Positions 1-64,000 of a stretch of 64,000 nt of DNA are shown here, piece after piece (positions within the stretch are counted from its first letter, which is position 1; each line of letters begins with the position of its first letter). Below the pieces are notes generated by a model. That model was not told the DNA's origin. It saw nothing but the letters and a program-made list of their open reading frames with translations, and made no database searches. The DNA comes from Nitrospira lenta. GTDB lineage: Bacteria > Nitrospirota > Nitrospiria > Nitrospirales > Nitrospiraceae. The stretch is taken from positions 1 to 64,000 of the forward strand of contig NZ_OUNR01000016.1 in NCBI RefSeq assembly GCF_900403705.1, in the 5' to 3' direction. Position numbers and translations under genes: made by a program.

Positions 1-1
1 G

Positions 2-64
2 GCTCAGGGTGTGACAACGACCGAAGAAGTGATGCGGATCACGCAGCAGGAGATTGACCTCTAG
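2..64 (+). CDS. gspE: Type II secretion ATPase GspE, C-terminal end (partial)
   Basis: Frame 2 is open from the window edge and ends at a TAG at 62-64, encoding AQGVTTTEEVMRITQQEIDL. A C-terminus of the form G-x-T-T-x-E-E-V-x-R-I/V-T is characteristic of GspE/PilB-family secretion ATPases. The gspF gene follows on the same strand, which fits the usual gspE-gspF order. Only about 20 residues are visible, so Walker motifs and the N-terminal domain cannot be checked. The identification rests on the C-terminal signature plus context. Confidence 0.75.
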   Translation, partial: AQGVTTTEEVMRITQQEIDL

Positions 65-188
65 CACGATGCTGAAAACGTCCTCCAGCCGCGTTCTCGC
101 GGCGCTCGTTTCCTCGACGTACCCCAGAGGGTACGCCTCGTCTTCTCGCTTGCTGCGACCTTGCCGGAAGAATGTTTTGAGCATCGTG
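65..188. repeat. Long imperfect palindromic element between gspE and gspF
   Basis: The 124-bp spacer begins CACGATGCTGAAAAC (65-79) and ends GTTTTGAGCATCGTG (174-188), which is its near-perfect inverse complement. At the centre CGTACCC (118-124) and GGGTACG (129-135) form a perfect 7-bp stem around a CAGA loop. The whole unit can therefore fold as a long hairpin. It directly abuts the gspE stop codon and ends 29 bp before the gspF start. It looks like an interspersed intergenic repeat (REP or MITE-like) rather than a terminator, because no T-run follows. I noticed no second full copy in this window. Confidence 0.7.
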
Positions 189-217
189 TGCGCGTCTCGA
201 CAGGGAATTCTCTAGTC

Positions 218-1456
218 ATGCCGGTCTATCAATATCGCGGATATAAGAGTGACGGCGGATCTGCCGTGGGCATCGTCGATGCTGAGAGCGTGAAGGTAGC
301 TCGCCTGAAGCTCCGCAAGGACGGAGTGTTTCCGACCGATGTGGTTGAGCAGGGGCAAACTGCTGGTCGCGGGTTGGCACATGATCGTGTCGCCGTCTCG
401 GCTCCGCTCGGAAGATCTCAGGTTTTGTCGGCGCCCGATTTGGCCATGCTGACTCGTCAGTTTGCGACGCTGTTGGTCGCTGGGCTTCCTCTGGTCGAAG
501 CGTTGGGAGTCTTGATCGACCAGTCTGAAAAAAAGCAGGCGAAAGCATTGCTTGCCGACGTGCGCGAGCAGGTGCGGGCGGGAAAAGCGCTCAGCAGCGT
601 GCTGGAATCTTACGGCAAAGATTTTTCCCCGATCTATGTGCACATGGTGCGGGCGGGTGAAACGAGCGGCGCGCTGGACCAGATTCTTTTTCGCCTGGCC
701 GAGTTTCTTGAAAAACAACAGGCGCTTCGGAACAAAGTCACCAACGCGATCCTCTATCCCGCCTTGATGCTGATAGTCGGCGTAGGTGTCCTGTTTTTCC
801 TGATGACCTTTGTGGTTCCGAAGATCACAGCGGTCTTCGCCAGCATGAAGGCGACGCTCCCCTTCCCGACCGTGGTGCTGATGACGATCAGTCGCTTCTG
901 CTCCGCCTACTGGCCGCTCTTGTTGCTGGCCGTGGTGGGCGGCGGGCTGCTCGTTCGCCGATTCATCCAGACCGAGTCGGGACGCACCGTTACCGATCGA
1001 CTGATCCTCCGCATTCCCCTGATCGGAGACGTGGCGCGGATGGTGTCGATCTCTCGGTTGACCGGTACCTTGGCGACGATGTTGTCGAGCGGCGTGCAGT
1101 TGCTGGAGGCGTTGGATGTCTCGAAGCGCGTAATGAACAATCGGATCCTGGAAGAAGCGGTCGAATGCGCCAGGCAGAATATCCGGGAAGGCGAAACGAT
1201 CGCGGACCCGCTCAAGCGCAGCGGCCAGTTTCCATCGCTCGTGACCCATATGATCGCCGTCGGGGAGCGTAGCGGCGAAATGGAAGAAATGCTGCGGCGC
1301 ATCGGCCAGATTTACGACGGTGAAGTAGAGCGGGTCATCACCCGGTTTACATCGCTCCTGGAACCGATCATGATCTTAGTTATGGGCGTCATCGTGTTCT
1401 TTATTGTCGTGGCCATCTTGCTGCCGATCTTTGAAATGGGTCAGATGGTGCGATAG
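218..1456 (+). CDS. gspF: Type II secretion inner-membrane platform protein GspF
   Basis: This is the polytopic inner-membrane protein of the type II secretion platform; it contacts the GspE ATPase and drives pseudopilus assembly. The protein starts MPVYQYRGY, the usual GspF N-terminus, so I use the ATG at 218. An in-frame start at 161 lies inside the upstream palindrome and would add an unusual leader. The protein is 412 residues with the two repeated T2SSF domains: the first contains LARQF-type and ETSGALDQ motifs, the second GERSGEMEEML. Hydrophobic segments lie near the middle (LMLIVGVGVLFFLMTFVV), before the second domain, and at the C-terminus (IMILVMGVIVFFIVVAILLP). Length and order match the family. 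It is followed closely by gspG. Confidence 0.95.
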   Translation: MPVYQYRGYKSDGGSAVGIVDAESVKVARLKLRKDGVFPTDVVEQGQTAGRGLAHDRVAVSAPLGRSQVLSAPDLAMLTRQFATLLVAGLPLVEALGVLIDQSEKKQAKALLADVREQVRAGKALSSVLESYGKDFSPIYVHMVRAGETSGALDQILFRLAEFLEKQQALRNKVTNAILYPALMLIVGVGVLFFLMTFVVPKITAVFASMKATLPFPTVVLMTISRFCSAYWPLLLLAVVGGGLLVRRFIQTESGRTVTDRLILRIPLIGDVARMVSISRLTGTLATMLSSGVQLLEALDVSKRVMNNRILEEAVECARQNIREGETIADPLKRSGQFPSLVTHMIAVGERSGEMEEMLRRIGQIYDGEVERVITRFTSLLEPIMILVMGVIVFFIVVAILLPIFEMGQMVR

Positions 1457-1500
1457 GCCGGTGACCGATGGTGTGTGATGAGTTTAACGGGAGGTATTCG

Positions 1501-2040
1501 ATGAGAGGAAGACAGCAGTGTGGGCCTGCGTGGACGATGTGGGGCGGGCATCTTCGAGGTCCCAGTCGCCTTGCGGCACCCATCACCAATGATCCATCAC
1601 GCCATATTCTCCGCAGTGAGCGCGGCTTCACCTTCATCGAAATTATGGTAGTGGTGGCGATTCTGGCCATCCTGGCGGCGCTGGTCGTTCCGCGAATCAT
1701 GGGGCGAACCGACGATGCCAAACGGACGGCCGCGAAAGTGCAGATCCGAAACATCGAAGGCGCGCTCCAACTATATAAGCTCGACAACGGTGTTTACCCT
1801 TCCAGTGAGCAGGGATTGCGGGCGCTGGTGGAAAAACCCTCCGTGGGCGTTATTCCAAAAAAATGGAAAATCGGCGGGTACTTGCCGAAACTGCCGGAAG
1901 ATTCCTGGGGCAATCCCTATAAATATTTGAGCCCCAGCCCCAAGGGCGACTACGAAATTATGTCGCTCGGAACCGACGGCGAAGTTGGCGGAGAAGGTGT
2001 GAATGCCGACATTACGAATTGGAATCTGGAAAAGGATTAG
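1501..2040 (+). CDS. gspG: Major pseudopilin GspG
   Basis: This is the major pseudopilin, which polymerises into the periplasmic pseudopilus after cleavage by the prepilin peptidase. The cleavage motif RG^FTFIEIMVVVAILAIL is followed by the Glu5-bearing hydrophobic helix and the GspG signature region (LYKLDNGVYPSSEQGLRAL). A calcium-site type C-terminus follows (SLGTDGEVGGEG). I chose the ATG at 1501 because GGGAGGT lies 5 bases upstream; an ATG at 1468 is less well placed. With this start the leader before the cleavage glycine is about 40 residues, far longer than the usual 5-10. The real start could be an alternative codon further in. Confidence 0.93.
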   Translation: MRGRQQCGPAWTMWGGHLRGPSRLAAPITNDPSRHILRSERGFTFIEIMVVVAILAILAALVVPRIMGRTDDAKRTAAKVQIRNIEGALQLYKLDNGVYPSSEQGLRALVEKPSVGVIPKKWKIGGYLPKLPEDSWGNPYKYLSPSPKGDYEIMSLGTDGEVGGEGVNADITNWNLEKD

Positions 2041-2274
2041 CAGTTGTTGAAAGCGTCCGCCAGCGGCACTTTTTCGGCGCCCAAGTCCTCAATGTACGGC
2101 GAGGGACAGGCTCCGGCGCAGCCGGTGCCTATCCCTCTGTTTGACGGGGACAGCCACCTGGCGGAAGGGTGGCCGTCCCCTCGCTTGCCGCGGTCTTTCC
2201 CGTGGGGCGGCGCGTCTTGGCGCGCCGGGGCTGAGCGGGTGAGATGGTCAGCCATTGTGAGCAACGTGCGAGAG
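2041..2274. repeat. Intergenic region with two adjacent palindromes between gspG and gspH
   Basis: The 234-bp gap carries two hairpins in tandem. The first (2101-2137) pairs GAGGGACAGGCTCCGGC with GCCGGTGCCTATCCCTC with two mismatches and a GCA loop. The second (2146-2180) pairs GGGGACAGCCACC with GGTGGCCGTCCCC with one mismatch. A further GC-rich stretch with inverted character (CGGCGCG...CGCGCCG) follows near 2210-2230. The frame of gspH is open across this stretch, but its translation is low-complexity and unlike a pseudopilin leader. I therefore regard it as non-coding and REP-like. Confidence 0.65.
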
Positions 2275-2901
2275 ATGTCCAGATCTCTTTCTTTCCTGGC
2301 TCTGCTCCGCTCGTCTCGCGTCAGGAGCGCAGGTGGTTTCACCTTGCTGGAGATGATCATCGTCATGTTTCTGTTGGCGGCGATGTTGGGGATCGTGATT
2401 CCGCGCATCAACTTGAACGACGATTTGGCGTCAACGGGCCGCAAGTTTATCGGAACGGTGCGAACGCTCCAAGGGATCGCGATGAGCTCGCAGAAACCGG
2501 TCAAGCTCTATCTGGACCTGGACCAAAATCAATACTGGGCGAAGACCATCGAGGGGAAAGAAGAGAAGCCCTTGTTGGACGCCGCCTGGGCAACCCCGCG
2601 CCTGCTTCCGGACACCATCCGTCTGGCCGAGGCGTCCTCCGGGTCAATCAAACGGACAGCCGGCCGCCTCGAATTGATGCTGTATCCCAACGGCCGGATC
2701 GATGAAGCGGTGCTGCATCTGACCGATGCCGGGAACAATGTGTTGGCCATCGTCATCGAAGCCGCCACCGGAGCGATTCGGACCAGTGATGCGCGGATCG
2801 AACCTCAGCGCCTCGCATCCATTCCTGATCGCGTCAGAACCCTCTTGGTTCCGACGACCATGACGGCTACTGGGAATCAAGTTGGCCTGCTCAAGCCGTA
2901 A
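2275..2901 (+). CDS. gspH: Minor pseudopilin GspH
   Basis: The prepilin motif GG^FTLLEMIIVMFLLAAMLG places this in the pseudopilin family. Position between gspG and gspI, and a C-terminal beta-rich domain with ...LYPNGRIDEAVLHL, fit GspH, a minor pseudopilin of the tip complex. The ATG at 2275 gives a 21-residue basic leader (MSRSLSFLALLRSSRVRSAGG). The frame is open back to 2044, but that extension overlaps the palindromes. No strong ribosome site precedes 2275, and a GTG at 2257 is an alternative. About 208 residues with this start. Confidence 0.85.
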   Translation: MSRSLSFLALLRSSRVRSAGGFTLLEMIIVMFLLAAMLGIVIPRINLNDDLASTGRKFIGTVRTLQGIAMSSQKPVKLYLDLDQNQYWAKTIEGKEEKPLLDAAWATPRLLPDTIRLAEASSGSIKRTAGRLELMLYPNGRIDEAVLHLTDAGNNVLAIVIEAATGAIRTSDARIEPQRLASIPDRVRTLLVPTTMTATGNQVGLLKP

Positions 2902-2916
2902 CGCCGCTCAAACGAT

Positions 2917-3342
2917 ATGTGGCCATACTCCCCCAAGAACGAACGCGGATTTACCCTGCTGGAGGTGCTGCTGGCCGTCGCAATTTTGGCGATCGCCCTC
3001 CCCGTGCTGCTGGGGCTGAGAAATTTCGATTTAGAACTACAATCCCGCGCCATGGAACTGACGACGGCGACGCTGTTAGCGCAAGAAAAATTGCTGGAAA
3101 CAGAACTCTCTGGCTCGTTCCCCATTGGAGAGACGACAGGAGAGTTTCAATTGCCGGCCCCCGGAGTCCTCACATCGATCTCGGAGCCCAATCGTGCGCC
3201 AGGGTATCGCTGGAAGCGCAGCATTGTGCCGACCCCGCTGGAACTCATTCGCGAAGTCAAAATTCAGATCTCCTGGCCCCGGGGCCAGCAGGATGAAACG
3301 TTGGAAGTGAGTACGTATGTCTTTGCCGGCCTCGCATTTTAA
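2917..3342 (+). CDS. gspI: Minor pseudopilin GspI
   Basis: A short basic leader MWPYSPKNERG is cleaved before FTLLEVLLAVAILAIALP, the class III signal peptide with Glu5. This is followed by the GspI-type pattern of an alpha helix with ...TATLLAQEKLLETEL and the SPNRAPGY/W-type strand region. At 141 residues it has normal length for GspI, the partner of GspJ and GspK in the pseudopilus tip. It lies 15 bp after gspH and overlaps gspJ by 26 bp, which implies translational coupling. Confidence 0.92.
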   Translation: MWPYSPKNERGFTLLEVLLAVAILAIALPVLLGLRNFDLELQSRAMELTTATLLAQEKLLETELSGSFPIGETTGEFQLPAPGVLTSISEPNRAPGYRWKRSIVPTPLELIREVKIQISWPRGQQDETLEVSTYVFAGLAF

Positions 3343-3931
3343 GCAAGAAGGCGGATTCACGCTGGTCGAAGCGCTGTTGGCGATTGCGTTGCTCGCCACC
3401 TTGGGAGCAATTGTGTTTGGATCGTTACTGACTACGACGCAGGTTGTGGATGCCGGTCGAGCGGCGGCGTCTCGGGAGCAGACAATTCGACGCGTATTGC
3501 GGTTGATGGGCGAGGAGCTCACGATCGGCGTCAAGGAAACAACGTTCCCCTGGGTCGGTCTGAACGGGACGCAAGACGGCCAGTCGGCCGATACCCTGGC
3601 CTTTGTGACGAGGGGGGACGGAGTCGGCGTGCAGGCCGCGGGCGAGAGCGAGATCGTGCGCGTGATTTATACGCGCGAAGGCGACCGCCTGATCCGATTC
3701 GTCCGGCGGAATCTCTATGGGCTCACCGATGAATCGGTTGACCAGGTCAATCTGGCGACGAAGGTGAAGGCGTTCAATGTGCGCTACTATAGTCGGCAAG
3801 GTCAGCTGTGGCTGGATGAATGGAGCTCAACCGGACCGCTGCCAGCGGCGTTGCTGGTAGAAATCACGTTTCAGGAGCCCAATGCCGACCCCTATACCAT
3901 TCGTGAATGGGTCACAGTAGGAGTTTCCTAA
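3317..3931 (+). CDS. gspJ: Minor pseudopilin GspJ
   Basis: The leader MSLPASHFKQEGG is followed by the prepilin helix FTLVEALLAIALLATLGAIV with Glu5. At 204 residues, with a long C-terminal beta domain containing SREQTIRRVLRLMGEEL, it matches GspJ (PulJ/XcpW), which forms the GspI-J-K tip trimer. Its start lies inside gspI, and its stop codon shares a base with the ATG of the next gene (TAATG), so the genes are tightly coupled. Confidence 0.92.
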   Translation: MSLPASHFKQEGGFTLVEALLAIALLATLGAIVFGSLLTTTQVVDAGRAAASREQTIRRVLRLMGEELTIGVKETTFPWVGLNGTQDGQSADTLAFVTRGDGVGVQAAGESEIVRVIYTREGDRLIRFVRRNLYGLTDESVDQVNLATKVKAFNVRYYSRQGQLWLDEWSSTGPLPAALLVEITFQEPNADPYTIREWVTVGVS

Positions 3932-4821
3932 TGGTGTGGCCCGGGAAGGATCTCTCAGCCTGGAAGGCCCCGCTGTTGTGGATGGCGTTTGGATGCAGCC
4001 TGTTGTTCCTGTCAATGGCTCTCACGTTTCCCTATGGGGCCTTACAGACGAGAATCATCGGGGAGCTACAGCGCGCGACCGGGATGGAAGTGCGCGCGGC
4101 GGACTGGGCGATCGGGTTTCCAGCGGCGATTGAGTGGCGACAGATGAGTTTGACGAAAGCTGACTGGTCTCCCCTGCAGGTGGGGCTGGTGCGGGCCCAA
4201 TTGGGGCTCTGGCGGTTGCTGATTGGCGGGGTGGCCCTGGATCTTACGGCGCAGATCGACGAAGCCACTGCGGCCCAAGGCACGGTCAAATTGACGATGA
4301 CCGCCGCGTCTTGGTCCATGACGGGGCCGGTGGCCATGGTTGGCAACATTCACACGCTCGATCTTTCGAAGGTCATTCGCCCTTTTGTGACACGGGGCAC
4401 CATGGATGGAGAGTTTACGCATCGGGTCGACGGCGCCGCGACCGCCGGCCTTGCCTCATTCGGCGAGGGTACGTGGAAAGCGAATGCCAAGGATCTGTCG
4501 CTGGATCACATTCCAGTCGGCAATGGCCGGATCCTCTCGCTGACCTTCAGCAGCCTCTCGATCGCTCTGGCATGCCGGGAGCAGATCTGCGAAGTGACTG
4601 AATTGAAGGGCGACGGAATCGACGGGTCGTTTTCCGGACAGGGAACGGTTACAATGCAGCAACCCTTACAACAGAGTCAGCTGGCGCTGTCGTTGACGGT
4701 GATTCCCGGTGTGGGATTTTCGTCCAAGGCTCCTGGGTTGGGTATTCCCCCCCTCCCGCCTGGAACGCCGTTTACGTTTAAACTGCTAGGAACATTGGCA
4801 CAGGCCAGGGTGGCGTTGTAG
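3931..4821 (+). CDS. gspN: Type II secretion protein N (GspN-like)
   Basis: The start at 3931 overlaps the gspJ stop (TAATG) and has GGAG eight bases upstream. The 296-residue protein has one N-terminal transmembrane segment (LLWMAFGCSLLFLSMALTFPYG). A long beta-rich periplasmic domain follows, with the repeating pattern of GspN/AsmA-like proteins (LQTRIIGELQRATGMEV, VALDLTAQ, GTVKLTMTAAS, GDGIDGSFSGQGTVTM). GspN in other type II systems is an accessory inner-membrane protein of unclear function. No gspC is visible in the operon, so this protein could take over bridging to the outer-membrane secretin; that last point is inference. Confidence 0.75.
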   Translation: MVWPGKDLSAWKAPLLWMAFGCSLLFLSMALTFPYGALQTRIIGELQRATGMEVRAADWAIGFPAAIEWRQMSLTKADWSPLQVGLVRAQLGLWRLLIGGVALDLTAQIDEATAAQGTVKLTMTAASWSMTGPVAMVGNIHTLDLSKVIRPFVTRGTMDGEFTHRVDGAATAGLASFGEGTWKANAKDLSLDHIPVGNGRILSLTFSSLSIALACREQICEVTELKGDGIDGSFSGQGTVTMQQPLQQSQLALSLTVIPGVGFSSKAPGLGIPPLPPGTPFTFKLLGTLAQARVAL

Positions 4822-4856
4822 AGTAGCACGAGACTGTAAGAGGAATTGCAAACTGC

Positions 4857-6440
4857 ATGAGTATCGCCACTGAATGCGTGGGCTTGGATATCGGCCAGAC
4901 CGGCCTGAAGGCCGTGCGCTTTCGCCGCCGCCTGAGCGGTCGTGAAACGATCGAGTATTTCCACCAGCCCTTGCCGTTTGCGCATCCGGAAGATGTGGAA
5001 CCGGCCAGGCGGGTGCAATCGTTGCGCGGCTTTCTCTGGCACAACGGGCTCTATGCCACGGATCGCTTGGTGACGGCAATCCCCTGCCAGGATCTTTTTG
5101 TGCGTACGCTCTCGTTCCCGTTTAAAGATGCGGAGAAATTGTCACAGGTCGTTCCCTTTGAAGTGGAGAATCTGATCCCGATGCCGGTGGATGAGCTGGC
5201 GATCGGAAGCGTCGTGCTTCCGCCCGGGCTCACCGCCGAGGGGATGTCACGGATAACCAAAGGGTCAGACGTGCTGGTCACGGCGGCTCCGCGGGACAAA
5301 GTGGCCGAACATCTGCGTTTCCTTGCCCAGGCCGATATTGAACCGGCGGCGATCAATGTCGATGCGATGGCCCTGTATTCTGTCACACAATTCATTCAGC
5401 AAGAAGGCGGCCATGTTCCACACGATCTGGCCATCATCGATGTGGGCGCATCCAAGACCACCATCTGTCTGGTCCATGAGGGGCGTCCGGTCGTCTTGCG
5501 GACCATTTTATGGGGCGGCAATCATCTGACTCATGCGTTGGCGGTGCGGCATGCCTGTAGTTTTGCCGACGCGGAACGGCGCAAGCGCAGCTTGACGGTG
5601 CAACAGGTCGACCCCTGGTTGGATCCGCTGCTCAAAGAATTGCGCGTGACCATCCAAGGCTACGAAGGGGCGGAGCGCGGGCGTCTCACTCACTGTTGGG
5701 TATCCGGCGGCGGCGCAAAGCTCAGAGAGATCGGCGGGTATGTCGCGCATCAACTGGGGCTCTATCCGGTCGGCCCGCGGCAGGGCTTCGGGTTGGACAG
5801 TCCGCGCGCCTTTTCGATTGCTTTTGGATTGGCGATTCATCCGAAACTCATTCGGCCGAAGTGGCGCTTCAAGCCGACACCGGCGGGTCTTGCCCTCGAT
5901 TTGAAGGCCGTCTCGGACGCGAACGCCCCGCAGGCTCGGACCTCGGCGCGGGACAAGCGATTGGCTCTGGTGGGAGCCGCGGTGTTGGGCGTTTTGGCAC
6001 TCGCGGATGGATTGACACATCTCCATGTGAAAGAACAACGCGTGCAACAGTTGAAGGATGCGCTTCAGGGGCACTATGCCCAACTCTTTGGGCCGGGGGC
6101 TGCGCCGGGTGAGGAAATTGATCAGGCCCGTTTTCGCATTGCCGCGGTCGACAAGGCGCTGGCGGTCGTCGATGGTTCGCAGCAGCATATCCTGGCGACG
6201 ATGGCGGCATTTATGAAGCAAATGCCGGCCGGCGCCTCCGTCAAAATACGGGATTTGACCGTCGAAGGTCCCATGGTATTGCTCGAAGGCGAGACGACCT
6301 CATTCGAAGCCGTGGAGAAGATCAAACAGGCGTATTCAGCCGGCGGGATGTTCAAGGATGTGGCTGTCAGCGAAACCCGGGTGGGTGCGTCATCGAATCA
6401 GGTAGTGTTTCGGATGAGCGCGACGGTGGCTCAGCCATGA
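4857..6440 (+). CDS. gspL: Type II secretion protein GspL (PilM-like actin fold plus PilN-like part)
   Basis: The 527-residue protein is a cytoplasmic actin-like domain (about 1-340), one transmembrane segment (LALVGAAVLGVLALADGLTHL, about 360-383) and a periplasmic ferredoxin-like domain with coiled coil. The actin-fold nucleotide motifs are intact: GLDIGQTGLKAV (phosphate 1), IIDVGASKTTI (phosphate 2) and WVSGGGAKL (adenosine). It therefore resembles PilM fused to PilN. GspL links the GspE ATPase to GspM in the membrane. An AGAGGA ribosome site precedes the ATG. It overlaps gspM by 4 bp (ATGA). Confidence 0.9.
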   Translation: MSIATECVGLDIGQTGLKAVRFRRRLSGRETIEYFHQPLPFAHPEDVEPARRVQSLRGFLWHNGLYATDRLVTAIPCQDLFVRTLSFPFKDAEKLSQVVPFEVENLIPMPVDELAIGSVVLPPGLTAEGMSRITKGSDVLVTAAPRDKVAEHLRFLAQADIEPAAINVDAMALYSVTQFIQQEGGHVPHDLAIIDVGASKTTICLVHEGRPVVLRTILWGGNHLTHALAVRHACSFADAERRKRSLTVQQVDPWLDPLLKELRVTIQGYEGAERGRLTHCWVSGGGAKLREIGGYVAHQLGLYPVGPRQGFGLDSPRAFSIAFGLAIHPKLIRPKWRFKPTPAGLALDLKAVSDANAPQARTSARDKRLALVGAAVLGVLALADGLTHLHVKEQRVQQLKDALQGHYAQLFGPGAAPGEEIDQARFRIAAVDKALAVVDGSQQHILATMAAFMKQMPAGASVKIRDLTVEGPMVLLEGETTSFEAVEKIKQAYSAGGMFKDVAVSETRVGASSNQVVFRMSATVAQP

Positions 6441-6985
6441 TGCACCAGTTGCGTGAACGGTGGACTCATTTGGCTCCGCGCGAGCGCACGATCTTATCGG
6501 TCGGCGGTCTCGTGGTTGTGGTCAGCCTGCTGTTCGTGCTGGTCGTGGATCCCCTGTTGGCCTCCATGGATCGCTTGGATCGCCAGGCGGCCAAAAAACA
6601 ACGAGAGAGCAACGAACTGACGGCGTTGGGGGCCGACTATGCGAGCAAACGCGCGCGACTGAGTCGTGCCGAACAACGGATGCCGGTGACTGATGCGGGG
6701 TTCTCCCTGCTGGCATTTATTGAGGAAGCGACGAATCAGGCTCACGTGCGTGAGCGGATCGCCGGCATGCAGCCGCAAGTCCAAGCCCTGGCGCAAGGGT
6801 ATCAAGAAACCGCGGTGGATCTCCGGTTGGATGGCGTACAACTGCCGGATCTGATGGCGTTCCTGCTGGCGATCGATCAGGCTCCGTATGATCTGCAAGT
6901 GAGGCATCTGCAAGTGCGCCCGAAGTTCGACAATCCCATCAATCTCGACGCCACTGTCCGAGTGGTCAGTTATGCCAAAGGATGA
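6437..6985 (+). CDS. gspM: Type II secretion protein GspM
   Basis: This is a 182-residue bitopic inner-membrane protein with a short basic cytoplasmic N-terminus containing LAPRERTIL, the usual GspM motif. A single transmembrane segment follows (SVGGLVVVVSLLFVLVV), then a periplasmic coiled-coil region and a ferredoxin-like C-terminal domain (VDLRLDGVQLPDLMAFLLAID). GspM dimerises with GspL. It overlaps both neighbours, by 4 bp with gspL and 14 bp with gspK. Confidence 0.92.
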   Translation: MMHQLRERWTHLAPRERTILSVGGLVVVVSLLFVLVVDPLLASMDRLDRQAAKKQRESNELTALGADYASKRARLSRAEQRMPVTDAGFSLLAFIEEATNQAHVRERIAGMQPQVQALAQGYQETAVDLRLDGVQLPDLMAFLLAIDQAPYDLQVRHLQVRPKFDNPINLDATVRVVSYAKG

Positions 6986-7913
6986 TGAACGCGGCGTTGC
7001 GCTCCTGCTCGCTCTGCTCATCTTGGCGCTGCTGGTTGCGCTGATTCTTGAATTCGACGGCGAAGCCCGGCGCGAATATCGCGATGCGGCTGCGTTCCGC
7101 GATAACTTCAAAGCCCAAACCTTGATTCGCGCCGCCGTTCAGGCGGCCCGCGCCGTCCTCCAGCAAGATTTCTTGAAAGATAAAAAGGCCGGTGAAACGT
7201 ACGATTCGACGACCGATCTTTGGGCCATGCCGATCAAGAACTATGCAATCGGCGACGGCTTTCTGAGCGCACAGATCGAAGATGAGCGGGGTAAGCTCAA
7301 TCTCAACGACCTGTCTGCTGTCTCTTCCGACTCCATCCAAAAAAAAACAAAGATCGATCGATTCAAACGGCTCTTTGAGTTGCTTCAGCTGAACCCGGAC
7401 TTGGTCGATGCGGTGGTTGATTGGGTGGATCAGGATGAAAACCAGGAACCGGCCGGAGCGGAAAGTCTGTACTATCAATCGCAGCGTCCGCCCTATCGCG
7501 CCGCTAATGCGCCACTCTCAGGCCTGGGCGATTTGCGGCTGATCAAAGGGTTTACCCCGGACATTGTCGACCGGCTCTCACGGTATGTGACGGTGCTTTC
7601 TGATTCAGGCTCGCAGGTCAATCTGAATACGGCGGATTCTCTGGTGATTCAAGCACTGGATCCGGCCATCACGCAAGCGATGGCGTCAGAGATTATTCAA
7701 GGACGGCCGTATAAGACGAAAGTCGATCTTGATCGAATCGGAAGTTTCCAAGCGATCGGCGCTCGCATCCGATCTGAGTATGATGTGAAGAGCACGGTCT
7801 TTTCAGCCCGCTTAGCTATCAGCGTGAATGAAGTGACCAAGACCGCTTTGGTGGTGCTCCAGCGCGACCCGAATAAGGGCGAGAGTACGGTCATGTCCCT
7901 ACGAGTCTACTGA
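6972..7913 (+). CDS. gspK: Minor pseudopilin GspK
   Basis: The leader MPKDDERG is followed by the hydrophobic helix VALLLALLILALLVALILEF. Position +5 is Leu, not Glu; this is normal for GspK, which caps the pseudopilus tip. The 313-residue length is also typical of GspK, the largest minor pseudopilin. The conserved core is visible (IEDERGKLNLN, VDAVVDWVDQDENQEPAGAESLYY, VNLNTA, a helix-hairpin-helix-like SAM domain). It is the last gene of the operon. Confidence 0.93.
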   Translation: MPKDDERGVALLLALLILALLVALILEFDGEARREYRDAAAFRDNFKAQTLIRAAVQAARAVLQQDFLKDKKAGETYDSTTDLWAMPIKNYAIGDGFLSAQIEDERGKLNLNDLSAVSSDSIQKKTKIDRFKRLFELLQLNPDLVDAVVDWVDQDENQEPAGAESLYYQSQRPPYRAANAPLSGLGDLRLIKGFTPDIVDRLSRYVTVLSDSGSQVNLNTADSLVIQALDPAITQAMASEIIQGRPYKTKVDLDRIGSFQAIGARIRSEYDVKSTVFSARLAISVNEVTKTALVVLQRDPNKGESTVMSLRVY

Positions 7914-7956
7914 TTCTTTGGGTGATTCTGTTCGCCGTCTCGCTATCCCCCGGAAA

Positions 7957-7985
7957 AATTAACAATTCTGTAACGTTGAGGTTAC
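7957..7985 (+). promoter_or_regulatory. Probable Pho box upstream of the first PstS gene
   Basis: Three direct repeats end in the same base at exact 11-bp steps: ATTAAC (C at 7963), TGTAAC (C at 7974) and GGTTAC (C at 7985). PhoB-type sites consist of such 11-bp-phased direct repeats. It sits about 70 bp upstream of the PstS-type gene at 8058, in the 144-bp gap after gspK. The assignment is inference from the phased repeat and its recurrence before other phosphate genes in the window. Confidence 0.6.
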
Positions 7986-8057
7986 TGCCCTGAAATTGTT
8001 CCCCGCTAGTATGGCGGGTGTAGGGTGCAGTGAACTCACTATACGGAGGAATGTAGG

Positions 8058-9143
8058 ATGACACCACATCGCGGGGTATGGGCTATGGGATTTCTTCTGA
8101 TAACGGCGATTCACTACGGCGTTGCCGATAATCGATCCTATGCCGAAGTCAGTGGCCCGATGGTTGCTGCGACGGTCGATAGCGCGCTGGCCCATTACAA
8201 TCCCCAGTCGCAAATTTCCGGGACCTTCAAGATACAGGGCTCTGAAACCATGTATCCGTTGATGAGTCGTCTGACAATGGAATTTCAACGTCGGCAGTCG
8301 AAGGTGGCGATTGACGTGAAAGGCGGCGGTTCCACCAAAGCCGTCGCCGAATTCCTTCAGCCGCCGTTGAGCAAAACCGGCAAGGTCATGTTGCAGGAAG
8401 AACGCGCCGGCAGTTTTAAGATGATTACGACGTCGCGAGAACTCTTTGACGCCGAAGTCAAAGAGTTCGTTGCGCAGCACGGCTATGAGCCGACGGCGGT
8501 GCCTGTGGCGGTCGATGCCGTTGCGCTCTATGTGCACAAGGATAATCCGGTCACCGGGTTGACGCTCGATCAAGTGGATGCCATGTTTTCAACGACGCGT
8601 AAGCGCGGCTATCCATCAGCCATTACCCAATGGGGTCAGCTCGGACTGACTGAGGGCTGGGAGAAGGCCGCGATCCAGCTTTACGGGCGCGATCGTAAGT
8701 CAGGAACCAGGGCGTTCTTCCAAGAGCATTGCCTGGCCGGCGGTGAATTTATGCCCAGCCTCCATGAAGATCCCGGTGCGGCATCCGTGATTCTGGATTT
8801 GAGCCGCGATCAAGTCGGGATTGGCTACAGCGGATTAGGGTTGCAAGCATCCAGTGTCCGAGTCGTTCCTCTCGCAGAAGCTGCGGGCATGCCGTTTGTG
8901 ACGCCGGCAGCTTCTACTGTTGCCGATCAAACCTATCCTTTGCGGCGGGTCTTGTATCTGTACGTTGATAAGAATCCGAATGCCCCGCTCCCTGCCGCCG
9001 CGCAGGAGTTCTTGAGATTCATCATGACCCAAGAAGGCCAGGAGGCGGTGTCGAAGGCTGGATTCTTCCCTTTGCCCGTTGGTGAGGCCGCGAAGAGTGC
9101 CGTGGCAGTGGGACTCTCGTCCCCTGCCCCGGCGGTCCAGTAG
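8058..9143 (+). CDS. PstS-family phosphate-binding protein (solitary copy)
   Basis: The 361-residue protein has an N-terminal signal region (MGFLLITAIHYGVA) and the PstS-like ligand core: FKIQGSETMYPLMSRL, DVKGGGSTKAVAEF, GRDRKSGTRAFF and a C-terminal FLRFIMTQEGQEAV. These match the periplasmic phosphate-binding fold (PBP-like 2). The start has GGAGGA 9 bases upstream. It is not followed by transporter genes, so it may feed the pst permease encoded at 13922-16575 or act as a sensor. It is quite divergent from the second PstS at 12895, so the two are not recent duplicates. Confidence 0.85.
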   Translation: MTPHRGVWAMGFLLITAIHYGVADNRSYAEVSGPMVAATVDSALAHYNPQSQISGTFKIQGSETMYPLMSRLTMEFQRRQSKVAIDVKGGGSTKAVAEFLQPPLSKTGKVMLQEERAGSFKMITTSRELFDAEVKEFVAQHGYEPTAVPVAVDAVALYVHKDNPVTGLTLDQVDAMFSTTRKRGYPSAITQWGQLGLTEGWEKAAIQLYGRDRKSGTRAFFQEHCLAGGEFMPSLHEDPGAASVILDLSRDQVGIGYSGLGLQASSVRVVPLAEAAGMPFVTPAASTVADQTYPLRRVLYLYVDKNPNAPLPAAAQEFLRFIMTQEGQEAVSKAGFFPLPVGEAAKSAVAVGLSSPAPAVQ

Positions 9144-9171
9144 AGGGTGGGGACAGAGACGGTACTTGTGG

Positions 9172-10104
9172 TTATGGCGTGGGGCGTGTGCGAGACGGCT
9201 GCTTCTTGGATTTGGTCTGATCCAGTTCGAGACGCAGCCGTTCCATTTGAGCATTCAGTTCTTCCATTTTCTTCTTCTGATCATCAAGGCGGCTGCGGAG
9301 TTCTAAGTTGGAACTGGTCAGTTCACGGATTTGAAGTTGTAACTCGTCGGAAGGAGCTGCTGCCGATCCGGTCTTCTGAAGCGCTGCCGGCGGCAACTCG
9401 GCTCCCGACCGGATGGTGCGAGCCGGCAATGGCGCCGTAAGATGCGCCAACACGTCTTTGATGTTCAGCGACAGATGCACGGTCTCGAACGGGGCCCATT
9501 GAGGCTCTTCCAAATCAGGAACCATGGCCGCCTGAGCGGGGCCTGCCACTGACAGTTTCATTCCTTTCGTGTCGCGGAGATCTTTGAGCTCTCCACCCCC
9601 GGTATCTGCCTGGATAAAAGCCGCATGATCCTGAACGACCACGTGCAGGTATCGGCCTCTCATAAACAATGCTCCCACCGTGCGATCTTCGCTATAGGCC
9701 ACGTCCGGTTTCGGCAGCGAGAAAAAGATCCGTTCAGTCGGTGTGGCTTGCCGGAACGCCGCGACCAGTTTGCCGGAAACCATCGCCAGCTCTTTGGGTG
9801 TAAAGAGAGGGATCGGCTGAGGGGTGCTCAGTATGCCGACGAGCGTCCCGCTCCAGCCGCTCACCTGAATGACTCGGAGCAAGGCTTCAAGTTCTGTCAC
9901 GGACAATTCGGCCGGATGTCGATTGAGAGTGAGGGGGGCGGACCGTGAGAGTGTCGGGTCCGGTTCAAGGCCGATGCGAATCCCCTGCTGGTCGTAGACG
10001 ATTCGTTCCGCTGGGGAAAAGAGGCTGCAAGATGACATCACAGGTGCGCCGAGCAGCAGCGAGCATGAGAGAATGATGCGGCCCGTGGATTTGTTTATTT
10101 GCAT
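9172..10104 (-). CDS. Putative outer-membrane lipoprotein with C-terminal coiled coil
   Basis: Start chosen at 10104 (MQINKSTGRIILS...), since the frame upstream has no lipoprotein-like leader. A hydrophobic stretch is followed by a lipobox-like VMSSC near residue 26. The middle domain (LSVTELEALLRVIQVSGWSG, PKPDVAYSEDRTVGALF) is not one I recognise. The last 70 residues form a coiled coil rich in Leu/Glu/Lys (LRSRLDDQKKKMEELNAQME). It overlaps the preceding lipoprotein gene by 10 bp, so it belongs to a lipoprotein operon downstream of the porin. Function unknown; envelope role inferred. Confidence 0.65.
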   Translation of the reverse strand: MQINKSTGRIILSCSLLLGAPVMSSCSLFSPAERIVYDQQGIRIGLEPDPTLSRSAPLTLNRHPAELSVTELEALLRVIQVSGWSGTLVGILSTPQPIPLFTPKELAMVSGKLVAAFRQATPTERIFFSLPKPDVAYSEDRTVGALFMRGRYLHVVVQDHAAFIQADTGGGELKDLRDTKGMKLSVAGPAQAAMVPDLEEPQWAPFETVHLSLNIKDVLAHLTAPLPARTIRSGAELPPAALQKTGSAAAPSDELQLQIRELTSSNLELRSRLDDQKKKMEELNAQMERLRLELDQTKSKKQPSRTRPTP

Positions 10105-10472
10105 GTGAAGTGGATCCCCCATATACGATCGGCCCCGATCTGAGGCCCCCAAGCCCGATCGGCGGCTTGGCTGACCTTCGGCACTTCGCCCTCTTTGACG
10201 ATATGGATGCCGGATGGACATTTCTCCTGCATGATACGTTGCGCATCGTGCCGGCCGGTGGACGAAAAGACATCCGATTCCGAGAGAATAGAAAATGTCA
10301 CCAGGCCGCCTCCGGCGGTTTCGCGTTGCAGAGACGCGTCATGACCGCAGGCGGCCGCGCTTAGTAGTGCGATGGCCAGAACGCCGGCTCTGAGAACAGG
10401 TTCGATGCGCCGCGTTCTGGCCGCTTTCGGTACGCGAATGGCCGCGTCTCCTGCTATTGAGTAGAGGTGCAA
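10095..10472 (-). CDS. Small lipoprotein of unknown function
   Basis: The 125-residue protein has a lipobox ALLSAAAC^GHDAS and a C-terminal part with two further cysteines (MQEKCPSG, HFTCK). No ATG or GTG fits before the signal peptide. The best start is a TTG at 10472 with GGAAGAAG upstream, overlapping the previous gene's stop by 19 bp. The N-terminal extension before the hydrophobic core is long (about 28 residues), so the start is uncertain. It is the middle gene of the Slp-lipoprotein-lipoprotein set. Confidence 0.6.
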   Translation of the reverse strand: MHLYSIAGDAAIRVPKAARTRRIEPVLRAGVLAIALLSAAACGHDASLQRETAGGGLVTFSILSESDVFSSTGRHDAQRIMQEKCPSGIHIVKEGEVPKVSQAADRAWGPQIGADRIWGIHFTCK

Positions 10473-10990
10473 AAGGTGTCTTCTTCCAATGGCTGATAGC
10501 CTGCGCCGAAGAATGGAAAATCTGCAATCTCTCTCCCCCCGGTTTTCCAGATGTGGAGACAGGAGGCGACGACTGCGGGAAGACTTCTGGGGAGGTCGTC
10601 CACGGATACGAGTTTGGGCGCGTGAGTGGAGCCCACCACCATGATGCGGTTGCCGGATTGAAGGAAAGACGGATCAATCTTCCCTTGATAGGTGATCGCA
10701 AATTCCCCGCTTCGCTTTCCCGTGTCCCTGGGGCCGTAGGCAGGATGGGCGACGATGGGCAGCTGTGTCGCGACAATCGTGATGCTGTCTCCCGCCCTAT
10801 CTGACTGAATAATCCGTCCACCGAGTTGAATCTTTTTGGCTTCGGCCTGGTTGGGCACCATTCGCCAGTGAGCGAAATCGAAATTCTGGTCTACGCCAAC
10901 GACTGCCTCTGGGGGGAAAACCCCTCGCGCGGCGCATGCGACAAGCGTTGCGCCGAACAAGACCAGAAGCCCCTTCGTAAATATCCCCAT
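10454..10990 (-). CDS. Slp-family outer-membrane lipoprotein
   Basis: With the start at 10990 (AAGGAG eight bases upstream) the 178-residue protein begins MGIFTKGLLVLFGATLVAC, a lipoprotein signal with lipobox LVAC. The Slp-family pattern follows: FPPEAVVGVD, KIQLGGRII, ITIVATQLPIV, GEFAITYQGKIDPSFLQSGNRIMVVG and LPAVVASCLHIW. Slp in E. coli is a starvation-induced outer-membrane lipoprotein. Here it lies 62 bp downstream of a porin gene with a probable Pho box, consistent with starvation control; the link to phosphate is inference. Confidence 0.8.
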   Translation of the reverse strand: MGIFTKGLLVLFGATLVACAARGVFPPEAVVGVDQNFDFAHWRMVPNQAEAKKIQLGGRIIQSDRAGDSITIVATQLPIVAHPAYGPRDTGKRSGEFAITYQGKIDPSFLQSGNRIMVVGSTHAPKLVSVDDLPRSLPAVVASCLHIWKTGGREIADFPFFGAGYQPLEEDTFCTSTQ

Positions 10991-11052
10991 GCTGTTTCTC
11001 CTTACCGCGGGAGTTGTCGGAATGAAATAGTCTAGCAAATTGCCATGACCGG

Positions 11053-12603
11053 TTACATGAAGCGAAGTTGAAATTGCACAAAGAACGCATTCTGGGAAAA
11101 GGGATCCGATCTCGAATCGAAGGCCGGCGTATTGGGGCCAGTACCGAGTCCCGAGTGATGACGGAACTCATAGTTGAACTGTAACTTGGACTGAATCTTC
11201 GGCGGGAAGTTTTCAAAGTAATAGGTCAATCCTACGATCGACCTCGTATACATGTCATTACCCATGTCGGTATTCGGATCGAATTGTTCATACATGACGG
11301 TGGGCTCAAAGTTTTCCAGCGGGCCGCTGGTAATCAGATACTTCGCCAGCACGTACCAGGTGCGACGGTGCATCCCGGGCGCACCGGAGCCGCCGCAGCC
11401 GCTGGCACAGTCTCCGTTGGCCCCTAATCCGACCGTCGTGGCGTTGGCGCCGTCATGCCCTTGCCAATATTCGCCCTGCACCATGAATCCGGGCAGGACT
11501 TTCGAGGTGTAGCGCGCATCGACGCCGTACCGGTCGAAGGAGCCTTTGCCGCGCCCGTTGATCAGTGTGCCGGCGTTGTTCGAATGGCCTTGAATCGTTG
11601 TGAAGCTTATAAATGAGACATCGTTTCCGAACAATCTGATCCGGCTATAAAAGGCTTTGGGCTGATTGCTTCCGCCGATCCCGGAGGTGCTGCTGAGAAG
11701 GGCATTGGCCGTATAGTTGTTGTTGTTCATTACGCCGACGACATACTCAAGGCGGTTGGCGATTTTCCCTCGAACGTCGACGAAGTAATCCCGCTCTTGG
11801 AGGAAGTCAATGGCGCCGCCGGTGCCATTTCTATTGCCGGTCCCGCTTCCGATGGAGGTGAGATAGGGGGAGCTGATGACATCTCGTAATCCGCCCGAGG
11901 TTTCCGTGAAGATGCCGAAAGGCATGCGGAAGACTCCAAGCCGGATCATGTTGAGGTTAGGCGCCCAGGATTGAACCGGACGAAAATCGATATAGGCCTC
12001 CCGGAAGAACGTCGCCGCGGTCGCAGAGCCGGTGCCGCTCGTCGGGGTGTTGTTCGACAGGCCGGTACTCTGAAACTCCATGAGCGTGTGCCATCGAGGG
12101 ATCATATCGCTGATTTTTCCCCAGAAGACAATTTCCGAACGGCGAATTGAGAAATTGTCTTGGCTGCGCCCTTCCGGCACCTTGGCATCGACGTGCCCAT
12201 ACAGAAATTGCAGCGCGTTCAGTCCGAAGTTCACTTTGTCTCGAAGCAGCGGAAGCAGTTCGGTTTTCCCTTTCCATTCTTCCAGCGAATCGATCCGGCG
12301 CGATTGATCGGCGACTTTATATTCCTGCTCGGCGCGGATTTGAATCCACTCATCCATACTAATGGTGCCCTTTTGCAGGAGCAGATCTTCGATGGACATG
12401 CCGCCCGGCGGTAATTCCCGCGCCGGCGCCGGTCCTTGGCCTTCGGGTGTAGATGTGGTCGCCGTCTGTGCGACGATAACCGGTGATTCACCGCGATCTT
12501 GGGCGCGCCTCGGCTCTGCGGCGCGGGCATCTGACTGCGGCATGGCCAGAGCCATCGCAGTCAAGATCGCTGCAATATGGACTGTCCTCTGAAGTCCTCT
12601 CAT
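11053..12603 (-). CDS. Porin with N-terminal coiled coil (OprP-like)
   Basis: From the start at 12603 the protein has a signal peptide (MRGLQRTVHIAAILTAMALA..SDARA^A), a short periplasmic coiled-coil region (DSLEEWKGKTELLPLLRD) and a long beta-barrel. The barrel has alternating aromatic strands and ends in Phe-Met (VQFQLRFM), as outer-membrane barrels usually end in an aromatic strand. Layout resembles phosphate-selective porins of the OprO/OprP type: FSIRRSEIVFWGKI, VFRMPFGIFTETSGG. GAGGGGG lies upstream of the start. A probable Pho box upstream and the divergent pstS support phosphate uptake. Substrate specificity is not provable from sequence. Confidence 0.78.
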   Translation of the reverse strand: MRGLQRTVHIAAILTAMALAMPQSDARAAEPRRAQDRGESPVIVAQTATTSTPEGQGPAPARELPPGGMSIEDLLLQKGTISMDEWIQIRAEQEYKVADQSRRIDSLEEWKGKTELLPLLRDKVNFGLNALQFLYGHVDAKVPEGRSQDNFSIRRSEIVFWGKISDMIPRWHTLMEFQSTGLSNNTPTSGTGSATAATFFREAYIDFRPVQSWAPNLNMIRLGVFRMPFGIFTETSGGLRDVISSPYLTSIGSGTGNRNGTGGAIDFLQERDYFVDVRGKIANRLEYVVGVMNNNNYTANALLSSTSGIGGSNQPKAFYSRIRLFGNDVSFISFTTIQGHSNNAGTLINGRGKGSFDRYGVDARYTSKVLPGFMVQGEYWQGHDGANATTVGLGANGDCASGCGGSGAPGMHRRTWYVLAKYLITSGPLENFEPTVMYEQFDPNTDMGNDMYTRSIVGLTYYFENFPPKIQSKLQFNYEFRHHSGLGTGPNTPAFDSRSDPFSQNAFFVQFQLRFM

Positions 12604-12691
12604 TTCGACGTACCCCCTCGGTTGAATGGTGATCGTTTCATGATAGCGAGCCTGTTCTCTCATGAAGGGATCACGGAATAATTGCGGGCAT

Positions 12692-12708
12692 GTTACAGCA
12701 TTGTTAAA
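12692..12708 (-). promoter_or_regulatory. Probable Pho box for the porin operon
   Basis: Read on the minus strand, TTTAAC and TGTAAC occur with their final C exactly 11 bp apart (at 12703 and 12692). A degraded third copy (GCAGAC) lies one further 11-bp step upstream. It is about 90 bp upstream of the porin start. The pattern is the same as upstream of the two PstS genes. Confidence 0.5.
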
Positions 12709-12760
12709 ACTCCGTCTGCTCTCATTTCTAGAAAGCGGAAGCGTTCCCGCGCGCGGGGAG

Positions 12761-12789
12761 AGTTAACGCACTGTTAACAGTTGTGTAAC
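12761..12789 (+). promoter_or_regulatory. Pho box upstream of pstS-C-A-B-phoU
   Basis: GTTAAC at 12762, GTTAAC at 12773 and TGTAAC at 12784 are spaced exactly 11 bp start to start, the cleanest copy in the window. This is the expected geometry for tandem PhoB dimer half-sites. It lies about 105 bp upstream of the pstS ATG. Confidence 0.72.
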
Positions 12790-12894
12790 GTGCAGGGAAA
12801 CCGGCGGGCGTAGGATGCCTTCTATATGACGGTCGGAATGATGATGAAGGCCACGGTGACGATGAGCTCGGTAACGATGAGAAGGAGAACATCC

Positions 12895-13911
12895 ATGCAG
12901 AGACTGGTACCGGTCGGGTTGAGCGCGATTCTGCTGTGTGCGGCGATGAGTGTCATGGGCTGGCCTGTTGAGACGGTCTATCCCGAACCTACGACCTTGA
13001 TCAAGGTCGACGGGTCGAGCACGGTGTTCCCGATTACGGAAGCAGTGGCGGAAGAGTTTCAGAAGGACACGCGAGGGTCGGTTCGTGTGACGGTCGGCAT
13101 TTCAGGAACCGGCGGCGGGTTCAAAAAGTTTTGCCGCGGCGAGATCGATGTGCAGGATGCCTCTCGTCCTATTTCCAGCAGCGAAATGGACGCCTGCCGC
13201 GCCGGCGGAGTCCAATTCTATGAACTGCCGATCGCGTTCGATGCTCTGACCATTGCCGTGAGTCCTCTGGCAACGTGGGTGGACTCCATCACGGTGGCAG
13301 AATTGAAAACCATGTGGGAGCCCTCCGCGCAAGGGCGAGTGACCAAGTGGAGCCAGGTCCGTTCAACCTGGCCCGATCAGCCGCTGAAACTGTTCGGCGC
13401 CGGGTCCGACTCGGGCACCTTCGATTACTTCACTGAAGCAGTGGTTGGGAAAGCCAAATCCAGCCGGGGCGACTTTACCGCCAGTGAAGACGACAATACG
13501 CTGGTCCAGGGCATCGCCAACGACAAGCAGGCGCTCGGCTACATCCCCTTCGCCTATTACGAACCGAATAAGAAGCGGTTGAAAGCGGTATCCGTCGATG
13601 GCGGGCATGGGCCGGTAAGCCCGTCGCGCGAGACCGTCGAAAACGGCTCCTACCAACCGCTCTCGCGTCCGTTATTCATCTATGTCAGCACGAAGTCAGC
13701 GGCCAGGCCAGAAGTGAAACGCTTCGTCGAGTTCTACCTGGCGCAAGTACCGGTGCTGGCCCCACAAGTGAAGTATGTGCCGCTACCGCCGAAAGCCTAT
13801 GCGCTGGCCGGTGAACATTTTAAGAATGGCCGACAGGGGACCGCGTTTCAAGGAGGCTCGACGGTCGGGATGAAGATCGAAGAATTGCTTCGCCGCGAAG
13901 CGACACTCTAA
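12895..13911 (+). CDS. pstS: Phosphate ABC transporter substrate-binding protein PstS
   Basis: The ATG at 12895 has GAAGGAGAA six bases upstream and opens a signal peptide ([22 protein letters not shown]). The mature protein has the phosphate-binding loops [38 protein letters not shown] and [10 protein letters not shown], in which Ser, Asp, Arg and Thr contact phosphate in PstS. Length is about 339 residues. It is the first gene of the pst operon and is followed 10 bp later by pstC. Confidence 0.95.
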
Positions 13912-13921
13912 GGGGCAAAGG

Positions 13922-14875
13922 ATGGCTACGATGGATGTCCATATCGCCGAGAGTCCAGTCGAGAAGCAGACCATCCGCACGGGTCTCTCTCCCCGACTGC
14001 TACCCCGTCTCAAGGAGAAAGCGATTAAGCTACTCTTGCAGGCGGCGGCGTTCACCTCGGTGGCAATTACACTTGGAATTGTCGGCGTGCTGGCGTACGA
14101 GTCGTTCCATTTCTTTCAGCAGGTCTCTGTGGTGGATTTTCTGACCGACCGGCAATGGACTCCGCTCTTTGCCGATGCGCATTACGGGATTCTCTCCCTC
14201 GTGTCGGGTACGCTGGTCACGACGACTGTGGCGTTACTCGTGGCCATTCCAATGGGGAGCCTGATCGCCATCTATCTGAGCGAGTATGCCGCGCGTTCGG
14301 TGCGTGAATTCGTGAAGCCGGTGCTGGAGTTGCTCAGCGCCGTGCCGACCGTCGTGTATGGCTACTTTGCGCTGTTGTTCGTGACGCCCACATTGCAAAC
14401 ACTCTGGCCTGACCTGCCGGGCTTCAACATGCTGAGCGCCGGGCTGGTCATCGGCTTCATGATTGTTCCCTATGTCAGCTCCGTGAGCGAGGATGCCATG
14501 CGCGCGGTTCCCGTGTATCTGCGCGAAGGCGCTTTTGCGCTGGGCGCGACTCGTATGCAAACGGCGTTGCGCGTCGTCTTCCCTTCGGCCCTATCCGGCA
14601 TCACGGCCGCCTATGTCTTGGGCGTCTCCCGGGCGATCGGGGAAACGATGGTGGTGGCCATTGCTGCGGGGATGCAACCGACGCTGACCCTGAATCCGTT
14701 GGAACCGGCGGCGACGATGACTGCGTACATTGTCCAGGTCAGCTTGGGAGACTTGCCGCACGGGAGCGTGGGCTATCAGACGATCTTTGCGACGGGGCTC
14801 ATGCTCCTATTGATCACCCTATTATTTAACATTGCAGGCCATGCGCTTAAAAAACGGTATCGCCAAGTATATTAA
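13922..14875 (+). CDS. pstC: Phosphate ABC transporter permease PstC
   Basis: This is a 317-residue inner-membrane permease with an N-terminal transmembrane helix after a basic cytoplasmic leader, then five more. The permease EAA loop is visible (EGAFALGATRMQTALRVVFPSALSG), followed by the PstC pattern ISRAIGETMVVAIAAG. It pairs with PstA to form the transmembrane channel. The 3' end overlaps the likely pstA start by about 35 bp. Confidence 0.95.
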   Translation: MATMDVHIAESPVEKQTIRTGLSPRLLPRLKEKAIKLLLQAAAFTSVAITLGIVGVLAYESFHFFQQVSVVDFLTDRQWTPLFADAHYGILSLVSGTLVTTTVALLVAIPMGSLIAIYLSEYAARSVREFVKPVLELLSAVPTVVYGYFALLFVTPTLQTLWPDLPGFNMLSAGLVIGFMIVPYVSSVSEDAMRAVPVYLREGAFALGATRMQTALRVVFPSALSGITAAYVLGVSRAIGETMVVAIAAGMQPTLTLNPLEPAATMTAYIVQVSLGDLPHGSVGYQTIFATGLMLLLITLLFNIAGHALKKRYRQVY

Positions 14876-15785
14876 GTCCACTGCCTTGCAACGACGCATC
14901 ATGCGGCGCAAGGCCCTCGATCGTTTCTTTGCGTTCGAAGGACTATTCGTGATGGGTGTCGCCCTGCTCGTCTTGTTCGCCCTGGTGGGGCAACTGGCGG
15001 CGGACGGAGCCGGCCGCTTGTCCTGGCAATTCCTGACCTCCTTCCCGTCGCGGTTTCCGGCGCAGGCCGGGATTCTCACCGCCTGGATCGGGACCCTCCT
15101 GGTCATGCTGCTGACGGCGCTGACGGCGGTTCCGTTAGGGATCGGAGCTGCCATTTATCTGGAAGAATATGCCGCGAAAAGCTGGTTGACTGAGGTGATC
15201 GAAATCAACATCGCCAATCTGGCCGGCGTGCCGTCGATTGTCTACGGGCTCATGGCACTCGGGCTGCTGGTCTATGAGCTGCACTTGGGACAAAGTTTCC
15301 TGACGGCTGGGCTGACCCTGGGCATGTTAATCCTCCCGATGGTTATCATTGCGACGCGCGAGGCGATTCGATCGGTCCCTCCTGCCGTGCGCGAAGCGGC
15401 CTATGCGCTTGGCGCGACCAAGTGGCAGACCGTGCGGGATCATGTCCTTCCCTATTCAATGGGCGGCATTCTGACAGGGATGATCCTGGCGCTCTCGCGT
15501 GCCGTCGGCGAGACGGCGCCGCTGATCACCGTCGGGGCCCTGTCGTTCATTGCCTTTCTTCCTCATCCGCCTTGGCAGGAAACGTTCCCCTTTGTGTCGT
15601 TTGAATGGCTATTTGATCCCTTTACGGTGATGCCGATTCAAATGTTCAATTGGGTGTCCCGGCCGCAAGATGAATTTCACGTGAATGCGGCGGCGGCCGG
15701 TTTGATCTTGCTGGTCATGAGCCTGGCGATGAACGCGGTGGCGATCGTCATTCGAGCGCGGTTTAGAAAACGGATTCATTGGTGA
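14841..15785 (+). CDS. pstA: Phosphate ABC transporter permease PstA
   Basis: This PstA permease has six predicted transmembrane segments, the PstA motif [12 protein letters not shown], and the EAA loop [39 protein letters not shown] follows. The start is uncertain: ATGs at 14832 and 14841 overlap pstC, while 14901 ([10 protein letters not shown]) would not. I list 14841. The stop is 4 bp before the pstB start. Together with PstC it forms the phosphate channel. Confidence 0.92.
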
Positions 15786-15789
15786 TGCT

Positions 15790-16575
15790 ATGAAAGCCTT
15801 AGATGTATCGCAGACGGTGTTGAAAGCGGAGTCGCAGGGGCTCAATTTCTTTTATGGATGGGCGCAGGCGCTTCATGGCCTGTCCCTCCCCGTCTACGAC
15901 CGCTGTGTGACGGCGCTGATCGGTCCCTCCGGTTGCGGGAAAACCACCTATTTGCGTTGTTTCAACCGCATGCATGACCTGTATCCAGGAAATCGCTACG
16001 AAGGGGCCGTCATCCTGTATCCGGACCGGGTCAATATCGTCGGACCTGAGGTGGATCCCATCGAGGTGCGCATGCGCATCGGGATGGTGTTTCAAAAACC
16101 CAATCCGTTCCCCAAGTCCATCTATGAAAATGTGGCGTATGGGATGCGGATCAGAGGCCTATCGTCGAAGGCCGATCTTGATCTCGTGGTCGAGCGGGCG
16201 TTGCATGAGGCGGCGTTATGGGGAGAAGTCAAAGACCGTCTCCAGGCATCGGCGATGAATCTCTCGGGCGGACAACAGCAACGCTTGTGTATTGCCCGGG
16301 CGCTGGCGACTAGTCCGGAACTTCTCTTGTTCGATGAGCCGACCTCGGCGCTCGATCCGACGGCTACTGCGCGCATCGAAGAGCTGGTGACGGAACTGAA
16401 GCAGAAAGTCGCGATCGTCATCGTGACGCACAATATGCAGCAGGCGGCGCGAGTCTCGGACCACACAGCCTTCATGTATGAGGGGCGTTTGGTGGAATTC
16501 GATCGGACAGAGAAGATGTTTACGAATCCGTCCGTCAAGTTGACGGAAGATTATGTTACCGGCCGTTTCGGATAA
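15790..16575 (+). CDS. pstB: Phosphate ABC transporter ATPase PstB
   Basis: This 261-residue ABC ATPase has Walker [11 protein letters not shown]-loop VFQKPNPFP, signature LSGGQQQR, Walker [13 protein letters not shown] and H-loop VTHN. The [10 protein letters not shown] and [16 protein letters not shown] stretches are PstB-specific. It powers phosphate import through PstCA. The next gene encodes the regulator PhoU. Confidence 0.97.
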
Positions 16576-16592
16576 AAATCGGAGTGAGCACC

Positions 16593-17267
16593 ATGCAACG
16601 ACATATGGATCAAGAACTCAGTGACTTGAAAGACCGCCTGCTCCAGATGGGGGCGCTGGTCGAAGAGCAGATTGAGCGCGCGATTGCGGCCATGATCGAA
16701 CGCGATGCTGTGCTGGCGGGGCAAGTCATCGAGCGGGACCGGCTGGTCAATCGTTTCGATGTGGAGATCGATGAAACCTGCATTCGCCTCTTGGCCTTGC
16801 AGGCGCCGGCGGCGAAAGATCTGCGCTTTGTCACGACGGCCATGAAGATTTCCACCGAACTCGAGCGCATGAGCGATCTCGCAGAAAATATCTGCGAGCG
16901 TGTCATCGAACTCAATGAAGAGCCGCAGCTGAAACCCTACATCGATCTTCCTCGCATGGCTGCCTGGACGATGAAGATGGTGCGTGAATCGCTGGATGCT
17001 TTCGTTCGGCAAGATGCCGCCCTGGCTCGAAAAGTCTGTGCCGACGATGACTTTGTCGATAACCTCACGCATCAGCTATTTCGTGAGCTCGTCTCGTTCA
17101 TGATTGAAAACCCCGCCACCATTACCCGGGCGATCCGGCTCACGTTTATCGGCAAATACATCGAACGGATCGCGGATCATGCCACCAATATCGGCGAATT
17201 GGTCATCTATATGGTGGAAGGAAAGATCGTGCGCCATATGACTTCTCCGTCGCCGGGGCCTTCTTGA
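16593..17267 (+). CDS. phoU: Phosphate transport system regulator PhoU
   Basis: This 225-residue all-helical protein has the two PhoU repeats and metal-binding E/DxxxD motifs (ELERMSDLAENICE; KYIERIADHATNIGE). PhoU damps PstSCAB activity and, in enterobacteria, couples it to PhoR. I use the ATG at 16593 with GGAG upstream; a GTG at 16584 is in frame just before it. It closes the canonical pst operon. Confidence 0.95.
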   Translation: MQRHMDQELSDLKDRLLQMGALVEEQIERAIAAMIERDAVLAGQVIERDRLVNRFDVEIDETCIRLLALQAPAAKDLRFVTTAMKISTELERMSDLAENICERVIELNEEPQLKPYIDLPRMAAWTMKMVRESLDAFVRQDAALARKVCADDDFVDNLTHQLFRELVSFMIENPATITRAIRLTFIGKYIERIADHATNIGELVIYMVEGKIVRHMTSPSPGPS

Positions 17268-17359
17268 TGTGATCGATTGGTGCGTATTCTTGCCGTCCTG
17301 CCTCCCGCCTACATTCTTCTCCCTTCTCAACCGATAGAGGGCCATCACCGAGGAGTGAC

Positions 17360-18055
17360 ATGAACATTCGTGCGCGCTTGCTGGCGATCAGCCTGTCGGC
17401 CAATCTTGTGCTGGGGGGACTGTTGTTGGCCGGATTTGTGGCTCCCAACGTTCAAACCTCGTTCAATCCGGAGATTGATCTGCCGGTCATTGCCCCTTCC
17501 GCCAGAATTCATCCGCTGGCGGCGGTGGATGGATCGGTCACGATCGGGGAACTGGTGTTTGTTGCACCGGGGGCATCGATTCGCGGGGATGAGGGCCAGA
17601 ACATTGTCATCGGCAACTATAGCAATGTGCAGGATGGGGTCGTGATTCATGGGTTGGAGACGTTCGAAGGCGGGTATGAGCTCTTCCAGAATGAGGTCGA
17701 GGTGGCCGGAAAGAAGTACTCGGTGTACATCGGAGACCGCGTATCCCTCGCCCATCAATCGCAGGTGCATGGGCCGGCCAGAGTCGGCGACGATACGATG
17801 ATCGGAATGCAAGCGCTGGTCTTTCGTGCCCAGATCGGCGATCACGTCGTGATCGAACCTGGGGCAAAGTTAATCGGGGTCACCGTGGCGCCCGGCCGCT
17901 ATGTGCCGGCGTTGTCGATCATTACACGGCAAGAACAGGCAGATGCGCTTCCTGTCATCACGGACGGTTATGCCTATCGAGAATGGAATGACAGTGTGGT
18001 GCGTGTGAATACTCAATTAGCCAGGGCCGGTCAGCCGTTGCCGCTGAATCGGTAG
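17360..18055 (+). CDS. Cam-type gamma carbonic anhydrase, exported
   Basis: The 231-residue protein has an N-terminal membrane or signal segment (LLAISLSANLVLGGLLLAGFV) and a left-handed beta-helix domain. Aligned by eye with Methanosarcina Cam, every key residue is present: Arg75, Asp77 and Glu78 in IRGDE; Gln91; zinc ligands His97, His132 and His137; and Glu100, equivalent to the Cam proton shuttle Glu84. The acidic loop with Glu100 separates Cam from the shuttle-less CamH branch. It likely hydrates CO2 in the periplasm. It lies 92 bp after phoU with its own GAGGAG site, so it may be co-transcribed with the pst operon. Confidence 0.85.
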   Translation: MNIRARLLAISLSANLVLGGLLLAGFVAPNVQTSFNPEIDLPVIAPSARIHPLAAVDGSVTIGELVFVAPGASIRGDEGQNIVIGNYSNVQDGVVIHGLETFEGGYELFQNEVEVAGKKYSVYIGDRVSLAHQSQVHGPARVGDDTMIGMQALVFRAQIGDHVVIEPGAKLIGVTVAPGRYVPALSIITRQEQADALPVITDGYAYREWNDSVVRVNTQLARAGQPLPLNR

Positions 18056-18191
18056 GCTCTCCGCGCTGGAAGACGGCGGCGCCTGAGGCCATCTTGTCCA
18101 TGTGTTGAATCTCCCCCTGCCCCTCTTTGTCAGCCTCTCGCACGGTCATGGGAAAGCAGAAAGAGTGGAAGCGTGGCGGAGGGCAGCAGCG

Positions 18192-18440
18192 CTAGGCGGC
18201 GTAGTGCGTGGAGAAGAGCGTGTATTCGGAACGGTGCCGGCGCAGGGTAATCCCACCGCATCGGGCCAGGCGATCGACTACATGGAAGATTTGGTTCCAG
18301 CTATAGTCCGGCAGGAGTATGACGAGCGCATCCAGGCTGATCACGGCCTGTTCGTCGAGGTGCCCGAGAATGATGGATTCAAGTGCCTCGTCCCCTACCT
18401 GGGTGAGCGCCGGTGCGTCGAGAAGTGCATAAGCAGACAT
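18192..18440 (-). CDS. Small hypothetical protein, possible winged helix
   Basis: The 82-residue protein begins MSAYALLDAPALTQ with AGGAGG upstream of the ATG, a strong translational signal. A helix-rich core (SLDALVILLPDYSWNQIFHVVDRLARCGGITLRRHRSEYTLF) has the helix-helix-hairpin look of a small winged-helix domain, but I cannot name a family. It lies 9 bp downstream of the PsiE-like gene and closes that cluster. Confidence 0.6.
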   Translation of the reverse strand: MSAYALLDAPALTQVGDEALESIILGHLDEQAVISLDALVILLPDYSWNQIFHVVDRLARCGGITLRRHRSEYTLFSTHYAA

Positions 18441-18449
18441 AGGATCCTC

Positions 18450-18971
18450 CTAGTGGGTTGATGAGAAAATTGGGGCGATGGTTGGCGAGGGCGAGGAATG
18501 AGCCGGCTGGGCCGGACTGAACCGTACGGCCACGACCCGGATCAGTCCGAGCGTCACGAGGATCACCGCCAGGATAGCCAGCTTCTGCCAGTCTCCCCCG
18601 GTGAACCATTGGGAAATCACTTCCGTCAACATCACCACGAGGACGGTATCGACAATAAACGTGACGCGCACACGGCCTTCTGAAAAATATGCCAACGTGG
18701 TCTTGAGGACTTCCACCACCGCCAACAGCATGAGCGTATTGACGATGAGGTGACGCAGGCCGAGATCGATCTCGGCCGTCAGGAGGAGCCGCAGGCCGAT
18801 AAAGGTCTTGATGACCCCGCCCGCCAGTCCGACCAAGATCGTGACGATGAGCAGGCTCAGGACAGCCTGCGTTCCTTTTTCCCAGAGCAGGGTCAGATCC
18901 GGTGCCGCGAAAAGCTGCCGGATCCAGGGTAGGCACAGGCGGGATTCAGTTGATGTCAGACTACCGATCAT
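18450..18971 (-). CDS. PsiE-like phosphate-starvation membrane protein
   Basis: With the start at 18971 (GAGGAGGAGG upstream) the 173-residue protein has four hydrophobic segments: AVLSLLIVTILVGLAGGVIK, HLIVNTLMLLAVVEVLKTTL, VTFIVDTVLVVMLTEVI and LAILAVILVTLGLIRVVAVRF. The arrangement LLAVVEVLKT...VRVTFIVDTVLVVMLTEVI is the PsiE-family signature. PsiE is phosphate-starvation inducible in E. coli with unknown function. A probable Pho box upstream of this minus-strand cluster is consistent with that. Confidence 0.75.
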   Translation of the reverse strand: MIGSLTSTESRLCLPWIRQLFAAPDLTLLWEKGTQAVLSLLIVTILVGLAGGVIKTFIGLRLLLTAEIDLGLRHLIVNTLMLLAVVEVLKTTLAYFSEGRVRVTFIVDTVLVVMLTEVISQWFTGGDWQKLAILAVILVTLGLIRVVAVRFSPAQPAHSSPSPTIAPIFSSTH

Positions 18972-18987
18972 AGACGTTCCTCCTCCT

Positions 18988-19371
18988 CTAAAACTCGTCG
19001 ATAGAGACCGGGTGAAGCAAGTCCCGCACAGAGAGCGTTCCGACGATGGCGCCGCTTTTGAACACCGCCAGATGGCGCGTGCCATGGAGTTCCATGAGGT
19101 CGGCGGCTTCCGTAATGGGCCGCTGCTCATCGATCCCCACGATGGGGCTGCTCATGATCTCTTCCACCGGAATGTAGTAGGGCACGCGGTCCGCTCCGAC
19201 GACCTTCCGGACAATGTCCGGCTCTGTGACGATGCCGACGAACTGGTTATTTCGCGTGACGAAGACGCTACCGATCTTGTGCCGCGTCATCAATTTGGCG
19301 GCATCGATCGCCGAGGTGCCTGTTTCGATGTGAACGACACGCGGGGTCATGATGTGACTGACGGTGATCAT
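18988..19371 (-). CDS. Tandem CBS-domain protein
   Basis: The 127-residue protein consists of two CBS motifs: MTPRVVHIETGTSAIDAAKLM...GSVFVTRNNQFVGIVTEPDI, then MSSPIVGIDEQRPITEAADLM...HLAVFKSGAIVGTLSVRDLL. Such stand-alone pairs bind adenine nucleotides and act as energy sensors. AGGAGG lies 6 bases before the ATG. Its position between a small membrane protein and a PsiE-like protein suggests it regulates one of them; this is inference. Confidence 0.85.
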   Translation of the reverse strand: MITVSHIMTPRVVHIETGTSAIDAAKLMTRHKIGSVFVTRNNQFVGIVTEPDIVRKVVGADRVPYYIPVEEIMSSPIVGIDEQRPITEAADLMELHGTRHLAVFKSGAIVGTLSVRDLLHPVSIDEF

Positions 19372-19574
19372 ACGAACCTCCTGTGAATGGGTGGTTGAGA
19401 GCGCGATGGGATGGCCAGGATGGCAAGATGAGAGATGCCGGCTGCATCGCGTGTGCGAAGCAGCGGGATCCAGGTTGTTCCCCGGAGTCCGAGCAGTGTG
19501 TGGCCTGCATAGGCGAGAGGCACGGTGAGACCGAGAGAGAGTAGTCCGATGAAGAGCCCGGCATCCTGCGTCAT
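19368..19574 (-). CDS. Small membrane protein of unknown function
   Basis: The 68-residue protein has one or two hydrophobic segments (LFIGLLSLGLTVPLAYAGHTLLG) and a basic C-terminus. The ATG is preceded by AGGAAAGG, and its stop overlaps the CBS gene start by 4 bp, suggesting real translation and coupling. It is the first gene after the Pho-like repeats at 19660. No family recognised. Confidence 0.5.
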   Translation of the reverse strand: MTQDAGLFIGLLSLGLTVPLAYAGHTLLGLRGTTWIPLLRTRDAAGISHLAILAIPSRSQPPIHRRFV

Positions 19575-19778
19575 GGTTTGCCTTTCCTGGAGCCCGTGAT
19601 GTCGGCTCCTTGTCTGGACAAACTGTACTGCCCGGCTATTCCAGCAGGATCACCGGCGGGTTAACTTTCTGTTAACTCGCAGGCGTTGAGAGTCAGGGGC
19701 AGGAGCACAGCGATACGGGCGGAGCGGGTCGCACAACAGACGAGAGTCTGAGGAGATGAACGCAGCGGGTATGAGAAG
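19575..19778. other. Promoter region between the PsiE cluster and a small lipoprotein gene
   Basis: This 204-bp gap lies upstream of the 19574 minus-strand gene and downstream of the minus-strand lipoprotein gene at 19779. It holds one 11-bp-phased GTTAAC pair (listed separately). I see no other clear element and no terminator hairpin. Confidence 0.5.
19660..19676 (-). promoter_or_regulatory. Probable Pho box for the PsiE cluster
   Basis: GTTAAC at 19660-19665 and GTTAAC at 19671-19676 are exactly 11 bp apart. The hexamer is itself palindromic, so orientation cannot be told from the sequence alone. The nearest downstream gene is the minus-strand small membrane protein starting at 19574, about 86 bp away. 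Confidence 0.5.
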
Positions 19779-20015
19779 CTATTCGCTTTCCACGATGCGC
19801 CACCCCTCCCGCTGCAAGCAGCGCTCGGTGGCGTTGAGGATCAGTAACTGGCTCCCCTGTTGGAGCTTGGGGTCTCTGATCACGAGATTTTGGCAGCGAT
19901 TATATTCGTTCGTAAATTCGGTCGACGGTTTCGTCGGGTGGACCCACGTGCTGCCTCCGCAACCGGTCAGGAGCCCTGTAAGCAACAGCGATGAGACGAT
20001 AAGTCGAATCGTCAT
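19779..20015 (-). CDS. Small lipoprotein
   Basis: The 78-residue protein has signal MTIRLIVSSLLLTGLLTG^CGGS with lipobox LLTGC. A short mature part with conserved-looking cysteines (EYNRCQNLVIRD; ATERCLQREGWRIVE) may form a disulphide. GGGAG precedes the ATG. I do not recognise the family. It lies between the signalling operon end and the PsiE cluster. Confidence 0.65.
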   Translation of the reverse strand: MTIRLIVSSLLLTGLLTGCGGSTWVHPTKPSTEFTNEYNRCQNLVIRDPKLQQGSQLLILNATERCLQREGWRIVESE

Positions 20016-20129
20016 ACAAATTCTCCCGGTGGCAGACTGATGATGCCGGAAGATAGAGCCTTTGGTGGGGTGGCGTCAAGCTTGTTAGCCTGAGGCTGAG
20101 ATCGTCCGCCAGCGGCACGGGTACCCAGG

Positions 20130-21029
20130 TCAATGAATAGGGATTTGGACGGTGACTTCATTCCCCCGATCGTTGTAGCGAAGATTGGGAAAGAATGACC
20201 GGGCCAAGAAAATCCCCCGCCCGCTGGCATCTTCGACCTGGCAGGGCGCGGCGGTGCGATGCAGCAAGGTCTTCCATTGAAAGCCTTTCCCCTGATCGAT
20301 GATCCGATATTCCAGCAGTCCGGCCTGGCGGTCGCAATGGACATGGATAGTAACAGTGCGTTGGACCAGGCGCGGTTGCGCGAGCCGTTCTTGCACCAGC
20401 TGGCTCAAGCGATTCTGATCGATCGCTTGCTGTTTGACCTGGTAGGAAATTTCCAAGTTGCCGTGCTCGACGGCGTTGAGCAGCAACTCTTGCAGCGTGC
20501 CGCGGAGATGCAGCTGCGTCGTATCGGATAAAGCCCCGGCCGTGGCTCTGATCAACCAGGAGACAATGCCGGGGATGTGCCGCGGGTCTGAATCGACGGT
20601 CAGTTCGTAGTCGGAGCGTACCAGGCCCGGCGTCTCCGCCATATCGGCCGGAAGCAGATAGCGCGCTCGTTGCAATGCATGCGCCAGCTCTTCCACGCCG
20701 ACGGGCTTTTGCAAGAAATCCACGGCCCCAGCGCGCAACGCGTGGATCACCGCCTGTTCAGACTGATGTGCGGCCATCACGATGACCGGGCACGGCACCT
20801 GTCTGGCTCGAAGCGTTTGAGTCAACGTTAAGCCCGAGCCTTCCGGAAGGAAGGAATCGGTCAACACGATATCGGGGGCCGTGAGCTCGATGGTCGCCAA
20901 GGCGGTGGATGGGTCGGACGCCGTAATCACGGAGAATCCGCGATCTTGCAGGTGGCCCAAGATCTGCGCTTGCGTGTCCCGGCAGGGATCGACCACCAGG
21001 ACAGTGCAGGAAACCGTTGGCGTATTCAT
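20130..21029 (-). CDS. Receiver plus HATPase (anti-sigma kinase type) protein
   Basis: The 299-residue protein has a receiver domain (1-125, phospho-acceptor Asp58 in IVLTDSFLPEGSG, Lys in DFLQKPVG) followed by a GHKL ATPase of the RsbW/SpoIIAB type. The ATPase N-box LQELLLNAVEHGN, G1 DQGKGF and G2 GRGIFLARSFF are present. It should phosphorylate a STAS antagonist, with kinase activity gated by the receiver. Two STAS proteins and a PP2C phosphatase are encoded just upstream in the same operon, so this is the kinase arm of a partner switch. Confidence 0.85.
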   Translation of the reverse strand: MNTPTVSCTVLVVDPCRDTQAQILGHLQDRGFSVITASDPSTALATIELTAPDIVLTDSFLPEGSGLTLTQTLRARQVPCPVIVMAAHQSEQAVIHALRAGAVDFLQKPVGVEELAHALQRARYLLPADMAETPGLVRSDYELTVDSDPRHIPGIVSWLIRATAGALSDTTQLHLRGTLQELLLNAVEHGNLEISYQVKQQAIDQNRLSQLVQERLAQPRLVQRTVTIHVHCDRQAGLLEYRIIDQGKGFQWKTLLHRTAAPCQVEDASGRGIFLARSFFPNLRYNDRGNEVTVQIPIH

Positions 21030-21385
21030 GCCGCGGGCCTGTGTGCAATGTACTCGTTCAACGCCGTCATCAGTTGTTGTAACTCGTGGGTCACGCGGGC
21101 ACAGACCGGCTTGGCCTCATCGATACGGCCGGCTTTGCCGAGCGCTTCCAGTTGTTTGGTCGCTTCGAACAGTGCAGAGGCAGAGAATTGCAAGATCGCT
21201 CCCTTCATTCGGTGTGCGGCGCGGCTTAGTGCCTCGGCATCGCCGGCATCCATGGCTGCTTGTGTGGCGGCCATATCCAACGGCGCCTGTTCCAAGAACA
21301 GTTCGGCCAATGTCTGAAACAGTTCTTCATCGTCATCGACACGCGTAAGTGCATCCGCGAGATTGAATACGTCATCGGCGCTCAT
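21026..21385 (-). CDS. HPt phosphotransfer protein
   Basis: The 119-residue protein starts at the ATG at 21385, which overlaps the previous gene's stop (ATGA). The Hpt motif SRAAHRMKGAILQF places phospho-accepting His at residue 58 within a four-helix bundle. It probably passes phosphate to the receiver domains encoded immediately on either side. The layout recalls HptB next to HsbR in Pseudomonas, where HPt lies in the flagellar/chemotaxis neighbourhood. It overlaps the receiver-HATPase gene by 4 bp. Confidence 0.88.
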   Translation of the reverse strand: MSADDVFNLADALTRVDDDEELFQTLAELFLEQAPLDMAATQAAMDAGDAEALSRAAHRMKGAILQFSASALFEATKQLEALGKAGRIDEAKPVCARVTHELQQLMTALNEYIAHRPAA

Positions 21386-22581
21386 ACGCGGAACTCCAAT
21401 CCCAGCAAGGCGGCATCGTCGGGAAAGACCGGGGCTCCATGCCAGCGTTCGGCCTCCGCCATGAGCGCCGGCAGTGCCTCTTTGAGCGGTACGGATCGAT
21501 GGGCGCTGAGGGTGTCCTCTAAGCGCGCGGTGCCCCAGATTTCTCCCGTAGGCGCCGGTGCTTCGTAGACTCCGTCGCTCATGAGAACGACGCGGTCGCC
21601 ATCGGCAATCTGGATGGTGGTGAGTTCGTAGGTGCTGTCCGGTTCGAATCCCAGGGGAAGGTGCGCGCGAGTCAACCACTCGATGGCGCCGCCCCGCCGT
21701 TGAATGAGCGCGCCGCCGTGACCGGCTGTCGCATAGCTCAACTGATGAGTAGTGCGATTGAACGATCCGATCCAAATCGTAAAATAGTTGCCGTCTTTGG
21801 TCAGCGGATAGCGGGAGTTGGCCTCGGTCAACATCGCCGCCGGATCGTGCTGCGTGATGCAATGCCGGAGATTTTCTGGTCGGAGGAACGTGGCGAAGGA
21901 TGCCGCTCGCAATGCGGGGGAAACCCCATGGCCGGAGGCATCCAAAATGTAAAAGTAGATCGAGTGATCATCCCAGCTGGACACGTTGAAGAGATCCCCA
22001 CCGAGTGCCAGCGAAGGCCGATACGTCCAAGCCATATCGATCTGCGGGGCGATTTCTCCCTCTACAGGCAACAAGGATTGAATGTAGTCAGCGGCGGACT
22101 TGAGTTCGCCTTCCAACTCCCCTTGCTTGGCGCGCAGCTCATCGCGCGCGCTTTCAATGCTCCGGACCAGCGACGCGGCGCGCAGTCCAGATTGCACCCG
22201 GGCGATGACCTCCTGCTTGCTGGCGGATTTGCTCAGGAAATCGTCTGCCCCGCGAGCCAGCCCCTCGGCGATTTGCTCCGGCTGGTCGTGAGACGTCATC
22301 AGGATGAGCTGACTGGACAGGATGTCGGCGTCTTGCCGAACTTGTTCACAGACGGTCGGTCCATCCATTTCCGGCATCACCCAGTCCAGGATCGTCAGAT
22401 CCGGCCGTTCACGCCGCAGGATGGCGAGCCCTTCTTTTCCATCGCCGGCTTCGAGGACGCGCAGCCCCATCCGCTTCAGGCGGGCGGCCATACTCAAGCG
22501 GCTCACCGGCTCGTCGTCCACCAGGAGCACGGTGGCGGTGGCCGAAGGCGCAGCAGGTTTTACATTGGCATCAACATTCAT
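21382..22581 (-). CDS. Receiver plus PP2C-type (RsbU/SpoIIE) phosphatase
   Basis: With the start at 22581 the 399-residue protein has a receiver domain (VLLVDDEPVSRLSMAARLK; acceptor Asp in LTILDWVMPEMDG), a coiled-coil linker (SARDELRAKQGELEGELKSA) and a PP2C domain of the SpoIIE type. The metal-binding acidic residues are present (GGDLFNV, LDASGHGVSPAL, MSDGVYEA). It would dephosphorylate STAS proteins when its receiver is phosphorylated. An in-frame ATG at 22641 extends the N-terminus but overlaps the STAS gene more. Confidence 0.88.
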   Translation of the reverse strand: MNVDANVKPAAPSATATVLLVDDEPVSRLSMAARLKRMGLRVLEAGDGKEGLAILRRERPDLTILDWVMPEMDGPTVCEQVRQDADILSSQLILMTSHDQPEQIAEGLARGADDFLSKSASKQEVIARVQSGLRAASLVRSIESARDELRAKQGELEGELKSAADYIQSLLPVEGEIAPQIDMAWTYRPSLALGGDLFNVSSWDDHSIYFYILDASGHGVSPALRAASFATFLRPENLRHCITQHDPAAMLTEANSRYPLTKDGNYFTIWIGSFNRTTHQLSYATAGHGGALIQRRGGAIEWLTRAHLPLGFEPDSTYELTTIQIADGDRVVLMSDGVYEAPAPTGEIWGTARLEDTLSAHRSVPLKEALPALMAEAERWHGAPVFPDDAALLGLEFRV

Positions 22582-22594
22582 AGCGGCGCAATCG

Positions 22595-22939
22595 TTACGC
22601 GGCCTGGGCGGTGTTCTTGACCGCATCTCGCTCGTTATCAAACACCGGAATCAGCTTGGGGATATTGGCCAGCCCCAGAATTTCCCGCACGTAGCTTTGG
22701 GGGTTGAGCATGCTCACTTTCCCCTGATTCAGCTTGAAATTCTGGGAGACCAGCGCCAGCAGGCCGAGGCCTGAGCTGTCGACGAACCGCACATCGGCCA
22801 TATTCAAAATGACGTGACGGCAGCCTTTTTGGCGCAACGCTTCCACGGCGGCTTTAAAGGCGTCGCGATGGGCGTAGGTCAGATCTCCGTTGAGATCGAG
22901 AATGACGGCGTTGGGAATCGGGCGTTCTTTGATTTGCAT
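22595..22939 (-). CDS. STAS-domain anti-sigma antagonist (2)
   Basis: The 114-residue single-domain STAS protein has the phospho-serine loop VRFVDSSGLGLL, so Ser is available for the kinase. N-terminal beta strands (AVILDLNGDLTYAH) are normal. It is one of two adjacent STAS genes feeding the kinase and phosphatase encoded downstream. Confidence 0.88.
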   Translation of the reverse strand: MQIKERPIPNAVILDLNGDLTYAHRDAFKAAVEALRQKGCRHVILNMADVRFVDSSGLGLLALVSQNFKLNQGKVSMLNPQSYVREILGLANIPKLIPVFDNERDAVKNTAQAA

Positions 22940-22992
22940 CGTGGATGTCCTTTCATGTGAGTAAACCGAATGCTGCTATGACGGTCCTGCGG

Positions 22993-23331
22993 TCACGCGG
23001 CTTTTGCGCCGATAGCTAGATCTTCGCTTGCGTAGGTCGGAATCATCTGGTCGATGTGCGCGAGCTGCAAGACCTGTTTCACGGTTCCCTGGATGCCGAC
23101 CAACGAGAGTTTGCGGCTGGTGCCTTTATAGTGTTGCGAGCTCAAGGCGAGGAGCCCGATGGCCGCGCTGTCGACAAAGGTCACCTGCTGGAAGTTTAGA
23201 ATGACGTGCGCGCTCCCCGACTGTTTGACCTTTTCCATCGCCGCGGTAAATTCCTTGCGAGTCCCGAAATTAAATTGTCCGCTGATGGATATGACATCGG
23301 CATTCCGATAGGTGCGATGGGTGATCTGCAT
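22993..23331 (-). CDS. STAS-domain anti-sigma antagonist (1)
   Basis: The 112-residue STAS protein has the phospho-acceptor loop VTFVDSAAIGLL and the usual N-terminal pattern DVISISGQFNFGTR. It differs substantially from the neighbouring STAS protein, so the pair looks functionally distinct rather than a fresh duplication. It lies 16 bp after cheB. Confidence 0.88.
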   Translation of the reverse strand: MQITHRTYRNADVISISGQFNFGTRKEFTAAMEKVKQSGSAHVILNFQQVTFVDSAAIGLLALSSQHYKGTSRKLSLVGIQGTVKQVLQLAHIDQMIPTYASEDLAIGAKAA

Positions 23332-23347
23332 GACAAACCTCCAGAAG

Positions 23348-24415
23348 TTATGAAAGACGTGATACGTGCGTCAGTACCGCTCCGGCGATATCTCCCAAGG
23401 GGAGAATTTTGTCCACGCCGCCGAGCTTGATCGCCTCTTTGGGCATGCCGAACACGACACAACTTGCTTCATCCTGCGCGATGGTATAGGCGCCGGCCTG
23501 TTTCATCGCGAACATTCCCTTGGCTCCGTCGCCGCCCATGCCGGTCAGAATGACTCCGACCGCATTCGCCCCGGCATATTGCGCGACAGAATCGAAGAGC
23601 ACATCGACCGACGGGCGGTGACGATTGACCGGTGGATCCTGAGTGATCCGCACGGAATAGCGCGCGCCGCTGCGCACGAGCGCCATGTGATAGCTTCCCG
23701 GCGCCACGAGGGCATGTCCCGGCAACACGCTGTCCCCGTCTTCAGCTTCCTTCACGGAAATGCGGCAGAGTTGATTCATCCGGTCGGCCCAGGTCTTGGT
23801 AAACCGTTCGGGCATATGCTGGGTGATCAGAATCGGCGGAGTGTTGGGGGGAAGGACTTCGAGCACCTCTTTAACGGCCTCCGTCCCGCCGGTGGAGGAG
23901 CCGATGGCGATGATGGTATCCGTCGTTTTGATCATCGCCGAAGAGAGATGTGTGACCACCCGTGGCGCCGGAGCCTGCCCGCTTCCATTGGCGGCCTGCA
24001 CCGCTCCTCGAATTTTCGCGACGGCGGCCGCTTTGACCTTTGCAATCAAGTCATCCGCGATGTCTTCCATGCCTTCCCGAAGATCGATCTTCGGTTTGGT
24101 GATGAAATCGACGGCGCCCAACTCCAAGGCCCGCAATGTCGTCTGGCACCCGGCTTCCGTGAGCGAGCTCACCATCACGACCGGCATGGGGCGGCCCCGC
24201 ATCAGCTTTTCCAGGAATGTGAGCCCGTCCATTTTCGGCATCTCGACGTCCAAGGTGATGACATCGGGATTCAAGGCCTTGATCTTCTCGCGCGCTATAT
24301 AGGGATCCGGAGCCGATCCAACGACTTCAATGTCCGGATCTTTCGAGAGCAATTGCGCGAGGACTTGGCGCATCAAGGCGGAATCGTCGACGGTAATGAC
24401 GCGTATCTTCCCCAT
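23348..24415 (-). CDS. cheB: Chemoreceptor glutamate methylesterase CheB (cluster 1)
   Basis: From the ATG at 24415 (GGGAG upstream) the 355-residue protein has a receiver domain ([11 protein letters not shown], acceptor in [11 protein letters not shown]) and a methylesterase domain. The catalytic triad is present: Ser in [10 protein letters not shown], His in ITQHMPERF and Asp in LTGMGGDGA. It demethylates or deamidates receptors when phosphorylated by CheA. The distance between cheB and cheD is short, and cheR-cheD-cheB are co-ordered. Confidence 0.96.
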
Positions 24416-24436
24416 AAGACAGTCTCCCGTGGGCAA

Positions 24437-25054
24437 TCAAAACAATGTGATATCGCTCTGCGGCTGCTCTTGCGCCTCTTCCACCTTGTGTTGGTACGCG
24501 ACTTCCCGGTCGTAGATCGTGCGATTCTTGATCTTCTCAATCTTCTTCATCAGCACACGTCCGGAGTCCGTGAAGTAGTACACTTTGCGCGGATACACAT
24601 CGCCGAGATCGCTCTTCGCGAGATTGAGCCCTTCGGCTTTTAGATAGTTCAGCACCCATTCCGTATTGCGCGCGCCGACGTCGATGTTGCCTTCATAGAT
24701 CTTTCCGGCTCCGAATAGCTTCACTTCCAGCCGAGTCTTTATCCCGCCGCGTTGCAAAATTCCGTTGATCAGCTGCTCCATGGCAAAGGACCCGTAGCGG
24801 GTGGATTCCCCGCCCCAGGCATCCCCGGAATGATGCGCTTTCGGCGCCGGCAGCATGAAATGATTCATGCCGCCCACGCCCGCGATCGGATCGCGAATGC
24901 AGGCAGAAATGCAGGAACCGAGCACGGTATAGACCACCATCGGCTCCCGGCTGACAAAAAACTCTCCCGGAAGAATGGAGGCAATCTCGTGGGGAAACCG
25001 GCTGTCAGTCACGCGGCGCACATGACTGAAATGTTCCGTGTCGATCACTGGCAT
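24437..25054 (-). CDS. cheD: Chemoreceptor glutamine deamidase CheD
   Basis: The 205-residue protein has the CheD catalytic pair: Cys in VVYTVLGSCISAC and His in GVGGMNHFMLP. The usual KLFGAG segment follows. CheD deamidates receptor glutamines and in some systems works with CheC. It ends with an unusual acidic tail SDITLF, echoed by the MCP/CheZ-like protein in the same operon. It lies 4 bp after cheR. Confidence 0.95.
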   Translation of the reverse strand: MPVIDTEHFSHVRRVTDSRFPHEIASILPGEFFVSREPMVVYTVLGSCISACIRDPIAGVGGMNHFMLPAPKAHHSGDAWGGESTRYGSFAMEQLINGILQRGGIKTRLEVKLFGAGKIYEGNIDVGARNTEWVLNYLKAEGLNLAKSDLGDVYPRKVYYFTDSGRVLMKKIEKIKNRTIYDREVAYQHKVEEAQEQPQSDITLF

Positions 25055-25058
25055 GGGG

Positions 25059-25877
25059 CTAGCCTTCTTTCCAATAGATCGTCGGGGCGACCGTCTTGAA
25101 GGAATGCTTGACCCATTGCAGACTTTCGGAATGGCCGATGAACAAATGGCCTCCGGGCTTGAGGCATTTGTAAAACTTGCCGATCAGCCGTTCCTGGGTC
25201 GGCCGATCGAAGTAGATCATGACATTCCGACAGAAAATGAGGTCCAACGGTTGCTTGATGGGGAAGCGGTCATCCATCAGATTCATGCGGCGGAATTTGA
25301 TGATGTCGGAGAGATGCGGCTTCACCTTGACAAGGCCGCGTTTCTCGCCGCGGCCTTTTAAGAAATGGCGCCGCGCAATGTCGGGCGGCACGGTTTTGAT
25401 GCGCTCTTCGCCGTAGAGTCCGGCGGCGGCATGGGCGAGCACGCGGGTGGAGATATCCGAGGCGAGGACTTGGAAATTCCACTGTTCTGGATGCGGCACG
25501 CTTTCATGGAGCGTGATGGCGATGGTGTAGGGTTCTTCGCCGGTCGAGCAGGCGGAAGACCAGATCCGAATGCACTTCTCCTTGGCGAGTCCCGGCAGAA
25601 TCCGGTCGCGGAGAAAATCGAAGTGTTTGGGTTCCCGAAAAAAGTCAGTCTTATTCGTCGAGAGCAGATCCAGCATGCGCGTGAACTCGACGCCGCTGTC
25701 ATCGCCGGTGACGAACTCGTAATAGGCATCGAAGCTATCCAACTGCAGTTCCCGCAGGCGTTTTGAGAGGCGCGACACGACCAGGGATTGTTTGTTGTCT
25801 CCGAGCGAAATGCCGCTTTCGTCGTAGAGCAGCGTACGGATGTGATCGTATTCTTTGACGGTGATGGGGTACTCCAT
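25059..25877 (-). CDS. cheR: Chemotaxis methyltransferase CheR (cluster 1, pentapeptide-type)
   Basis: The 272-residue SAM-dependent methyltransferase has the CheR N-terminal helical domain, SAM site IWSSACSTGEEPYT, and IFCRNVMIYFD. Its beta-subdomain loop RHFLKGRGEKRGLVKV has the same length as the E. coli pentapeptide-binding loop. It is three residues longer than the loop of the second CheR in this window. It therefore probably docks on a C-terminal receptor pentapeptide such as the DFEEF of the receptor encoded upstream. Confidence 0.95.
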   Translation of the reverse strand: MEYPITVKEYDHIRTLLYDESGISLGDNKQSLVVSRLSKRLRELQLDSFDAYYEFVTGDDSGVEFTRMLDLLSTNKTDFFREPKHFDFLRDRILPGLAKEKCIRIWSSACSTGEEPYTIAITLHESVPHPEQWNFQVLASDISTRVLAHAAAGLYGEERIKTVPPDIARRHFLKGRGEKRGLVKVKPHLSDIIKFRRMNLMDDRFPIKQPLDLIFCRNVMIYFDRPTQERLIGKFYKCLKPGGHLFIGHSESLQWVKHSFKTVAPTIYWKEG

Positions 25878-25881
25878 GGTC

Positions 25882-26343
25882 TTATTCCTTGTACCAGACG
25901 AATATCATCATATAGACGAGATAGGCGGTGCCTATCGTGCCGGAGAATGTCCAGAGCAGGAGATGCCCGAGTCTCCGATGCGTCGTCATGCCGGCCGCCA
26001 TGGCGCCGACACTGCCATAGCGCAGACGATGCAGGCCCATGTAGAGGTTGTACCCTCCGAGTCCGATCGTGCTGACAGCAAAGAGCATGTGGGTGGCGAA
26101 GACAGGCAGATAGAGGGTCCAGTATTGCTCGCTTGTGCCGCCGAAATGCTCCCTGCCGAACATGATTTGTTTGAGTACGTAAGCGACAAGCCAAATCCCA
26201 ACGACCGTGCAGGCAATAATCATCCGGCGCGAGTGGTGCGGGACATCATGACTCTTGGCCGAACGCACCCCTGCCAGGGCGACGAAATAGGCTCCGGTGA
26301 TGCTGGTTAAGACCGCATACCAAAGGAAGGATTTTAGATCCAT
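25882..26343 (-). CDS. DUF420 family membrane protein
   Basis: With the start at 26343 (GGAAAGG upstream) the 153-residue protein has four transmembrane segments. The DUF420 histidine pattern is present: HHSRRMI, THMLFA and HRRLGH, with a C-terminal W..tgtiGTAYLVYMMIF. Family members often lie near haem-copper oxidase or cytochrome genes; function is unproven. Here it sits 177 bp after a globin chemoreceptor and 4 bp before cheR, within a chemotaxis operon, which is unusual. Confidence 0.8.
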   Translation of the reverse strand: MDLKSFLWYAVLTSITGAYFVALAGVRSAKSHDVPHHSRRMIIACTVVGIWLVAYVLKQIMFGREHFGGTSEQYWTLYLPVFATHMLFAVSTIGLGGYNLYMGLHRLRYGSVGAMAAGMTTHRRLGHLLLWTFSGTIGTAYLVYMMIFVWYKE

Positions 26344-26475
26344 GATATCCTTTCCAGTCATTGGTGGCGCCTGTACAGCCACGCCTCCGTATCGGTCCGT
26401 TCGTGTGGAATCTTTACTCGTGGATCGTGGAAAGACCGAATTGATCGTGTGTGGGAGGCCCGTCGAAGCGAACGG

Positions 26476-26507
26476 CGCGGGGCAGGCAGAATCTGCCTAC
26501 CCCACGC
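26476..26507 (-). terminator. Hairpin downstream of the globin chemoreceptor gene
   Basis: GCGCGGGGCAGGCA and TGCCTACCCCACGC can pair around a GAATC loop, with one mismatch inside the stem and one at its base. It lies 13 bp after the stop codon of the minus-strand gene ending at 26520 and before the DUF420 gene. No U-run follows on the minus strand, so it may be an attenuator or mRNA stabiliser rather than a full terminator. Confidence 0.4.
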
Positions 26508-26519
26508 GAGGGCTAGAAT

Positions 26520-29357
26520 CTAAAACTCTTCAAAATCGTCGTCTTTCCGGCGGCGATCATGGCCGTTGCCCGCTCCGACGCCGACCGGTGCCTTGGCCTC
26601 AGCGGGTTTCGAGGTAAAGGCCGGTTTCTTCAGTCCTGCTTTCGCGCCGTTGCCGGCGCTCATGGGCTTGGGAGCCGGCTTCGTGGCTGCGACGTACTCA
26701 CGCCGCGGAGCGGAATGATTGTCTTCGGCCGATGTTTTGAAGACTTCGACTTGCGACATCAGTTCCTTGGCCTGGTCCTTCATGGACTGACTGGCCGAGG
26801 TGGTCTCTTCCACCAGCGCGGCGTTCTGCTGCGTGGTTTCGTCCATCTGCATGATGGCCTTATTCACCTGGTCGATGCCGCTGGCCTGCTCCTGCGATGC
26901 AGCCGTAATCTCGGCGATGATGTCCGTGACGCGCTTGACGGAGCTGACAATCTCTTCCAGCGTTTTGCCGGATTGATTGACCAACTCGCTGCCGTCGGAG
27001 ACGCGCTGGATGGACTCGTTGATGAGTCCCTTGATTTCTTTGGCCGCTGTAGCGGAGCGTTGGGCCAAGTTGCGGACCTCGGCGGCCACGACCGCGAACC
27101 CACGGCCGTGCTCCCCTGCCCGGGCCGCTTCGACCGCGGCATTCAAGGCCAGGAGGTTGGTCTGGAACGCGATCTCGTCGATCACCGTAATGATGTCAGC
27201 AATCTTCTTGCTGCTCTTGTTGATTTCGCCCATCGCTTCGACCGCCCGCACCGTGACCGATCCGCCCTTGTCCGCGATATCGCGCGCGGTGATCGCCAGC
27301 TGGTTGGCCTGCTTTGCGTTGTCGGCGTTCTGCTTCACCGTGGACGTCATTTCTTCCATCGAGGCGCTGGTCTCTTCGAGCGACGAGGCCTGTTCGCTGG
27401 TGCGCTGCGAGAGATCTTCGTTGCCTTTGGTGATCTGCTCGGCGCCGGCCGTGACACTTTCTGCGGCTTCGCGGACGGTGGTCAGTGCCGTGCCCAACGT
27501 CTGGATGGCCCCGTTCAAGCTGGACTTCATCTGATCGAACTCACCCTCGTAGGACCCGGTCATTTGCTTGGTGAGGTCGTTGGCTGCCATCGCCGTCAGA
27601 ACCATTTGGGCTTCGTGCAATGGCGAGACCACCGCATCCAGCATCTTATTGATACCCAAGGCGAGGGATTTGAAGAAACCCTCGAACTCTTCGGCTTTCA
27701 TCCGTTGGGAGAGTTCTCCCGCAGCCGCCGCGCCGATCAGCTTGTCGATTTCGTCTTGCGCCTTCTTTTGCGCAGTGATGTCCGCCCATTCGAGCGTGTT
27801 GCCGAGATATTCTCCTGAATCGGACACGATGGCGCTGACGGTCAGGGAAAGCGTCAACGGCCCCAGCTTGATGTCCGCCCGGTGGGGAAGATTCTTCGGG
27901 TCGCCCAAGAGCCGGCGCTGCATATCGGGGACTTTATGGAAGCTGTCGATGCAGGTGCCGACAATTTTTGCGGTGTCGAACGCCGGCAGCACCTTGCGAA
28001 TTTCACTTTCCAAGGCCTTCAGCTTGTTCAGAGCCGCTTTGTTGATGTAGGTGATCGTCAGGTTGCGGTCACACATCAGCACGTTGCTGGTGGAGTTATC
28101 GAGTGAGTTCTTCAGCGTCGCCATGTCTCGCTCGGCTTTCCGCTTGGCGGTGACATCGGACCATTCGAGAGAGTTGCCGAGATATTCGCCATTCTCGGAG
28201 ATGATCGCGCCTACATTGAGTTCGAGAAGCAGCGGGCCGAGCTGGATATCCGCCTTGTGAGGCAAGTTGTTCGGATTGTCGAGCAGGCGGCGCTGCATCT
28301 CCGGGGCCTTGTGGAAGCTATCGATGCAGGTGCCGACGATGGTATCGGTATTGAAGGCCGGCATCACCTTGCGAATCTCGTGCTCGAGCGCCTTTAATTT
28401 ATCGTACGCCGCTTTGTTGATGTAGGTGACCCGCAGATTCCGATCGCACATCAACACGTTGCTGATGGAATTGTCCATGGCGGACTTCACCAGGGCTTTT
28501 TTCTTTTCTTCCGTAACATCCAAGGCAAACGTGACGACTTTGGAGAGCTTGCCTTTCGCGTCCATAATGGGATTGTAGGACGCCTGGATCCAGAGTTCCT
28601 TCCCGCCTTTGCCGAGGCGTTTATAGACGCCGGCATCCAATTCGCCGCGGTTCAATTTGGCCCAGAAGGCTTGGTACTCAGGGCCGGCGGCATAGGCCGG
28701 ATCGATGAACATCCGGTGGTGCTTGCCTGTAAGCTCATCGAGGCTATAGCCGAAACAGTTGAGGAAATTGTCGTTCGCCGTGATGATCGTCCCATCGAGA
28801 TTGAACTCGACGACGGCCTGAGAGCGGTTGATCGCGTCTACTCGCGCAGCAAGATCCTTAGCGTCAAGCTTACCGGGTTTGGTGGTGGGTGCTTTCTTGC
28901 TCGTGGCCATCTTCATTCCTCCTTGTTGGATTGACGCCGGACGCGGTTCAGCTTCGCGAGCGCCTTCAAGCATGATGTGTGCGATTGTATTCAGGGCATC
29001 GGTCCAAGCCTGTTTGACATCGTGCGTCCAGGCCGGCCCGGCCAGTTCTCCCATGACTCCCAGCAGCGTTTCCGCCACCGCGCCGTAGTGAGCCGGCTGC
29101 GTGCCGTAGGCGACATGCCGGGCGCCGAGTTGCTTGAGCGCGGGCGTCAGCGTCTCCGGCTTGCGGAGGTTCTGCATGACCAGCACGAGCGAGCCGAGCA
29201 GTTTCTTTTTTTGCTCGGACATCGGCGTGCGAGCGAACATCGGCTTGACGGCCGGGTATTTGTCGAACAACCGCTCATAGAAGCGGCTGACCAGCGCTTC
29301 AGCCTGGGGTTTCAATAATGCAAAGCTGGATTCCAGTAACCCGACGTTCAAGCCCAT
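26520..29357 (-). CDS. Soluble globin-PAS-PAS-PAS chemoreceptor
   Basis: The 945-residue protein has no transmembrane segment. Residues 1-135 are a flavohaemoglobin-like globin domain with proximal His81 ([22 protein letters not shown]), Tyr27 at the B10 position (SRFYERLF) and Gln49 at E7. A PAS domain follows (about 175-285), then two near-duplicate PAS-like modules (about 288-405 and 413-530), a HAMP-like linker and an MCP signalling domain with the tip [26 protein letters not shown]. The C-terminus ends DDDFEEF, matching the aromatic-x-x-aromatic receptor pentapeptide. It is likely a gas or redox sensor feeding the adjacent CheA/CheW. A strong internal ribosome site precedes Met150. Confidence 0.9.
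28908..28924 (-). promoter_or_regulatory. Internal ribosome binding site and start within the globin chemoreceptor gene
   Basis: Read on the minus strand, AAGGAGGA (28924-28917) is followed by ATGAAG and then ATG (28910-28908), Met150 of the long frame. Spacing of GGAGG to Met150 is 7 bases, ideal for Shine-Dalgarno initiation. It falls between the globin and the first PAS domain. It could allow a globin-less PAS-MCP isoform, or be the relic of a former separate gene. Confidence 0.55.
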
Positions 29358-29379
29358 GATGTGTAATCCTCCTTTTGTC

Positions 29380-29895
29380 CTAAGCCGCTACCGCGGCGGT
29401 CGTGTCTTGTAAGTCGTCATCCGAGAGCAGGCGATCCATGTCCAGGAGCGCAATGAGTTTGTCGCCGGACTTGCCGATGCCGTTCAGAAAGCTCACATCG
29501 ACCTTGGCCCCGAATTGAGGGGCCGGCTGAATGTCTTTCTTGTCGATGTTCAGCACGTCGGATACGGCATCGACCACCAGGCCCATGATTTTTTCCCGCA
29601 CGACCACAACCACGATGACCGTAAACATGGTGTAGTCGATCGTCTGCATGCCAAATTTCGTGCGCAGTTCTACGATCGGTACAATCGTACCGCGCAGATT
29701 CAACACGCCTTTGATATGCGCCGGTGTGTTCGGAATCTTGGTGACGGCGGTGTAGCCTTTGATTTCCTGAACCCGGAGAATATCGACTCCGTACAGCTCC
29801 TCGCCGAGCTGGAAGGTGAGGAACTGGCTGCCATCCGTCGTCAGCCCGATTTGCTGGTTGATTTCTTTTGCCGCCGTTTCAAGCGCTGCTGCCAT
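29380..29895 (-). CDS. cheW: Chemotaxis adaptor CheW (cluster 1)
   Basis: The 171-residue CheW has the conserved core [40 protein letters not shown] and the C-terminal [17 protein letters not shown] precedes the ATG. It bridges the adjacent chemoreceptor and CheA. It lies between those genes, 22 bp from the receptor start. Confidence 0.96.
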
Positions 29896-29985
29896 GGCAT
29901 CCTCCCCATTATTAAATAACGCGAGACCCGGAATACGTGACGTTCGCGCAGAGTCTCTGAGACGTCGGCGTGGTGCGGCGCGGCC

Positions 29986-32151
29986 TTATGCCGCCACCGG
30001 CACGTCGCGACGGGCAATGTCGAGCAACCCGCGCACGTCAAGAATGAATCCCACCGTGCCGTCGCCGAGAATCGTGGCTCCGGCGATTCCTTCCACTTTC
30101 CGGAAGTTCTGCTCCATACTCTTGATGACGACCTGTTGTTGCCCCAGAATTTCGTCCACCATGACGGCGACTCGTTCGCCTTCCGTCTCAAGAATTAAAA
30201 GAATGGCTTTTGTAGGGTCCGTAATTTCCGGCTGTAAGGCGAAGACTTCATACAGCCGCATCACCGGGAGATAGGACCCGTGCACGTTGACCAGTTCTCC
30301 CTTGCCTACGACCGTTTTGAGACAGTCCGCTTTGGGCTGGATCGATTGGAGAATCGACAGCAGCGGGACGATGTAGGTGTCCGAGCCCACTCGCACCGTC
30401 ATCCCTTCAATGATCGCCAGCGTCAGCGGCAGCTTGAGGGTAAACGTCGTGCCCTTACCCGTGACGGTCTTGATGCTCACCGTACCGCCGAGCCCTTCAA
30501 TATTGCGTTTCACCACATCCATGCCAACGCCGCGGCCGGAAACATCCGTGACTTTTTCAGCGGTGGAGAATCCGGGCCGGAAAATCAGGCCCCAGATCTG
30601 ATCGTCTGAGAGTTTGTCGGTTTCGGCGATCAAGCCCTGTTTCAGGGCTTTGGCGAGGATCCGGTCGCGATTTAATCCCCGGCCATCGTCCACCACGGTG
30701 ATGCAAATGCTGCCTCCCTCATGGAAAGCGCCGAGATGAATGGTCCCTTGTTCGGGCTTGCCGGCCGCCAGGCGCTCATCCGGCGGCTCCAAGCCGTGGT
30801 CCGCGGAGTTCCGCACCAGGTGCGTGAGCGGATCGCCGATGGATTCGATGACGGTTTTATCGAGCTCTGTTTCCTCCCCTGAGAGCAACAGTTGAATCTT
30901 CTTGCCGGCTTTTCCGGAAAGGTCGCGTACGAGCCTGGGAAAGCGGCTGAACGCGTTGCCGATCGGGAGCATGCGGATGCCCATCACGCGTTCTTGGATT
31001 TCGCGGGTGTTGCGTTCCAGCTGAGCGATGCGTTCGAGCAACACCGCTATCTGGCCCATCTCAAACCGTGAACCCAAATCGCTCAACATCGACTGTGTAA
31101 TCACGAGTTCGCCGACCAGGTTGATCAGTTTGTCGATCTTCGCGGTATCCACGCGGATTGAGGCCGCATCGGCGGCTTTCTTCGGCGCGGCGCCCTCCTG
31201 CTGTTTTTGGAGCGCGTGCGAGATTTGCTGCGGAGTGGCGGCATGTTGCTCGATCAGGATTTCCCCGACACGCTTCTGTTGCGCCAGCGCCTTGTCCAAC
31301 GTCTCTCGAGACACCACGCCGGTTTCAACGAGAATTTCTCCCAGCGGCTTGGGCTCTCCCTGCTCGGCAGGTGAGGTGGCAGATGGCGTGGCCGGGGACT
31401 GTCCGGATGGTTCGGCCTGCGCTTTGATGGTTTCAATTGTGAGTACGCTGTCGTCCCGGACGAAATCAAAGACAGCTTCAATGACGGAGGGCTGTTTGAC
31501 TGTGCGCAACTCGCAGGTCCAGGAGAGGTAGCAGACTTCCGGATCGAGCGCTGAAAAGGTCGGCACGTGTCCAACGTCAAGCGAGCGAGATTCGACGGTG
31601 CCCAGCTCTTCAAGTTCGGCGATGATTCGCAAGGGATCAAGGCCTCGTTGAAAGAGCCACCCCGGCGGAGTCCAGGCAATGCGATACCGTTGCTGCGAGG
31701 GATCCGTCGATGCACCTGAGCCGGCGGCGGCGCCGGGCGCGCTTTGTTTGGGCGCTTTCGACGATTCTCCGGCGGCGGCGGCCAGTTCGCCTTCGAGTTG
31801 AGTGATCGTCGCCTGATCGGGAGCGGCTTCTCCGTGGGCTGCGTCGATCAATAACTTGAGGCAGTCGGTGGAGCGGAGCAGGACGTCCGCAATGGCCGGC
31901 GTGACAGAGAGATGCCCGTTGCGCAGTTGATCGAGGAGGGTTTCCATCTTATGCGTGAATTGCCCGACAGCGGTGAACCCGAACATGCCGCTGTTCCCTT
32001 TGATGGAATGGGCCGCGCGAAAGATGCGGTTCAGCAGGTCCAGATCTTGGGGATGCTGTTCAAGCTGAAGCAGGCCGTCTTCGATCGTGGAGAGGTGCTC
32101 GGCCGATTCCTCGAAGAAGGATTCTTGAAACTGTGAAAGATCAGTGCTCAT
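29986..32151 (-). CDS. cheA: Chemotaxis histidine kinase CheA (cluster 1) with MshEN-like repeats
   Basis: The 721-residue kinase has an Hpt domain with phospho-accepting His48 (RAAHSIKGNSG) and a P2-like domain (about 155-245). Dimerisation helices (ASIRVDTAKIDKLINLVGELV), the ATPase domain (THLVRNSADHGLEPP, DDGRGLNRD) and a CheW-like domain follow. Between P2 and the dimerisation helices, residues 269-317 hold two 24-residue repeats starting PLGEILVETG and RVGEILIEQH. These have the LGxxL...L..AL..Q pattern of the c-di-GMP-binding MshEN domain. This insertion is shared with the second CheA. Confidence 0.95.
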   Translation of the reverse strand: MSTDLSQFQESFFEESAEHLSTIEDGLLQLEQHPQDLDLLNRIFRAAHSIKGNSGMFGFTAVGQFTHKMETLLDQLRNGHLSVTPAIADVLLRSTDCLKLLIDAAHGEAAPDQATITQLEGELAAAAGESSKAPKQSAPGAAAGSGASTDPSQQRYRIAWTPPGWLFQRGLDPLRIIAELEELGTVESRSLDVGHVPTFSALDPEVCYLSWTCELRTVKQPSVIEAVFDFVRDDSVLTIETIKAQAEPSGQSPATPSATSPAEQGEPKPLGEILVETGVVSRETLDKALAQQKRVGEILIEQHAATPQQISHALQKQQEGAAPKKAADAASIRVDTAKIDKLINLVGELVITQSMLSDLGSRFEMGQIAVLLERIAQLERNTREIQERVMGIRMLPIGNAFSRFPRLVRDLSGKAGKKIQLLLSGEETELDKTVIESIGDPLTHLVRNSADHGLEPPDERLAAGKPEQGTIHLGAFHEGGSICITVVDDGRGLNRDRILAKALKQGLIAETDKLSDDQIWGLIFRPGFSTAEKVTDVSGRGVGMDVVKRNIEGLGGTVSIKTVTGKGTTFTLKLPLTLAIIEGMTVRVGSDTYIVPLLSILQSIQPKADCLKTVVGKGELVNVHGSYLPVMRLYEVFALQPEITDPTKAILLILETEGERVAVMVDEILGQQQVVIKSMEQNFRKVEGIAGATILGDGTVGFILDVRGLLDIARRDVPVAA

Positions 32152-32229
32152 AAATAGCTTTCCGCCTTCAGTCTTCAGCCAGCGGCCGGATCGGATGACC
32201 CGGTGTCGACGGCTGATCGCTGACGGCGT

Positions 32230-32601
32230 CTATGCGGGTAATACTTTCTGAATGACTTTCAACATCTGTTCGGGATTGAACGGTTTCACGATCCACCCGG
32301 TCGCGCCGGCCGCCTGCCCTGCCTTCTTCTTGTCGTCTGCCGATTCCGTGGTCAGCATGAGAATCGGTGTGAATTTGAAGGCCGCCATCTTGCGAATCTC
32401 CGTGATCAGGGTAATGCCGTCCATCTCCGGCATGTTGAGATCCGTGACGACCAGCGCCGGTTTCGCTCCCCCGTTGAGTTTGCCGACGGCTTCTTTGCCG
32501 TTCCCGGCCTCCACGACCTCGTAGCCGGCGCTGGTCAGGGTATAGGCGACCATCTGACGCATGGTCGAAGAATCATCGACTACTAATACTATCTTTCCCA
32601 T
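32230..32601 (-). CDS. cheY: Response regulator CheY (cluster 1)
   Basis: This 123-residue receiver-only protein has Asp9 and Asp10, phospho-acceptor Asp54 (VVTDLNMPEMDG), Thr84 and Lys106, all the residues needed for phosphorylation. It lies 78 bp upstream of cheA. It diverges from the second CheY at 43408, so the clusters likely have their own regulators. Confidence 0.93.
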   Translation of the reverse strand: MGKIVLVVDDSSTMRQMVAYTLTSAGYEVVEAGNGKEAVGKLNGGAKPALVVTDLNMPEMDGITLITEIRKMAAFKFTPILMLTTESADDKKKAGQAAGATGWIVKPFNPEQMLKVIQKVLPA

Positions 32602-32655
32602 CGCATCCTCCGGTTCTCGTGGTTCAATGTATGTCTTCCTTGTACTGGTGCTGTG

Positions 32656-33744
32656 TCAAAACAACACAATGTCTTCCGTCGGCGCTTGCGCATCCGCTGT
32701 CGGGCTGCTTTTGCCGGCGCTGGAATGGATGAGCCGCTCATCCTGCATGGTGTAACGGTTCTGCAAGTCTTGGATGAAGCGGCGCGTGCCGTCGAATGAG
32801 GCCGGCGCATGCCCGGTTTGGACGGCTGTCAGATCCTGCAACAGGAGATCCAAGGGCTCCATCACATGCTCAATCTGTTGGCGGACGCTGTCCTGAAATT
32901 GGAGGGACATGATGATGGATGCGATGTCCTGCCCGATACGTTCCGCATTCACTTTGGTTTCTCCGACATTCAACCGCAAGGCCTCGTTTTTGTCGGTCAG
33001 GGATTTGGTCATCCCGTCGAGCTTATCTTTGGAATTCAGCGTCTTCGTCAGATCGACGGAGGCCAGCGCCTGGATTTCGATCATCGCCTGCTGGCTTTGC
33101 GTCTGAACGTCGGCCACCATGGTTCTAATCCCAATGGCCGCCTGGCTCGAGCGGTTGGCGAGTTTCGTGACCTCATCGGCGACCACGGCGAATCCCCGGC
33201 CATGTTCTCCAGCGCGGGCGGCCTCGATCGCTGCATTCAGCGCCAGTAAGCGGGTTTGGTCGGCGATAAACGTAATCTCTCCCAACATGCCGCTGATCGA
33301 CTTCGTGCTGGCATCCATCTTGTCCATGGTGGTGGAGACGCTCATGGCGATGGTGGCGGAGTGCATGACGTCATTGACGAAGAGTCCGAACATCTCCGAC
33401 ATCTGCGCGACCAGATCCTCTTCACTCACATCGCCGTTGGTGAAGAGGGCGGCCGATTCGGAGGCCTGCTGTCTGGCTCTTCCGGCGATGTCTTGAAAGC
33501 GCTGGCCTAATTGCATGATGGCCTGCTCTGTTTGTGCGATCACGTTCCGGAGTTGGCCGGTGAGGATCGGCACTAACGGCGCCAGCGTGGCGCAGATGGC
33601 TGTTTCGGGAGCCTCCCGATCAGCCATCTCTATCGCCTTCGCGAGTGCGGCGGCGCTGGTGGCCTGCTTGGCGCGACAGACGAACCACGCTCCGGTAACA
33701 CCACAGGCCGTTCCTGCAAGAAACGTCGCTCCTTCAATCCACAT
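32656..33744 (-). CDS. MCP-like protein with CheZ-type motif
   Basis: The 362-residue protein has one N-terminal membrane segment ([17 protein letters not shown]) and no periplasmic sensor domain. Residues 161-196 are the MCP hairpin tip ([20 protein letters not shown]). The C-terminal third contains [15 protein letters not shown] (280-294), resembling the CheZ catalytic helix, and it ends EDIVLF, like the CheD tail. It may couple receptor signalling to CheY dephosphorylation, or be a cytoplasmic receptor without ligand domain. It overlaps the STAS gene by 11 bp. Confidence 0.8.
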
Positions 33745-34012
33745 AGGTGACCTTGCATCCCTTCGGCGGCACCCAGCCTAAACAGGCCAACTGTCCGGCG
33801 ATACGTTTCGGCGTGTTGCGGAGTTCAATGGGGCCGGCTTCGCAGGCCGCGATGAGCGTTTGCAGGGCCGAGATGTCCAGCGTGCCGACTTGCGCGAGGT
33901 CGATGGCCACCCCGTGTCCCAGGTCGATGGCCGCCTGGAGCTGCCCTTTGAACTCGGCGATTTCAAAAATGGTGATATCTCCTGTCGGGGCGCACGGTGT
34001 TGGATCGGTCAC
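33734..34012 (-). CDS. STAS-domain protein at the head of the chemotaxis operon
   Basis: This 92-residue STAS-like protein starts at GTG with GGAGA upstream. The acceptor loop reads [13 protein letters not shown] rather than the usual D-S-S/A-G-x-L, so the serine is one place shifted. It is the first gene after the sigma-28 promoter at 34075. Its role may be to link the partner-switch module to the receptor it overlaps (inference). Confidence 0.7.
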
Positions 34013-34074
34013 GAGATCTCCATTCAGTAGCGTCTAAGGTAGAACACGAACCGCTAGGGCTATTGTGTTTGTCC

Positions 34075-34101
34075 CTATCGGCGTTTCTGAGTCGGTCTTT
34101 A
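34075..34101 (-). promoter_or_regulatory. Sigma-28 (FliA) promoter for STAS-MCP-cheY-cheA
   Basis: On the minus strand TAAAGACC (-35) is followed after exactly 11 bases by GCCGATAG (-10), against consensus TAAAGTTT-N11-GCCGATAA. It starts about 63 bp upstream of the STAS GTG. It places the cluster-1 chemotaxis genes in the late flagellar class. Confidence 0.75.
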
Positions 34102-34144
34102 GCCTTGTCGGAAAGATTGTTAGACTATTATTAGGTATGAGACG

Positions 34145-34960
34145 CTATCGCGTGGAAGGCGGCGCCGGGGCGGCCGAGATCTGCGGTGTTTCTGATGATC
34201 CGGTCGCGTCATCCGCCACCGCGTTGTCTTGCTGTTCCGGCCGCACCGGCGCATGTTCCAAAATCACCACCTCAACCCGGCGGTTTTTGGCGCGCTGCTC
34301 GAGGGTGAGATTCTCGGTCAGCGGTCGGGAGTCGGCGTAGCCGAGCGCGGCGAGGTGTTCCGCCGGCACGGAGTACAGCTCCGATAACACCCGAACGACA
34401 ATGACGGCGCGGGTCGCGGACAGTTCCCAGTTCGACGGAAACAGCGCCGTGTGAATCGGAACATTATCCGTATGGCCCTCCACGCGCACCTGCCGATTCA
34501 GCTCGATCATGGCTTGGGAAAGCCCCTGAAGAAACGGAAGGGCTTCGGGGCGCACGGCGGCTTCTCCGCTGTTAAAGAGGACTTGATCCGGGATGGTGAT
34601 GACGATGTCGCCATTGAGCTTTTCTTGGAGGTGCATGAAGTCGAATTGAGAGTTCGCTTTCATGTTCTTGACCAGTTCGCGCATCTTTCTGATCGCGACT
34701 TCTTTGTTGCCCGGGAGGTTTTGGGTCATCAAGGTCGGCCGCTGTTGCCCGAGCGTAAAGGCCATCGATGAAGCCGGAGGCGTCGAAATGGGATTCAAGG
34801 CGGCCTTGATGGAGTCGCTGACCGTGCGATATTTGCCTTCATTGACGGAGGAGACGGAATACATGACGACAAAGAACGCGAACAGCAGCGTGATGAAGTC
34901 GGCGTACGACACCAGCCAGCGTTCATGATTCTCATGCTCTTCGTGTTTGTGTTTGGCCAT
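34145..34960 (-). CDS. motB: Flagellar stator protein MotB
   Basis: The 271-residue protein has a short basic N-terminus, one transmembrane helix with the ion-conducting Asp21 (SYADFITLLFAFFVVMYSVS) and a periplasmic OmpA-like peptidoglycan-binding domain. The latter has VRVEGHTDNVPI and the NWELSATRAV motif. With MotA it forms the torque-generating unit. The 3' end is rich in Ala and Pro. It starts 81 bp downstream of motA. Confidence 0.95.
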   Translation of the reverse strand: MAKHKHEEHENHERWLVSYADFITLLFAFFVVMYSVSSVNEGKYRTVSDSIKAALNPISTPPASSMAFTLGQQRPTLMTQNLPGNKEVAIRKMRELVKNMKANSQFDFMHLQEKLNGDIVITIPDQVLFNSGEAAVRPEALPFLQGLSQAMIELNRQVRVEGHTDNVPIHTALFPSNWELSATRAVIVVRVLSELYSVPAEHLAALGYADSRPLTENLTLEQRAKNRRVEVVILEHAPVRPEQQDNAVADDATGSSETPQISAAPAPPSTR

Positions 34961-35041
34961 GTGTGACCGTGTACCGTGGTCAGTGTGGTAGTCGAAGCTC
35001 CGTGCCGCCGGCGCAAACGCCGCGTCGTGATGCCTTGCCGA

Positions 35042-35812
35042 TTACTTCTTCGCCTCTTTCGAACGTTCCTCATGAGGCAGGAAGCTTTCCAGCTTTTCCT
35101 GGAGCAACCGGGGATTCTCGCCTTGGGCCAGGCCGACCAGCCCCATGATGATGATGTTCCGCGCGCCGGACTCTTCCTTCAGTTTCATCTTAATTTTGTT
35201 CGCAAAGGGCAGAAAAAAGAGGTTGGCGAGTCCGACCCCGTACACCGTGGCCACGAAGGCCACCGCGATACCGCCACCCAGCTTGGACGGATCCGCGAGA
35301 TTTTCCATCACGTGAATGAGTCCCAAGACTGCTCCCAAGATGCCGACTGTCGGCGCATAGCCGCCGGCGGCTTCCCATACTTTGGCCGCCTTGACGCCGG
35401 CCTCTTCATGATGCTCGACTTCGATTTCAAGAATTTCATGCACCGCTTTTGGGTCGGTTCCGTCGACAATGAGCTGCACGCCCTTTTTGAAGAACGGATC
35501 CTTGATGTCTTTGAGTTTGCCCTCCAGGGCCAGCAAACCCTGTTTACGCGATACCGTGGCCAGATCGAGGATCAGCTTGATCGTCGCCTTTGTATCGATG
35601 GGAGTATTGCCGAAGACCATGCCCAGCGATCCGATGGACTTGATCACCACCGACAGCGGATTTTGGACGCAACAGGCTCCGATCGTGCCTCCGGCCACGA
35701 TGATAAAGGCCGTCAACTGCATGATGGAGCTGAGATGGCCTCCTTCGAGCGCCTGCCCACCGATGATCGAGCCGATGGCGAGTACGATTCCGAGTAGTGT
35801 TGCTATATCCAC
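35042..35812 (-). CDS. motA: Flagellar stator protein MotA
   Basis: The 256-residue protein has four membrane segments and a large cytoplasmic loop between the second and third. It matches the MotA family: DIATLLGIVLAIGSIIGGQALEGGHLSSI, APTVGILGAVLGLIHVM, LGGGIAVAFVATVYGVGLANLFFLPFANKIK. The start is GTG with AAGGAC upstream. It precedes motB in a two-gene unit. It lies beside the small plus-strand gene at 35945. Confidence 0.95.
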   Translation of the reverse strand: MDIATLLGIVLAIGSIIGGQALEGGHLSSIMQLTAFIIVAGGTIGACCVQNPLSVVIKSIGSLGMVFGNTPIDTKATIKLILDLATVSRKQGLLALEGKLKDIKDPFFKKGVQLIVDGTDPKAVHEILEIEVEHHEEAGVKAAKVWEAAGGYAPTVGILGAVLGLIHVMENLADPSKLGGGIAVAFVATVYGVGLANLFFLPFANKIKMKLKEESGARNIIIMGLVGLAQGENPRLLQEKLESFLPHEERSKEAKK

Positions 35813-35944
35813 GAGTCAGTGTGTCCTTACAATGCGCGCGCATGAGCCGGAGCGATCAGTCGGTGAAGCACGCCTACTTTTGAACTATTGCGCCTCGAAT
35901 TCCGCCTCTGCTAGGGTGCGGTATCCAACAGAAGGAGCCCGCGC

Positions 35945-36181
35945 ATGGATTCGTCTGATAGGTTGATGCTCGATGCCAAGCAAGCCATTCTGGAGGAACA
36001 ACATCGCCGGTTTCAGGCCCTCCAGAAGGAAGGCAAGTGGGCGGAGGCGATGCAACAGTTCCAGGCCACGATGCATTGCGCCTCGGATCTGTTGACGGAT
36101 TCCCTGACCTTGCTCGAACGAGTGCTTGAAACACATCGCCGGCTCCCCCCGGAGAATCCTCAGAACGGTCCCCTGGCATAA
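35945..36181 (+). CDS. Small helical protein of unknown function between the chemotaxis clusters
   Basis: The 78-residue protein (MDSSDRLMLDAKQAILEEQH...) is all-helical by composition and likely coiled-coil (QKEGKWAEAMQQFQATMH). AAGGAG lies 8 bases before the ATG, a good translational signal. It is the only plus-strand gene between motA and the cheW at 36184, both on the minus strand, so it is convergent with cheW (2 bp apart). No family recognised; it could be a flagellar chaperone-like protein. Confidence 0.6.
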   Translation: MDSSDRLMLDAKQAILEEQHRRFQALQKEGKWAEAMQQFQATMHCASDLLTDSLTLLERVLETHRRLPPENPQNGPLA

Positions 36182-36183
36182 TC

Positions 36184-36711
36184 CTAATGCGTGGCTGCCT
36201 CCATGGCCGCTTGTTCGCTCGGCAGCAGCAGCCGGTTCAGGTCCAGTACGATCAGCAGCCGGTCATCGATCCGCCCGACCCCCTGAGTAAACTCTGCGCC
36301 GGCTGAGTTGCCGACGGAGGGAGGCGGTTCGATCATCACTTTGGGCAACCGCAGCACTTCCACCACTTCATCGACGATGAGACCGACCATCCGCTGACGG
36401 ACCAGCACCACCATGATGCGTGAGTTGTCCGTCCGGTCGACGGACGAGAGGCCGAACCGCCGGCGGAGATCCAGCACAGGGATGATCCGCCCGCGGAGGT
36501 TGATGACCCCTTCGACGAAGTACGGCGCTTTGGGGACGCGCGTCACTTCGACCATCCGGTTGATTTCCTGCACACTGAGCACATCGAGCGCGAATTCTTC
36601 ATGGGCAATCCGGCACGTCACGAATTGCACCAGGTCATCCCCGCCCTTGCCTGTCCCGCTGGGCCCGGCTCCTTGTTGAACCAGGCCCGGTGTTTTCTCC
36701 TCGACAATCAT
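36184..36711 (-). CDS. cheW: Chemotaxis adaptor CheW (cluster 2)
   Basis: This 175-residue CheW has an N-terminal glycine-rich extension (PGLVQQGAGPSGTGKGG) before the CheW core (FVTCRIAHEEFALDVLSVQEINRMVEVTRVPKAP, GVINLRGRIIPVLDLRRRFG). It lies 26 bp after the haem-c chemoreceptor. The core is divergent from the cluster-1 CheW. Confidence 0.94.
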   Translation of the reverse strand: MIVEEKTPGLVQQGAGPSGTGKGGDDLVQFVTCRIAHEEFALDVLSVQEINRMVEVTRVPKAPYFVEGVINLRGRIIPVLDLRRRFGLSSVDRTDNSRIMVVLVRQRMVGLIVDEVVEVLRLPKVMIEPPPSVGNSAGAEFTQGVGRIDDRLLIVLDLNRLLLPSEQAAMEAATH

Positions 36712-36737
36712 CGGTGTCCCCCTTTCCTGGCTCGGGC

Positions 36738-38423
36738 CTAGAGCTTGAAGGATCCGACAATGCCTTGCAGTTCGGTCGCCAACTGGCTCAGGTCATGGCT
36801 GGCTTTCGCCGACTCATTGGCGCCTGACGCCGATTCCTTGGTGACCTTGGCGACATTTTCGATATCGTTCGCGATCTGTTGCGTCGCGACTGATTGCTCT
36901 TCAGAGGCCACGGCAATCTGTCTGATCATATCGGCGCTCTCGGAGACCATCTCGACGATGCGTGATAGCGCTTCGCCGGTCCGGTTCACCAGATCGACGC
37001 CACTGGTGACCTTAACGGTCCCCTGTTGCATCGACTCGACTGCGCCGCGGGTATCATGCTGAATCTGCCGGATCATGTCTCCGATTTCCTTGGTGGCTTT
37101 GGTCGTCCGTTCCGCCAACTTGCGGACTTCATCCGCGACGACCGCAAATCCACGTCCCTGTTCCCCGGCGCGGGCCGCCTCGATGGCGGCATTCAAGGCC
37201 AGCAGGTTGGTTTGGTCCGCGATGTCTTCGATGACTCGGACGATTTCGCCGATCTGATCGGACGATTTGCCGAGTTCCGAGATGATGGTGGCCGAGCTGG
37301 ACACGGCATCGGAGAGTTGCTGCATCCCCGAGATGGTATCGGCAACCACCGAGCCGCCGTCTTTCGCGGTCTTCACGGTCTCTTGCGCGAGCGTCGCGGC
37401 TTTGCCGGAGTTCTGGGCCACCTGGCTCACCGTCGCGTTCATCTCTTCAACCGCGGCGGCCGTCTGAGACGCCCGCGAGGTCAGCGTATCGGTACCCTTG
37501 GAAATTTCTTCGGCAGTCGCCGACAATTCCACTGATGCCGAGGCCACTTTGTCGGTGACATGAGCGACTTTCCCGATCATGTGCTGCAACTTTTCGATGA
37601 ACATATTGAAGAAGCCACCTAACAGGGCAATTTCGTCTTTCCCGTGAACCGGGACGCGCTTGGTCAAGTCGCCCTCTCCCTGCGCGATATCTTTGGTGAT
37701 CGTCATCATCTCTTGAATGGGCTTCAAAATGATGCTGCGCAAGAGGAAGTAGGTCAACAGCACAATGGCCATGACAATCGTGAGGATGACGCCGGCTGTC
37801 TTTACCAAGGACTCCCTGGACAATTCTTTCGCCCTGGTCATCGGCATATTGACGGTCAGCATGCCGAGGGTATCGCCCACTTGTTTGTCAGTGTGGCAGG
37901 TGACGCAGCTCGCATTGATGGCTTTGTCGGGTGTGGCTCGGCGAAAGGTCGAGACCCCGTTGATCTCTTCGATGCGTGAAAAGCTGTCGTTTCCGGCCTG
38001 AATCGCCTTCATCGCGTCGTTTTCAAACGTGTCTTTCGCGATGTTGGCCGGATTCATCGGATTGGGGCTGATCAGCCGAATATTGAAGAGGCCGCTCTTA
38101 TTGGCTTCCTCTCCCAATTCCCGCATCGCGGTGGCTGGAAATGGAATGGTGTCGGCGATGCCGATATGCTCTTTGGCCACGACGATATCCGATCCGGCCT
38201 TGGATTTCTTGATCTTGCCCACATAGTTCTGGGCGATATAGGCTCGGGTGATCTGCGTATAGCTCTCAATGACTTTCCCGCGACCTTCCAAGAGTACATG
38301 TAACTTATCGTTTTCCTGTTCCTGGATCAGGAACAAACCGATCAGCGTGATGATCGCGGCGACTCCCACGATGGCCACCACAAATTTCGGTCCGATGTTC
38401 ATATTCTTCATCAGCGTCTTCAT
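36738..38423 (-). CDS. Membrane chemoreceptor with periplasmic haem-c motif
   Basis: The 561-residue receptor has TM1 (about 12-33), a periplasmic domain to about residue 207, TM2 (about 208-229), HAMP and an MCP domain with tip [23 protein letters not shown]. The periplasmic domain contains Cys173-V-T-Cys176-His177, the CXXCH covalent haem-c attachment motif, in a context resembling Tll0287-like/DUF3365 sensors ([23 protein letters not shown]). It probably senses redox state or a ligand binding haem. It has no aromatic pentapeptide at its C-terminus (ends VGSFKL), matching the cluster-2 CheR. Confidence 0.9.
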
Positions 38424-38642
38424 AGGTCCTCCTACCTGCTACGTGTGAATGAAATGAGTGCGTGCCCTATCAATCCCGTCTCGCTCGTCGTAGTTCGTGC
38501 ACCAGATGACACTCTTGCCGTAACGGTAGGAGCGGTCACTACCGTATCGGCTGTTTCTCGTATTCCTGTACTGCTATGTCATCGTCAATACCTCGCCGAT
38601 TGTGCGATCGAACCGTGCCCGGATCGATGCATCCCTCTTCCG
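38424..38642. other. Gap upstream of the haem-c chemoreceptor with an inverted repeat
   Basis: The 219-bp gap lies between cheB (ends 38643) and the chemoreceptor, which interrupts an otherwise tight operon and suggests a separate promoter. A weak sigma-28-like candidate on the minus strand has -10 GCCGATAC (38544-38551) and -35 TACAGGAA (38563-38570) with an 11-base spacer. ACGGTAG (38523-38529) and CTACCGT (38539-38545) form a perfect 7-bp inverted repeat over the predicted promoter, a possible operator. Both are low-confidence readings. Confidence 0.35.
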
Positions 38643-39713
38643 TTACACCATGTTCAACACTTCGCCGATGATGTGCGGCAACGGCACAACTTTATCCGCG
38701 CAGCCTGCTTCCACGACTGCTTTGGGCATGCCATAGACGATGCAGGTCTTTTCATCTTGCGCGATGGTCCGGCCTTTTGAGGCTTTAATTGCTTTCATCC
38801 CCTCAAGTCCGTCATGGCCCATGCCGGTAAGAATAATGCCGATGCCGCGTTCCCCATAAAGCGCCGCGACCGATTGCAACATGATGTCGGCGGCCGGCGC
38901 ATGCAGGTGCTTTTCATAATTCGGGCTCAGAGAGACGACATTGACGGTAATGGACTTCTTCTTGACTCTAAACTGCATACCGCCCGGCGCGATCAGGACG
39001 CGGCCGGCTTTGACTTCATCACCGTCGGCCGCTTCTTTGACTTCCAACGGACAAATTTGGTTCATGCGCTCGGCAAAGGGCTTGGTGAACGATTTCGGCA
39101 TATGCTGGACGATGACAATGCCCGCGGGAAAATCGGCCGGCAGCATCGGCAGGATTTCCATCAACGCTTGCGGTCCCCCGGTCGAGCAGCCGATAGCCAC
39201 AAGGCGGTTGCCTCTGGTGACGCTGATCGAATGGGCCGACAAGGCGCCGCCGGCTGGTTTCGCAATCGCGGCCATCGGACTGCTGGAGCGCCGAATTGCC
39301 AGTTTCCCGGTCGCTTGGCTGGCGCCCACAATCTTGGCGACCAATTCACGCTCAATCTCGACGATATTGGTGGCGACTCCATCCAATTGTTTCGGAATGA
39401 AGTCGACCGCCCCATATTCCAGGGCTTTCAGCGTATCGTTGGCGCCTTCCGTCGTGAGCGAACTGACCATGACGATGGGAACCGGGAATTCCGCCATGAT
39501 GCGTCTGACCGCTTCAATGCCGTTCATGCCAGGCATTTCCACGTCCATGGTCACGACATCGGGTTTTAAGGCTTTGACCTGTTGAATCGCTTCTTCCCCG
39601 TTTCGAGCCAACCCGGCAATGGCGATGCGAGGATCGCTGGTCAGCATCGTGGACAGGCTTTTTCTCATAAACGTCGAGTCATCGACGACCAGGACTTGAA
39701 TAACTTTGGCCAT
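38643..39713 (-). CDS. cheB: Chemoreceptor methylesterase CheB (cluster 2)
   Basis: The 356-residue protein has a receiver (VDDSTFMRKSLSTML, acceptor in TMDVEMPGMNG) and a methylesterase domain with Ser in GCSTGGPQALMEIL, His in IVQHMPKSF and Asp in LTGMGHDGLEG. It is a distinct lineage from the cheB at 23348 in the same window. The genome thus has at least two adaptation circuits. Confidence 0.95.
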   Translation of the reverse strand: MAKVIQVLVVDDSTFMRKSLSTMLTSDPRIAIAGLARNGEEAIQQVKALKPDVVTMDVEMPGMNGIEAVRRIMAEFPVPIVMVSSLTTEGANDTLKALEYGAVDFIPKQLDGVATNIVEIERELVAKIVGASQATGKLAIRRSSSPMAAIAKPAGGALSAHSISVTRGNRLVAIGCSTGGPQALMEILPMLPADFPAGIVIVQHMPKSFTKPFAERMNQICPLEVKEAADGDEVKAGRVLIAPGGMQFRVKKKSITVNVVSLSPNYEKHLHAPAADIMLQSVAALYGERGIGIILTGMGHDGLEGMKAIKASKGRTIAQDEKTCIVYGMPKAVVEAGCADKVVPLPHIIGEVLNMV

Positions 39714-39765
39714 AACTGAGTAAACCCTTCCTTCTTGGTTGTGCTCCTGCGCGGTGCGCCGGGCC

Positions 39766-40719
39766 CTAGAGGATGTAACGGGTCAATTTTTGAGAGAACT
39801 CTTTCGGGTCGAATTTCGTGACGTAGTCGGTGGCGCCGACCTGTGCGCCTTTTTCCTGATTGCAGCTGCCCGTCAAGGAGGAGTGAAGCACGACAGGCAG
39901 ATGCGCCAGTCTTGGATCGGACCGAATGTGCTTGGTCAGGGTAAACCCATCCATGTCGGGCATTTCAATGTCACTGAGGATCAGCTGAATGCGATTGACC
40001 TGCGGCAGCCCTTGCTTGACCGCATCTTCGGCCAGTTCCGTGAGATAGTCCCAGGCTTCTTTGCCGGTGGTGGTTTGCACAAAGGCGATGCCCATCTTTT
40101 CGAGCGCTTTGCGGATCTGAGTCCGCGCCACGGACGAATCGTCGGCGAAGAGGACGCACTTCGACTTCAACTCTGGCCGTATATCAAGGCCGGCATAGAC
40201 TTCCTCGTCCGGTCTCGGGCAAATATCGCTGAGCACCTTCTCGACATCCAGGATCAGCACCATGCGGCTGTCGTCCAGCATGGTAACGGCGGTGACGGCC
40301 CCCTTGTTGTTTTCACGCACCAAGGCGGGCGGCGTTTTGATTTTGGACCAGGACGTTCGGATGATGCGGTCGACCGCCGCGACATGAAAGGCCTGCAAGC
40401 TGGCGTTGTATTCGGTGATGATCAGGATCCCGTTTTCCTTGCACTCGGGCTTTGTCAGATCGACATCCTGCTCGCCCAGCCCCAGGGCCCGTCGCAACGC
40501 AATGACCGGCACCATCGTGCCGCGGATATTAGCCATCCCCAGCACACGGCTGTCGGCTTCAGGCACTCTGGTCAAGGGCGGCAGTTTCATGACCTCACGA
40601 ACTTTGAACACGTTGATCCCGAAGACTTCTCCGGTGCCGAGATGGAATAAGAGCAGTTCCATCTGATTGGCGCCGGCCAATCTCGTGCGTGCATCGATTT
40701 CATTAATCAGCGTAGACAT
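39766..40719 (-). CDS. cheV: Chemotaxis coupling protein CheV
   Basis: The 317-residue protein has an N-terminal CheW-like domain (about 15-165; FHLGTGEVFGINVFKVREVMKLPPLTRVP) and a C-terminal receiver (about 185-315) with FADDSSVART and acceptor Asp in LILSDIEMPDMDG. CheV acts as a phosphorylatable adaptor between receptors and CheA. It lies between cheA and cheB of cluster 2 and has no counterpart in cluster 1. Confidence 0.94.
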   Translation of the reverse strand: MSTLINEIDARTRLAGANQMELLLFHLGTGEVFGINVFKVREVMKLPPLTRVPEADSRVLGMANIRGTMVPVIALRRALGLGEQDVDLTKPECKENGILIITEYNASLQAFHVAAVDRIIRTSWSKIKTPPALVRENNKGAVTAVTMLDDSRMVLILDVEKVLSDICPRPDEEVYAGLDIRPELKSKCVLFADDSSVARTQIRKALEKMGIAFVQTTTGKEAWDYLTELAEDAVKQGLPQVNRIQLILSDIEMPDMDGFTLTKHIRSDPRLAHLPVVLHSSLTGSCNQEKGAQVGATDYVTKFDPKEFSQKLTRYIL

Positions 40720-40752
40720 CAGCGAACTCCTTTGCGGCCCCTGCCCGTTGTC

Positions 40753-42630
40753 CTAAGCCACCATGGCGGAGGCATGCCAGGCTTGGGCGTTCTCCACGAG
40801 CTCTGAAATATCCAGAATGAGTACGACTTTTCCTTCGCCGGTAATCGTGGCGCCGGAAATGCCTTTGATACTGTCCAGATATTCCCAAATGGACTTGATC
40901 ACGACTTCTTCCTGCGAGCGCAATTCATCAACGACGACGCCGATCCGGCGATCCCCGAGCGCGGCGACCACCACGTAGAACCGGTCGCGCTCCTTGTCCG
41001 TTGGAATTTCAAACTCCTTGGCCAGACGCAACAGCGGAAGGACTCGGTCGCGAAGGTGTAAGACCTCCCGTCCGTTGATGGTTTTGATTTCAGATTTGGA
41101 AATTCGCACCGCCTCGATGACCGAACTCAAGGGAATGGCAAACGTGGCTCGTTCTACTTCGACCATGAGCGCTTGAATGATGGCGATGGTCAGCGGCAGC
41201 TTGATCGTGATGAGACTGCCCTTGCCTTCTTCGGATTCGATCTCCACCGTGCCGTTCATCTTGCGAATGTTCGTCCGTACGACATCCATGCCGACGCCGC
41301 GGCCGGAGACATCCGTGACTTTTTCCGCCGTGCTGAATCCCGGCAGGAATACCAAGTTGACGACTTCCCGTGGCTCCATCGTCGCCAGCTCGGCTTCGCT
41401 GATAAGGCCTTTCGATAGCGCTTTGGCTTTGATCTTGCTGAGCGCAATCCCTTTGCCGTCGTCCTGGATGCGGATGACGATGCTGTTGCCTTCCTGGCTG
41501 GCGGCAATGCGCAGAACTCCCTCACTGGGTTTTCTGGCGGCATGGCGTTCAGTCGGCATTTCGATACCGTGATCGATGGCATTGCGGACCAAGTGGACGA
41601 GCGGATCGCCGATTTCGTCGGCCACTGACTTGTCGAGTTCCGTTTCTTCTCCGTGCGTTTCCAGCCTGACTTGCTTGCCGAGCTTCGCAGACAGGTCTCG
41701 TACCATGCGGGGCAGTTTGGCCATCACTTTTTTGATCGGCAGCATGCGCGTCTTCATGACGGCGAGTTGCAAGTCGGTCGTCACGAGGTTCAGCTGTGTG
41801 AGCGTTTCACTGAGCGCGCGGACCTGCGGATCTGTTTCGTGCGTTTGCTCAAGCACTCCGCCGATCTTGATGAGGCGATTTCTTCCGAGGACCAATTCAC
41901 CGACGAGATTCATGACGGAATCGAGCCGTCTCGTTTCCACACGGATCGTGGCATCCTCTTCCGCCTTGGGGTGCTTCTCTTGCTTCTGTAAGGCTTGATC
42001 GAGCGCCTTTTCGGAGATGGCTTTCGCCTGAATGAGCAATTCTCCAAGCGGTTGCTTGGGGTCAGGTTGCTTGGATTGTTCCGTCAAGGCATCGAAGACC
42101 TGTTCTTTGGTCGCCAGGCCCTCGGTGACGAGAATTTCTCCCAACTGTGGGGGCGGAGCCGCCGCCGCTGGCGGTGCCGATACGGGTTCCGGCGCCTGGG
42201 CTGCCGGAGGCGCTGGGGGAGTAGCCGTCGCCGCGCTGAACTTGCCGGCCAGAATATCATCGAGCTTTTGCGACATCGCCTCCACCGGAATCTTGACGTC
42301 CGTCCCGGAAGAGCGGATCTCGGCCATGATCATCTTGACGGTATCGACGGTTTCGAGAATGACCGTGATGATTTCCGGAACGACCGCCATTTCCCCTTGC
42401 CGAAGTTTATTGAGAATGCTTTCTGCCCGGTGGGTCACATCGACGAGATGATTGAATCCCAAAAAGCCGGCTGAGCCTTTCATGCTGTGCATGGCCCGGA
42501 AGATCTCGTTGAGAAGATCTTTATTGTCCGGCTGGGTTTCAAGCTCGACGAACTTCTGATCGAGTCCGTCGATCATTTCCGTCGTTTCGGTCAGAAAGTC
42601 GTTGAGTATTTCCTGTGTTTCATCGTCCAT
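40753..42630 (-). CDS. cheA: Chemotaxis histidine kinase CheA (cluster 2) with MshEN-like repeats
   Basis: This 625-residue CheA has an Hpt domain with His48 (RAMHSMKGSAG), dimerisation helices (ATIRVETRRLDSVMNLVGELV), an ATPase domain (VHLVRNAIDHGIEMP, DDGKGIALSKI) and a CheW-like domain. It has no clear P2 domain. A Pro/Ala-rich linker leads into two LGEIL/LGELL repeats (162-185 and 194-217) of the MshEN type, separated by eight residues. The same repeat occurs in the cluster-1 CheA, here replacing P2. The C-terminus ends HASAMVA. Confidence 0.95.
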   Translation of the reverse strand: MDDETQEILNDFLTETTEMIDGLDQKFVELETQPDNKDLLNEIFRAMHSMKGSAGFLGFNHLVDVTHRAESILNKLRQGEMAVVPEIITVILETVDTVKMIMAEIRSSGTDVKIPVEAMSQKLDDILAGKFSAATATPPAPPAAQAPEPVSAPPAAAAPPPQLGEILVTEGLATKEQVFDALTEQSKQPDPKQPLGELLIQAKAISEKALDQALQKQEKHPKAEEDATIRVETRRLDSVMNLVGELVLGRNRLIKIGGVLEQTHETDPQVRALSETLTQLNLVTTDLQLAVMKTRMLPIKKVMAKLPRMVRDLSAKLGKQVRLETHGEETELDKSVADEIGDPLVHLVRNAIDHGIEMPTERHAARKPSEGVLRIAASQEGNSIVIRIQDDGKGIALSKIKAKALSKGLISEAELATMEPREVVNLVFLPGFSTAEKVTDVSGRGVGMDVVRTNIRKMNGTVEIESEEGKGSLITIKLPLTIAIIQALMVEVERATFAIPLSSVIEAVRISKSEIKTINGREVLHLRDRVLPLLRLAKEFEIPTDKERDRFYVVVAALGDRRIGVVVDELRSQEEVVIKSIWEYLDSIKGISGATITGEGKVVLILDISELVENAQAWHASAMVA

Positions 42631-42754
42631 GGCACCCTCCGGTATGAACTGCCGTGATGTGTGACGCGCAAGCAGAGATTGGGCTTGCGTGCGGTGTCAT
42701 TGTCTGAGAACCGACACTCGGTACGTCACCCTTCACCGTTCACTCATCACGCGA

Positions 42755-43393
42755 TCAATTAAATCCGAACTGCTTCAAAATCTCGTCCGCGACATCCTGA
42801 TTCATCGAGGTATTCTTCGACGCTTCCAACTGTTTCAGCATTTCCGATGCCTTCCCGGTTTCTTCTTTGCCGGCGCCTTTGGTGTAGGGGCCGAAGACGA
42901 CGACGAGTTCGAGCAGCTTGTGCTCGACTTCCTCGACGATGGTCACGAGCTTGTTGACGCGCTGGGCCACGAGGTCCTGGAACGACAAGGCGGTGATGAT
43001 ATCGATGAGCGGCTTGTCGTCCTTTTTTATTCCCGCGCGGATGGATGCGAGGGCTGCCGCTTCATCGCCGGTCAGGTGCTGAGCCAGGGCATCCATTTGA
43101 GCGAAGACGCGCTTGTGATTGTCCGTGACTGTTTCAACCAGCTGCATGATCGTATGGGTGCCGTCTTCCGTCAGCTTGCGCAGATCGCGCAGATGCGCAG
43201 TCGCATCGGGGAGCTGTTCTGAGGTCGCACTCATCGGGGCGCTGAACTGCGAGATGGTCTTGATCGTCTTATCGATAAAGCGGGTCAATTCACCAAGTTT
43301 CTCGTAGAGCGCCGTGTCCGGATTCTCGGCATCAATGTCGTCGTCCAGGCTCTGTGAAGGAGCAGGGGTATTCACATGTGCTCGTGAAGTCAT
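42755..43393 (-). CDS. cheZ: CheY phosphatase CheZ-like protein
   Basis: The 212-residue helical protein has the CheZ catalytic region DIITALSFQDLVAQRVNKLV (131-150) with Gln144 placed as the catalytic glutamine of CheZ. It ends with the CheY-docking peptide NQDVADEILKQFGFN (198-212), similar to the C-terminal helix of enterobacterial CheZ. It dephosphorylates CheY-P. It lies between cheY and cheA in cluster 2. Confidence 0.88.
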   Translation of the reverse strand: MTSRAHVNTPAPSQSLDDDIDAENPDTALYEKLGELTRFIDKTIKTISQFSAPMSATSEQLPDATAHLRDLRKLTEDGTHTIMQLVETVTDNHKRVFAQMDALAQHLTGDEAAALASIRAGIKKDDKPLIDIITALSFQDLVAQRVNKLVTIVEEVEHKLLELVVVFGPYTKGAGKEETGKASEMLKQLEASKNTSMNQDVADEILKQFGFN

Positions 43394-43407
43394 GAGTGCG
43401 ATCCTTC

Positions 43408-43791
43408 CTATTTGTTGAAGATCTTATTGATCTTCTCCTGCATGGTTTCCGCCGTGAACGGCTTGACGACGTAATTGTTGACGCCTGCTTGGATGGCTTC
43501 GATGAGATTCTCTTTCTGCGCTTCGGCCGTCACCATGAGGACCGGGATATGCTTCAACTTTTCGTCCGCCCGAATGGCGCGCAGCATCTCGATGCCCGGC
43601 ATGACCGGCATGTTCCAATCCGATACGACAAAGCCGAACGGCTCGGCCCGCAACTTTTGCAGCGCCTCCTGCCCGTTCTCGGCTTCTTCCATGTTGGAAA
43701 AGCCCAGTTGCTTGAGAATGTTTTTGACGATGCGACGCATGGTGGACATGTCATCGACGACGAGAATCTTCATGTTGAGATCTGCTGGCAT
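43408..43791 (-). CDS. cheY: Response regulator CheY (cluster 2)
   Basis: This 127-residue receiver has Asp13 and Asp14, acceptor Asp58 ([14 protein letters not shown]), Thr88 and Lys110. SDWNMP matches enterobacterial CheY, which binds FliM and CheZ. The M-D-G after the acceptor is M-P-G here. It overlaps nothing and lies 14 bp before cheZ. It is the more likely motor-binding CheY of the two. Confidence 0.95.
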
Positions 43792-43809
43792 GGGTCCTCC
43801 TCTAGTCTC

Positions 43810-44673
43810 TTATATTTTCTGATAGACGACCGCGCGGCCGATGTGTTGTGACCGGAGCACATCGCTCATCTTGGTCAGGGATTCTGAAAAACCGATGATC
43901 AGATAGCCGTTGGGTTTAAGCGCGCCCGCGATATCGATCGCAATCTGATGTTTCGCTTTCTCATCGAAATAGATCAGGCAATTCCGGCAGAACACGATAT
44001 CGATGCCTCGCACCAACTTGAGGCGCGGGCGGTCATAGAGATTGAGATTCATGAACTTCACCCGGCTTTTGATCGTTGAAGAAATAGCGAAGTTCTCCCC
44101 TTGCGCATTGAAATGCCGGGTCTTGAGATGCGGCGGGACATGACGCAAGGCGTGCGCGGTGTAGACGCCCGCGCTGGCCATCTTCAGGATCGGTTCACTG
44201 ATGTCCGTGGCCAGGATTTCAATATTCCAGTTCACCAGCGGCGCGTAGTCCGACAGCATCAAGGCCAGGGTGTACGGCTCATCGCCCGATGAGCAGGCGG
44301 CGCTCCAGATCCGGATCTGTCGGGACGCTTTATTCGCTTCCATGACGGCCGGGATCACGGTCTTGATGAACGAGTCGAGCTGCGGTTGATCCCGGTAGAA
44401 ATAGGTCTCGTTCGTAGTGATCAGGCCATAGAGCGAGACCAGCTCCCGGTCGCGATACGTATCGAAGCGGAGATAGTTGACATAGTCGGCATAGGTCGCG
44501 AGTTTGTGTTCCTTGAGACGGGATGCGAGGCGGCTCTCCAGAAGATATTTCTGGTTCTCCTGAAAGGTGATCCCTGTCTGTTCGTAGATAAATTCCCGCA
44601 GCAGCTTGAAGGTCTCGGCATCCATGCCTCGCTTGCTGTTTTCCGCTTCTGCTTTTGTGACTGGACTGCCCAT
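43810..44673 (-). CDS. cheR: Chemotaxis methyltransferase CheR (cluster 2, non-pentapeptide type)
   Basis: This 287-residue CheR has SAM motif IWSAACSSGDEPYT and VFCRNCLIYFD. The beta-subdomain loop RHFNAQGENFAISS is about three residues shorter than that of the cluster-1 CheR and lacks the Gly-rich insertion. This suggests it does not need a receptor pentapeptide. AAGGGAG precedes the ATG at 44673. First gene of cluster 2. Confidence 0.93.
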   Translation of the reverse strand: MGSPVTKAEAENSKRGMDAETFKLLREFIYEQTGITFQENQKYLLESRLASRLKEHKLATYADYVNYLRFDTYRDRELVSLYGLITTNETYFYRDQPQLDSFIKTVIPAVMEANKASRQIRIWSAACSSGDEPYTLALMLSDYAPLVNWNIEILATDISEPILKMASAGVYTAHALRHVPPHLKTRHFNAQGENFAISSTIKSRVKFMNLNLYDRPRLKLVRGIDIVFCRNCLIYFDEKAKHQIAIDIAGALKPNGYLIIGFSESLTKMSDVLRSQHIGRAVVYQKI

Positions 44674-44785
44674 GAGACTCCCTTACCCGCCTGCGGGGGT
44701 TGCACATTGGCCGTGGTATTCCCCGCTATGGGGCGCACCTCGACCGTCGGAGGTTATACTCAGCCGCTCTTTGCCGCGAATGGAA

Positions 44786-45007
44786 CTATGCGGCTTGTGA
44801 GCGACTGTGCATCCAGTCATGGATGTCGCGTCGCAGGAAGCGCCAATGCTTCCCGATCTTCGATGCCGGCAATTCGCCGACACGCGCGAGCTTATAGACG
44901 GTGGACTTGGGCACACGAAGAAAGCGCGCCACTTCCTGGACCGTTAAGATCTCGCCATCCGTTGTGTTTGCCTGGGTCACGATTGATGCGGTCGTAGGAT
45001 TATTCAT
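44786..45007 (-). CDS. Small helix-turn-helix DNA-binding protein (excisionase/MerR type)
   Basis: The 73-residue protein is one HTH_17-type domain: EILTVQEVARFLRVPKSTVYKLARVGELPASKIGKHWRFLRRDIHDWM. Such proteins bind DNA through a winged helix and are often transcriptional co-regulators. It is transcribed divergently from the MinD-like gene and heads toward the cheR of cluster 2. The ATG has no strong Shine-Dalgarno site. Confidence 0.8.
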   Translation of the reverse strand: MNNPTTASIVTQANTTDGEILTVQEVARFLRVPKSTVYKLARVGELPASKIGKHWRFLRRDIHDWMHSRSQAA

Positions 45008-45197
45008 AGTGAGTGGGTTATCGGTGTGCCTGATAGAAAACTTGAGAGGACGCTTGCGTCGAATAGCGCAGCGCGTCTCCCGGTGTGATCGATTGGGAGC
45101 GAGCCACGCGCGGAGTGAACGGTTGTGCTTAGGTTCGGCGGAAATTCAGCCGATGAAGGATTCGTTATCCATCCCCAACCATCAGGAACTTTGCGCA

Positions 45198-46097
45198 ATG
45201 GCCACGATCGTCTCGATCGCATCGGGAAAAGGAGGAGTCGGCAAGAGTGTGGTGTCGGCGAACCTCGCGCTCTTGTTGGCCAAGCACGGGCACCGCGTGG
45301 TCTTGGCCGACCTCGATGTAGGCGGCGCGGATAGTCACATTCTGTTCGGTCTCCTGAATCCTCCGCTGACGTTGACCGATTTTCTGAATCGTCGCGTCGC
45401 CACGCTGTCGGAAATTGCCCAGCCCTTGTCCGTACATAAGAACCTCCGCATCATTCCTGGCACCGGCGACACGCTGGCCACGGCCAACATGCCCTATTCG
45501 AAGAAAAAGCGGCTGATCAAAAACTTCCAGGAATTGGATACTGACGTCATTGTCGCGGATATCGGCGCCGGAACCAGTTATCATGCGCTCGATTTCTTTC
45601 TCATGGCTGATCACCATGTCGCGGTGGCCACGCCTGACCCGACCTCAGTCTTGGACCTCTATCGCTTTATCAAGCTGGCGGCGATTCGCCGTGTGCTGTC
45701 GTCGTTTCTGGCCCGGGATGCGATGGCCGAGGCATTGTCGGATCGCGATTTCAGCAGCGTCGAAGAAGTATTAGATGTGGCGGGCAAGACGGATGAAGCG
45801 GGACGAGTGATCGCTGAGACCTCATTGCGGACGTTTCAACCGGCCCTGATTTTGAATCGTGTCGCCGGTCGCTCGCGGGTCAATGTCTTGCAGCTTCGGA
45901 AACTCTTGAAGGAGTATGTCGGCGGCGACCTGACGCTTCTGGGGGAAATTCCCGACGATCCCGCCATGGAACGGGCGGTGCGCAGCTATCTTCCTGTGAC
46001 CGAACTGGAGCCGGCAGCCCCCGCCGCCGTGGCGCTCGGACGCATTGCCGACACGTTGCGGCAACGCATTCAGGATGCTTCCGCGAAGGCCGCCTAG
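45198..46097 (+). CDS. MinD/FlhG-like ParA-family ATPase
   Basis: From the ATG at 45198 the 299-residue protein begins MATIVSIASGKGGVGKSVVS, the deviant Walker A of MinD/ParA proteins. ADLDVGGADSHILFGL and IVADIGAGTSYHALDFFLMADH follow. The PYSKKKRLIKNFQEL segment is typical of the MinD-like proteins found in chemotaxis and flagellar loci of deltaproteobacteria and relatives. It may position flagella or chemotaxis arrays. An in-frame ATG at 45153 would add 15 residues. It is divergent from the HTH gene, separated by about 190 bp. Confidence 0.82.
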   Translation: MATIVSIASGKGGVGKSVVSANLALLLAKHGHRVVLADLDVGGADSHILFGLLNPPLTLTDFLNRRVATLSEIAQPLSVHKNLRIIPGTGDTLATANMPYSKKKRLIKNFQELDTDVIVADIGAGTSYHALDFFLMADHHVAVATPDPTSVLDLYRFIKLAAIRRVLSSFLARDAMAEALSDRDFSSVEEVLDVAGKTDEAGRVIAETSLRTFQPALILNRVAGRSRVNVLQLRKLLKEYVGGDLTLLGEIPDDPAMERAVRSYLPVTELEPAAPAAVALGRIADTLRQRIQDASAKAA

Positions 46098-46155
46098 CGA
46101 CAACCAGCAGGCATGATCCGTTCAACTCGATTGAGGTGTGAGGACGAGCGTCGTC

Positions 46156-46752
46156 TCAAGCACTGGCGCGTCTGGCTCGGAGCCGTTCTGCCTGTGTCTG
46201 AATAATGTGGCGGATAATATGCTCTTGCTCATCTGGGGCCAGTTCGACGTACTGTGTGGCGATGAGGTAGCCGGGTGCTCCGGTCAGCGGTGACGTGCGA
46301 ATGACCTTCGCAGTGGTGTTGACGGGAGTGAAGGGCGGAAGAATCAGCTTCAGCGTCAAGAGGTCCGACGGTTGGAATGGTCGCGGTGAGACGAAACTGA
46401 TTCCTCCCCCGCTGATATTTACCTCGGTGAGTCGCGCGATGGCGATACTGTCAGGCTGCATATGCGCCATGCCGCGCAGCAGTACCTCCATCAACCAATC
46501 CACTTTCATGATCCACGGAAGCAAGGGAGACGTCGCCAGCGCATCGCCTGAGCGCGCAAGCAGATCGGCGGTCGGTTTGCCGACGGCAGCCGCAATCATC
46601 TCGTCGGTCAGCGGCGGCGTACTCGGCTGAGGGGCGTCGGCTGATTCGCTCGTCAGGCGGTACTCCATCAAAAGATGGTCGTCGACACGGATCCACTCCC
46701 GGCGTTCATCGACGGCGAGAGAAGATTCTTTGAGCGACTGGGTGTGATTCAT
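46156..46752 (-). CDS. PilZ-domain protein
   Basis: The 198-residue protein has the c-di-GMP binding motifs RREWIR (residues 17-22, RxxxR) and NISGGGISF (DxSxxG type), about 100 residues apart, with an inserted helical segment between. It is the last gene of the flagellar run and directly follows a diguanylate cyclase gene, so it likely reads out that signal. Its partner is unknown. Confidence 0.88.
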   Translation of the reverse strand: MNHTQSLKESSLAVDERREWIRVDDHLLMEYRLTSESADAPQPSTPPLTDEMIAAAVGKPTADLLARSGDALATSPLLPWIMKVDWLMEVLLRGMAHMQPDSIAIARLTEVNISGGGISFVSPRPFQPSDLLTLKLILPPFTPVNTTAKVIRTSPLTGAPGYLIATQYVELAPDEQEHIIRHIIQTQAERLRARRASA

Positions 46753-46779
46753 CGTGGGGCTGAGTCTTTCTTACACAGC

Positions 46780-48309
46780 TTAGGCGGCGACGCAGAGCGT
46801 GGCCGCCTGAACCGGAGCGAGTGGAACTGGCGCATGGACGACCACGCGATTACGCCCCTGCGCCTTCGCGTGGTAGAGAGCCGTATCGGCTGCATTGACC
46901 CAATCTTCAACCGAGGCAATGGCCGGGTTGCACACTTCGGCGATTCCAATGCTGGCCGTCAACCGCACCGTGCCGTCTTCGACGTCGAATGCATGGGTTT
47001 CAATGAGGTTGCGCAGGCGCTCGGCTAAGGGCTGAGCCTGCTCGATTGAGGTATGGGGCAGGATGATGGCAAATTCCTCTCCCCCGTACCGGCCGACCAT
47101 ATCGACGTCGCGCACCGTGTCGGTCATCAACGAGGCCAGCTCCCGCAATACCAGATCGCCGGCCGTGTGCCCTAAGCGGTCGTTCACGGTTTTAAAGTAG
47201 TCGAGATCCAGAATCGCCAGGCAAGCCGGCGCTCCGTAGCGGAGGCCCGCCTTCAATTCACGCATCAAGGGTTCATCGAGGGCACGACGGTTGAAGACGC
47301 CCGTCAGAGGGTCTCGCAAAGCCATGTCGTGGAGATCCTGGTGGGCATCGGCATTCCGCAACGTGAGGGAGAGTGACGTGCCGATGGTTGCCAACAACTG
47401 CTGTTCGTCTTCTGTGAAGGGCTGGGATCCCGCTCGTTGAACGTGGAGCACCCCGATGGCGTGCGGTCCGATCGCCAGCGGAATGTCGTGCATCGCGTGG
47501 GCGTCCGGCTGCGGGAGCGCAAGAAGGGCATCGTCGCTTCTTATCGACGGCATGGGATGCGATCCGACCAGGCGCAAGGTCGTCGCTCCTGCTGTGACTC
47601 GCTGCGGCGCTCGTCCAAGCCGTCCGAGTAGTTGGGCGTTGAGGGCCTGTTCCCGTTCCTGATTGCCGTCCTTCGACCACGTCCACACGTGTTCCGGATT
47701 TGTGCGGACTAAACCAATCAGGTCTGCCCCGATGAGTGCGGGGACGCCGGTAAAGAGGGCTTGAACGACATCTTCGGGCTGTAAGGATCTGGCCAGCGCT
47801 TGCGTCAATTGATTGAGTCCGGCCAAGCGTTGATTGAATTGTTTGAGAGTATCGCGCTCATGGGCCAGCGATTGATTGGCGGTGGCGAGATCTCCGGAGA
47901 GGTTGCGGACTTCCAAAAAGATTTGGCGGTTGGTGAGCCCACTGGTCAGAGAGTCGGTCAGGCGCGAGAGGGAACAGGGCCAATTGACATAATCGAAGGC
48001 CCCGTTGCGAAGAAACTGCGCGACCGTGTCCGGTTTCTGGTTCCGTCCGACGAGAATAATACAGAGGTCACTTTGTCGAGCGGCCATGGCCTTGAGGAAA
48101 GCCAGCGTGTCTGCCGCGCGCGCGCCCGCTTGATACACGATAGCCTGGACATCCGCGGTGCGGCCGGTGATGAGTGTGCAGTCTCGTTTTGCGACGGGCA
48201 CGAAGACCAATCCTTGTCGCGCGAGCTGAATCCAGCGCATGTCACGATGGAAAGCCGGGGTTCCGGCGAGCAGTATACGCGAGCGACCGTCGTGCGATTG
48301 CTGGCTCAC
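46780..48309 (-). CDS. Diguanylate cyclase with degenerate receiver and GAF domains
   Basis: This 509-residue protein starts at GTG, overlapping the preceding gene by 4 bp. Residues 1-130 resemble a receiver but lack clear phospho-site residues (CIILVGRNQ, FDYVNWPCS). A coiled coil and a GAF-like domain (about 165-320) come next, then a GGDEF domain with the active site GGEEF at 409-413 and the inhibitory I-site RDVD at 400-403. It should make c-di-GMP with product inhibition. The PilZ gene follows 27 bp later. It ends in a short hydrophobic tail. Confidence 0.9.
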   Translation of the reverse strand: MSQQSHDGRSRILLAGTPAFHRDMRWIQLARQGLVFVPVAKRDCTLITGRTADVQAIVYQAGARAADTLAFLKAMAARQSDLCIILVGRNQKPDTVAQFLRNGAFDYVNWPCSLSRLTDSLTSGLTNRQIFLEVRNLSGDLATANQSLAHERDTLKQFNQRLAGLNQLTQALARSLQPEDVVQALFTGVPALIGADLIGLVRTNPEHVWTWSKDGNQEREQALNAQLLGRLGRAPQRVTAGATTLRLVGSHPMPSIRSDDALLALPQPDAHAMHDIPLAIGPHAIGVLHVQRAGSQPFTEDEQQLLATIGTSLSLTLRNADAHQDLHDMALRDPLTGVFNRRALDEPLMRELKAGLRYGAPACLAILDLDYFKTVNDRLGHTAGDLVLRELASLMTDTVRDVDMVGRYGGEEFAIILPHTSIEQAQPLAERLRNLIETHAFDVEDGTVRLTASIGIAEVCNPAIASVEDWVNAADTALYHAKAQGRNRVVVHAPVPLAPVQAATLCVAA

Positions 48310-48506
48310 TTGGACCTCTTGGGGTTATCGCGGTCATGTTCTGGCAGTGCGGTGACGTGCTCATGCCGTTCCCGCGCTTCCGCGGAAACCGAAACGCGGT
48401 CGGCCTGACCGCTCACTGGTTCGAGTGCCTTTGCAGGCGGTGCCGGCTGGAGCGCACGTTGATAGGTGCGGACCAGGTTATGGATCTGATGGACGGCGAT
48501 CCCCAT
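48306..48506 (-). CDS. Small FlgM-associated-type protein (DVU0524-like)
   Basis: The 66-residue protein (MGIAVHQIHNLVRTYQRAL...) has the pattern of small proteins with IHNxxRTY/VY near the N-terminus and a DRVSVSAEARE segment, which resembles the FlgM-type anti-sigma region. It reads GGGAGAG before the ATG and its stop overlaps the GGDEF start by 4 bp. Family assignment is by eye. Confidence 0.5.
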   Translation of the reverse strand: MGIAVHQIHNLVRTYQRALQPAPPAKALEPVSGQADRVSVSAEARERHEHVTALPEHDRDNPKRSK

Positions 48507-48529
48507 GTGCCTCTCCCGGGTGCGATTGG

Positions 48530-48856
48530 TTAAACGAGCCGCTCAATCGTCCCTGAGTCCGAAGACCACGCGCCATTCCATTGGCGCAGTCCTTGTAGCC
48601 GTTGGCGAGTCTTGGCCGCTTCATCAAGCTGTGAAGTCAAGCCTGCCTGGGCCACCGAAATCTGTTCCGCGATCGTGCGATCAACCGACAGCACATAGGC
48701 TCGATGTTCGGGGGAGAGGGATTCCTGAGAGAGGAGTCCTTCTCGCAATTGATAGTAGTGCTCCACCCGATTCCACTCCCCTCGGGCCGCTGCGATCCCT
48801 GCCGCATCGGTAACCGCCATGATCGTATCCAGGTGCTCGTCGGATCCTTGGTCCAT
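48530..48856 (-). CDS. FliT-like flagellar chaperone
   Basis: With the start at 48856 the 108-residue protein is all-helical (AAGIAAARGEWNRVEHYYQLREGLLSQ...RTIAEQISVAQAGL), the size and layout of FliT/FlgN chaperones. It directly follows fliS, the usual place for fliT. FliT binds FliD and in enterobacteria inhibits FlhDC. No sequence signature is decisive, so the call relies on position and composition. Confidence 0.6.
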   Translation of the reverse strand: MDQGSDEHLDTIMAVTDAAGIAAARGEWNRVEHYYQLREGLLSQESLSPEHRAYVLSVDRTIAEQISVAQAGLTSQLDEAAKTRQRLQGLRQWNGAWSSDSGTIERLV

Positions 48857-48860
48857 GTGA

Positions 48861-49256
48861 TTATCGGGCGAGCGCCAGCGGGGCCTGCTGCTGCGCCGCG
48901 ACCTCTCTCCAGGCTTCCCGCAAGGTGGTGAGGCATCGGGCTGGTCCATCGAGCCGAGCACTCACATGCTTGGCATTGGCTTCCACCAGTTCGCTCAGCA
49001 TGTAGTCGTAGAGTCGATGCAATGACTTCGCGATCTCCCCGCCCTGCTCATAATCCAGTACACTGTCGAGTTCTCCTACAATGGAGATGGCACGGCCGAT
49101 GAATCGGGCTTTATCGCGGTAGTTGTTGGTCTCGATGGCGCGGCGTGTCAATTCGATGGATTGAATCGCAGCATCATAGAGTAAGACCACGATTTGTACC
49201 CGAGAAGAGGTGAGGATTTGCGTCTGCTGATACTGCTGGGCGTATTGTGCGACCAT
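48861..49256 (-). CDS. fliS: Flagellin export chaperone FliS
   Basis: The 131-residue protein has the FliS signature: YQQTQILTSSRVQIVVLLYDAAIQSIELTRRAI and KARFIGRAISIVGELDSVLDYEQGGEIAKSLHRLYDYM. FliS binds the flagellin C-terminus before export. It lies 31 bp after fliD and 4 bp before the fliT-like gene. Confidence 0.96.
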   Translation of the reverse strand: MVAQYAQQYQQTQILTSSRVQIVVLLYDAAIQSIELTRRAIETNNYRDKARFIGRAISIVGELDSVLDYEQGGEIAKSLHRLYDYMLSELVEANAKHVSARLDGPARCLTTLREAWREVAAQQQAPLALAR

Positions 49257-49287
49257 AGCTGTGTGTATCCCCTACTGCGTAATAAGC

Positions 49288-50685
49288 TCAGTTTCCGCTG
49301 GACGAATTCGATTGAAGTGAAGAGGTTTGGCTCTGGAGGCGCCTGAGCAGACCATCCAGTGACGCATATTGGGCTTTGAGCCGCTCTTCGTACTTGGCGA
49401 CCGCGTCTTCTTTTCTCAGAATGTCTGCGGACAGACTGGTAATCTGTTTGGCGATGCCGTTCTTTCGGAGCGTCAATTGACCGGATGCCACGTTGGTCAG
49501 CGAGTCGATTGCCGTATTGAGCAACTGGGCGACCCCGGCGCTTCCTGTTTGACTGACAAACAAGGTCCGGACACTGCTGTAACTGGCGCTCAATGCGGTA
49601 TCGAGCTTTGCTTCATCGACGGTGATGGTTCCCTCTCGATCCGTCTTGAATCCCAGATTTCCGAGGGTATTCAGAGATCCCGCGCCGGGGATCGAGGCGG
49701 AGAGCGCCGTGCGAATCTGGGAAAGGATTCCGCGAACGGTCGGTTCTCCGAAGAAGTTTCCGCCCTTTTTCGTGGCCACATCGTAGGTCGTGCGCTCATT
49801 GATGTATTTGAGGACTTCGTTATAGGCGGTCGCCAACCCTTTGATGTTGTCTTTCACCGCGGTGACATCGCGGCTCACATTGACCTGAACGGTCGATGTT
49901 CCAGTGGTCTTCAATAACGTGAGCGTGACGCCGGCAATGGCATCGGAGATGGCATTGGTGCTCCGTGTCACGGTAACAGGGTTGAGCGCCGGGTCTCCGA
50001 CAATGGCAATGGCATCTTGAGCGGCTTGCAGCGTATCGACGCCGCCGGTTCCGCTGCCGTTTGTGAAATCCAGCGTCGTATTGTCGGCCACGATGGTGAT
50101 GCCGTTGGACGCGCCTGTGGTGGCGGATGTGAGGACGAGCCGATAGGCCGGAGTCGTATCCGATCCGGTATTGATAATCGAAGCCGTTGCACCGGCGCCG
50201 AGATCGTTAATCGCGCTTTTGAGATCTTCCAGCGTTGCCGTGTCGCTGAGCGTCACCGTTTGATCGACTCCGCTGCCGATTTTGAAGGTGAAGGTGCCTG
50301 AGGCTCCTGCGACGATATCGGTCGTCGTCGCGGCCACGGTTTTGGCGGCTTTGTTCGTGATTTGATTGGACTGCGCGAGCTGAGTGACCTTGATCGCGTA
50401 CGTGCCCGATGTGGCAGTGGAGGAGCCGACGGCGCTCAACGCACTGGTATCGGACACGCTTGTCGTGGTCCGGTCAAATGAGGTCGAGAGCCGCAGCTTA
50501 TCCGCAGCGCTCTGGAGGCCGATCAGTTTGGTGCTCAAGGTCGCGTAGTCGGTCGACTTTGAACTGAGGGCGCCTTTTTTTTCGTTCAGGCTGTCAACCG
50601 GCAAGTGTGCGACCTTGACTAGTTGTTCAACCACTTTCCCGAAATCAAGTCCGTTCCCCAGACCGCCAAAGCTGATGGTTGCCAT
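49288..50685 (-). CDS. fliD: Flagellar filament cap FliD
   Basis: The 465-residue protein has FliD N-terminal (GLGNGLDFGKVVEQLVKVAHLPVDSLNEKKGALSSKSTDY) and C-terminal domains (LVSQTGSAGVAQLLNTAIDSL, SLSADILRKEDAVAKYEERLKAQYASLDGLL). It caps the filament and folds flagellin subunits. The length is normal. It lies between flaG and fliS. Confidence 0.95.
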   Translation of the reverse strand: MATISFGGLGNGLDFGKVVEQLVKVAHLPVDSLNEKKGALSSKSTDYATLSTKLIGLQSAADKLRLSTSFDRTTTSVSDTSALSAVGSSTATSGTYAIKVTQLAQSNQITNKAAKTVAATTTDIVAGASGTFTFKIGSGVDQTVTLSDTATLEDLKSAINDLGAGATASIINTGSDTTPAYRLVLTSATTGASNGITIVADNTTLDFTNGSGTGGVDTLQAAQDAIAIVGDPALNPVTVTRSTNAISDAIAGVTLTLLKTTGTSTVQVNVSRDVTAVKDNIKGLATAYNEVLKYINERTTYDVATKKGGNFFGEPTVRGILSQIRTALSASIPGAGSLNTLGNLGFKTDREGTITVDEAKLDTALSASYSSVRTLFVSQTGSAGVAQLLNTAIDSLTNVASGQLTLRKNGIAKQITSLSADILRKEDAVAKYEERLKAQYASLDGLLRRLQSQTSSLQSNSSSGN

Positions 50686-50705
50686 ATCTCGTGCCTCTCG
50701 CGGGC

Positions 50706-51068
50706 TTACGCCTCTTTCTTGAGAAGGATGCCTTTCGATTTGTCAAAAAACTTTGCCAATTCGACCACCTCTTTCGGTGGCAATTCACGGATCACTTTGC
50801 CTGAGTCCGTGGCAATCACTTTGACAATCACGCGCTCCGTGGAATCATCGACTTCAAACTTCAAATTCGTGTCTTGTGCCTGTACGTCTTCACTGACCTT
50901 GGCCACCGCCTGTTCGAGTGTCGTGCGATCAATCGGGGAGGTTGGCGTTTTCTCGGTATCAGATTGCGTCCGTGCGACAGTCGGCTGTTTCGCCGCTGCA
51001 TGATCCGGTTCACCCCCGCGGGCGGGTGTGGTCAGGAGATCTGCTTTGCCGGTTACCGATGTAATCAT
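50706..51068 (-). CDS. flaG: FlaG-family protein
   Basis: The 120-residue protein has the FlaG C-terminal motif LKFEVDDSTERVIVKVIATDSGKVIRELPPKEVVELAKFF after a Pro/Thr-rich N-terminus. FlaG is linked to filament length control and lies upstream of fliD in most genomes. It is separated from flagellin by a strong terminator-like hairpin, so it may be read by partial read-through or its own promoter. Confidence 0.93.
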   Translation of the reverse strand: MITSVTGKADLLTTPARGGEPDHAAAKQPTVARTQSDTEKTPTSPIDRTTLEQAVAKVSEDVQAQDTNLKFEVDDSTERVIVKVIATDSGKVIRELPPKEVVELAKFFDKSKGILLKKEA

Positions 51069-51094
51069 GGCAGCCTCCGTGTGAACCTGAGATT

Positions 51095-51125
51095 GGGGCG
51101 GCCGCTCATGAAGAGCGGCCGCCCC
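51095..51125 (-). terminator. Hairpin terminator between flagellin and flaG
   Basis: A perfect 13-bp inverted repeat, GGGGCGGCCGCTC and GAGCGGCCGCCCC, flanks an ATGAA loop. It lies just after the flagellin stop and just before flaG. GC-rich perfect stems like this act as intrinsic terminators, but the run of U on the 3' side is short (AATCT), so partial read-through is likely. It would give high flagellin and low flaG/fliD mRNA levels. Confidence 0.75.
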
Positions 51126-51134
51126 TGCTATTTA

Positions 51135-51962
51135 CTACCCTTGCAACAAGGCCAATGCCTGCTTCGGCAGGTTGTTGGCTTGCGCAAGCACCGAGATGCC
51201 GGTTTGCACCAAAATCTGATTCTTGGTGAAGACCGACGTTTCATGAGCAATATCCGCATCGCGAATACGCGATTCTGCGGCGGTGAGGTTTTCACTCGTC
51301 ACCTGCAGATTCGCGATGGTCGCTTCGAACCGGTTCTGGATCGAACCGTATTCGGCGCGGGCGGTCGCGATGGCGCTGATCGCGCTATCGATGTTCGACA
51401 ATGCGCTGGTGGCATTGGCCGAGGTGGACACGTTCACCGTGCTGAGGCCCAGTGAAGAGGTGGTGATGTCATTCAGGTCGAGGCTGAGTGAATTGCCCGC
51501 ACCGCTTCTGAATCCGATGGCGATGGAGAAGCTGATGGAACTTCCACTCGTCAAGGCCTGGCCGTTGAATTCGGTAACCTGCGCGATACGGTCGATTTCC
51601 GACCGCAAGGCCACGAATTCCTGATCGATGTACGACCGCTCGGTGTTGCCGACCGTACCGCTCGCGGACTGCGAGGACAATTCCCGAAGCCGTGACAGCA
51701 GGTTTCCAATGGTGGAGGCGGCGCCGTCGGCGATCTGCGTCAAGCTGATGCCGTCTGAGGAGTTCCGGACAGATTGGTTGATGCTGCGGATCTGCGCCCG
51801 CAACGATTCGGACAGTCCGAGGCCGGCGGCATCATCCGCGGCTCGCGTAATCCGAAGGCCGGATGAGAGGCGCTCGACCGAGCGTCCCAACTGGTTGGTG
51901 CTCACCGACAAATTCCGCTGGGCAGAAATTGATGCCGGGTTGTTGTTGATAATTAATGCCAT
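51135..51962 (-). CDS. fliC: Flagellin
   Basis: The 275-residue flagellin has the conserved N-terminal (MALIINNNPASISAQRNLS, VERLSSGLRI) and C-terminal (ISVLAQANNLPKQALALLQG) D0/D1 domains and only a short central part, so surface D2/D3 domains are largely absent. AAGGAGG lies 8 bases before the ATG. Its own sigma-28 promoter is at 52063-52089. Glycosyltransferase genes upstream suggest surface glycosylation. Confidence 0.97.
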   Translation of the reverse strand: MALIINNNPASISAQRNLSVSTNQLGRSVERLSSGLRITRAADDAAGLGLSESLRAQIRSINQSVRNSSDGISLTQIADGAASTIGNLLSRLRELSSQSASGTVGNTERSYIDQEFVALRSEIDRIAQVTEFNGQALTSGSSISFSIAIGFRSGAGNSLSLDLNDITTSSLGLSTVNVSTSANATSALSNIDSAISAIATARAEYGSIQNRFEATIANLQVTSENLTAAESRIRDADIAHETSVFTKNQILVQTGISVLAQANNLPKQALALLQG

Positions 51963-52062
51963 GGATGCTTCCTCCTTGCCGACTGCTGTGCTGTACCTGC
52001 CTCGCTTCCGCGTCCGTGCAGAAGCGTCTTACCCCTCTACGCCTAGAGAGCGGTTGCATCCC

Positions 52063-52089
52063 TTATCGGAGGATACCCCTCAGACTTGA
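52063..52089 (-). promoter_or_regulatory. Sigma-28 (FliA) promoter of flagellin
   Basis: On the minus strand TCAAGTCT (-35) is followed after exactly 11 bases by TCCGATAA (-10), against consensus TAAAGTTT-N11-GCCGATAA. It lies about 100 bp upstream of the flagellin ATG, giving a long leader. The leader is GC-rich but I see no obvious hairpin that could act as a regulatory element. Confidence 0.85.
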
Positions 52090-52159
52090 GAGGTTCGAAG
52101 CAACTGCAGCCAATCGTGCGTGTCGGCAGAAACTGAACGCAATGAACACAGCGGTCATC

Positions 52160-52678
52160 CTAGGGCTCCAATCTTGGCGCGAGTTCATATTCAAGCAGAT
52201 CGGCGACGCGAATCAGGTCGCGTTGGGCGCGCGCCTCCAACAAGGCCTGTACCCACGGGGTCATGGCCCGATCGGGATGCATCTTCGCTGGGTAGGATTC
52301 CACCAGCTCCAGATAGTCGGCCAGTTTGCCCAGCCATGCATCCAATGCCGTGAGCCGTTCGTCTCCCATGCGGAGATGCGAGGCGAGTTCCTCAGCTTCC
52401 TTCCGGAGAAGCTCGGCGTAATGCTGAATCGTCGATGAGGCTCCGCGCATCACCTCATCCATGGTTTGAGACACGGCCTTGAGACGAGTGAAGCGCGCGA
52501 TCGGTTCACCTAAAAAGGTTGCGTCCAAATCGCGATCTGTAATGGTGCGCTGATCGACGGTCAAGGACGTAATCAGCCGTGAGCGGGCATGGGCTTTCTC
52601 GCTGATATCCGTCAACACGTCGCCAAGGCTGAGCCCATTGGCGGCTTCCCACTGATCTTGATCGAGCATCACATGCAT
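52160..52678 (-). CDS. Helical protein of unknown function upstream of flagellin
   Basis: The 172-residue protein (MHVMLDQDQWEAANGLSLGDVLTDI...) is all-helical, acidic and without signal or membrane segments. AAGGAGAG precedes the ATG. It lies between the glycosyltransferase genes and flagellin, so it is likely tied to filament assembly or modification. No family recognised. Confidence 0.7.
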   Translation of the reverse strand: MHVMLDQDQWEAANGLSLGDVLTDISEKAHARSRLITSLTVDQRTITDRDLDATFLGEPIARFTRLKAVSQTMDEVMRGASSTIQHYAELLRKEAEELASHLRMGDERLTALDAWLGKLADYLELVESYPAKMHPDRAMTPWVQALLEARAQRDLIRVADLLEYELAPRLEP

Positions 52679-52705
52679 AACGTTCTCTCCTTCTTAACGA
52701 GGCGG

Positions 52706-52733
52706 GATAGGCCGGAGCGATCCGGCCGCTATC
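52706..52733 (-). terminator. Hairpin at the end of the glycosyltransferase gene
   Basis: GATAGGCCGGA pairs with TCCGGCCGCTATC around a GCGA loop, with a one-base bulge. It covers the stop codon of the gene ending at 52729 and lies before the ribosome site of the gene at 52678. There is no U-run. Could be a weak terminator or a processing site. Confidence 0.4.
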
Positions 52734-54405
52734 CTGAATGGGCGACTGGAGAATCCGTGAGCATGGCCAATCGCCGCAATGTGGACTTCGAGGGACTCTG
52801 AGTCAGGTATCGCTGGATGTCCGTCAGCTGTCGCCTCCAGTGTCGGTAGGCCAAGGCATGATGCCGGGCCATACGATCGAGGCCCCTGACATGATCTTGG
52901 TGAATGGAGCGCACGAACGAGGTCGTCACCGGGGAACTGGCGATATGACTCATTCCTTGGCGGACGACGCGTTCACGCAGCGATGTTTGCTCCCGTTGCA
53001 GCGCCTGCAAGGAACCTGGCGATGGCGCAGCCTGCGTGGTGGCCTGGACAATGGCATCGGCTTGACGGCAGAGTCGGTCAATACCCGGCATCATGCCTGC
53101 CAGGTGGTGGGCCGCGCCGGCGGCATTCTGAGGCACGGTTGAGTCTTCCGGGATACGGCTGGAGGTGTGAGTCAAGGTTTCATACCAGTATCGTCTCCAA
53201 TACCGGCTGTACCAGTCGAGATCCGAGGATTCGTCGGTTCCTACCGCGCAATAGTGTCCTAATTGATCTTCATCGACGGACGAGCGATAGAGCCGATAGC
53301 CGGGCGCCGCCGGGGGGCACTCCCCTTTGGCCAACACATGTAAGAGCAAGTCCGCCACCATGGTCACGGGAAGACGATCCTTGCAGCTGTGATGGGCGCA
53401 CACTTGATCGAATCCGCAGGGCGCGCATTCCAGCACCGGTTGCACGACCCAATGCCCAGATCCATACGGACCGGTTTCTCGGAAATCCACATGTCCGACG
53501 GACAGGTCGATCACCGGCACCTGAACACCGACGGCCAGATGCATCGGACCGGTGTCGTTGGTTAAGAGGAGCCGGCACTCCGCGAGCAACCCCACCAACT
53601 GCTCCAGTGTTGTCTGGCCCGCTGCATTGAGGACGGGGTTGCGTCCTCCGGCCTCCCGATAGACTCGGACAACCTGCGCGATAGTGTCTTGTTCAGCCGG
53701 GGCTCCGATCAACACGATGCCACCGTGCCAGCGTGCGCTCAGGTGCGTCAGCGTGCGGCCGAAATGCTCAGGCCGCCAGGCTTTCATGACGTCGCTCGCT
53801 CCGGCTTGCACCGCAATCCACTCCTGAGCCGTTTCCGGCGAAGCGGCGAGAAAGCGTCGCGCCCAGTCCTGCGCGGCCGGCGTCACACGCACCGACAAGG
53901 GCGCGTAGGCTCCTGGCCCGCTTCCGCCTAACGCATAGACGTCGACAAGGTTGAATCGATTCAACGCGCGGAAATGATGCATGTCCGTGAAATACGCCAT
54001 CCAGGGATTGTCGATCACACTCTCCCCGTCCCAGGCGCAGCGGGCACCGCGGATATCCGGCGCACCGATGTACGATGCCAATAACGCGCTGGGACGATTG
54101 AAGGTGAGATTGATGATGCGATTGTAGCGCCGCTCCACCAAAGGACGAGCCCAGGCGGCGAGATCGGTATAGAGCGCGGTCACACTCTTGACGGCCGCGC
54201 GGCTGTCATCAATTAGGGCTTGAAAGTCATAGGTGATAATGTCACGGAGCCCGGGCAGCAGAGACGCCACGGCCGCGAACCGGCGATCCACGATCACATC
54301 GACCGCCACGCCCGGCCATTCTTCTTGCAGCCTGGCCAGCAAGGTCCCCATTTGGACCAGGTCTCCCATTCGGGTGACATTCAGGATCAGCACTTGCCGA
54401 TTCAT
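52729..54405 (-). CDS. GT9 (heptosyltransferase-like) glycosyltransferase with helical C-terminal extension
   Basis: The 558-residue protein has GT9 features: MNRQVLILNVTRMGDLVQMGTLLARL at the N-terminus, nucleotide-binding TNDTGPMHLAVGVQVPVIDL and ETGPYGSGHWVV. A Cys-rich stretch follows (LECAPCGFDQVCAHHSCKD). The last 200 residues are a helical extension with no family I can name. ATGA overlap with the gene upstream couples them. Probably adds sugars to flagellin or another surface protein (inference from neighbours). Confidence 0.82.
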   Translation of the reverse strand: MNRQVLILNVTRMGDLVQMGTLLARLQEEWPGVAVDVIVDRRFAAVASLLPGLRDIITYDFQALIDDSRAAVKSVTALYTDLAAWARPLVERRYNRIINLTFNRPSALLASYIGAPDIRGARCAWDGESVIDNPWMAYFTDMHHFRALNRFNLVDVYALGGSGPGAYAPLSVRVTPAAQDWARRFLAASPETAQEWIAVQAGASDVMKAWRPEHFGRTLTHLSARWHGGIVLIGAPAEQDTIAQVVRVYREAGGRNPVLNAAGQTTLEQLVGLLAECRLLLTNDTGPMHLAVGVQVPVIDLSVGHVDFRETGPYGSGHWVVQPVLECAPCGFDQVCAHHSCKDRLPVTMVADLLLHVLAKGECPPAAPGYRLYRSSVDEDQLGHYCAVGTDESSDLDWYSRYWRRYWYETLTHTSSRIPEDSTVPQNAAGAAHHLAGMMPGIDRLCRQADAIVQATTQAAPSPGSLQALQREQTSLRERVVRQGMSHIASSPVTTSFVRSIHQDHVRGLDRMARHHALAYRHWRRQLTDIQRYLTQSPSKSTLRRLAMLTDSPVAHSG

Positions 54406-56219
54406 ACCAAGTCCCTTGTTTCAGTCCGATAACTGTCCAGCATGAGAATAAGCAGATCTTCACGGCTGAGTTCTGTGCGGGGTCCGCGGGCGCGAATCTG
54501 TGCCGCCATATCCTTCAGCTCGACCCGCTGATCGGGCGCGAACTGTCGCAACATCGGGGCCAGTTCAGGCGGCGTGGTGGTCTGCGCGGTGAGGACTTCC
54601 GCCGTCCGATCTCCTCGCAGGATCGAACCCAATCGATCGGGTTCCCGCATGCCCAATTCGGCCAGCAGGTCCTTCATGCGGTGTTCGTACGTATGCTGCA
54701 GCATGACCCGCCGGCGGGCCGCGTCGGCGATGGTCCGACGACCGACCGGATCACGCAGCCAGGTTCTGATCAGGGAGGGCACCTCGTCAGTGCCTTCAAA
54801 GCTGACGATCTCGTCTTCGGTAAAGCACTCGGGAAGAAGCGCCCGTTGGTCGACCAGTTGGAAGGCGCCTGCCGCGGCCAATTCAAATGTACGGGGATTC
54901 ACAAAATCTGCCGCCGGGTCCAGTCCCTCACCGGTATTCGAGTGGAGATTCAAATTGATTGCCGTGGCGTTAAATACTTTGAGACAGGTGTCGGTGTCGA
55001 TCCGCGCACCGTTCCGCTGTAAGACAGGCGCCACCGCATCGGCGCCGTCCCATTCATTGCCCCATACCTTGAAGGTCCAGTCCTTGCCGATCCAACGCGG
55101 GAGCACCGCGCGGCGATTGGCGTATCCGGCGCCGACAAAGGACAGATCCGATCCGAATTCCAGTTGTTCGCTCATCGTCAAGCTGAGCGGACGATGCACG
55201 GATGGATCGGCGGCCATGGGGAGATAGCTGACATGCGGAGCCCCGGCCCGGCGGAGGGCGTCATGACACTCGTTCTGTTGAATCGTGAACCAATAATCGT
55301 ATCCGGGAGCAAGTTGCTGCCAGTACGTCAAATGCCTGTAGTTTTCGACGAACCACATCGCCGTCATGAATTTCTTCCGGCGCAGATGTTCGAGAGCGCC
55401 GAGCGACATGGGGGCTTGAGCCATGGCCAGAACGAGATCCGGAGGATCTTCCGAGAGTTCCGTCAGCGTGCCCATGCTGAGCACATCGGCAAACCGGCTT
55501 TGCATCGAGAGCCGATGGCGGGGGTCATGAAATGTATTGAATCGCTCATAGCTGGCATGATGGATACTATGGTCCACCCAACTCACCCGATGACCGAGGG
55601 ATTCCAGCGCCCGCACGACGTATCCGGCGATGGGCAATGAGCCGCCATAGATGGGTCCTACGACCGCGACGTGCAGACGCCCATGCTGGCGTGCCGCCAG
55701 CAGCCGGCGCAGCTCCACATCGAGGACCTGGTGTTGTGTCGCATAAGGACGCGCCGCCGGTGCATAGGTGAAGAAGCGGAGCGGGGCCGATTTGGAGGCG
55801 AGTTGCGTCGCCATTTCATCAGGGCTTCCCCAAATCCATTCAATCGCATTGAACCAGGGACCCAACGGGCGTACGGCCAACGCATCTTTGAACGCGGCGA
55901 TGTCAGCGATCGCGACGGCCAATCGAGCGCCGGCCGGCTTCAATGCGACTAACGCTTCGACGTGATAGAGCAGTCCTGCGCCGAGCACGACGCCTAGCTC
56001 CCCGGCATGCCATTCCTTGGCGTGGAGCGCAGCCCATGACTGGGCTTCCTTTCTCGGGTCGTAGGCACTGTGAATCCATTGACCGTTTTGCGTCGCAGAT
56101 GGACTGCCCTCTCGTGACGGTGCGATGGTGAGCACTCCGCCGCCGCTTTCTGTCAGGGCAGAAACCAGATTCGGGAACGTCTTTCGAATGCCGTCGAGAT
56201 GAGTCTGTAAAAGATTCAT
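54402..56219 (-). CDS. CgeB-like glycosyltransferase
   Basis: The start at 56219 (ATAAGGA upstream) gives 605 residues. An N-terminal DUF3880/CgeB-like domain includes VAVVGPIYGGSLPIAGYVVRALESLGH and LVLAMAQAPMSLGALEHLRRKKFMTAMWFVEN. A C-terminal glycosyltransferase group 1 part carries FELAAAGAFQLVDQRALLPECF. Homologues occur in flagellin and spore glycosylation clusters. The last 4 bp overlap the next gene. Confidence 0.82.
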   Translation of the reverse strand: MNLLQTHLDGIRKTFPNLVSALTESGGGVLTIAPSREGSPSATQNGQWIHSAYDPRKEAQSWAALHAKEWHAGELGVVLGAGLLYHVEALVALKPAGARLAVAIADIAAFKDALAVRPLGPWFNAIEWIWGSPDEMATQLASKSAPLRFFTYAPAARPYATQHQVLDVELRRLLAARQHGRLHVAVVGPIYGGSLPIAGYVVRALESLGHRVSWVDHSIHHASYERFNTFHDPRHRLSMQSRFADVLSMGTLTELSEDPPDLVLAMAQAPMSLGALEHLRRKKFMTAMWFVENYRHLTYWQQLAPGYDYWFTIQQNECHDALRRAGAPHVSYLPMAADPSVHRPLSLTMSEQLEFGSDLSFVGAGYANRRAVLPRWIGKDWTFKVWGNEWDGADAVAPVLQRNGARIDTDTCLKVFNATAINLNLHSNTGEGLDPAADFVNPRTFELAAAGAFQLVDQRALLPECFTEDEIVSFEGTDEVPSLIRTWLRDPVGRRTIADAARRRVMLQHTYEHRMKDLLAELGMREPDRLGSILRGDRTAEVLTAQTTTPPELAPMLRQFAPDQRVELKDMAAQIRARGPRTELSREDLLILMLDSYRTETRDLV

Positions 56220-56226
56220 GCGTTCC

Positions 56227-57402
56227 TTATACCGGCATGGCTGGTGACAGCTCATGCCACAGGGCTTCACGTTCCCGAGGCGGTGCTGAGGATTGTCCGG
56301 CTTCACTATAGTAGGTGCCCCACTCATCAATCTGGCTGGTCCAATGTGACCATTGGGATTGTGCCCGAGGCGATGTGTTGAGCAGCACATCCAGAGAGGG
56401 CTCGATGGGCCATGTGGCCGGGACTACCGCTCCCCCATCTTCGCTCTGGGCTTGCCAAATGCGGTGACCGGAACCATAGGGGCCGGTCTCATGGACCCGG
56501 GCGCGGGCGAAATACCACCCTAGGGTCGGTGTGCCGACCGCGGCGGCCAGGTGCAAGGGGCCGGTATCTGAGCCCACGACGTATTGGCAGCGGGCGAGTA
56601 CTTGCGCCAGCGCATGGATGGTCGTCTGTCCGGTGAGGTCCCAGATGCGTCCGAGGATCGAGGGCGGCATCGCGTGCTGAATGTCCCGTGCGCGGTCGCA
56701 TTCGGCCCCGTGGCCGATCAAGACGACTCGCCCTCTCGGGAGCACCGCCAGAAACCGGACAATCCATGTGCGCCAAACCTCAATAGGAATCTGACGGGCC
56801 GGATCCCCTGCCCCGACAATCACCCCAATCCATGGTCCGCCACCCTGCCCGATTGGCTCCAGATTGCGCGAGGGAGAGAGGAGCGGCGTCAAACAGCGCG
56901 GCGGCGTTCCCGGAGGGAGGAGTCCGCACATGCCGCAAAAGGCGTCCGACAAATGAATACGATTGGATCGGCGAGTTCGGGCAATCTCCCGGACATACGC
57001 GGCCCAGGGGGTCAGCTGTTCACTCAACGGTCCATGGGCGAGCGGTCCGACGCACTCTTTGGCCAACAACGTTCCGGCGACGATGGCCCGCGTGTGCTGA
57101 TTGAGCACGAATGCCCGATCGTAGGTGTGAGGACAGAGGGCGCGGAGCTCCTGTTCAATCTCTTCCCGCTGATTCGGTCGGAGGCCTTGCGTGGCTTGGG
57201 CCGCCCAGCGATGCCATCGGGCCCCATCCCATCCGACGACTCGATCGAGCCCTGGAATCAGAGTCCCGAGATCCCGAAGCGGTTCAGGACAGAGAAGGTC
57301 AATGGTGTCGCGAGGGGACAGCTTGCGCAACGCCATGATCATCGGCATCGTTTGCACAAGATCGCCGAGTCGCGCCAGTTGAATGACAAGCGTTCGGGAC
57401 AT
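56227..57402 (-). CDS. GT9 (heptosyltransferase-like) glycosyltransferase
   Basis: The 391-residue protein begins MSRTLVIQLARLGDLVQTMPMIMALRKLSP and carries the nucleotide-binding motif GSDTGPLHLAAAVGTPTLGWYFARARVHETGPYGSGH, both GT9 hallmarks. It lies 7 bp before the next gene and 6 bp after the multidomain gene. Acceptor unknown. Confidence 0.85.
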   Translation of the reverse strand: MSRTLVIQLARLGDLVQTMPMIMALRKLSPRDTIDLLCPEPLRDLGTLIPGLDRVVGWDGARWHRWAAQATQGLRPNQREEIEQELRALCPHTYDRAFVLNQHTRAIVAGTLLAKECVGPLAHGPLSEQLTPWAAYVREIARTRRSNRIHLSDAFCGMCGLLPPGTPPRCLTPLLSPSRNLEPIGQGGGPWIGVIVGAGDPARQIPIEVWRTWIVRFLAVLPRGRVVLIGHGAECDRARDIQHAMPPSILGRIWDLTGQTTIHALAQVLARCQYVVGSDTGPLHLAAAVGTPTLGWYFARARVHETGPYGSGHRIWQAQSEDGGAVVPATWPIEPSLDVLLNTSPRAQSQWSHWTSQIDEWGTYYSEAGQSSAPPREREALWHELSPAMPV

Positions 57403-57408
57403 ACTCTC

Positions 57409-60400
57409 CTAGGCGTTGGACACATTCATGGCCAGCACATTTTCTTGAGTCGCTATGGCTTGTCCGAGTTCAACCAATCCCTCGTGTGCGGGAGCCAACG
57501 CGCGCAGCTGGTCATATTCCTGACGCGCGGCATCCACCAGATCGGCCCGCAATAAGACCCCGGCGTAGGCGAATCGGACCGACAGATCACTGGGGTTCCG
57601 CGCCAGATAGTTGTGGAGCTGCACGCTTAACTCACGCCAGCGGTTTTGCGCGGTGCCCGCTCGCAGCAGCCAATGAATCACATCGGCGTCGTCTGGATTT
57701 TCCGCGAGGACCCGCAGAAAGGTCTGCCAGGCTCCTTGCGGATAGGCCCGGCCCATCGACGCCATGCCGATTCCCATGAGACACTTCTTGCGATTGGCTC
57801 CCTGATTGAGCGCTGTGGTAAAGGCGATTTCAGCTTCACGGTATTGCTCCCGCTGCATATGTAGGATGGCACGCAGCAGCAAGGCTTCGGCATGGGTGGG
57901 ATACTGTCTGAGTAACGCATCGACACGAGTTGACGCCATCGAGAGCTGACCACCGGCCAGTGCGGCACGAATCTCCTCCAGCTCGCGAAATGCGGGATCG
58001 TTGAGGCTTTCAGCTCGGCGGCGATACTCCTCGGCGACGGCCGGCAATTTCATGGATTTCGCCACCGATGCCGCCCATTGCAGAATGGACGAATCCGCCG
58101 GCCACTCCGCATGCCGTTTCAAGATGGCTTCGACGGTGGCCAAGTCCTGGTCATGCGCCGCCCGTTGCATGGATGAGACGAGATCCCAGGCTTGTCGTTC
58201 TTGAGCGCTATCAAGCAGATGGAGTTTATAGGAGGTGATACCGTTCCGATCCTCTCCCACGGCTTTGTAGCCATCCCCTGCATAGATGCTGTCGTCATCG
58301 ACCAGCCACCAGCAGTGCCCCCAACGCTGATGCAAGCGATTCGCGTTCGACTGGTCGTGTTGTTTGCGGCCAGGCGTCTGGCTTTCCAGATGGTATAAGA
58401 CGCTGTGAGGTTGATAGATGATACGGCACTGCTTGTCGCGTACTTTCAAGCACAGATCGACATCCTCAAACCCGTTGATAAACCCTTCATCGAACCCGCA
58501 GATCTCAGTAAAGACCGAGCGCCGGATGAGGAGGCAGGCAGCGGTCACGGCATTCAGTTCTCGCCGCTTGTTGACGGCCGGATGATCGCCGGCAAATCCG
58601 TTATAGATATGGTAGGGAGTCAGATTATGCCGATCGATGGCCACGCCCGCATGTTGTACGGTGCCGTCTTCATACAATAGTTTGCTGCCGACGACGGCGA
58701 CATCCGAGTGCGTCCGTACTTCTTCGACCAGCGCGCTCAGCCACCCTGCGAGTGGGATCGTATCGTTGTTCAGAAACACGAGGTACTCGCCCGTGGCGGC
58801 GGCTGCTCCTTGGTTGCAGGCCTTGGCAAACCCCAGGTTGTCGTCGTTGGTGATGATGCGGACATCGCCGCCCAGTGACGCAAGGAATTCAGGCGTGCCG
58901 TCCGTCGAATGGTTGTCGACGACGATCAGTTCGAACGACACGTCTTCGGTGGCAGGACCGAGTGCGACGAGACATTGACGGGTGAGCTCGACCTTGTTCC
59001 AAACCGGAATAATGATGGAACAGACAAACTGTTTGCGAGCGTGCTCTTTGCGATGGGTGGCGAGGTTCTGCTGCTGGTGCTCCCGCACGCCGGCATACTT
59101 GGCCGCGTAGGGCGCGTACTTACGATAGATAATCTCCATGGTGCGTAGAAAGATATCTTTGCGCTGGCTCGACATCGATGAGCCGTCCGTCCGCCAGGTA
59201 AATTCAGCTGTCGTGGCGGGAAGGCGCGTGAATGGATATCGAGTCGCCATTCTGATCCAGAGATCCCAATCTTCGTGGACGAAGAGGCTTTCATCGAAGC
59301 TGCCCACCTCGTCAAGGATGGCGCGTTCATGCATGAGGCATAACACCGGAATATAATTTCCAATCAGGAGTTGGTGCGCATTGAAGTCTTCGGCGTAGGG
59401 CTGGTCGCGCTTGATCTCCGTGATCGTGTTGTCGGACAGGCGTTCATGTACCCGCCAGGCGTCGGTGTAGGCCACCTTGCAGCCGGAGTCTTCCAGGTGG
59501 GTGACCAGTGTCCGCAGGTGATCCGAAAGAAAGCGGTCATCGTCATCCAAATAGCACACATACTTTCCTGAAGCCTGTCGCAGTCCGGTGTTGCGGGAGG
59601 CGGCCAAGCCTCGGTTGCGATCGTGGGTGATGAGGGTAATCCGGCCATCGTGATTCAGATCGGCGATGGCGTCTTCCACCGAGGTCGCTCCGTCATTGAC
59701 CACAACGATCTGAAAGTCTTGATAGTCTTGATTGAGTACGCTCTCGATGGCGGTGCGCAGACGGTCGGGACGATTGTAGGTGGGGATGATGACGCTGACC
59801 ATCGGCGTCTTGTTGATCCTTGTGCGTGGTTGAGCTGCAGCCGTCGCGGCCCTCTGCGCTACCCATACCTGATAGATGGGAAGCAGATTCATCGTCTTGA
59901 CGTTATGCGGAGTGGGCGCAGGAATATACCGGAGGCTGGGAATCTCGACGTAGATCCGTTCGAGGCCCAAGGGAGTGAAGCCTTGAGCGATCATGGCTTG
60001 GGCGAGCCGGTCTTCGGTGATCCAATCTTCGATCGGTTGGCAAGGCGGCGCGATGCGTTGCCACTGTTCCCACATTTCTCCTCGCGGCGTGGTCAGAATG
60101 AGATAGCCATCTGACGTCAGCAACTGCCGTAGCTCTTCTAGGAACGCCGGCTTCTGAGGATCCGGCACATGCTCGATAACTTCTGAGCACAGCACCACAT
60201 CATAGGGAGTAAAATCAGGGCGGCGCAGGACGGCGTCCGCTGTTCCGGCTTCAAACCGAATGTGCGGAAACATCTTCCGGGCGTGAGAGACGACGCCAGC
60301 GACTGGCTCCACGCCTTCCACCGTCCCGTATTGGGAAGCCAAGTTGCTCAGCCATCCCCGTCCGCTGCCGACTTCAAGGATGCGGAGTGTGGCATCCGGA

Positions 60401-63400
60401 TTGTTGACCTTCACTCTCCGGAGGATATGTTCCAGGAAACCGGCGATTTTCGACCAACGGGCGGATTCATCGTCATTCGGTTCCGGCGTTGACCATCCAG
60501 GACTCTTCACAAACATATTGATGTAAAACTGATCTTGGTCCATTGAGCCCTCGTGTGATGGTGTAACAGCGGGATGCTGTGGCCGCTGTGCGTCCGGTGA
60601 AAGACTCGCGGATATTGGTGTGCGTGCGGCAGCCGTCCTTGAGTCGTTGTCTGGTTGATGGCGCGTTGAGGAAACCGGGCTGATTGCGTGGAACTGTGTC
60701 CGCAGGCGGTCACGCGTGCGCGCAATCGCGTCCGGAGTCTCAAAGGATTGCGACAGGTGCCCGTCGCGAATCAATGAGACCCATCCCGCAAGGATGCGCT
60801 CCCATTGAAAACAGCGTACCCAATGTTCATAACCTGAATGGCCCAGCTCGGCGCATAACTCGGGATGCGTCATCAACCGCTCGACCGCCGATCGAAATTC
60901 GCTCAGTGAAAGGATCAGACCACCAGCCTGCTCGTTGGCCGTTCCACAACCAGGCGTCGCGATCCATGGCCGCTTCAAACTCATGGATTCTAAAATACAG
61001 AGCGGCGACACTTCGGCCTCGGAGGAGAGTACGACGAGATTCGCGGCTTGAATCGCCGCAGCGACTCCTGTTCGATCGAGTCCCGGAATAGCGAGGACGT
61101 CGGGGCGAGCCGCGAGGGCGCGTTGGACTTCTGCGACATACTCGGTTTCATGAGTCGGCTGGCCGACCATGACCAACATGGCCCGTGGCGGTAAATGTTG
61201 CAGCGCATCGAGTAAGCCCAGATGGTTCTTGACTCGATACAGATTGGCAATATGAACAACAAGGAAGCGATCCGGTGAGATGCCGTACTCTTTTCGAAAA
61301 TCGAAGGCCGGCTTCAAGACTGGCGTGCCGTTAGGGATAATAGTGGCGGGAATGTCCGATTCCAGGCAAAACCGCGCGTCGAGGGTGTCATGCCCTAACG
61401 CAATGACGGCGGCGGTTTTATGGGCCAATTGTTTTAAGAGGGAACGGACCATCGGTCGCTCTTGAATGAAATCGTACCCTTCTTGATTGATGGTCGGCTG
61501 GAAGAGAATCCTGCGGGATTTCAGATCGTGAATGTCCAACATTGCGTAGAAGAGTGCATTCATGGGCGAACCCAGCAGAATGCATGACTCGTAACGGTTT
61601 GAAGTAATCAGCTGTTTCACTTGGAGTGCTGCGGTCGGTACACCATTGATCATCTGATCCGGAGGAGCCAAAGGGATGATGTCGATGCCCCGATAGCGAT
61701 CCATTGTTCGATCAGTTTGTTCATAGCAGGCGACCTGCACATGGAACCCCGCCCCAATCAAACCCGCGCCCAGATCCTCTGCGACTGTTTCGACGCCGCC
61801 GACAGAGGGCCAGAAATATGGAGTCACGATGAGAATATGGCGTGGCTGCCCGGTTGTGTCCTCTGCGAGTGCTGCAGAAACAAGCGGCGGTGGTTCAGCT
61901 GCTGGTCGGGAATCGGTTGAACGCGGCGAAACTGGCTGACTGCTCCACTGGACCTGCTCGAAGGGGATCGGCGGATATCGCAGTGGCGGAGCGGCCTGCG
62001 AACGATCATAAGGCTGAGACACCGGCGGAGTATTCTTGAATAGCCGTCCAAAGAGCTCCAGCTCTTTCACGTTATAGGCGCGCGCGTCTTTCTCCCGGTC
62101 CGGCGCTCTTGGCGCTTCGATGATTCCATGCGCGGCGCCGAGGAGCGCAAACAAGTGGAGCGTGTCGCCGGTCTCGCGGAACTTACAGGCCTTTCGGTAA
62201 ATATCGGAGGTCAACAGATTCCACTGCCGAATATCCTTCTCGTACATCGTTTTGTAGCGGCGGTAAATGCTTTCGGGCGTGTACGTAGTCCCGTGTCGTC
62301 CGAGTATGGCGGGATGGAGGATCCAGCGAATCCCCTGTTCTCCCATTTGCTCCAACAGGTTCATTTCACTGGCCTTGAGATCTTGGAAGGACACCCGCCT
62401 CAATAACTCGGTCCGGTAGATCTTGATGCCTTGGATCGGACATTCCCGATCGTCGTCATACAAATGAAAGCAGATCATTCCTACTTCGGGCGGCGCTTGA
62501 GACATGGCCTGTTCCATCCGGCTGACGGCATCGGGATCTAGCACCATGTCTTCGTCGACCTGAATGAAGTACGGGGTAGTACATCGTGTGATCATTGCTT
62601 GAGCGGCGGCGCTGAATGGACAGACGTCTTTAATCGTGTCGGTCTTGAAGACTGCTCCGGCTTGTTCGTTCACCGATGCGGCACAGGCCTCGAAGGCTGG
62701 GTCCCCGACTGTCAGCAAAAAGACTGTGGTGGATATGCGGTCTGGCTCAGGCTCAGGTGACAGAGGGGCCGTGGAAGAATTGACAGGTGTCAAGGATATG
62801 ACGCCTGTCGGCTGTTCCGCGAGCGTGGGCTGGTTCCCGTAGTGAGGTTCTGTTCCGCTTTCCAGCCAGTGAAGAATGTCCTTGATCCGACGTTCCGCAG
62901 TATGGTGCGCCAGGAGTGTACGTTGTCCTTGGGCACCGATTCTCTGAGCAAGCTGCGTATCTTTCACAATGCGATCTATCTGATGGGCCAGCGCACTGGG
63001 ATCATCCGGCGAGAACAGCAGGATGTCCCGGTCGTCTTCAAATAAAGCATTGATCCTCGGCCGGTCTGGTATACGCCAAGAAATCACCGGCCGACCGGCT
63101 GCCATGGCTTCATAGACACGACCGCCGAAACAACGGGTCAGGCCAGGAAGATTGACGATACCGGCCCAGTCGGCGAGCCCTGACAGCCAGTCACGAAACT
63201 CTGCCTCGCGCACGGTATGTAAGGCGCGGACGTACCGCTCAAGATCCACTGTGGTCACTAATGGAAGATGGCGCAGCCGCTCGCTTGCCACTGCTTGCAG
63301 GTCATCGAATTTCTGTTGGTTCGGCGTATATTCAGCCGGCGTCTTGGCGAACGTCATGCGGTCGCGCAGGAGCGGATGGTCGATCCACTGGGCGCGTTCT

Positions 63401-63957
63401 CCGTAGACATTGCCATGAAAGACGGCTCGATTGTGACGAGGGACACGCGGAGACTGTGCAATAAATCGGCTGGGAACCAACCCTGGGCACCAGAGTGCCG
63501 GCGTTGTTCCACGCGCCCTGAGCTCATCGACGTCACGTTCATCTACCAGCAAGGCGTGCGTGAGATGGTCAAGTTGGCGGTGAAAGTCGACCTGTCGGGT
63601 CCGCAGTTCAGGGGCCCAACGATAATCTTCCTCTTCATACCGCAACGATTCCATGAAGAATCCGATACGCACGGGAGCCAGCTCCGCGACCCATTCAAGT
63701 ATCCGTGCGTCAATCGACGCATGCACAAGCCATATCCAGACTTGGTCGAACCGCTGTCCGGACAGCATACGGCGGGCGTGAAACAACCATGAATCGGGCG
63801 ATGAGGCCGGCGTGTCGGGAAAAACCGGAACCGTCAGGCACGTGACTCCATTGGCGGCCAGTCCGTCGGCTACAGCAAAGCTCGCTCCGTACGTCCAGGG
63901 TCTGGCCGTTTTCCATGTCGGAAACTCAAGCTGAAGAAGCAGTGTTCTCATCGACAT
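57409..63957 (-). CDS. Giant multi-glycosyltransferase/methyltransferase fusion with TPRs
   Basis: The 2182-residue protein combines, in order: a CgeB-like glycosyltransferase (1-370, FGGRVYEAMAAGRPVISW); a GT2-like nucleotide-sugar domain (about 408-610, DEDMVLDPDAV); a GT4 domain (about 706-1075, IVTPYFWPSVGGVETVAEDL); a SAM methyltransferase (about 1139-1375, ILEVGSGRGWLSNLA, VVLCSEVIEHV); two GT2 domains (about 1386-1640 and 1643-1905, VSVIIPTYNRP and IIIPVWNKVE); and TPR repeats (about 1970-2175). It has no membrane segment, so it is cytoplasmic. It probably builds a glycan chain on flagellin or another acceptor held by the TPRs. Start 63957, or Met3 at 63951. Confidence 0.9.
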   Translation of the reverse strand: MSMRTLLLQLEFPTWKTARPWTYGASFAVADGLAANGVTCLTVPVFPDTPASSPDSWLFHARRMLSGQRFDQVWIWLVHASIDARILEWVAELAPVRIGFFMESLRYEEEDYRWAPELRTRQVDFHRQLDHLTHALLVDERDVDELRARGTTPALWCPGLVPSRFIAQSPRVPRHNRAVFHGNVYGERAQWIDHPLLRDRMTFAKTPAEYTPNQQKFDDLQAVASERLRHLPLVTTVDLERYVRALHTVREAEFRDWLSGLADWAGIVNLPGLTRCFGGRVYEAMAAGRPVISWRIPDRPRINALFEDDRDILLFSPDDPSALAHQIDRIVKDTQLAQRIGAQGQRTLLAHHTAERRIKDILHWLESGTEPHYGNQPTLAEQPTGVISLTPVNSSTAPLSPEPEPDRISTTVFLLTVGDPAFEACAASVNEQAGAVFKTDTIKDVCPFSAAAQAMITRCTTPYFIQVDEDMVLDPDAVSRMEQAMSQAPPEVGMICFHLYDDDRECPIQGIKIYRTELLRRVSFQDLKASEMNLLEQMGEQGIRWILHPAILGRHGTTYTPESIYRRYKTMYEKDIRQWNLLTSDIYRKACKFRETGDTLHLFALLGAAHGIIEAPRAPDREKDARAYNVKELELFGRLFKNTPPVSQPYDRSQAAPPLRYPPIPFEQVQWSSQPVSPRSTDSRPAAEPPPLVSAALAEDTTGQPRHILIVTPYFWPSVGGVETVAEDLGAGLIGAGFHVQVACYEQTDRTMDRYRGIDIIPLAPPDQMINGVPTAALQVKQLITSNRYESCILLGSPMNALFYAMLDIHDLKSRRILFQPTINQEGYDFIQERPMVRSLLKQLAHKTAAVIALGHDTLDARFCLESDIPATIIPNGTPVLKPAFDFRKEYGISPDRFLVVHIANLYRVKNHLGLLDALQHLPPRAMLVMVGQPTHETEYVAEVQRALAARPDVLAIPGLDRTGVAAAIQAANLVVLSSEAEVSPLCILESMSLKRPWIATPGCGTANEQAGGLILSLSEFRSAVERLMTHPELCAELGHSGYEHWVRCFQWERILAGWVSLIRDGHLSQSFETPDAIARTRDRLRTQFHAISPVSSTRHQPDNDSRTAAARTPISASLSPDAQRPQHPAVTPSHEGSMDQDQFYINMFVKSPGWSTPEPNDDESARWSKIAGFLEHILRRVKVNNPDATLRILEVGSGRGWLSNLASQYGTVEGVEPVAGVVSHARKMFPHIRFEAGTADAVLRRPDFTPYDVVLCSEVIEHVPDPQKPAFLEELRQLLTSDGYLILTTPRGEMWEQWQRIAPPCQPIEDWITEDRLAQAMIAQGFTPLGLERIYVEIPSLRYIPAPTPHNVKTMNLLPIYQVWVAQRAATAAAQPRTRINKTPMVSVIIPTYNRPDRLRTAIESVLNQDYQDFQIVVVNDGATSVEDAIADLNHDGRITLITHDRNRGLAASRNTGLRQASGKYVCYLDDDDRFLSDHLRTLVTHLEDSGCKVAYTDAWRVHERLSDNTITEIKRDQPYAEDFNAHQLLIGNYIPVLCLMHERAILDEVGSFDESLFVHEDWDLWIRMATRYPFTRLPATTAEFTWRTDGSSMSSQRKDIFLRTMEIIYRKYAPYAAKYAGVREHQQQNLATHRKEHARKQFVCSIIIPVWNKVELTRQCLVALGPATEDVSFELIVVDNHSTDGTPEFLASLGGDVRIITNDDNLGFAKACNQGAAAATGEYLVFLNNDTIPLAGWLSALVEEVRTHSDVAVVGSKLLYEDGTVQHAGVAIDRHNLTPYHIYNGFAGDHPAVNKRRELNAVTAACLLIRRSVFTEICGFDEGFINGFEDVDLCLKVRDKQCRIIYQPHSVLYHLESQTPGRKQHDQSNANRLHQRWGHCWWLVDDDSIYAGDGYKAVGEDRNGITSYKLHLLDSAQERQAWDLVSSMQRAAHDQDLATVEAILKRHAEWPADSSILQWAASVAKSMKLPAVAEEYRRRAESLNDPAFRELEEIRAALAGGQLSMASTRVDALLRQYPTHAEALLLRAILHMQREQYREAEIAFTTALNQGANRKKCLMGIGMASMGRAYPQGAWQTFLRVLAENPDDADVIHWLLRAGTAQNRWRELSVQLHNYLARNPSDLSVRFAYAGVLLRADLVDAARQEYDQLRALAPAHEGLVELGQAIATQENVLAMNVSNA

Positions 63958-64000
63958 CCCGTGAGGCGGTCAAAGGGCATGCGCTCGTATACCGCTATCC
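63958..64000. other. Window edge, no feature
   Basis: The last 43 bases upstream of the giant glycosyltransferase gene show no clear element; a start codon or promoter of an upstream gene would lie beyond the window. Confidence 0.4.

Follow-up and report, generated by a model that had tools for sequence, protein, structure and literature searches.

A candidate partner switch in the chemotaxis operon of Nitrospira with phosphorelay input predicted to enter through the phosphatase

The described systems that most resemble the locus analyzed here are HptB-HsbR-HsbA of Pseudomonas aeruginosa and CrsR-CrsA of Shewanella, which share with Nitrospira an HPt protein, a receiver, a PP2C phosphatase, a SpoIIAB-type kinase, and a STAS protein. 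The phosphorylated serine in the Pseudomonas system, which operates in a flagellar, sessile-motile context, is Ser56 of HsbA (PMC6482189). SypE-SypA of Vibrio fischeri also places one STAS protein under a kinase, a receiver, and a PP2C domain but, unlike Nitrospira, joins all three in a single polypeptide with the receiver at its center. Separate kinases and receiver-PP2C phosphatases that act on a STAS protein, with input at the phosphatase, occur in RsbKY/RsbVW (Bacillus cereus), RsfSR/RsfB (Mycobacterium smegmatis), and RbaVWY (Rhodobacter capsulatus); the kinases of these systems are described without a receiver, and the descriptions include no HPt gene or che operon. Histidine-kinase control of such phosphatases is known for RsfR (PMC10950880) and for RsbY and RbaY (PMC3999984, PMC10950880).

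A receiver attached to an RsbW-type kinase is itself already known. LvrC (Leptospira) and TciR (Vogesella) have the same architecture as the Nitrospira kinase, with an N-terminal receiver followed by a C-terminal Bergerat (RsbW-like) domain. In 2025 this arrangement was still described as lacking functional characterization (PMC12826045), and a first structure and donor kinase were reported in 2026 for LvrC, whose canonical receiver takes its phosphate from LvrB (PMC13269768); the receiver of the Nitrospira kinase is degenerate by sequence. The TciR paper listed Nitrospira among the taxa with TciR-like proteins. The organism of TciR has no RsbV homologue, whereas the Nitrospira operon includes STAS proteins, a phosphatase, and an HPt protein. 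The unusual part of the present locus is the genus-wide degeneration of that receiver inside an HPt-containing che operon. Our search of the open literature retrieved neither a study of partner switching in Nitrospira nor one that joins pseudoreceivers with RsbW or PP2C proteins.

The analyzed DNA (hereafter the window) was a 64,000-nucleotide stretch from Nitrospira lenta, whose genome is 3.76 Mb. On its minus strand, the genes run motA, motB, a short STAS protein, an MCP-like protein, cheY, cheA, cheW, a globin-PAS-MCP, a DUF420 protein, cheR (25059-25877), cheD (24437-25054), and cheB (23348..24436), the last three being neighbors conserved by synteny and assigned by Pfam. Directly downstream of cheB, on the same strand, lie STAS1 (22993..23331, 112 aa; Pfam STAS PF01740, E 3e-17; TIGR00377; anti-sigma-antagonist-like), STAS2 (22595..22939, 114 aa; STAS, E 3e-19; TIGR00377), a receiver-PP2C (SpoIIE) phosphatase (21382..22581, 399 aa; Response_reg, E 1e-25; SpoIIE, E 9e-38), a stand-alone HPt protein (21026..21385, 119 aa; Hpt, E 1e-10), and a degenerate receiver fused to a SpoIIAB/RsbW/LvrC-type kinase (20130..21029, 299 aa; Response_reg, E 2e-22; HATPase_c_2, E 7e-12). 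The order proposed in an initial sequence-only reading was thus found intact, with the phosphatase and the kinase as separate receiver-bearing proteins and the HPt gene between them. For the phosphatase we preferred the ATG at 22581 because the listed TTG at 22641 would overlap STAS2, and for HPt we took the ATG at 21385, which gives a protein shorter than the listed frame. With these starts, about 13 nt separate the STAS2 stop from the phosphatase ATG, and 4-nt ATGA overlaps join the phosphatase to HPt and HPt to the kinase; the junctions of the five genes are those of one operon.

Three hallmarks of a partner switch of the SpoIIAA/AB/IIE or RsbV/W/U type were recognizable by sequence, namely the Asp-Ser serine of the STAS proteins, the kinase boxes, and the PP2C motifs. 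In switches of this type the STAS protein exchanges partners as the kinase adds its phosphate and the phosphatase removes it, a cycle that is predicted here. The resemblance to HptB-HsbR-HsbA that the same reading had drawn holds for the shared parts, including a stand-alone HPt protein that is encoded with the switch and whose gene overlaps those of both enzymes. The Nitrospira switch is not a strict HsbR system because HsbR is a single chain with one receiver, whereas the present locus encodes two enzymes, both bearing a receiver, of which that of the kinase is degenerate; some Nitrospira species also have a second STAS protein.

We then compared the locus across the genus, using genomes that are mostly metagenome assemblies. 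A full-length orthologue of the kinase was present in 33 of the 35 same-genus genomes searched, and loci throughout the genus repeat the order cheR-cheD-cheB-(STAS1)-STAS2-PP2C-HPt-kinase, so the arrangement is not due to chance. A scan of named genomes retrieved 54 loci with STAS2, phosphatase, HPt, and kinase together, and cheB lay on the same stretch in 48 of them.

A typical CheY-like receiver relies on two metal-holding acidic residues, on Asp as the acceptor, on Thr or Ser, and on Lys. The phosphatase receiver has the full set (D22 D23, D66, T96, K118), and a canonical set (D-D or E-D, D, T or S, K) was present in nearly all of 60 aligned phosphatase receivers; two clearly depart from it, both of them extra tandem copies. 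At these positions the kinase receiver of the window carries D14 P15, D58, A86, and K108, so that the second acidic residue and the switch Thr are lost while Asp58 and Lys108 are kept. None of the 59 readable Nitrospira kinases had a canonical receiver, each having lost the acidic pair, the Thr, or the Lys. Most have Ala or Gly in place of Thr together with a D-P or D-S pair; a clade of ten kinases lost the acidic pair in other ways and carries Gln for Lys. The acceptor Asp was retained in 56 of the 59 (Glu replaced it at three loci), and Lys108 was kept in most. Judged from general knowledge of receivers, D-P together with A86 probably impairs normal Asp phosphorylation, and the retained Asp58 and Lys108 leave room for weak or unusual phosphorylation. 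Failure to accept phosphate, named in the sequence-only reading as an observation that would count against it, is, on sequence grounds, probable for the kinase receiver and not for that of the phosphatase.

Because the 59 kinases are related by descent, their shared loss counts as approximately one event. Among outgroup kinases (Nitrospinota, Planctomycetes, Aminicenantes, and Delongbacteria), 15 of the 16 fully readable rows had canonical receivers, as did two kinases of a related genus in the same order. A quick tree built from the ATPase domain only, with several weak branches, accounts for this pattern by two changes, a loss basal to Nitrospira and a second change confined to one outgroup row. 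Nitrospira also contains a paralogous locus (L126/L159) with a hybrid kinase (two receivers and an HPt domain), two small receivers, a STAS protein, a receiver-PP2C phosphatase with an intact receiver, and a kinase that consists of HATPase_c_2 without any receiver. A second paralogous locus (L121/L158) is similar and partly decayed. We excluded the L121/L138 paralogues as evidence for loss of the receiver alone, given signs of partial decay in both their PP2C and kinase genes, whereas L126 was intact enough to be counted. Since the receivers of the outgroups and the related genus are canonical, those of Nitrospira are degenerate, and one paralogue has no receiver, phosphorelay input to the kinase probably predates Nitrospira and was lost within it.

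The rest of the kinase keeps its ATP-binding residues. Its N, G1, and G2 boxes are intact (N185, D245, G247, G249, G270, G272), and the ATP-binding motifs are conserved genus-wide with few substitutions, so that the sequence gives no sign of a kinase domain unable to bind ATP. Over 55 loci, the kinase receiver showed 58% identity compared with 61% for its own ATPase domain and is thus still under constraint; the corresponding values for the phosphatase were 79% for the receiver and 63% for the catalytic domain. The AlphaFold model of the kinase (pLDDT 85) had 9qih, LvrC of Leptospira, as its best full-length PDB match. This entry is deposited as SenB, and the fold search names it as LvrC. The VIA-align matches listed for the kinase are receiver domains and bear on the receiver half alone.

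The remaining components retain the residues expected for activity. The phosphatase, which among solved chains is nearest to Pseudomonas RssB (3eq2), keeps the acidic metal-site motifs of PP2C enzymes (GGDLF, DASGHG, SDG, and DD). The phosphoacceptor of HPt is His58, within HRMKG, and the H-x-x-K-G motif was kept in 58 of 58 aligned proteins. Both STAS proteins carry a phosphorylatable serine, at Ser55 within VDSAAIG in STAS1 and Ser55 within VDSSGLG in STAS2; solved structural relatives of STAS2 include SpoIIAA. The Asp-Ser pair was conserved in all 58 aligned STAS2 sequences and in all aligned STAS1 sequences. The two proteins are 41% identical to each other, and the suggestion that they form a two-output system does not extend to the genus: STAS1 was present in 25 of 54 loci and missing from 29. 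STAS2 had a mean pairwise identity of 79% over 55 Nitrospira loci, and STAS1, where present, changed faster (66% compared with 90% for STAS2 over the loci that have both). On the basis of this distribution and rate, STAS2 is predicted to be the core substrate and STAS1 an accessory, variable one. Two loci (L116 and L119) contain an extra tandem STAS-phosphatase pair.

These features, drawn from sequence, synteny, and structure models, are consistent with a partner switch in the chemotaxis operon that has a one-sided phosphorelay input, by way of the phosphatase, a reading to which we assign a probability of roughly 0.6. A hybrid histidine kinase encoded elsewhere in the genome would pass phosphate from its receiver to His58 of HPt, and HPt would hand it on to the phosphatase receiver at Asp66. 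Switched by that receiver, the PP2C domain would dephosphorylate Ser55 of STAS2 and, where present, Ser55 of STAS1. Because its receiver is a pseudoreceiver, the SpoIIAB-type kinase would re-phosphorylate the STAS proteins outside phosphorelay control, the pseudoreceiver having presumably been retained for a structural or docking role. STAS2 without its phosphate would then bind a partner in a flagellar or surface-behavior program. The sign of the control could go either way: in the HsbR model phosphorylation raises phosphatase activity (PMC6482189), whereas for RsfR it was measured to lower it (PMC10950880). Of the adjacent CheA or hybrid kinases named in the sequence-only reading, the che cluster that holds the operon has two CheAs, and no hybrid kinase was found in the 64-kb window. 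Several hybrid kinases without an HPt domain of their own are encoded in the genome; in HptB-HsbR-HsbA, the phosphate of the HPt protein comes from hybrid kinases.

A further step, that the genus-wide pseudoreceiver replaced phosphorylation control of the kinase, is more tentative, and we would put it at somewhat less than even odds. The pseudoreceiver would then serve as a non-phosphorylatable dock for HPt, the phosphatase, or a STAS protein, and a phosphorelay that formerly acted on both opposing enzymes would have lost its hold on one of them.

An output like that of HsbA in Pseudomonas, in which unphosphorylated STAS2 would release FliA by binding FlgM, is possible but doubtful. FlgM, a partner that the sequence-only reading had proposed to look for, is indeed encoded, as is FliA, on the same contig, in a neighboring flagellar region ∼65-75 kb from the switch; a GGDEF protein at 46780-48309 and a PilZ protein at 46156-46752 lie within the window. 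One locus of the related genus (L053, in the genome that also contains L051, described below) has fliA immediately before such an enzyme pair, in the order flhA, flhF, flhG, fliA, receiver-PP2C, receiver-kinase. One Nitrospira genome (G002) without flagellin, FlgM, and FliA is also without the kinase, and another (G014), in which FliA is present and flagellin was undetected, has lost the STAS genes and has its kinase gene broken by a transposase. Against this stands a 99%-complete genome (G021) without flagellin, FlgM, FliA, or the flagellar CheA that nevertheless keeps phosphatase-HPt-kinase; its contig ends at the phosphatase gene, leaving the STAS2 position outside the contig. The flagellar link is therefore real but not exclusive, and FlgM is unlikely to be the only target.

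The same genome weighs on a different source of phosphate. CheA (or another kinase) might phosphorylate the phosphatase receiver directly, with HPt draining phosphate to another receiver and so setting the lifetime of the signal. CheA passes phosphate to receivers and not to HPt proteins, and the operon lies in a che cluster with two CheAs and with no hybrid kinase in the window; moreover, the switch HPt has no hybrid kinase within ∼3 kb, unlike both of the genome's other short stand-alone HPt frames. Retention of phosphatase-HPt-kinase in G021 without an orthologue of the flagellar CheA argues against this scheme, as does a locus of the related genus (L051: cheB, cheR, a PilZ-like gene, STAS, HD-GYP, a hybrid kinase with its own HPt, and a receiver-kinase with a canonical receiver) in which the hybrid kinase is directly upstream of the receiver-kinase. 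We consider the scheme improbable.

The original proposal, that one phosphorelay switches both enzymes, is not supported by the comparison of receivers and now seems quite unlikely. Both receivers would take phosphate from the same HPt, so that a single relay would raise phosphatase and lower kinase activity. The receiver fold on both enzymes (Pfam, AlphaFold, and structure alignment), the HPt gene overlapping each by 4 nt, the Asp58 and Lys108 of the kinase, and the phosphorylation of the canonical LvrC receiver by LvrB (PMC13269768) all favor it. The kinase in the window, however, has lost the second acidic residue and the switch Thr; the acidic pair, Thr, or Lys is gone in 59 of 59 kinases (with Lys replaced by Gln in one clade and Asp58 by Glu at three loci) whereas the phosphatase receivers are canonical with few exceptions; and one paralogous kinase has no receiver. 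Direct transfer from CheA to HPt was rejected as a standard step because it would be His to His, a non-standard chemistry that skips the Asp step, so the receiver of a hybrid kinase would be needed.

Nitrospira are major nitrite oxidisers, and to our knowledge their choice between swimming and surface life has been little studied. The operon described here is a concrete candidate for a switch between these states, present in nearly all flagellated Nitrospira searched. Its kinase receivers, canonical in related genera, degenerate in Nitrospira, and absent in one paralogue, also provide a clean natural case that bears on the route by which a two-component signal reaches a paired kinase and phosphatase.

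Two of the retrieved loci, L116 (4226-6345) and L119 (567-4029), contained tandem STAS-phosphatase-STAS-phosphatase arrays followed by the HPt and kinase genes, and the receiver motifs were changed in the additional phosphatase copies. Additional receiver-like frames similar to the kinase receiver were observed in L113 (2798-3406), L117 (802-1326), and L118 (7027-8013), all from one Nitrospira clade, where they were located just upstream of the kinase gene or overlapped it. At L154 (8075-9707) of genome G014, a transposase splits the kinase gene, and the STAS genes and cheRDB are absent; this module is a copy undergoing decay.

The che operon that carries the switch module in the window also encodes a methyl-accepting protein (26520-29357, minus strand) in which a globin domain at the N-terminus is combined with PAS domains and HAMP_2, and for which a role in oxygen or gas sensing is likely. 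Flanked by this gene and cheR in the same operon is a gene for a DUF420 membrane protein (25882-26382, minus strand), which synteny comparison revealed to be retained in close relatives. A third, shorter STAS protein (33734-34012, minus strand), encoded between motB and an MCP-like gene, possesses the motif LDIS and lacks the phosphorylatable Ser directly after the Asp.

On contig 12 of genome G000, locus L147 encodes a dCache-PAS-PAS-PAS-HATPase_c_2 protein (2077-4755). Its domain content places a SpoIIAB-type HATPase_c_2 directly at the C-terminal end, and no HisKA was found in this protein. We consider it a possible sensor serine kinase, which could target the STAS proteins of the switch module as well.
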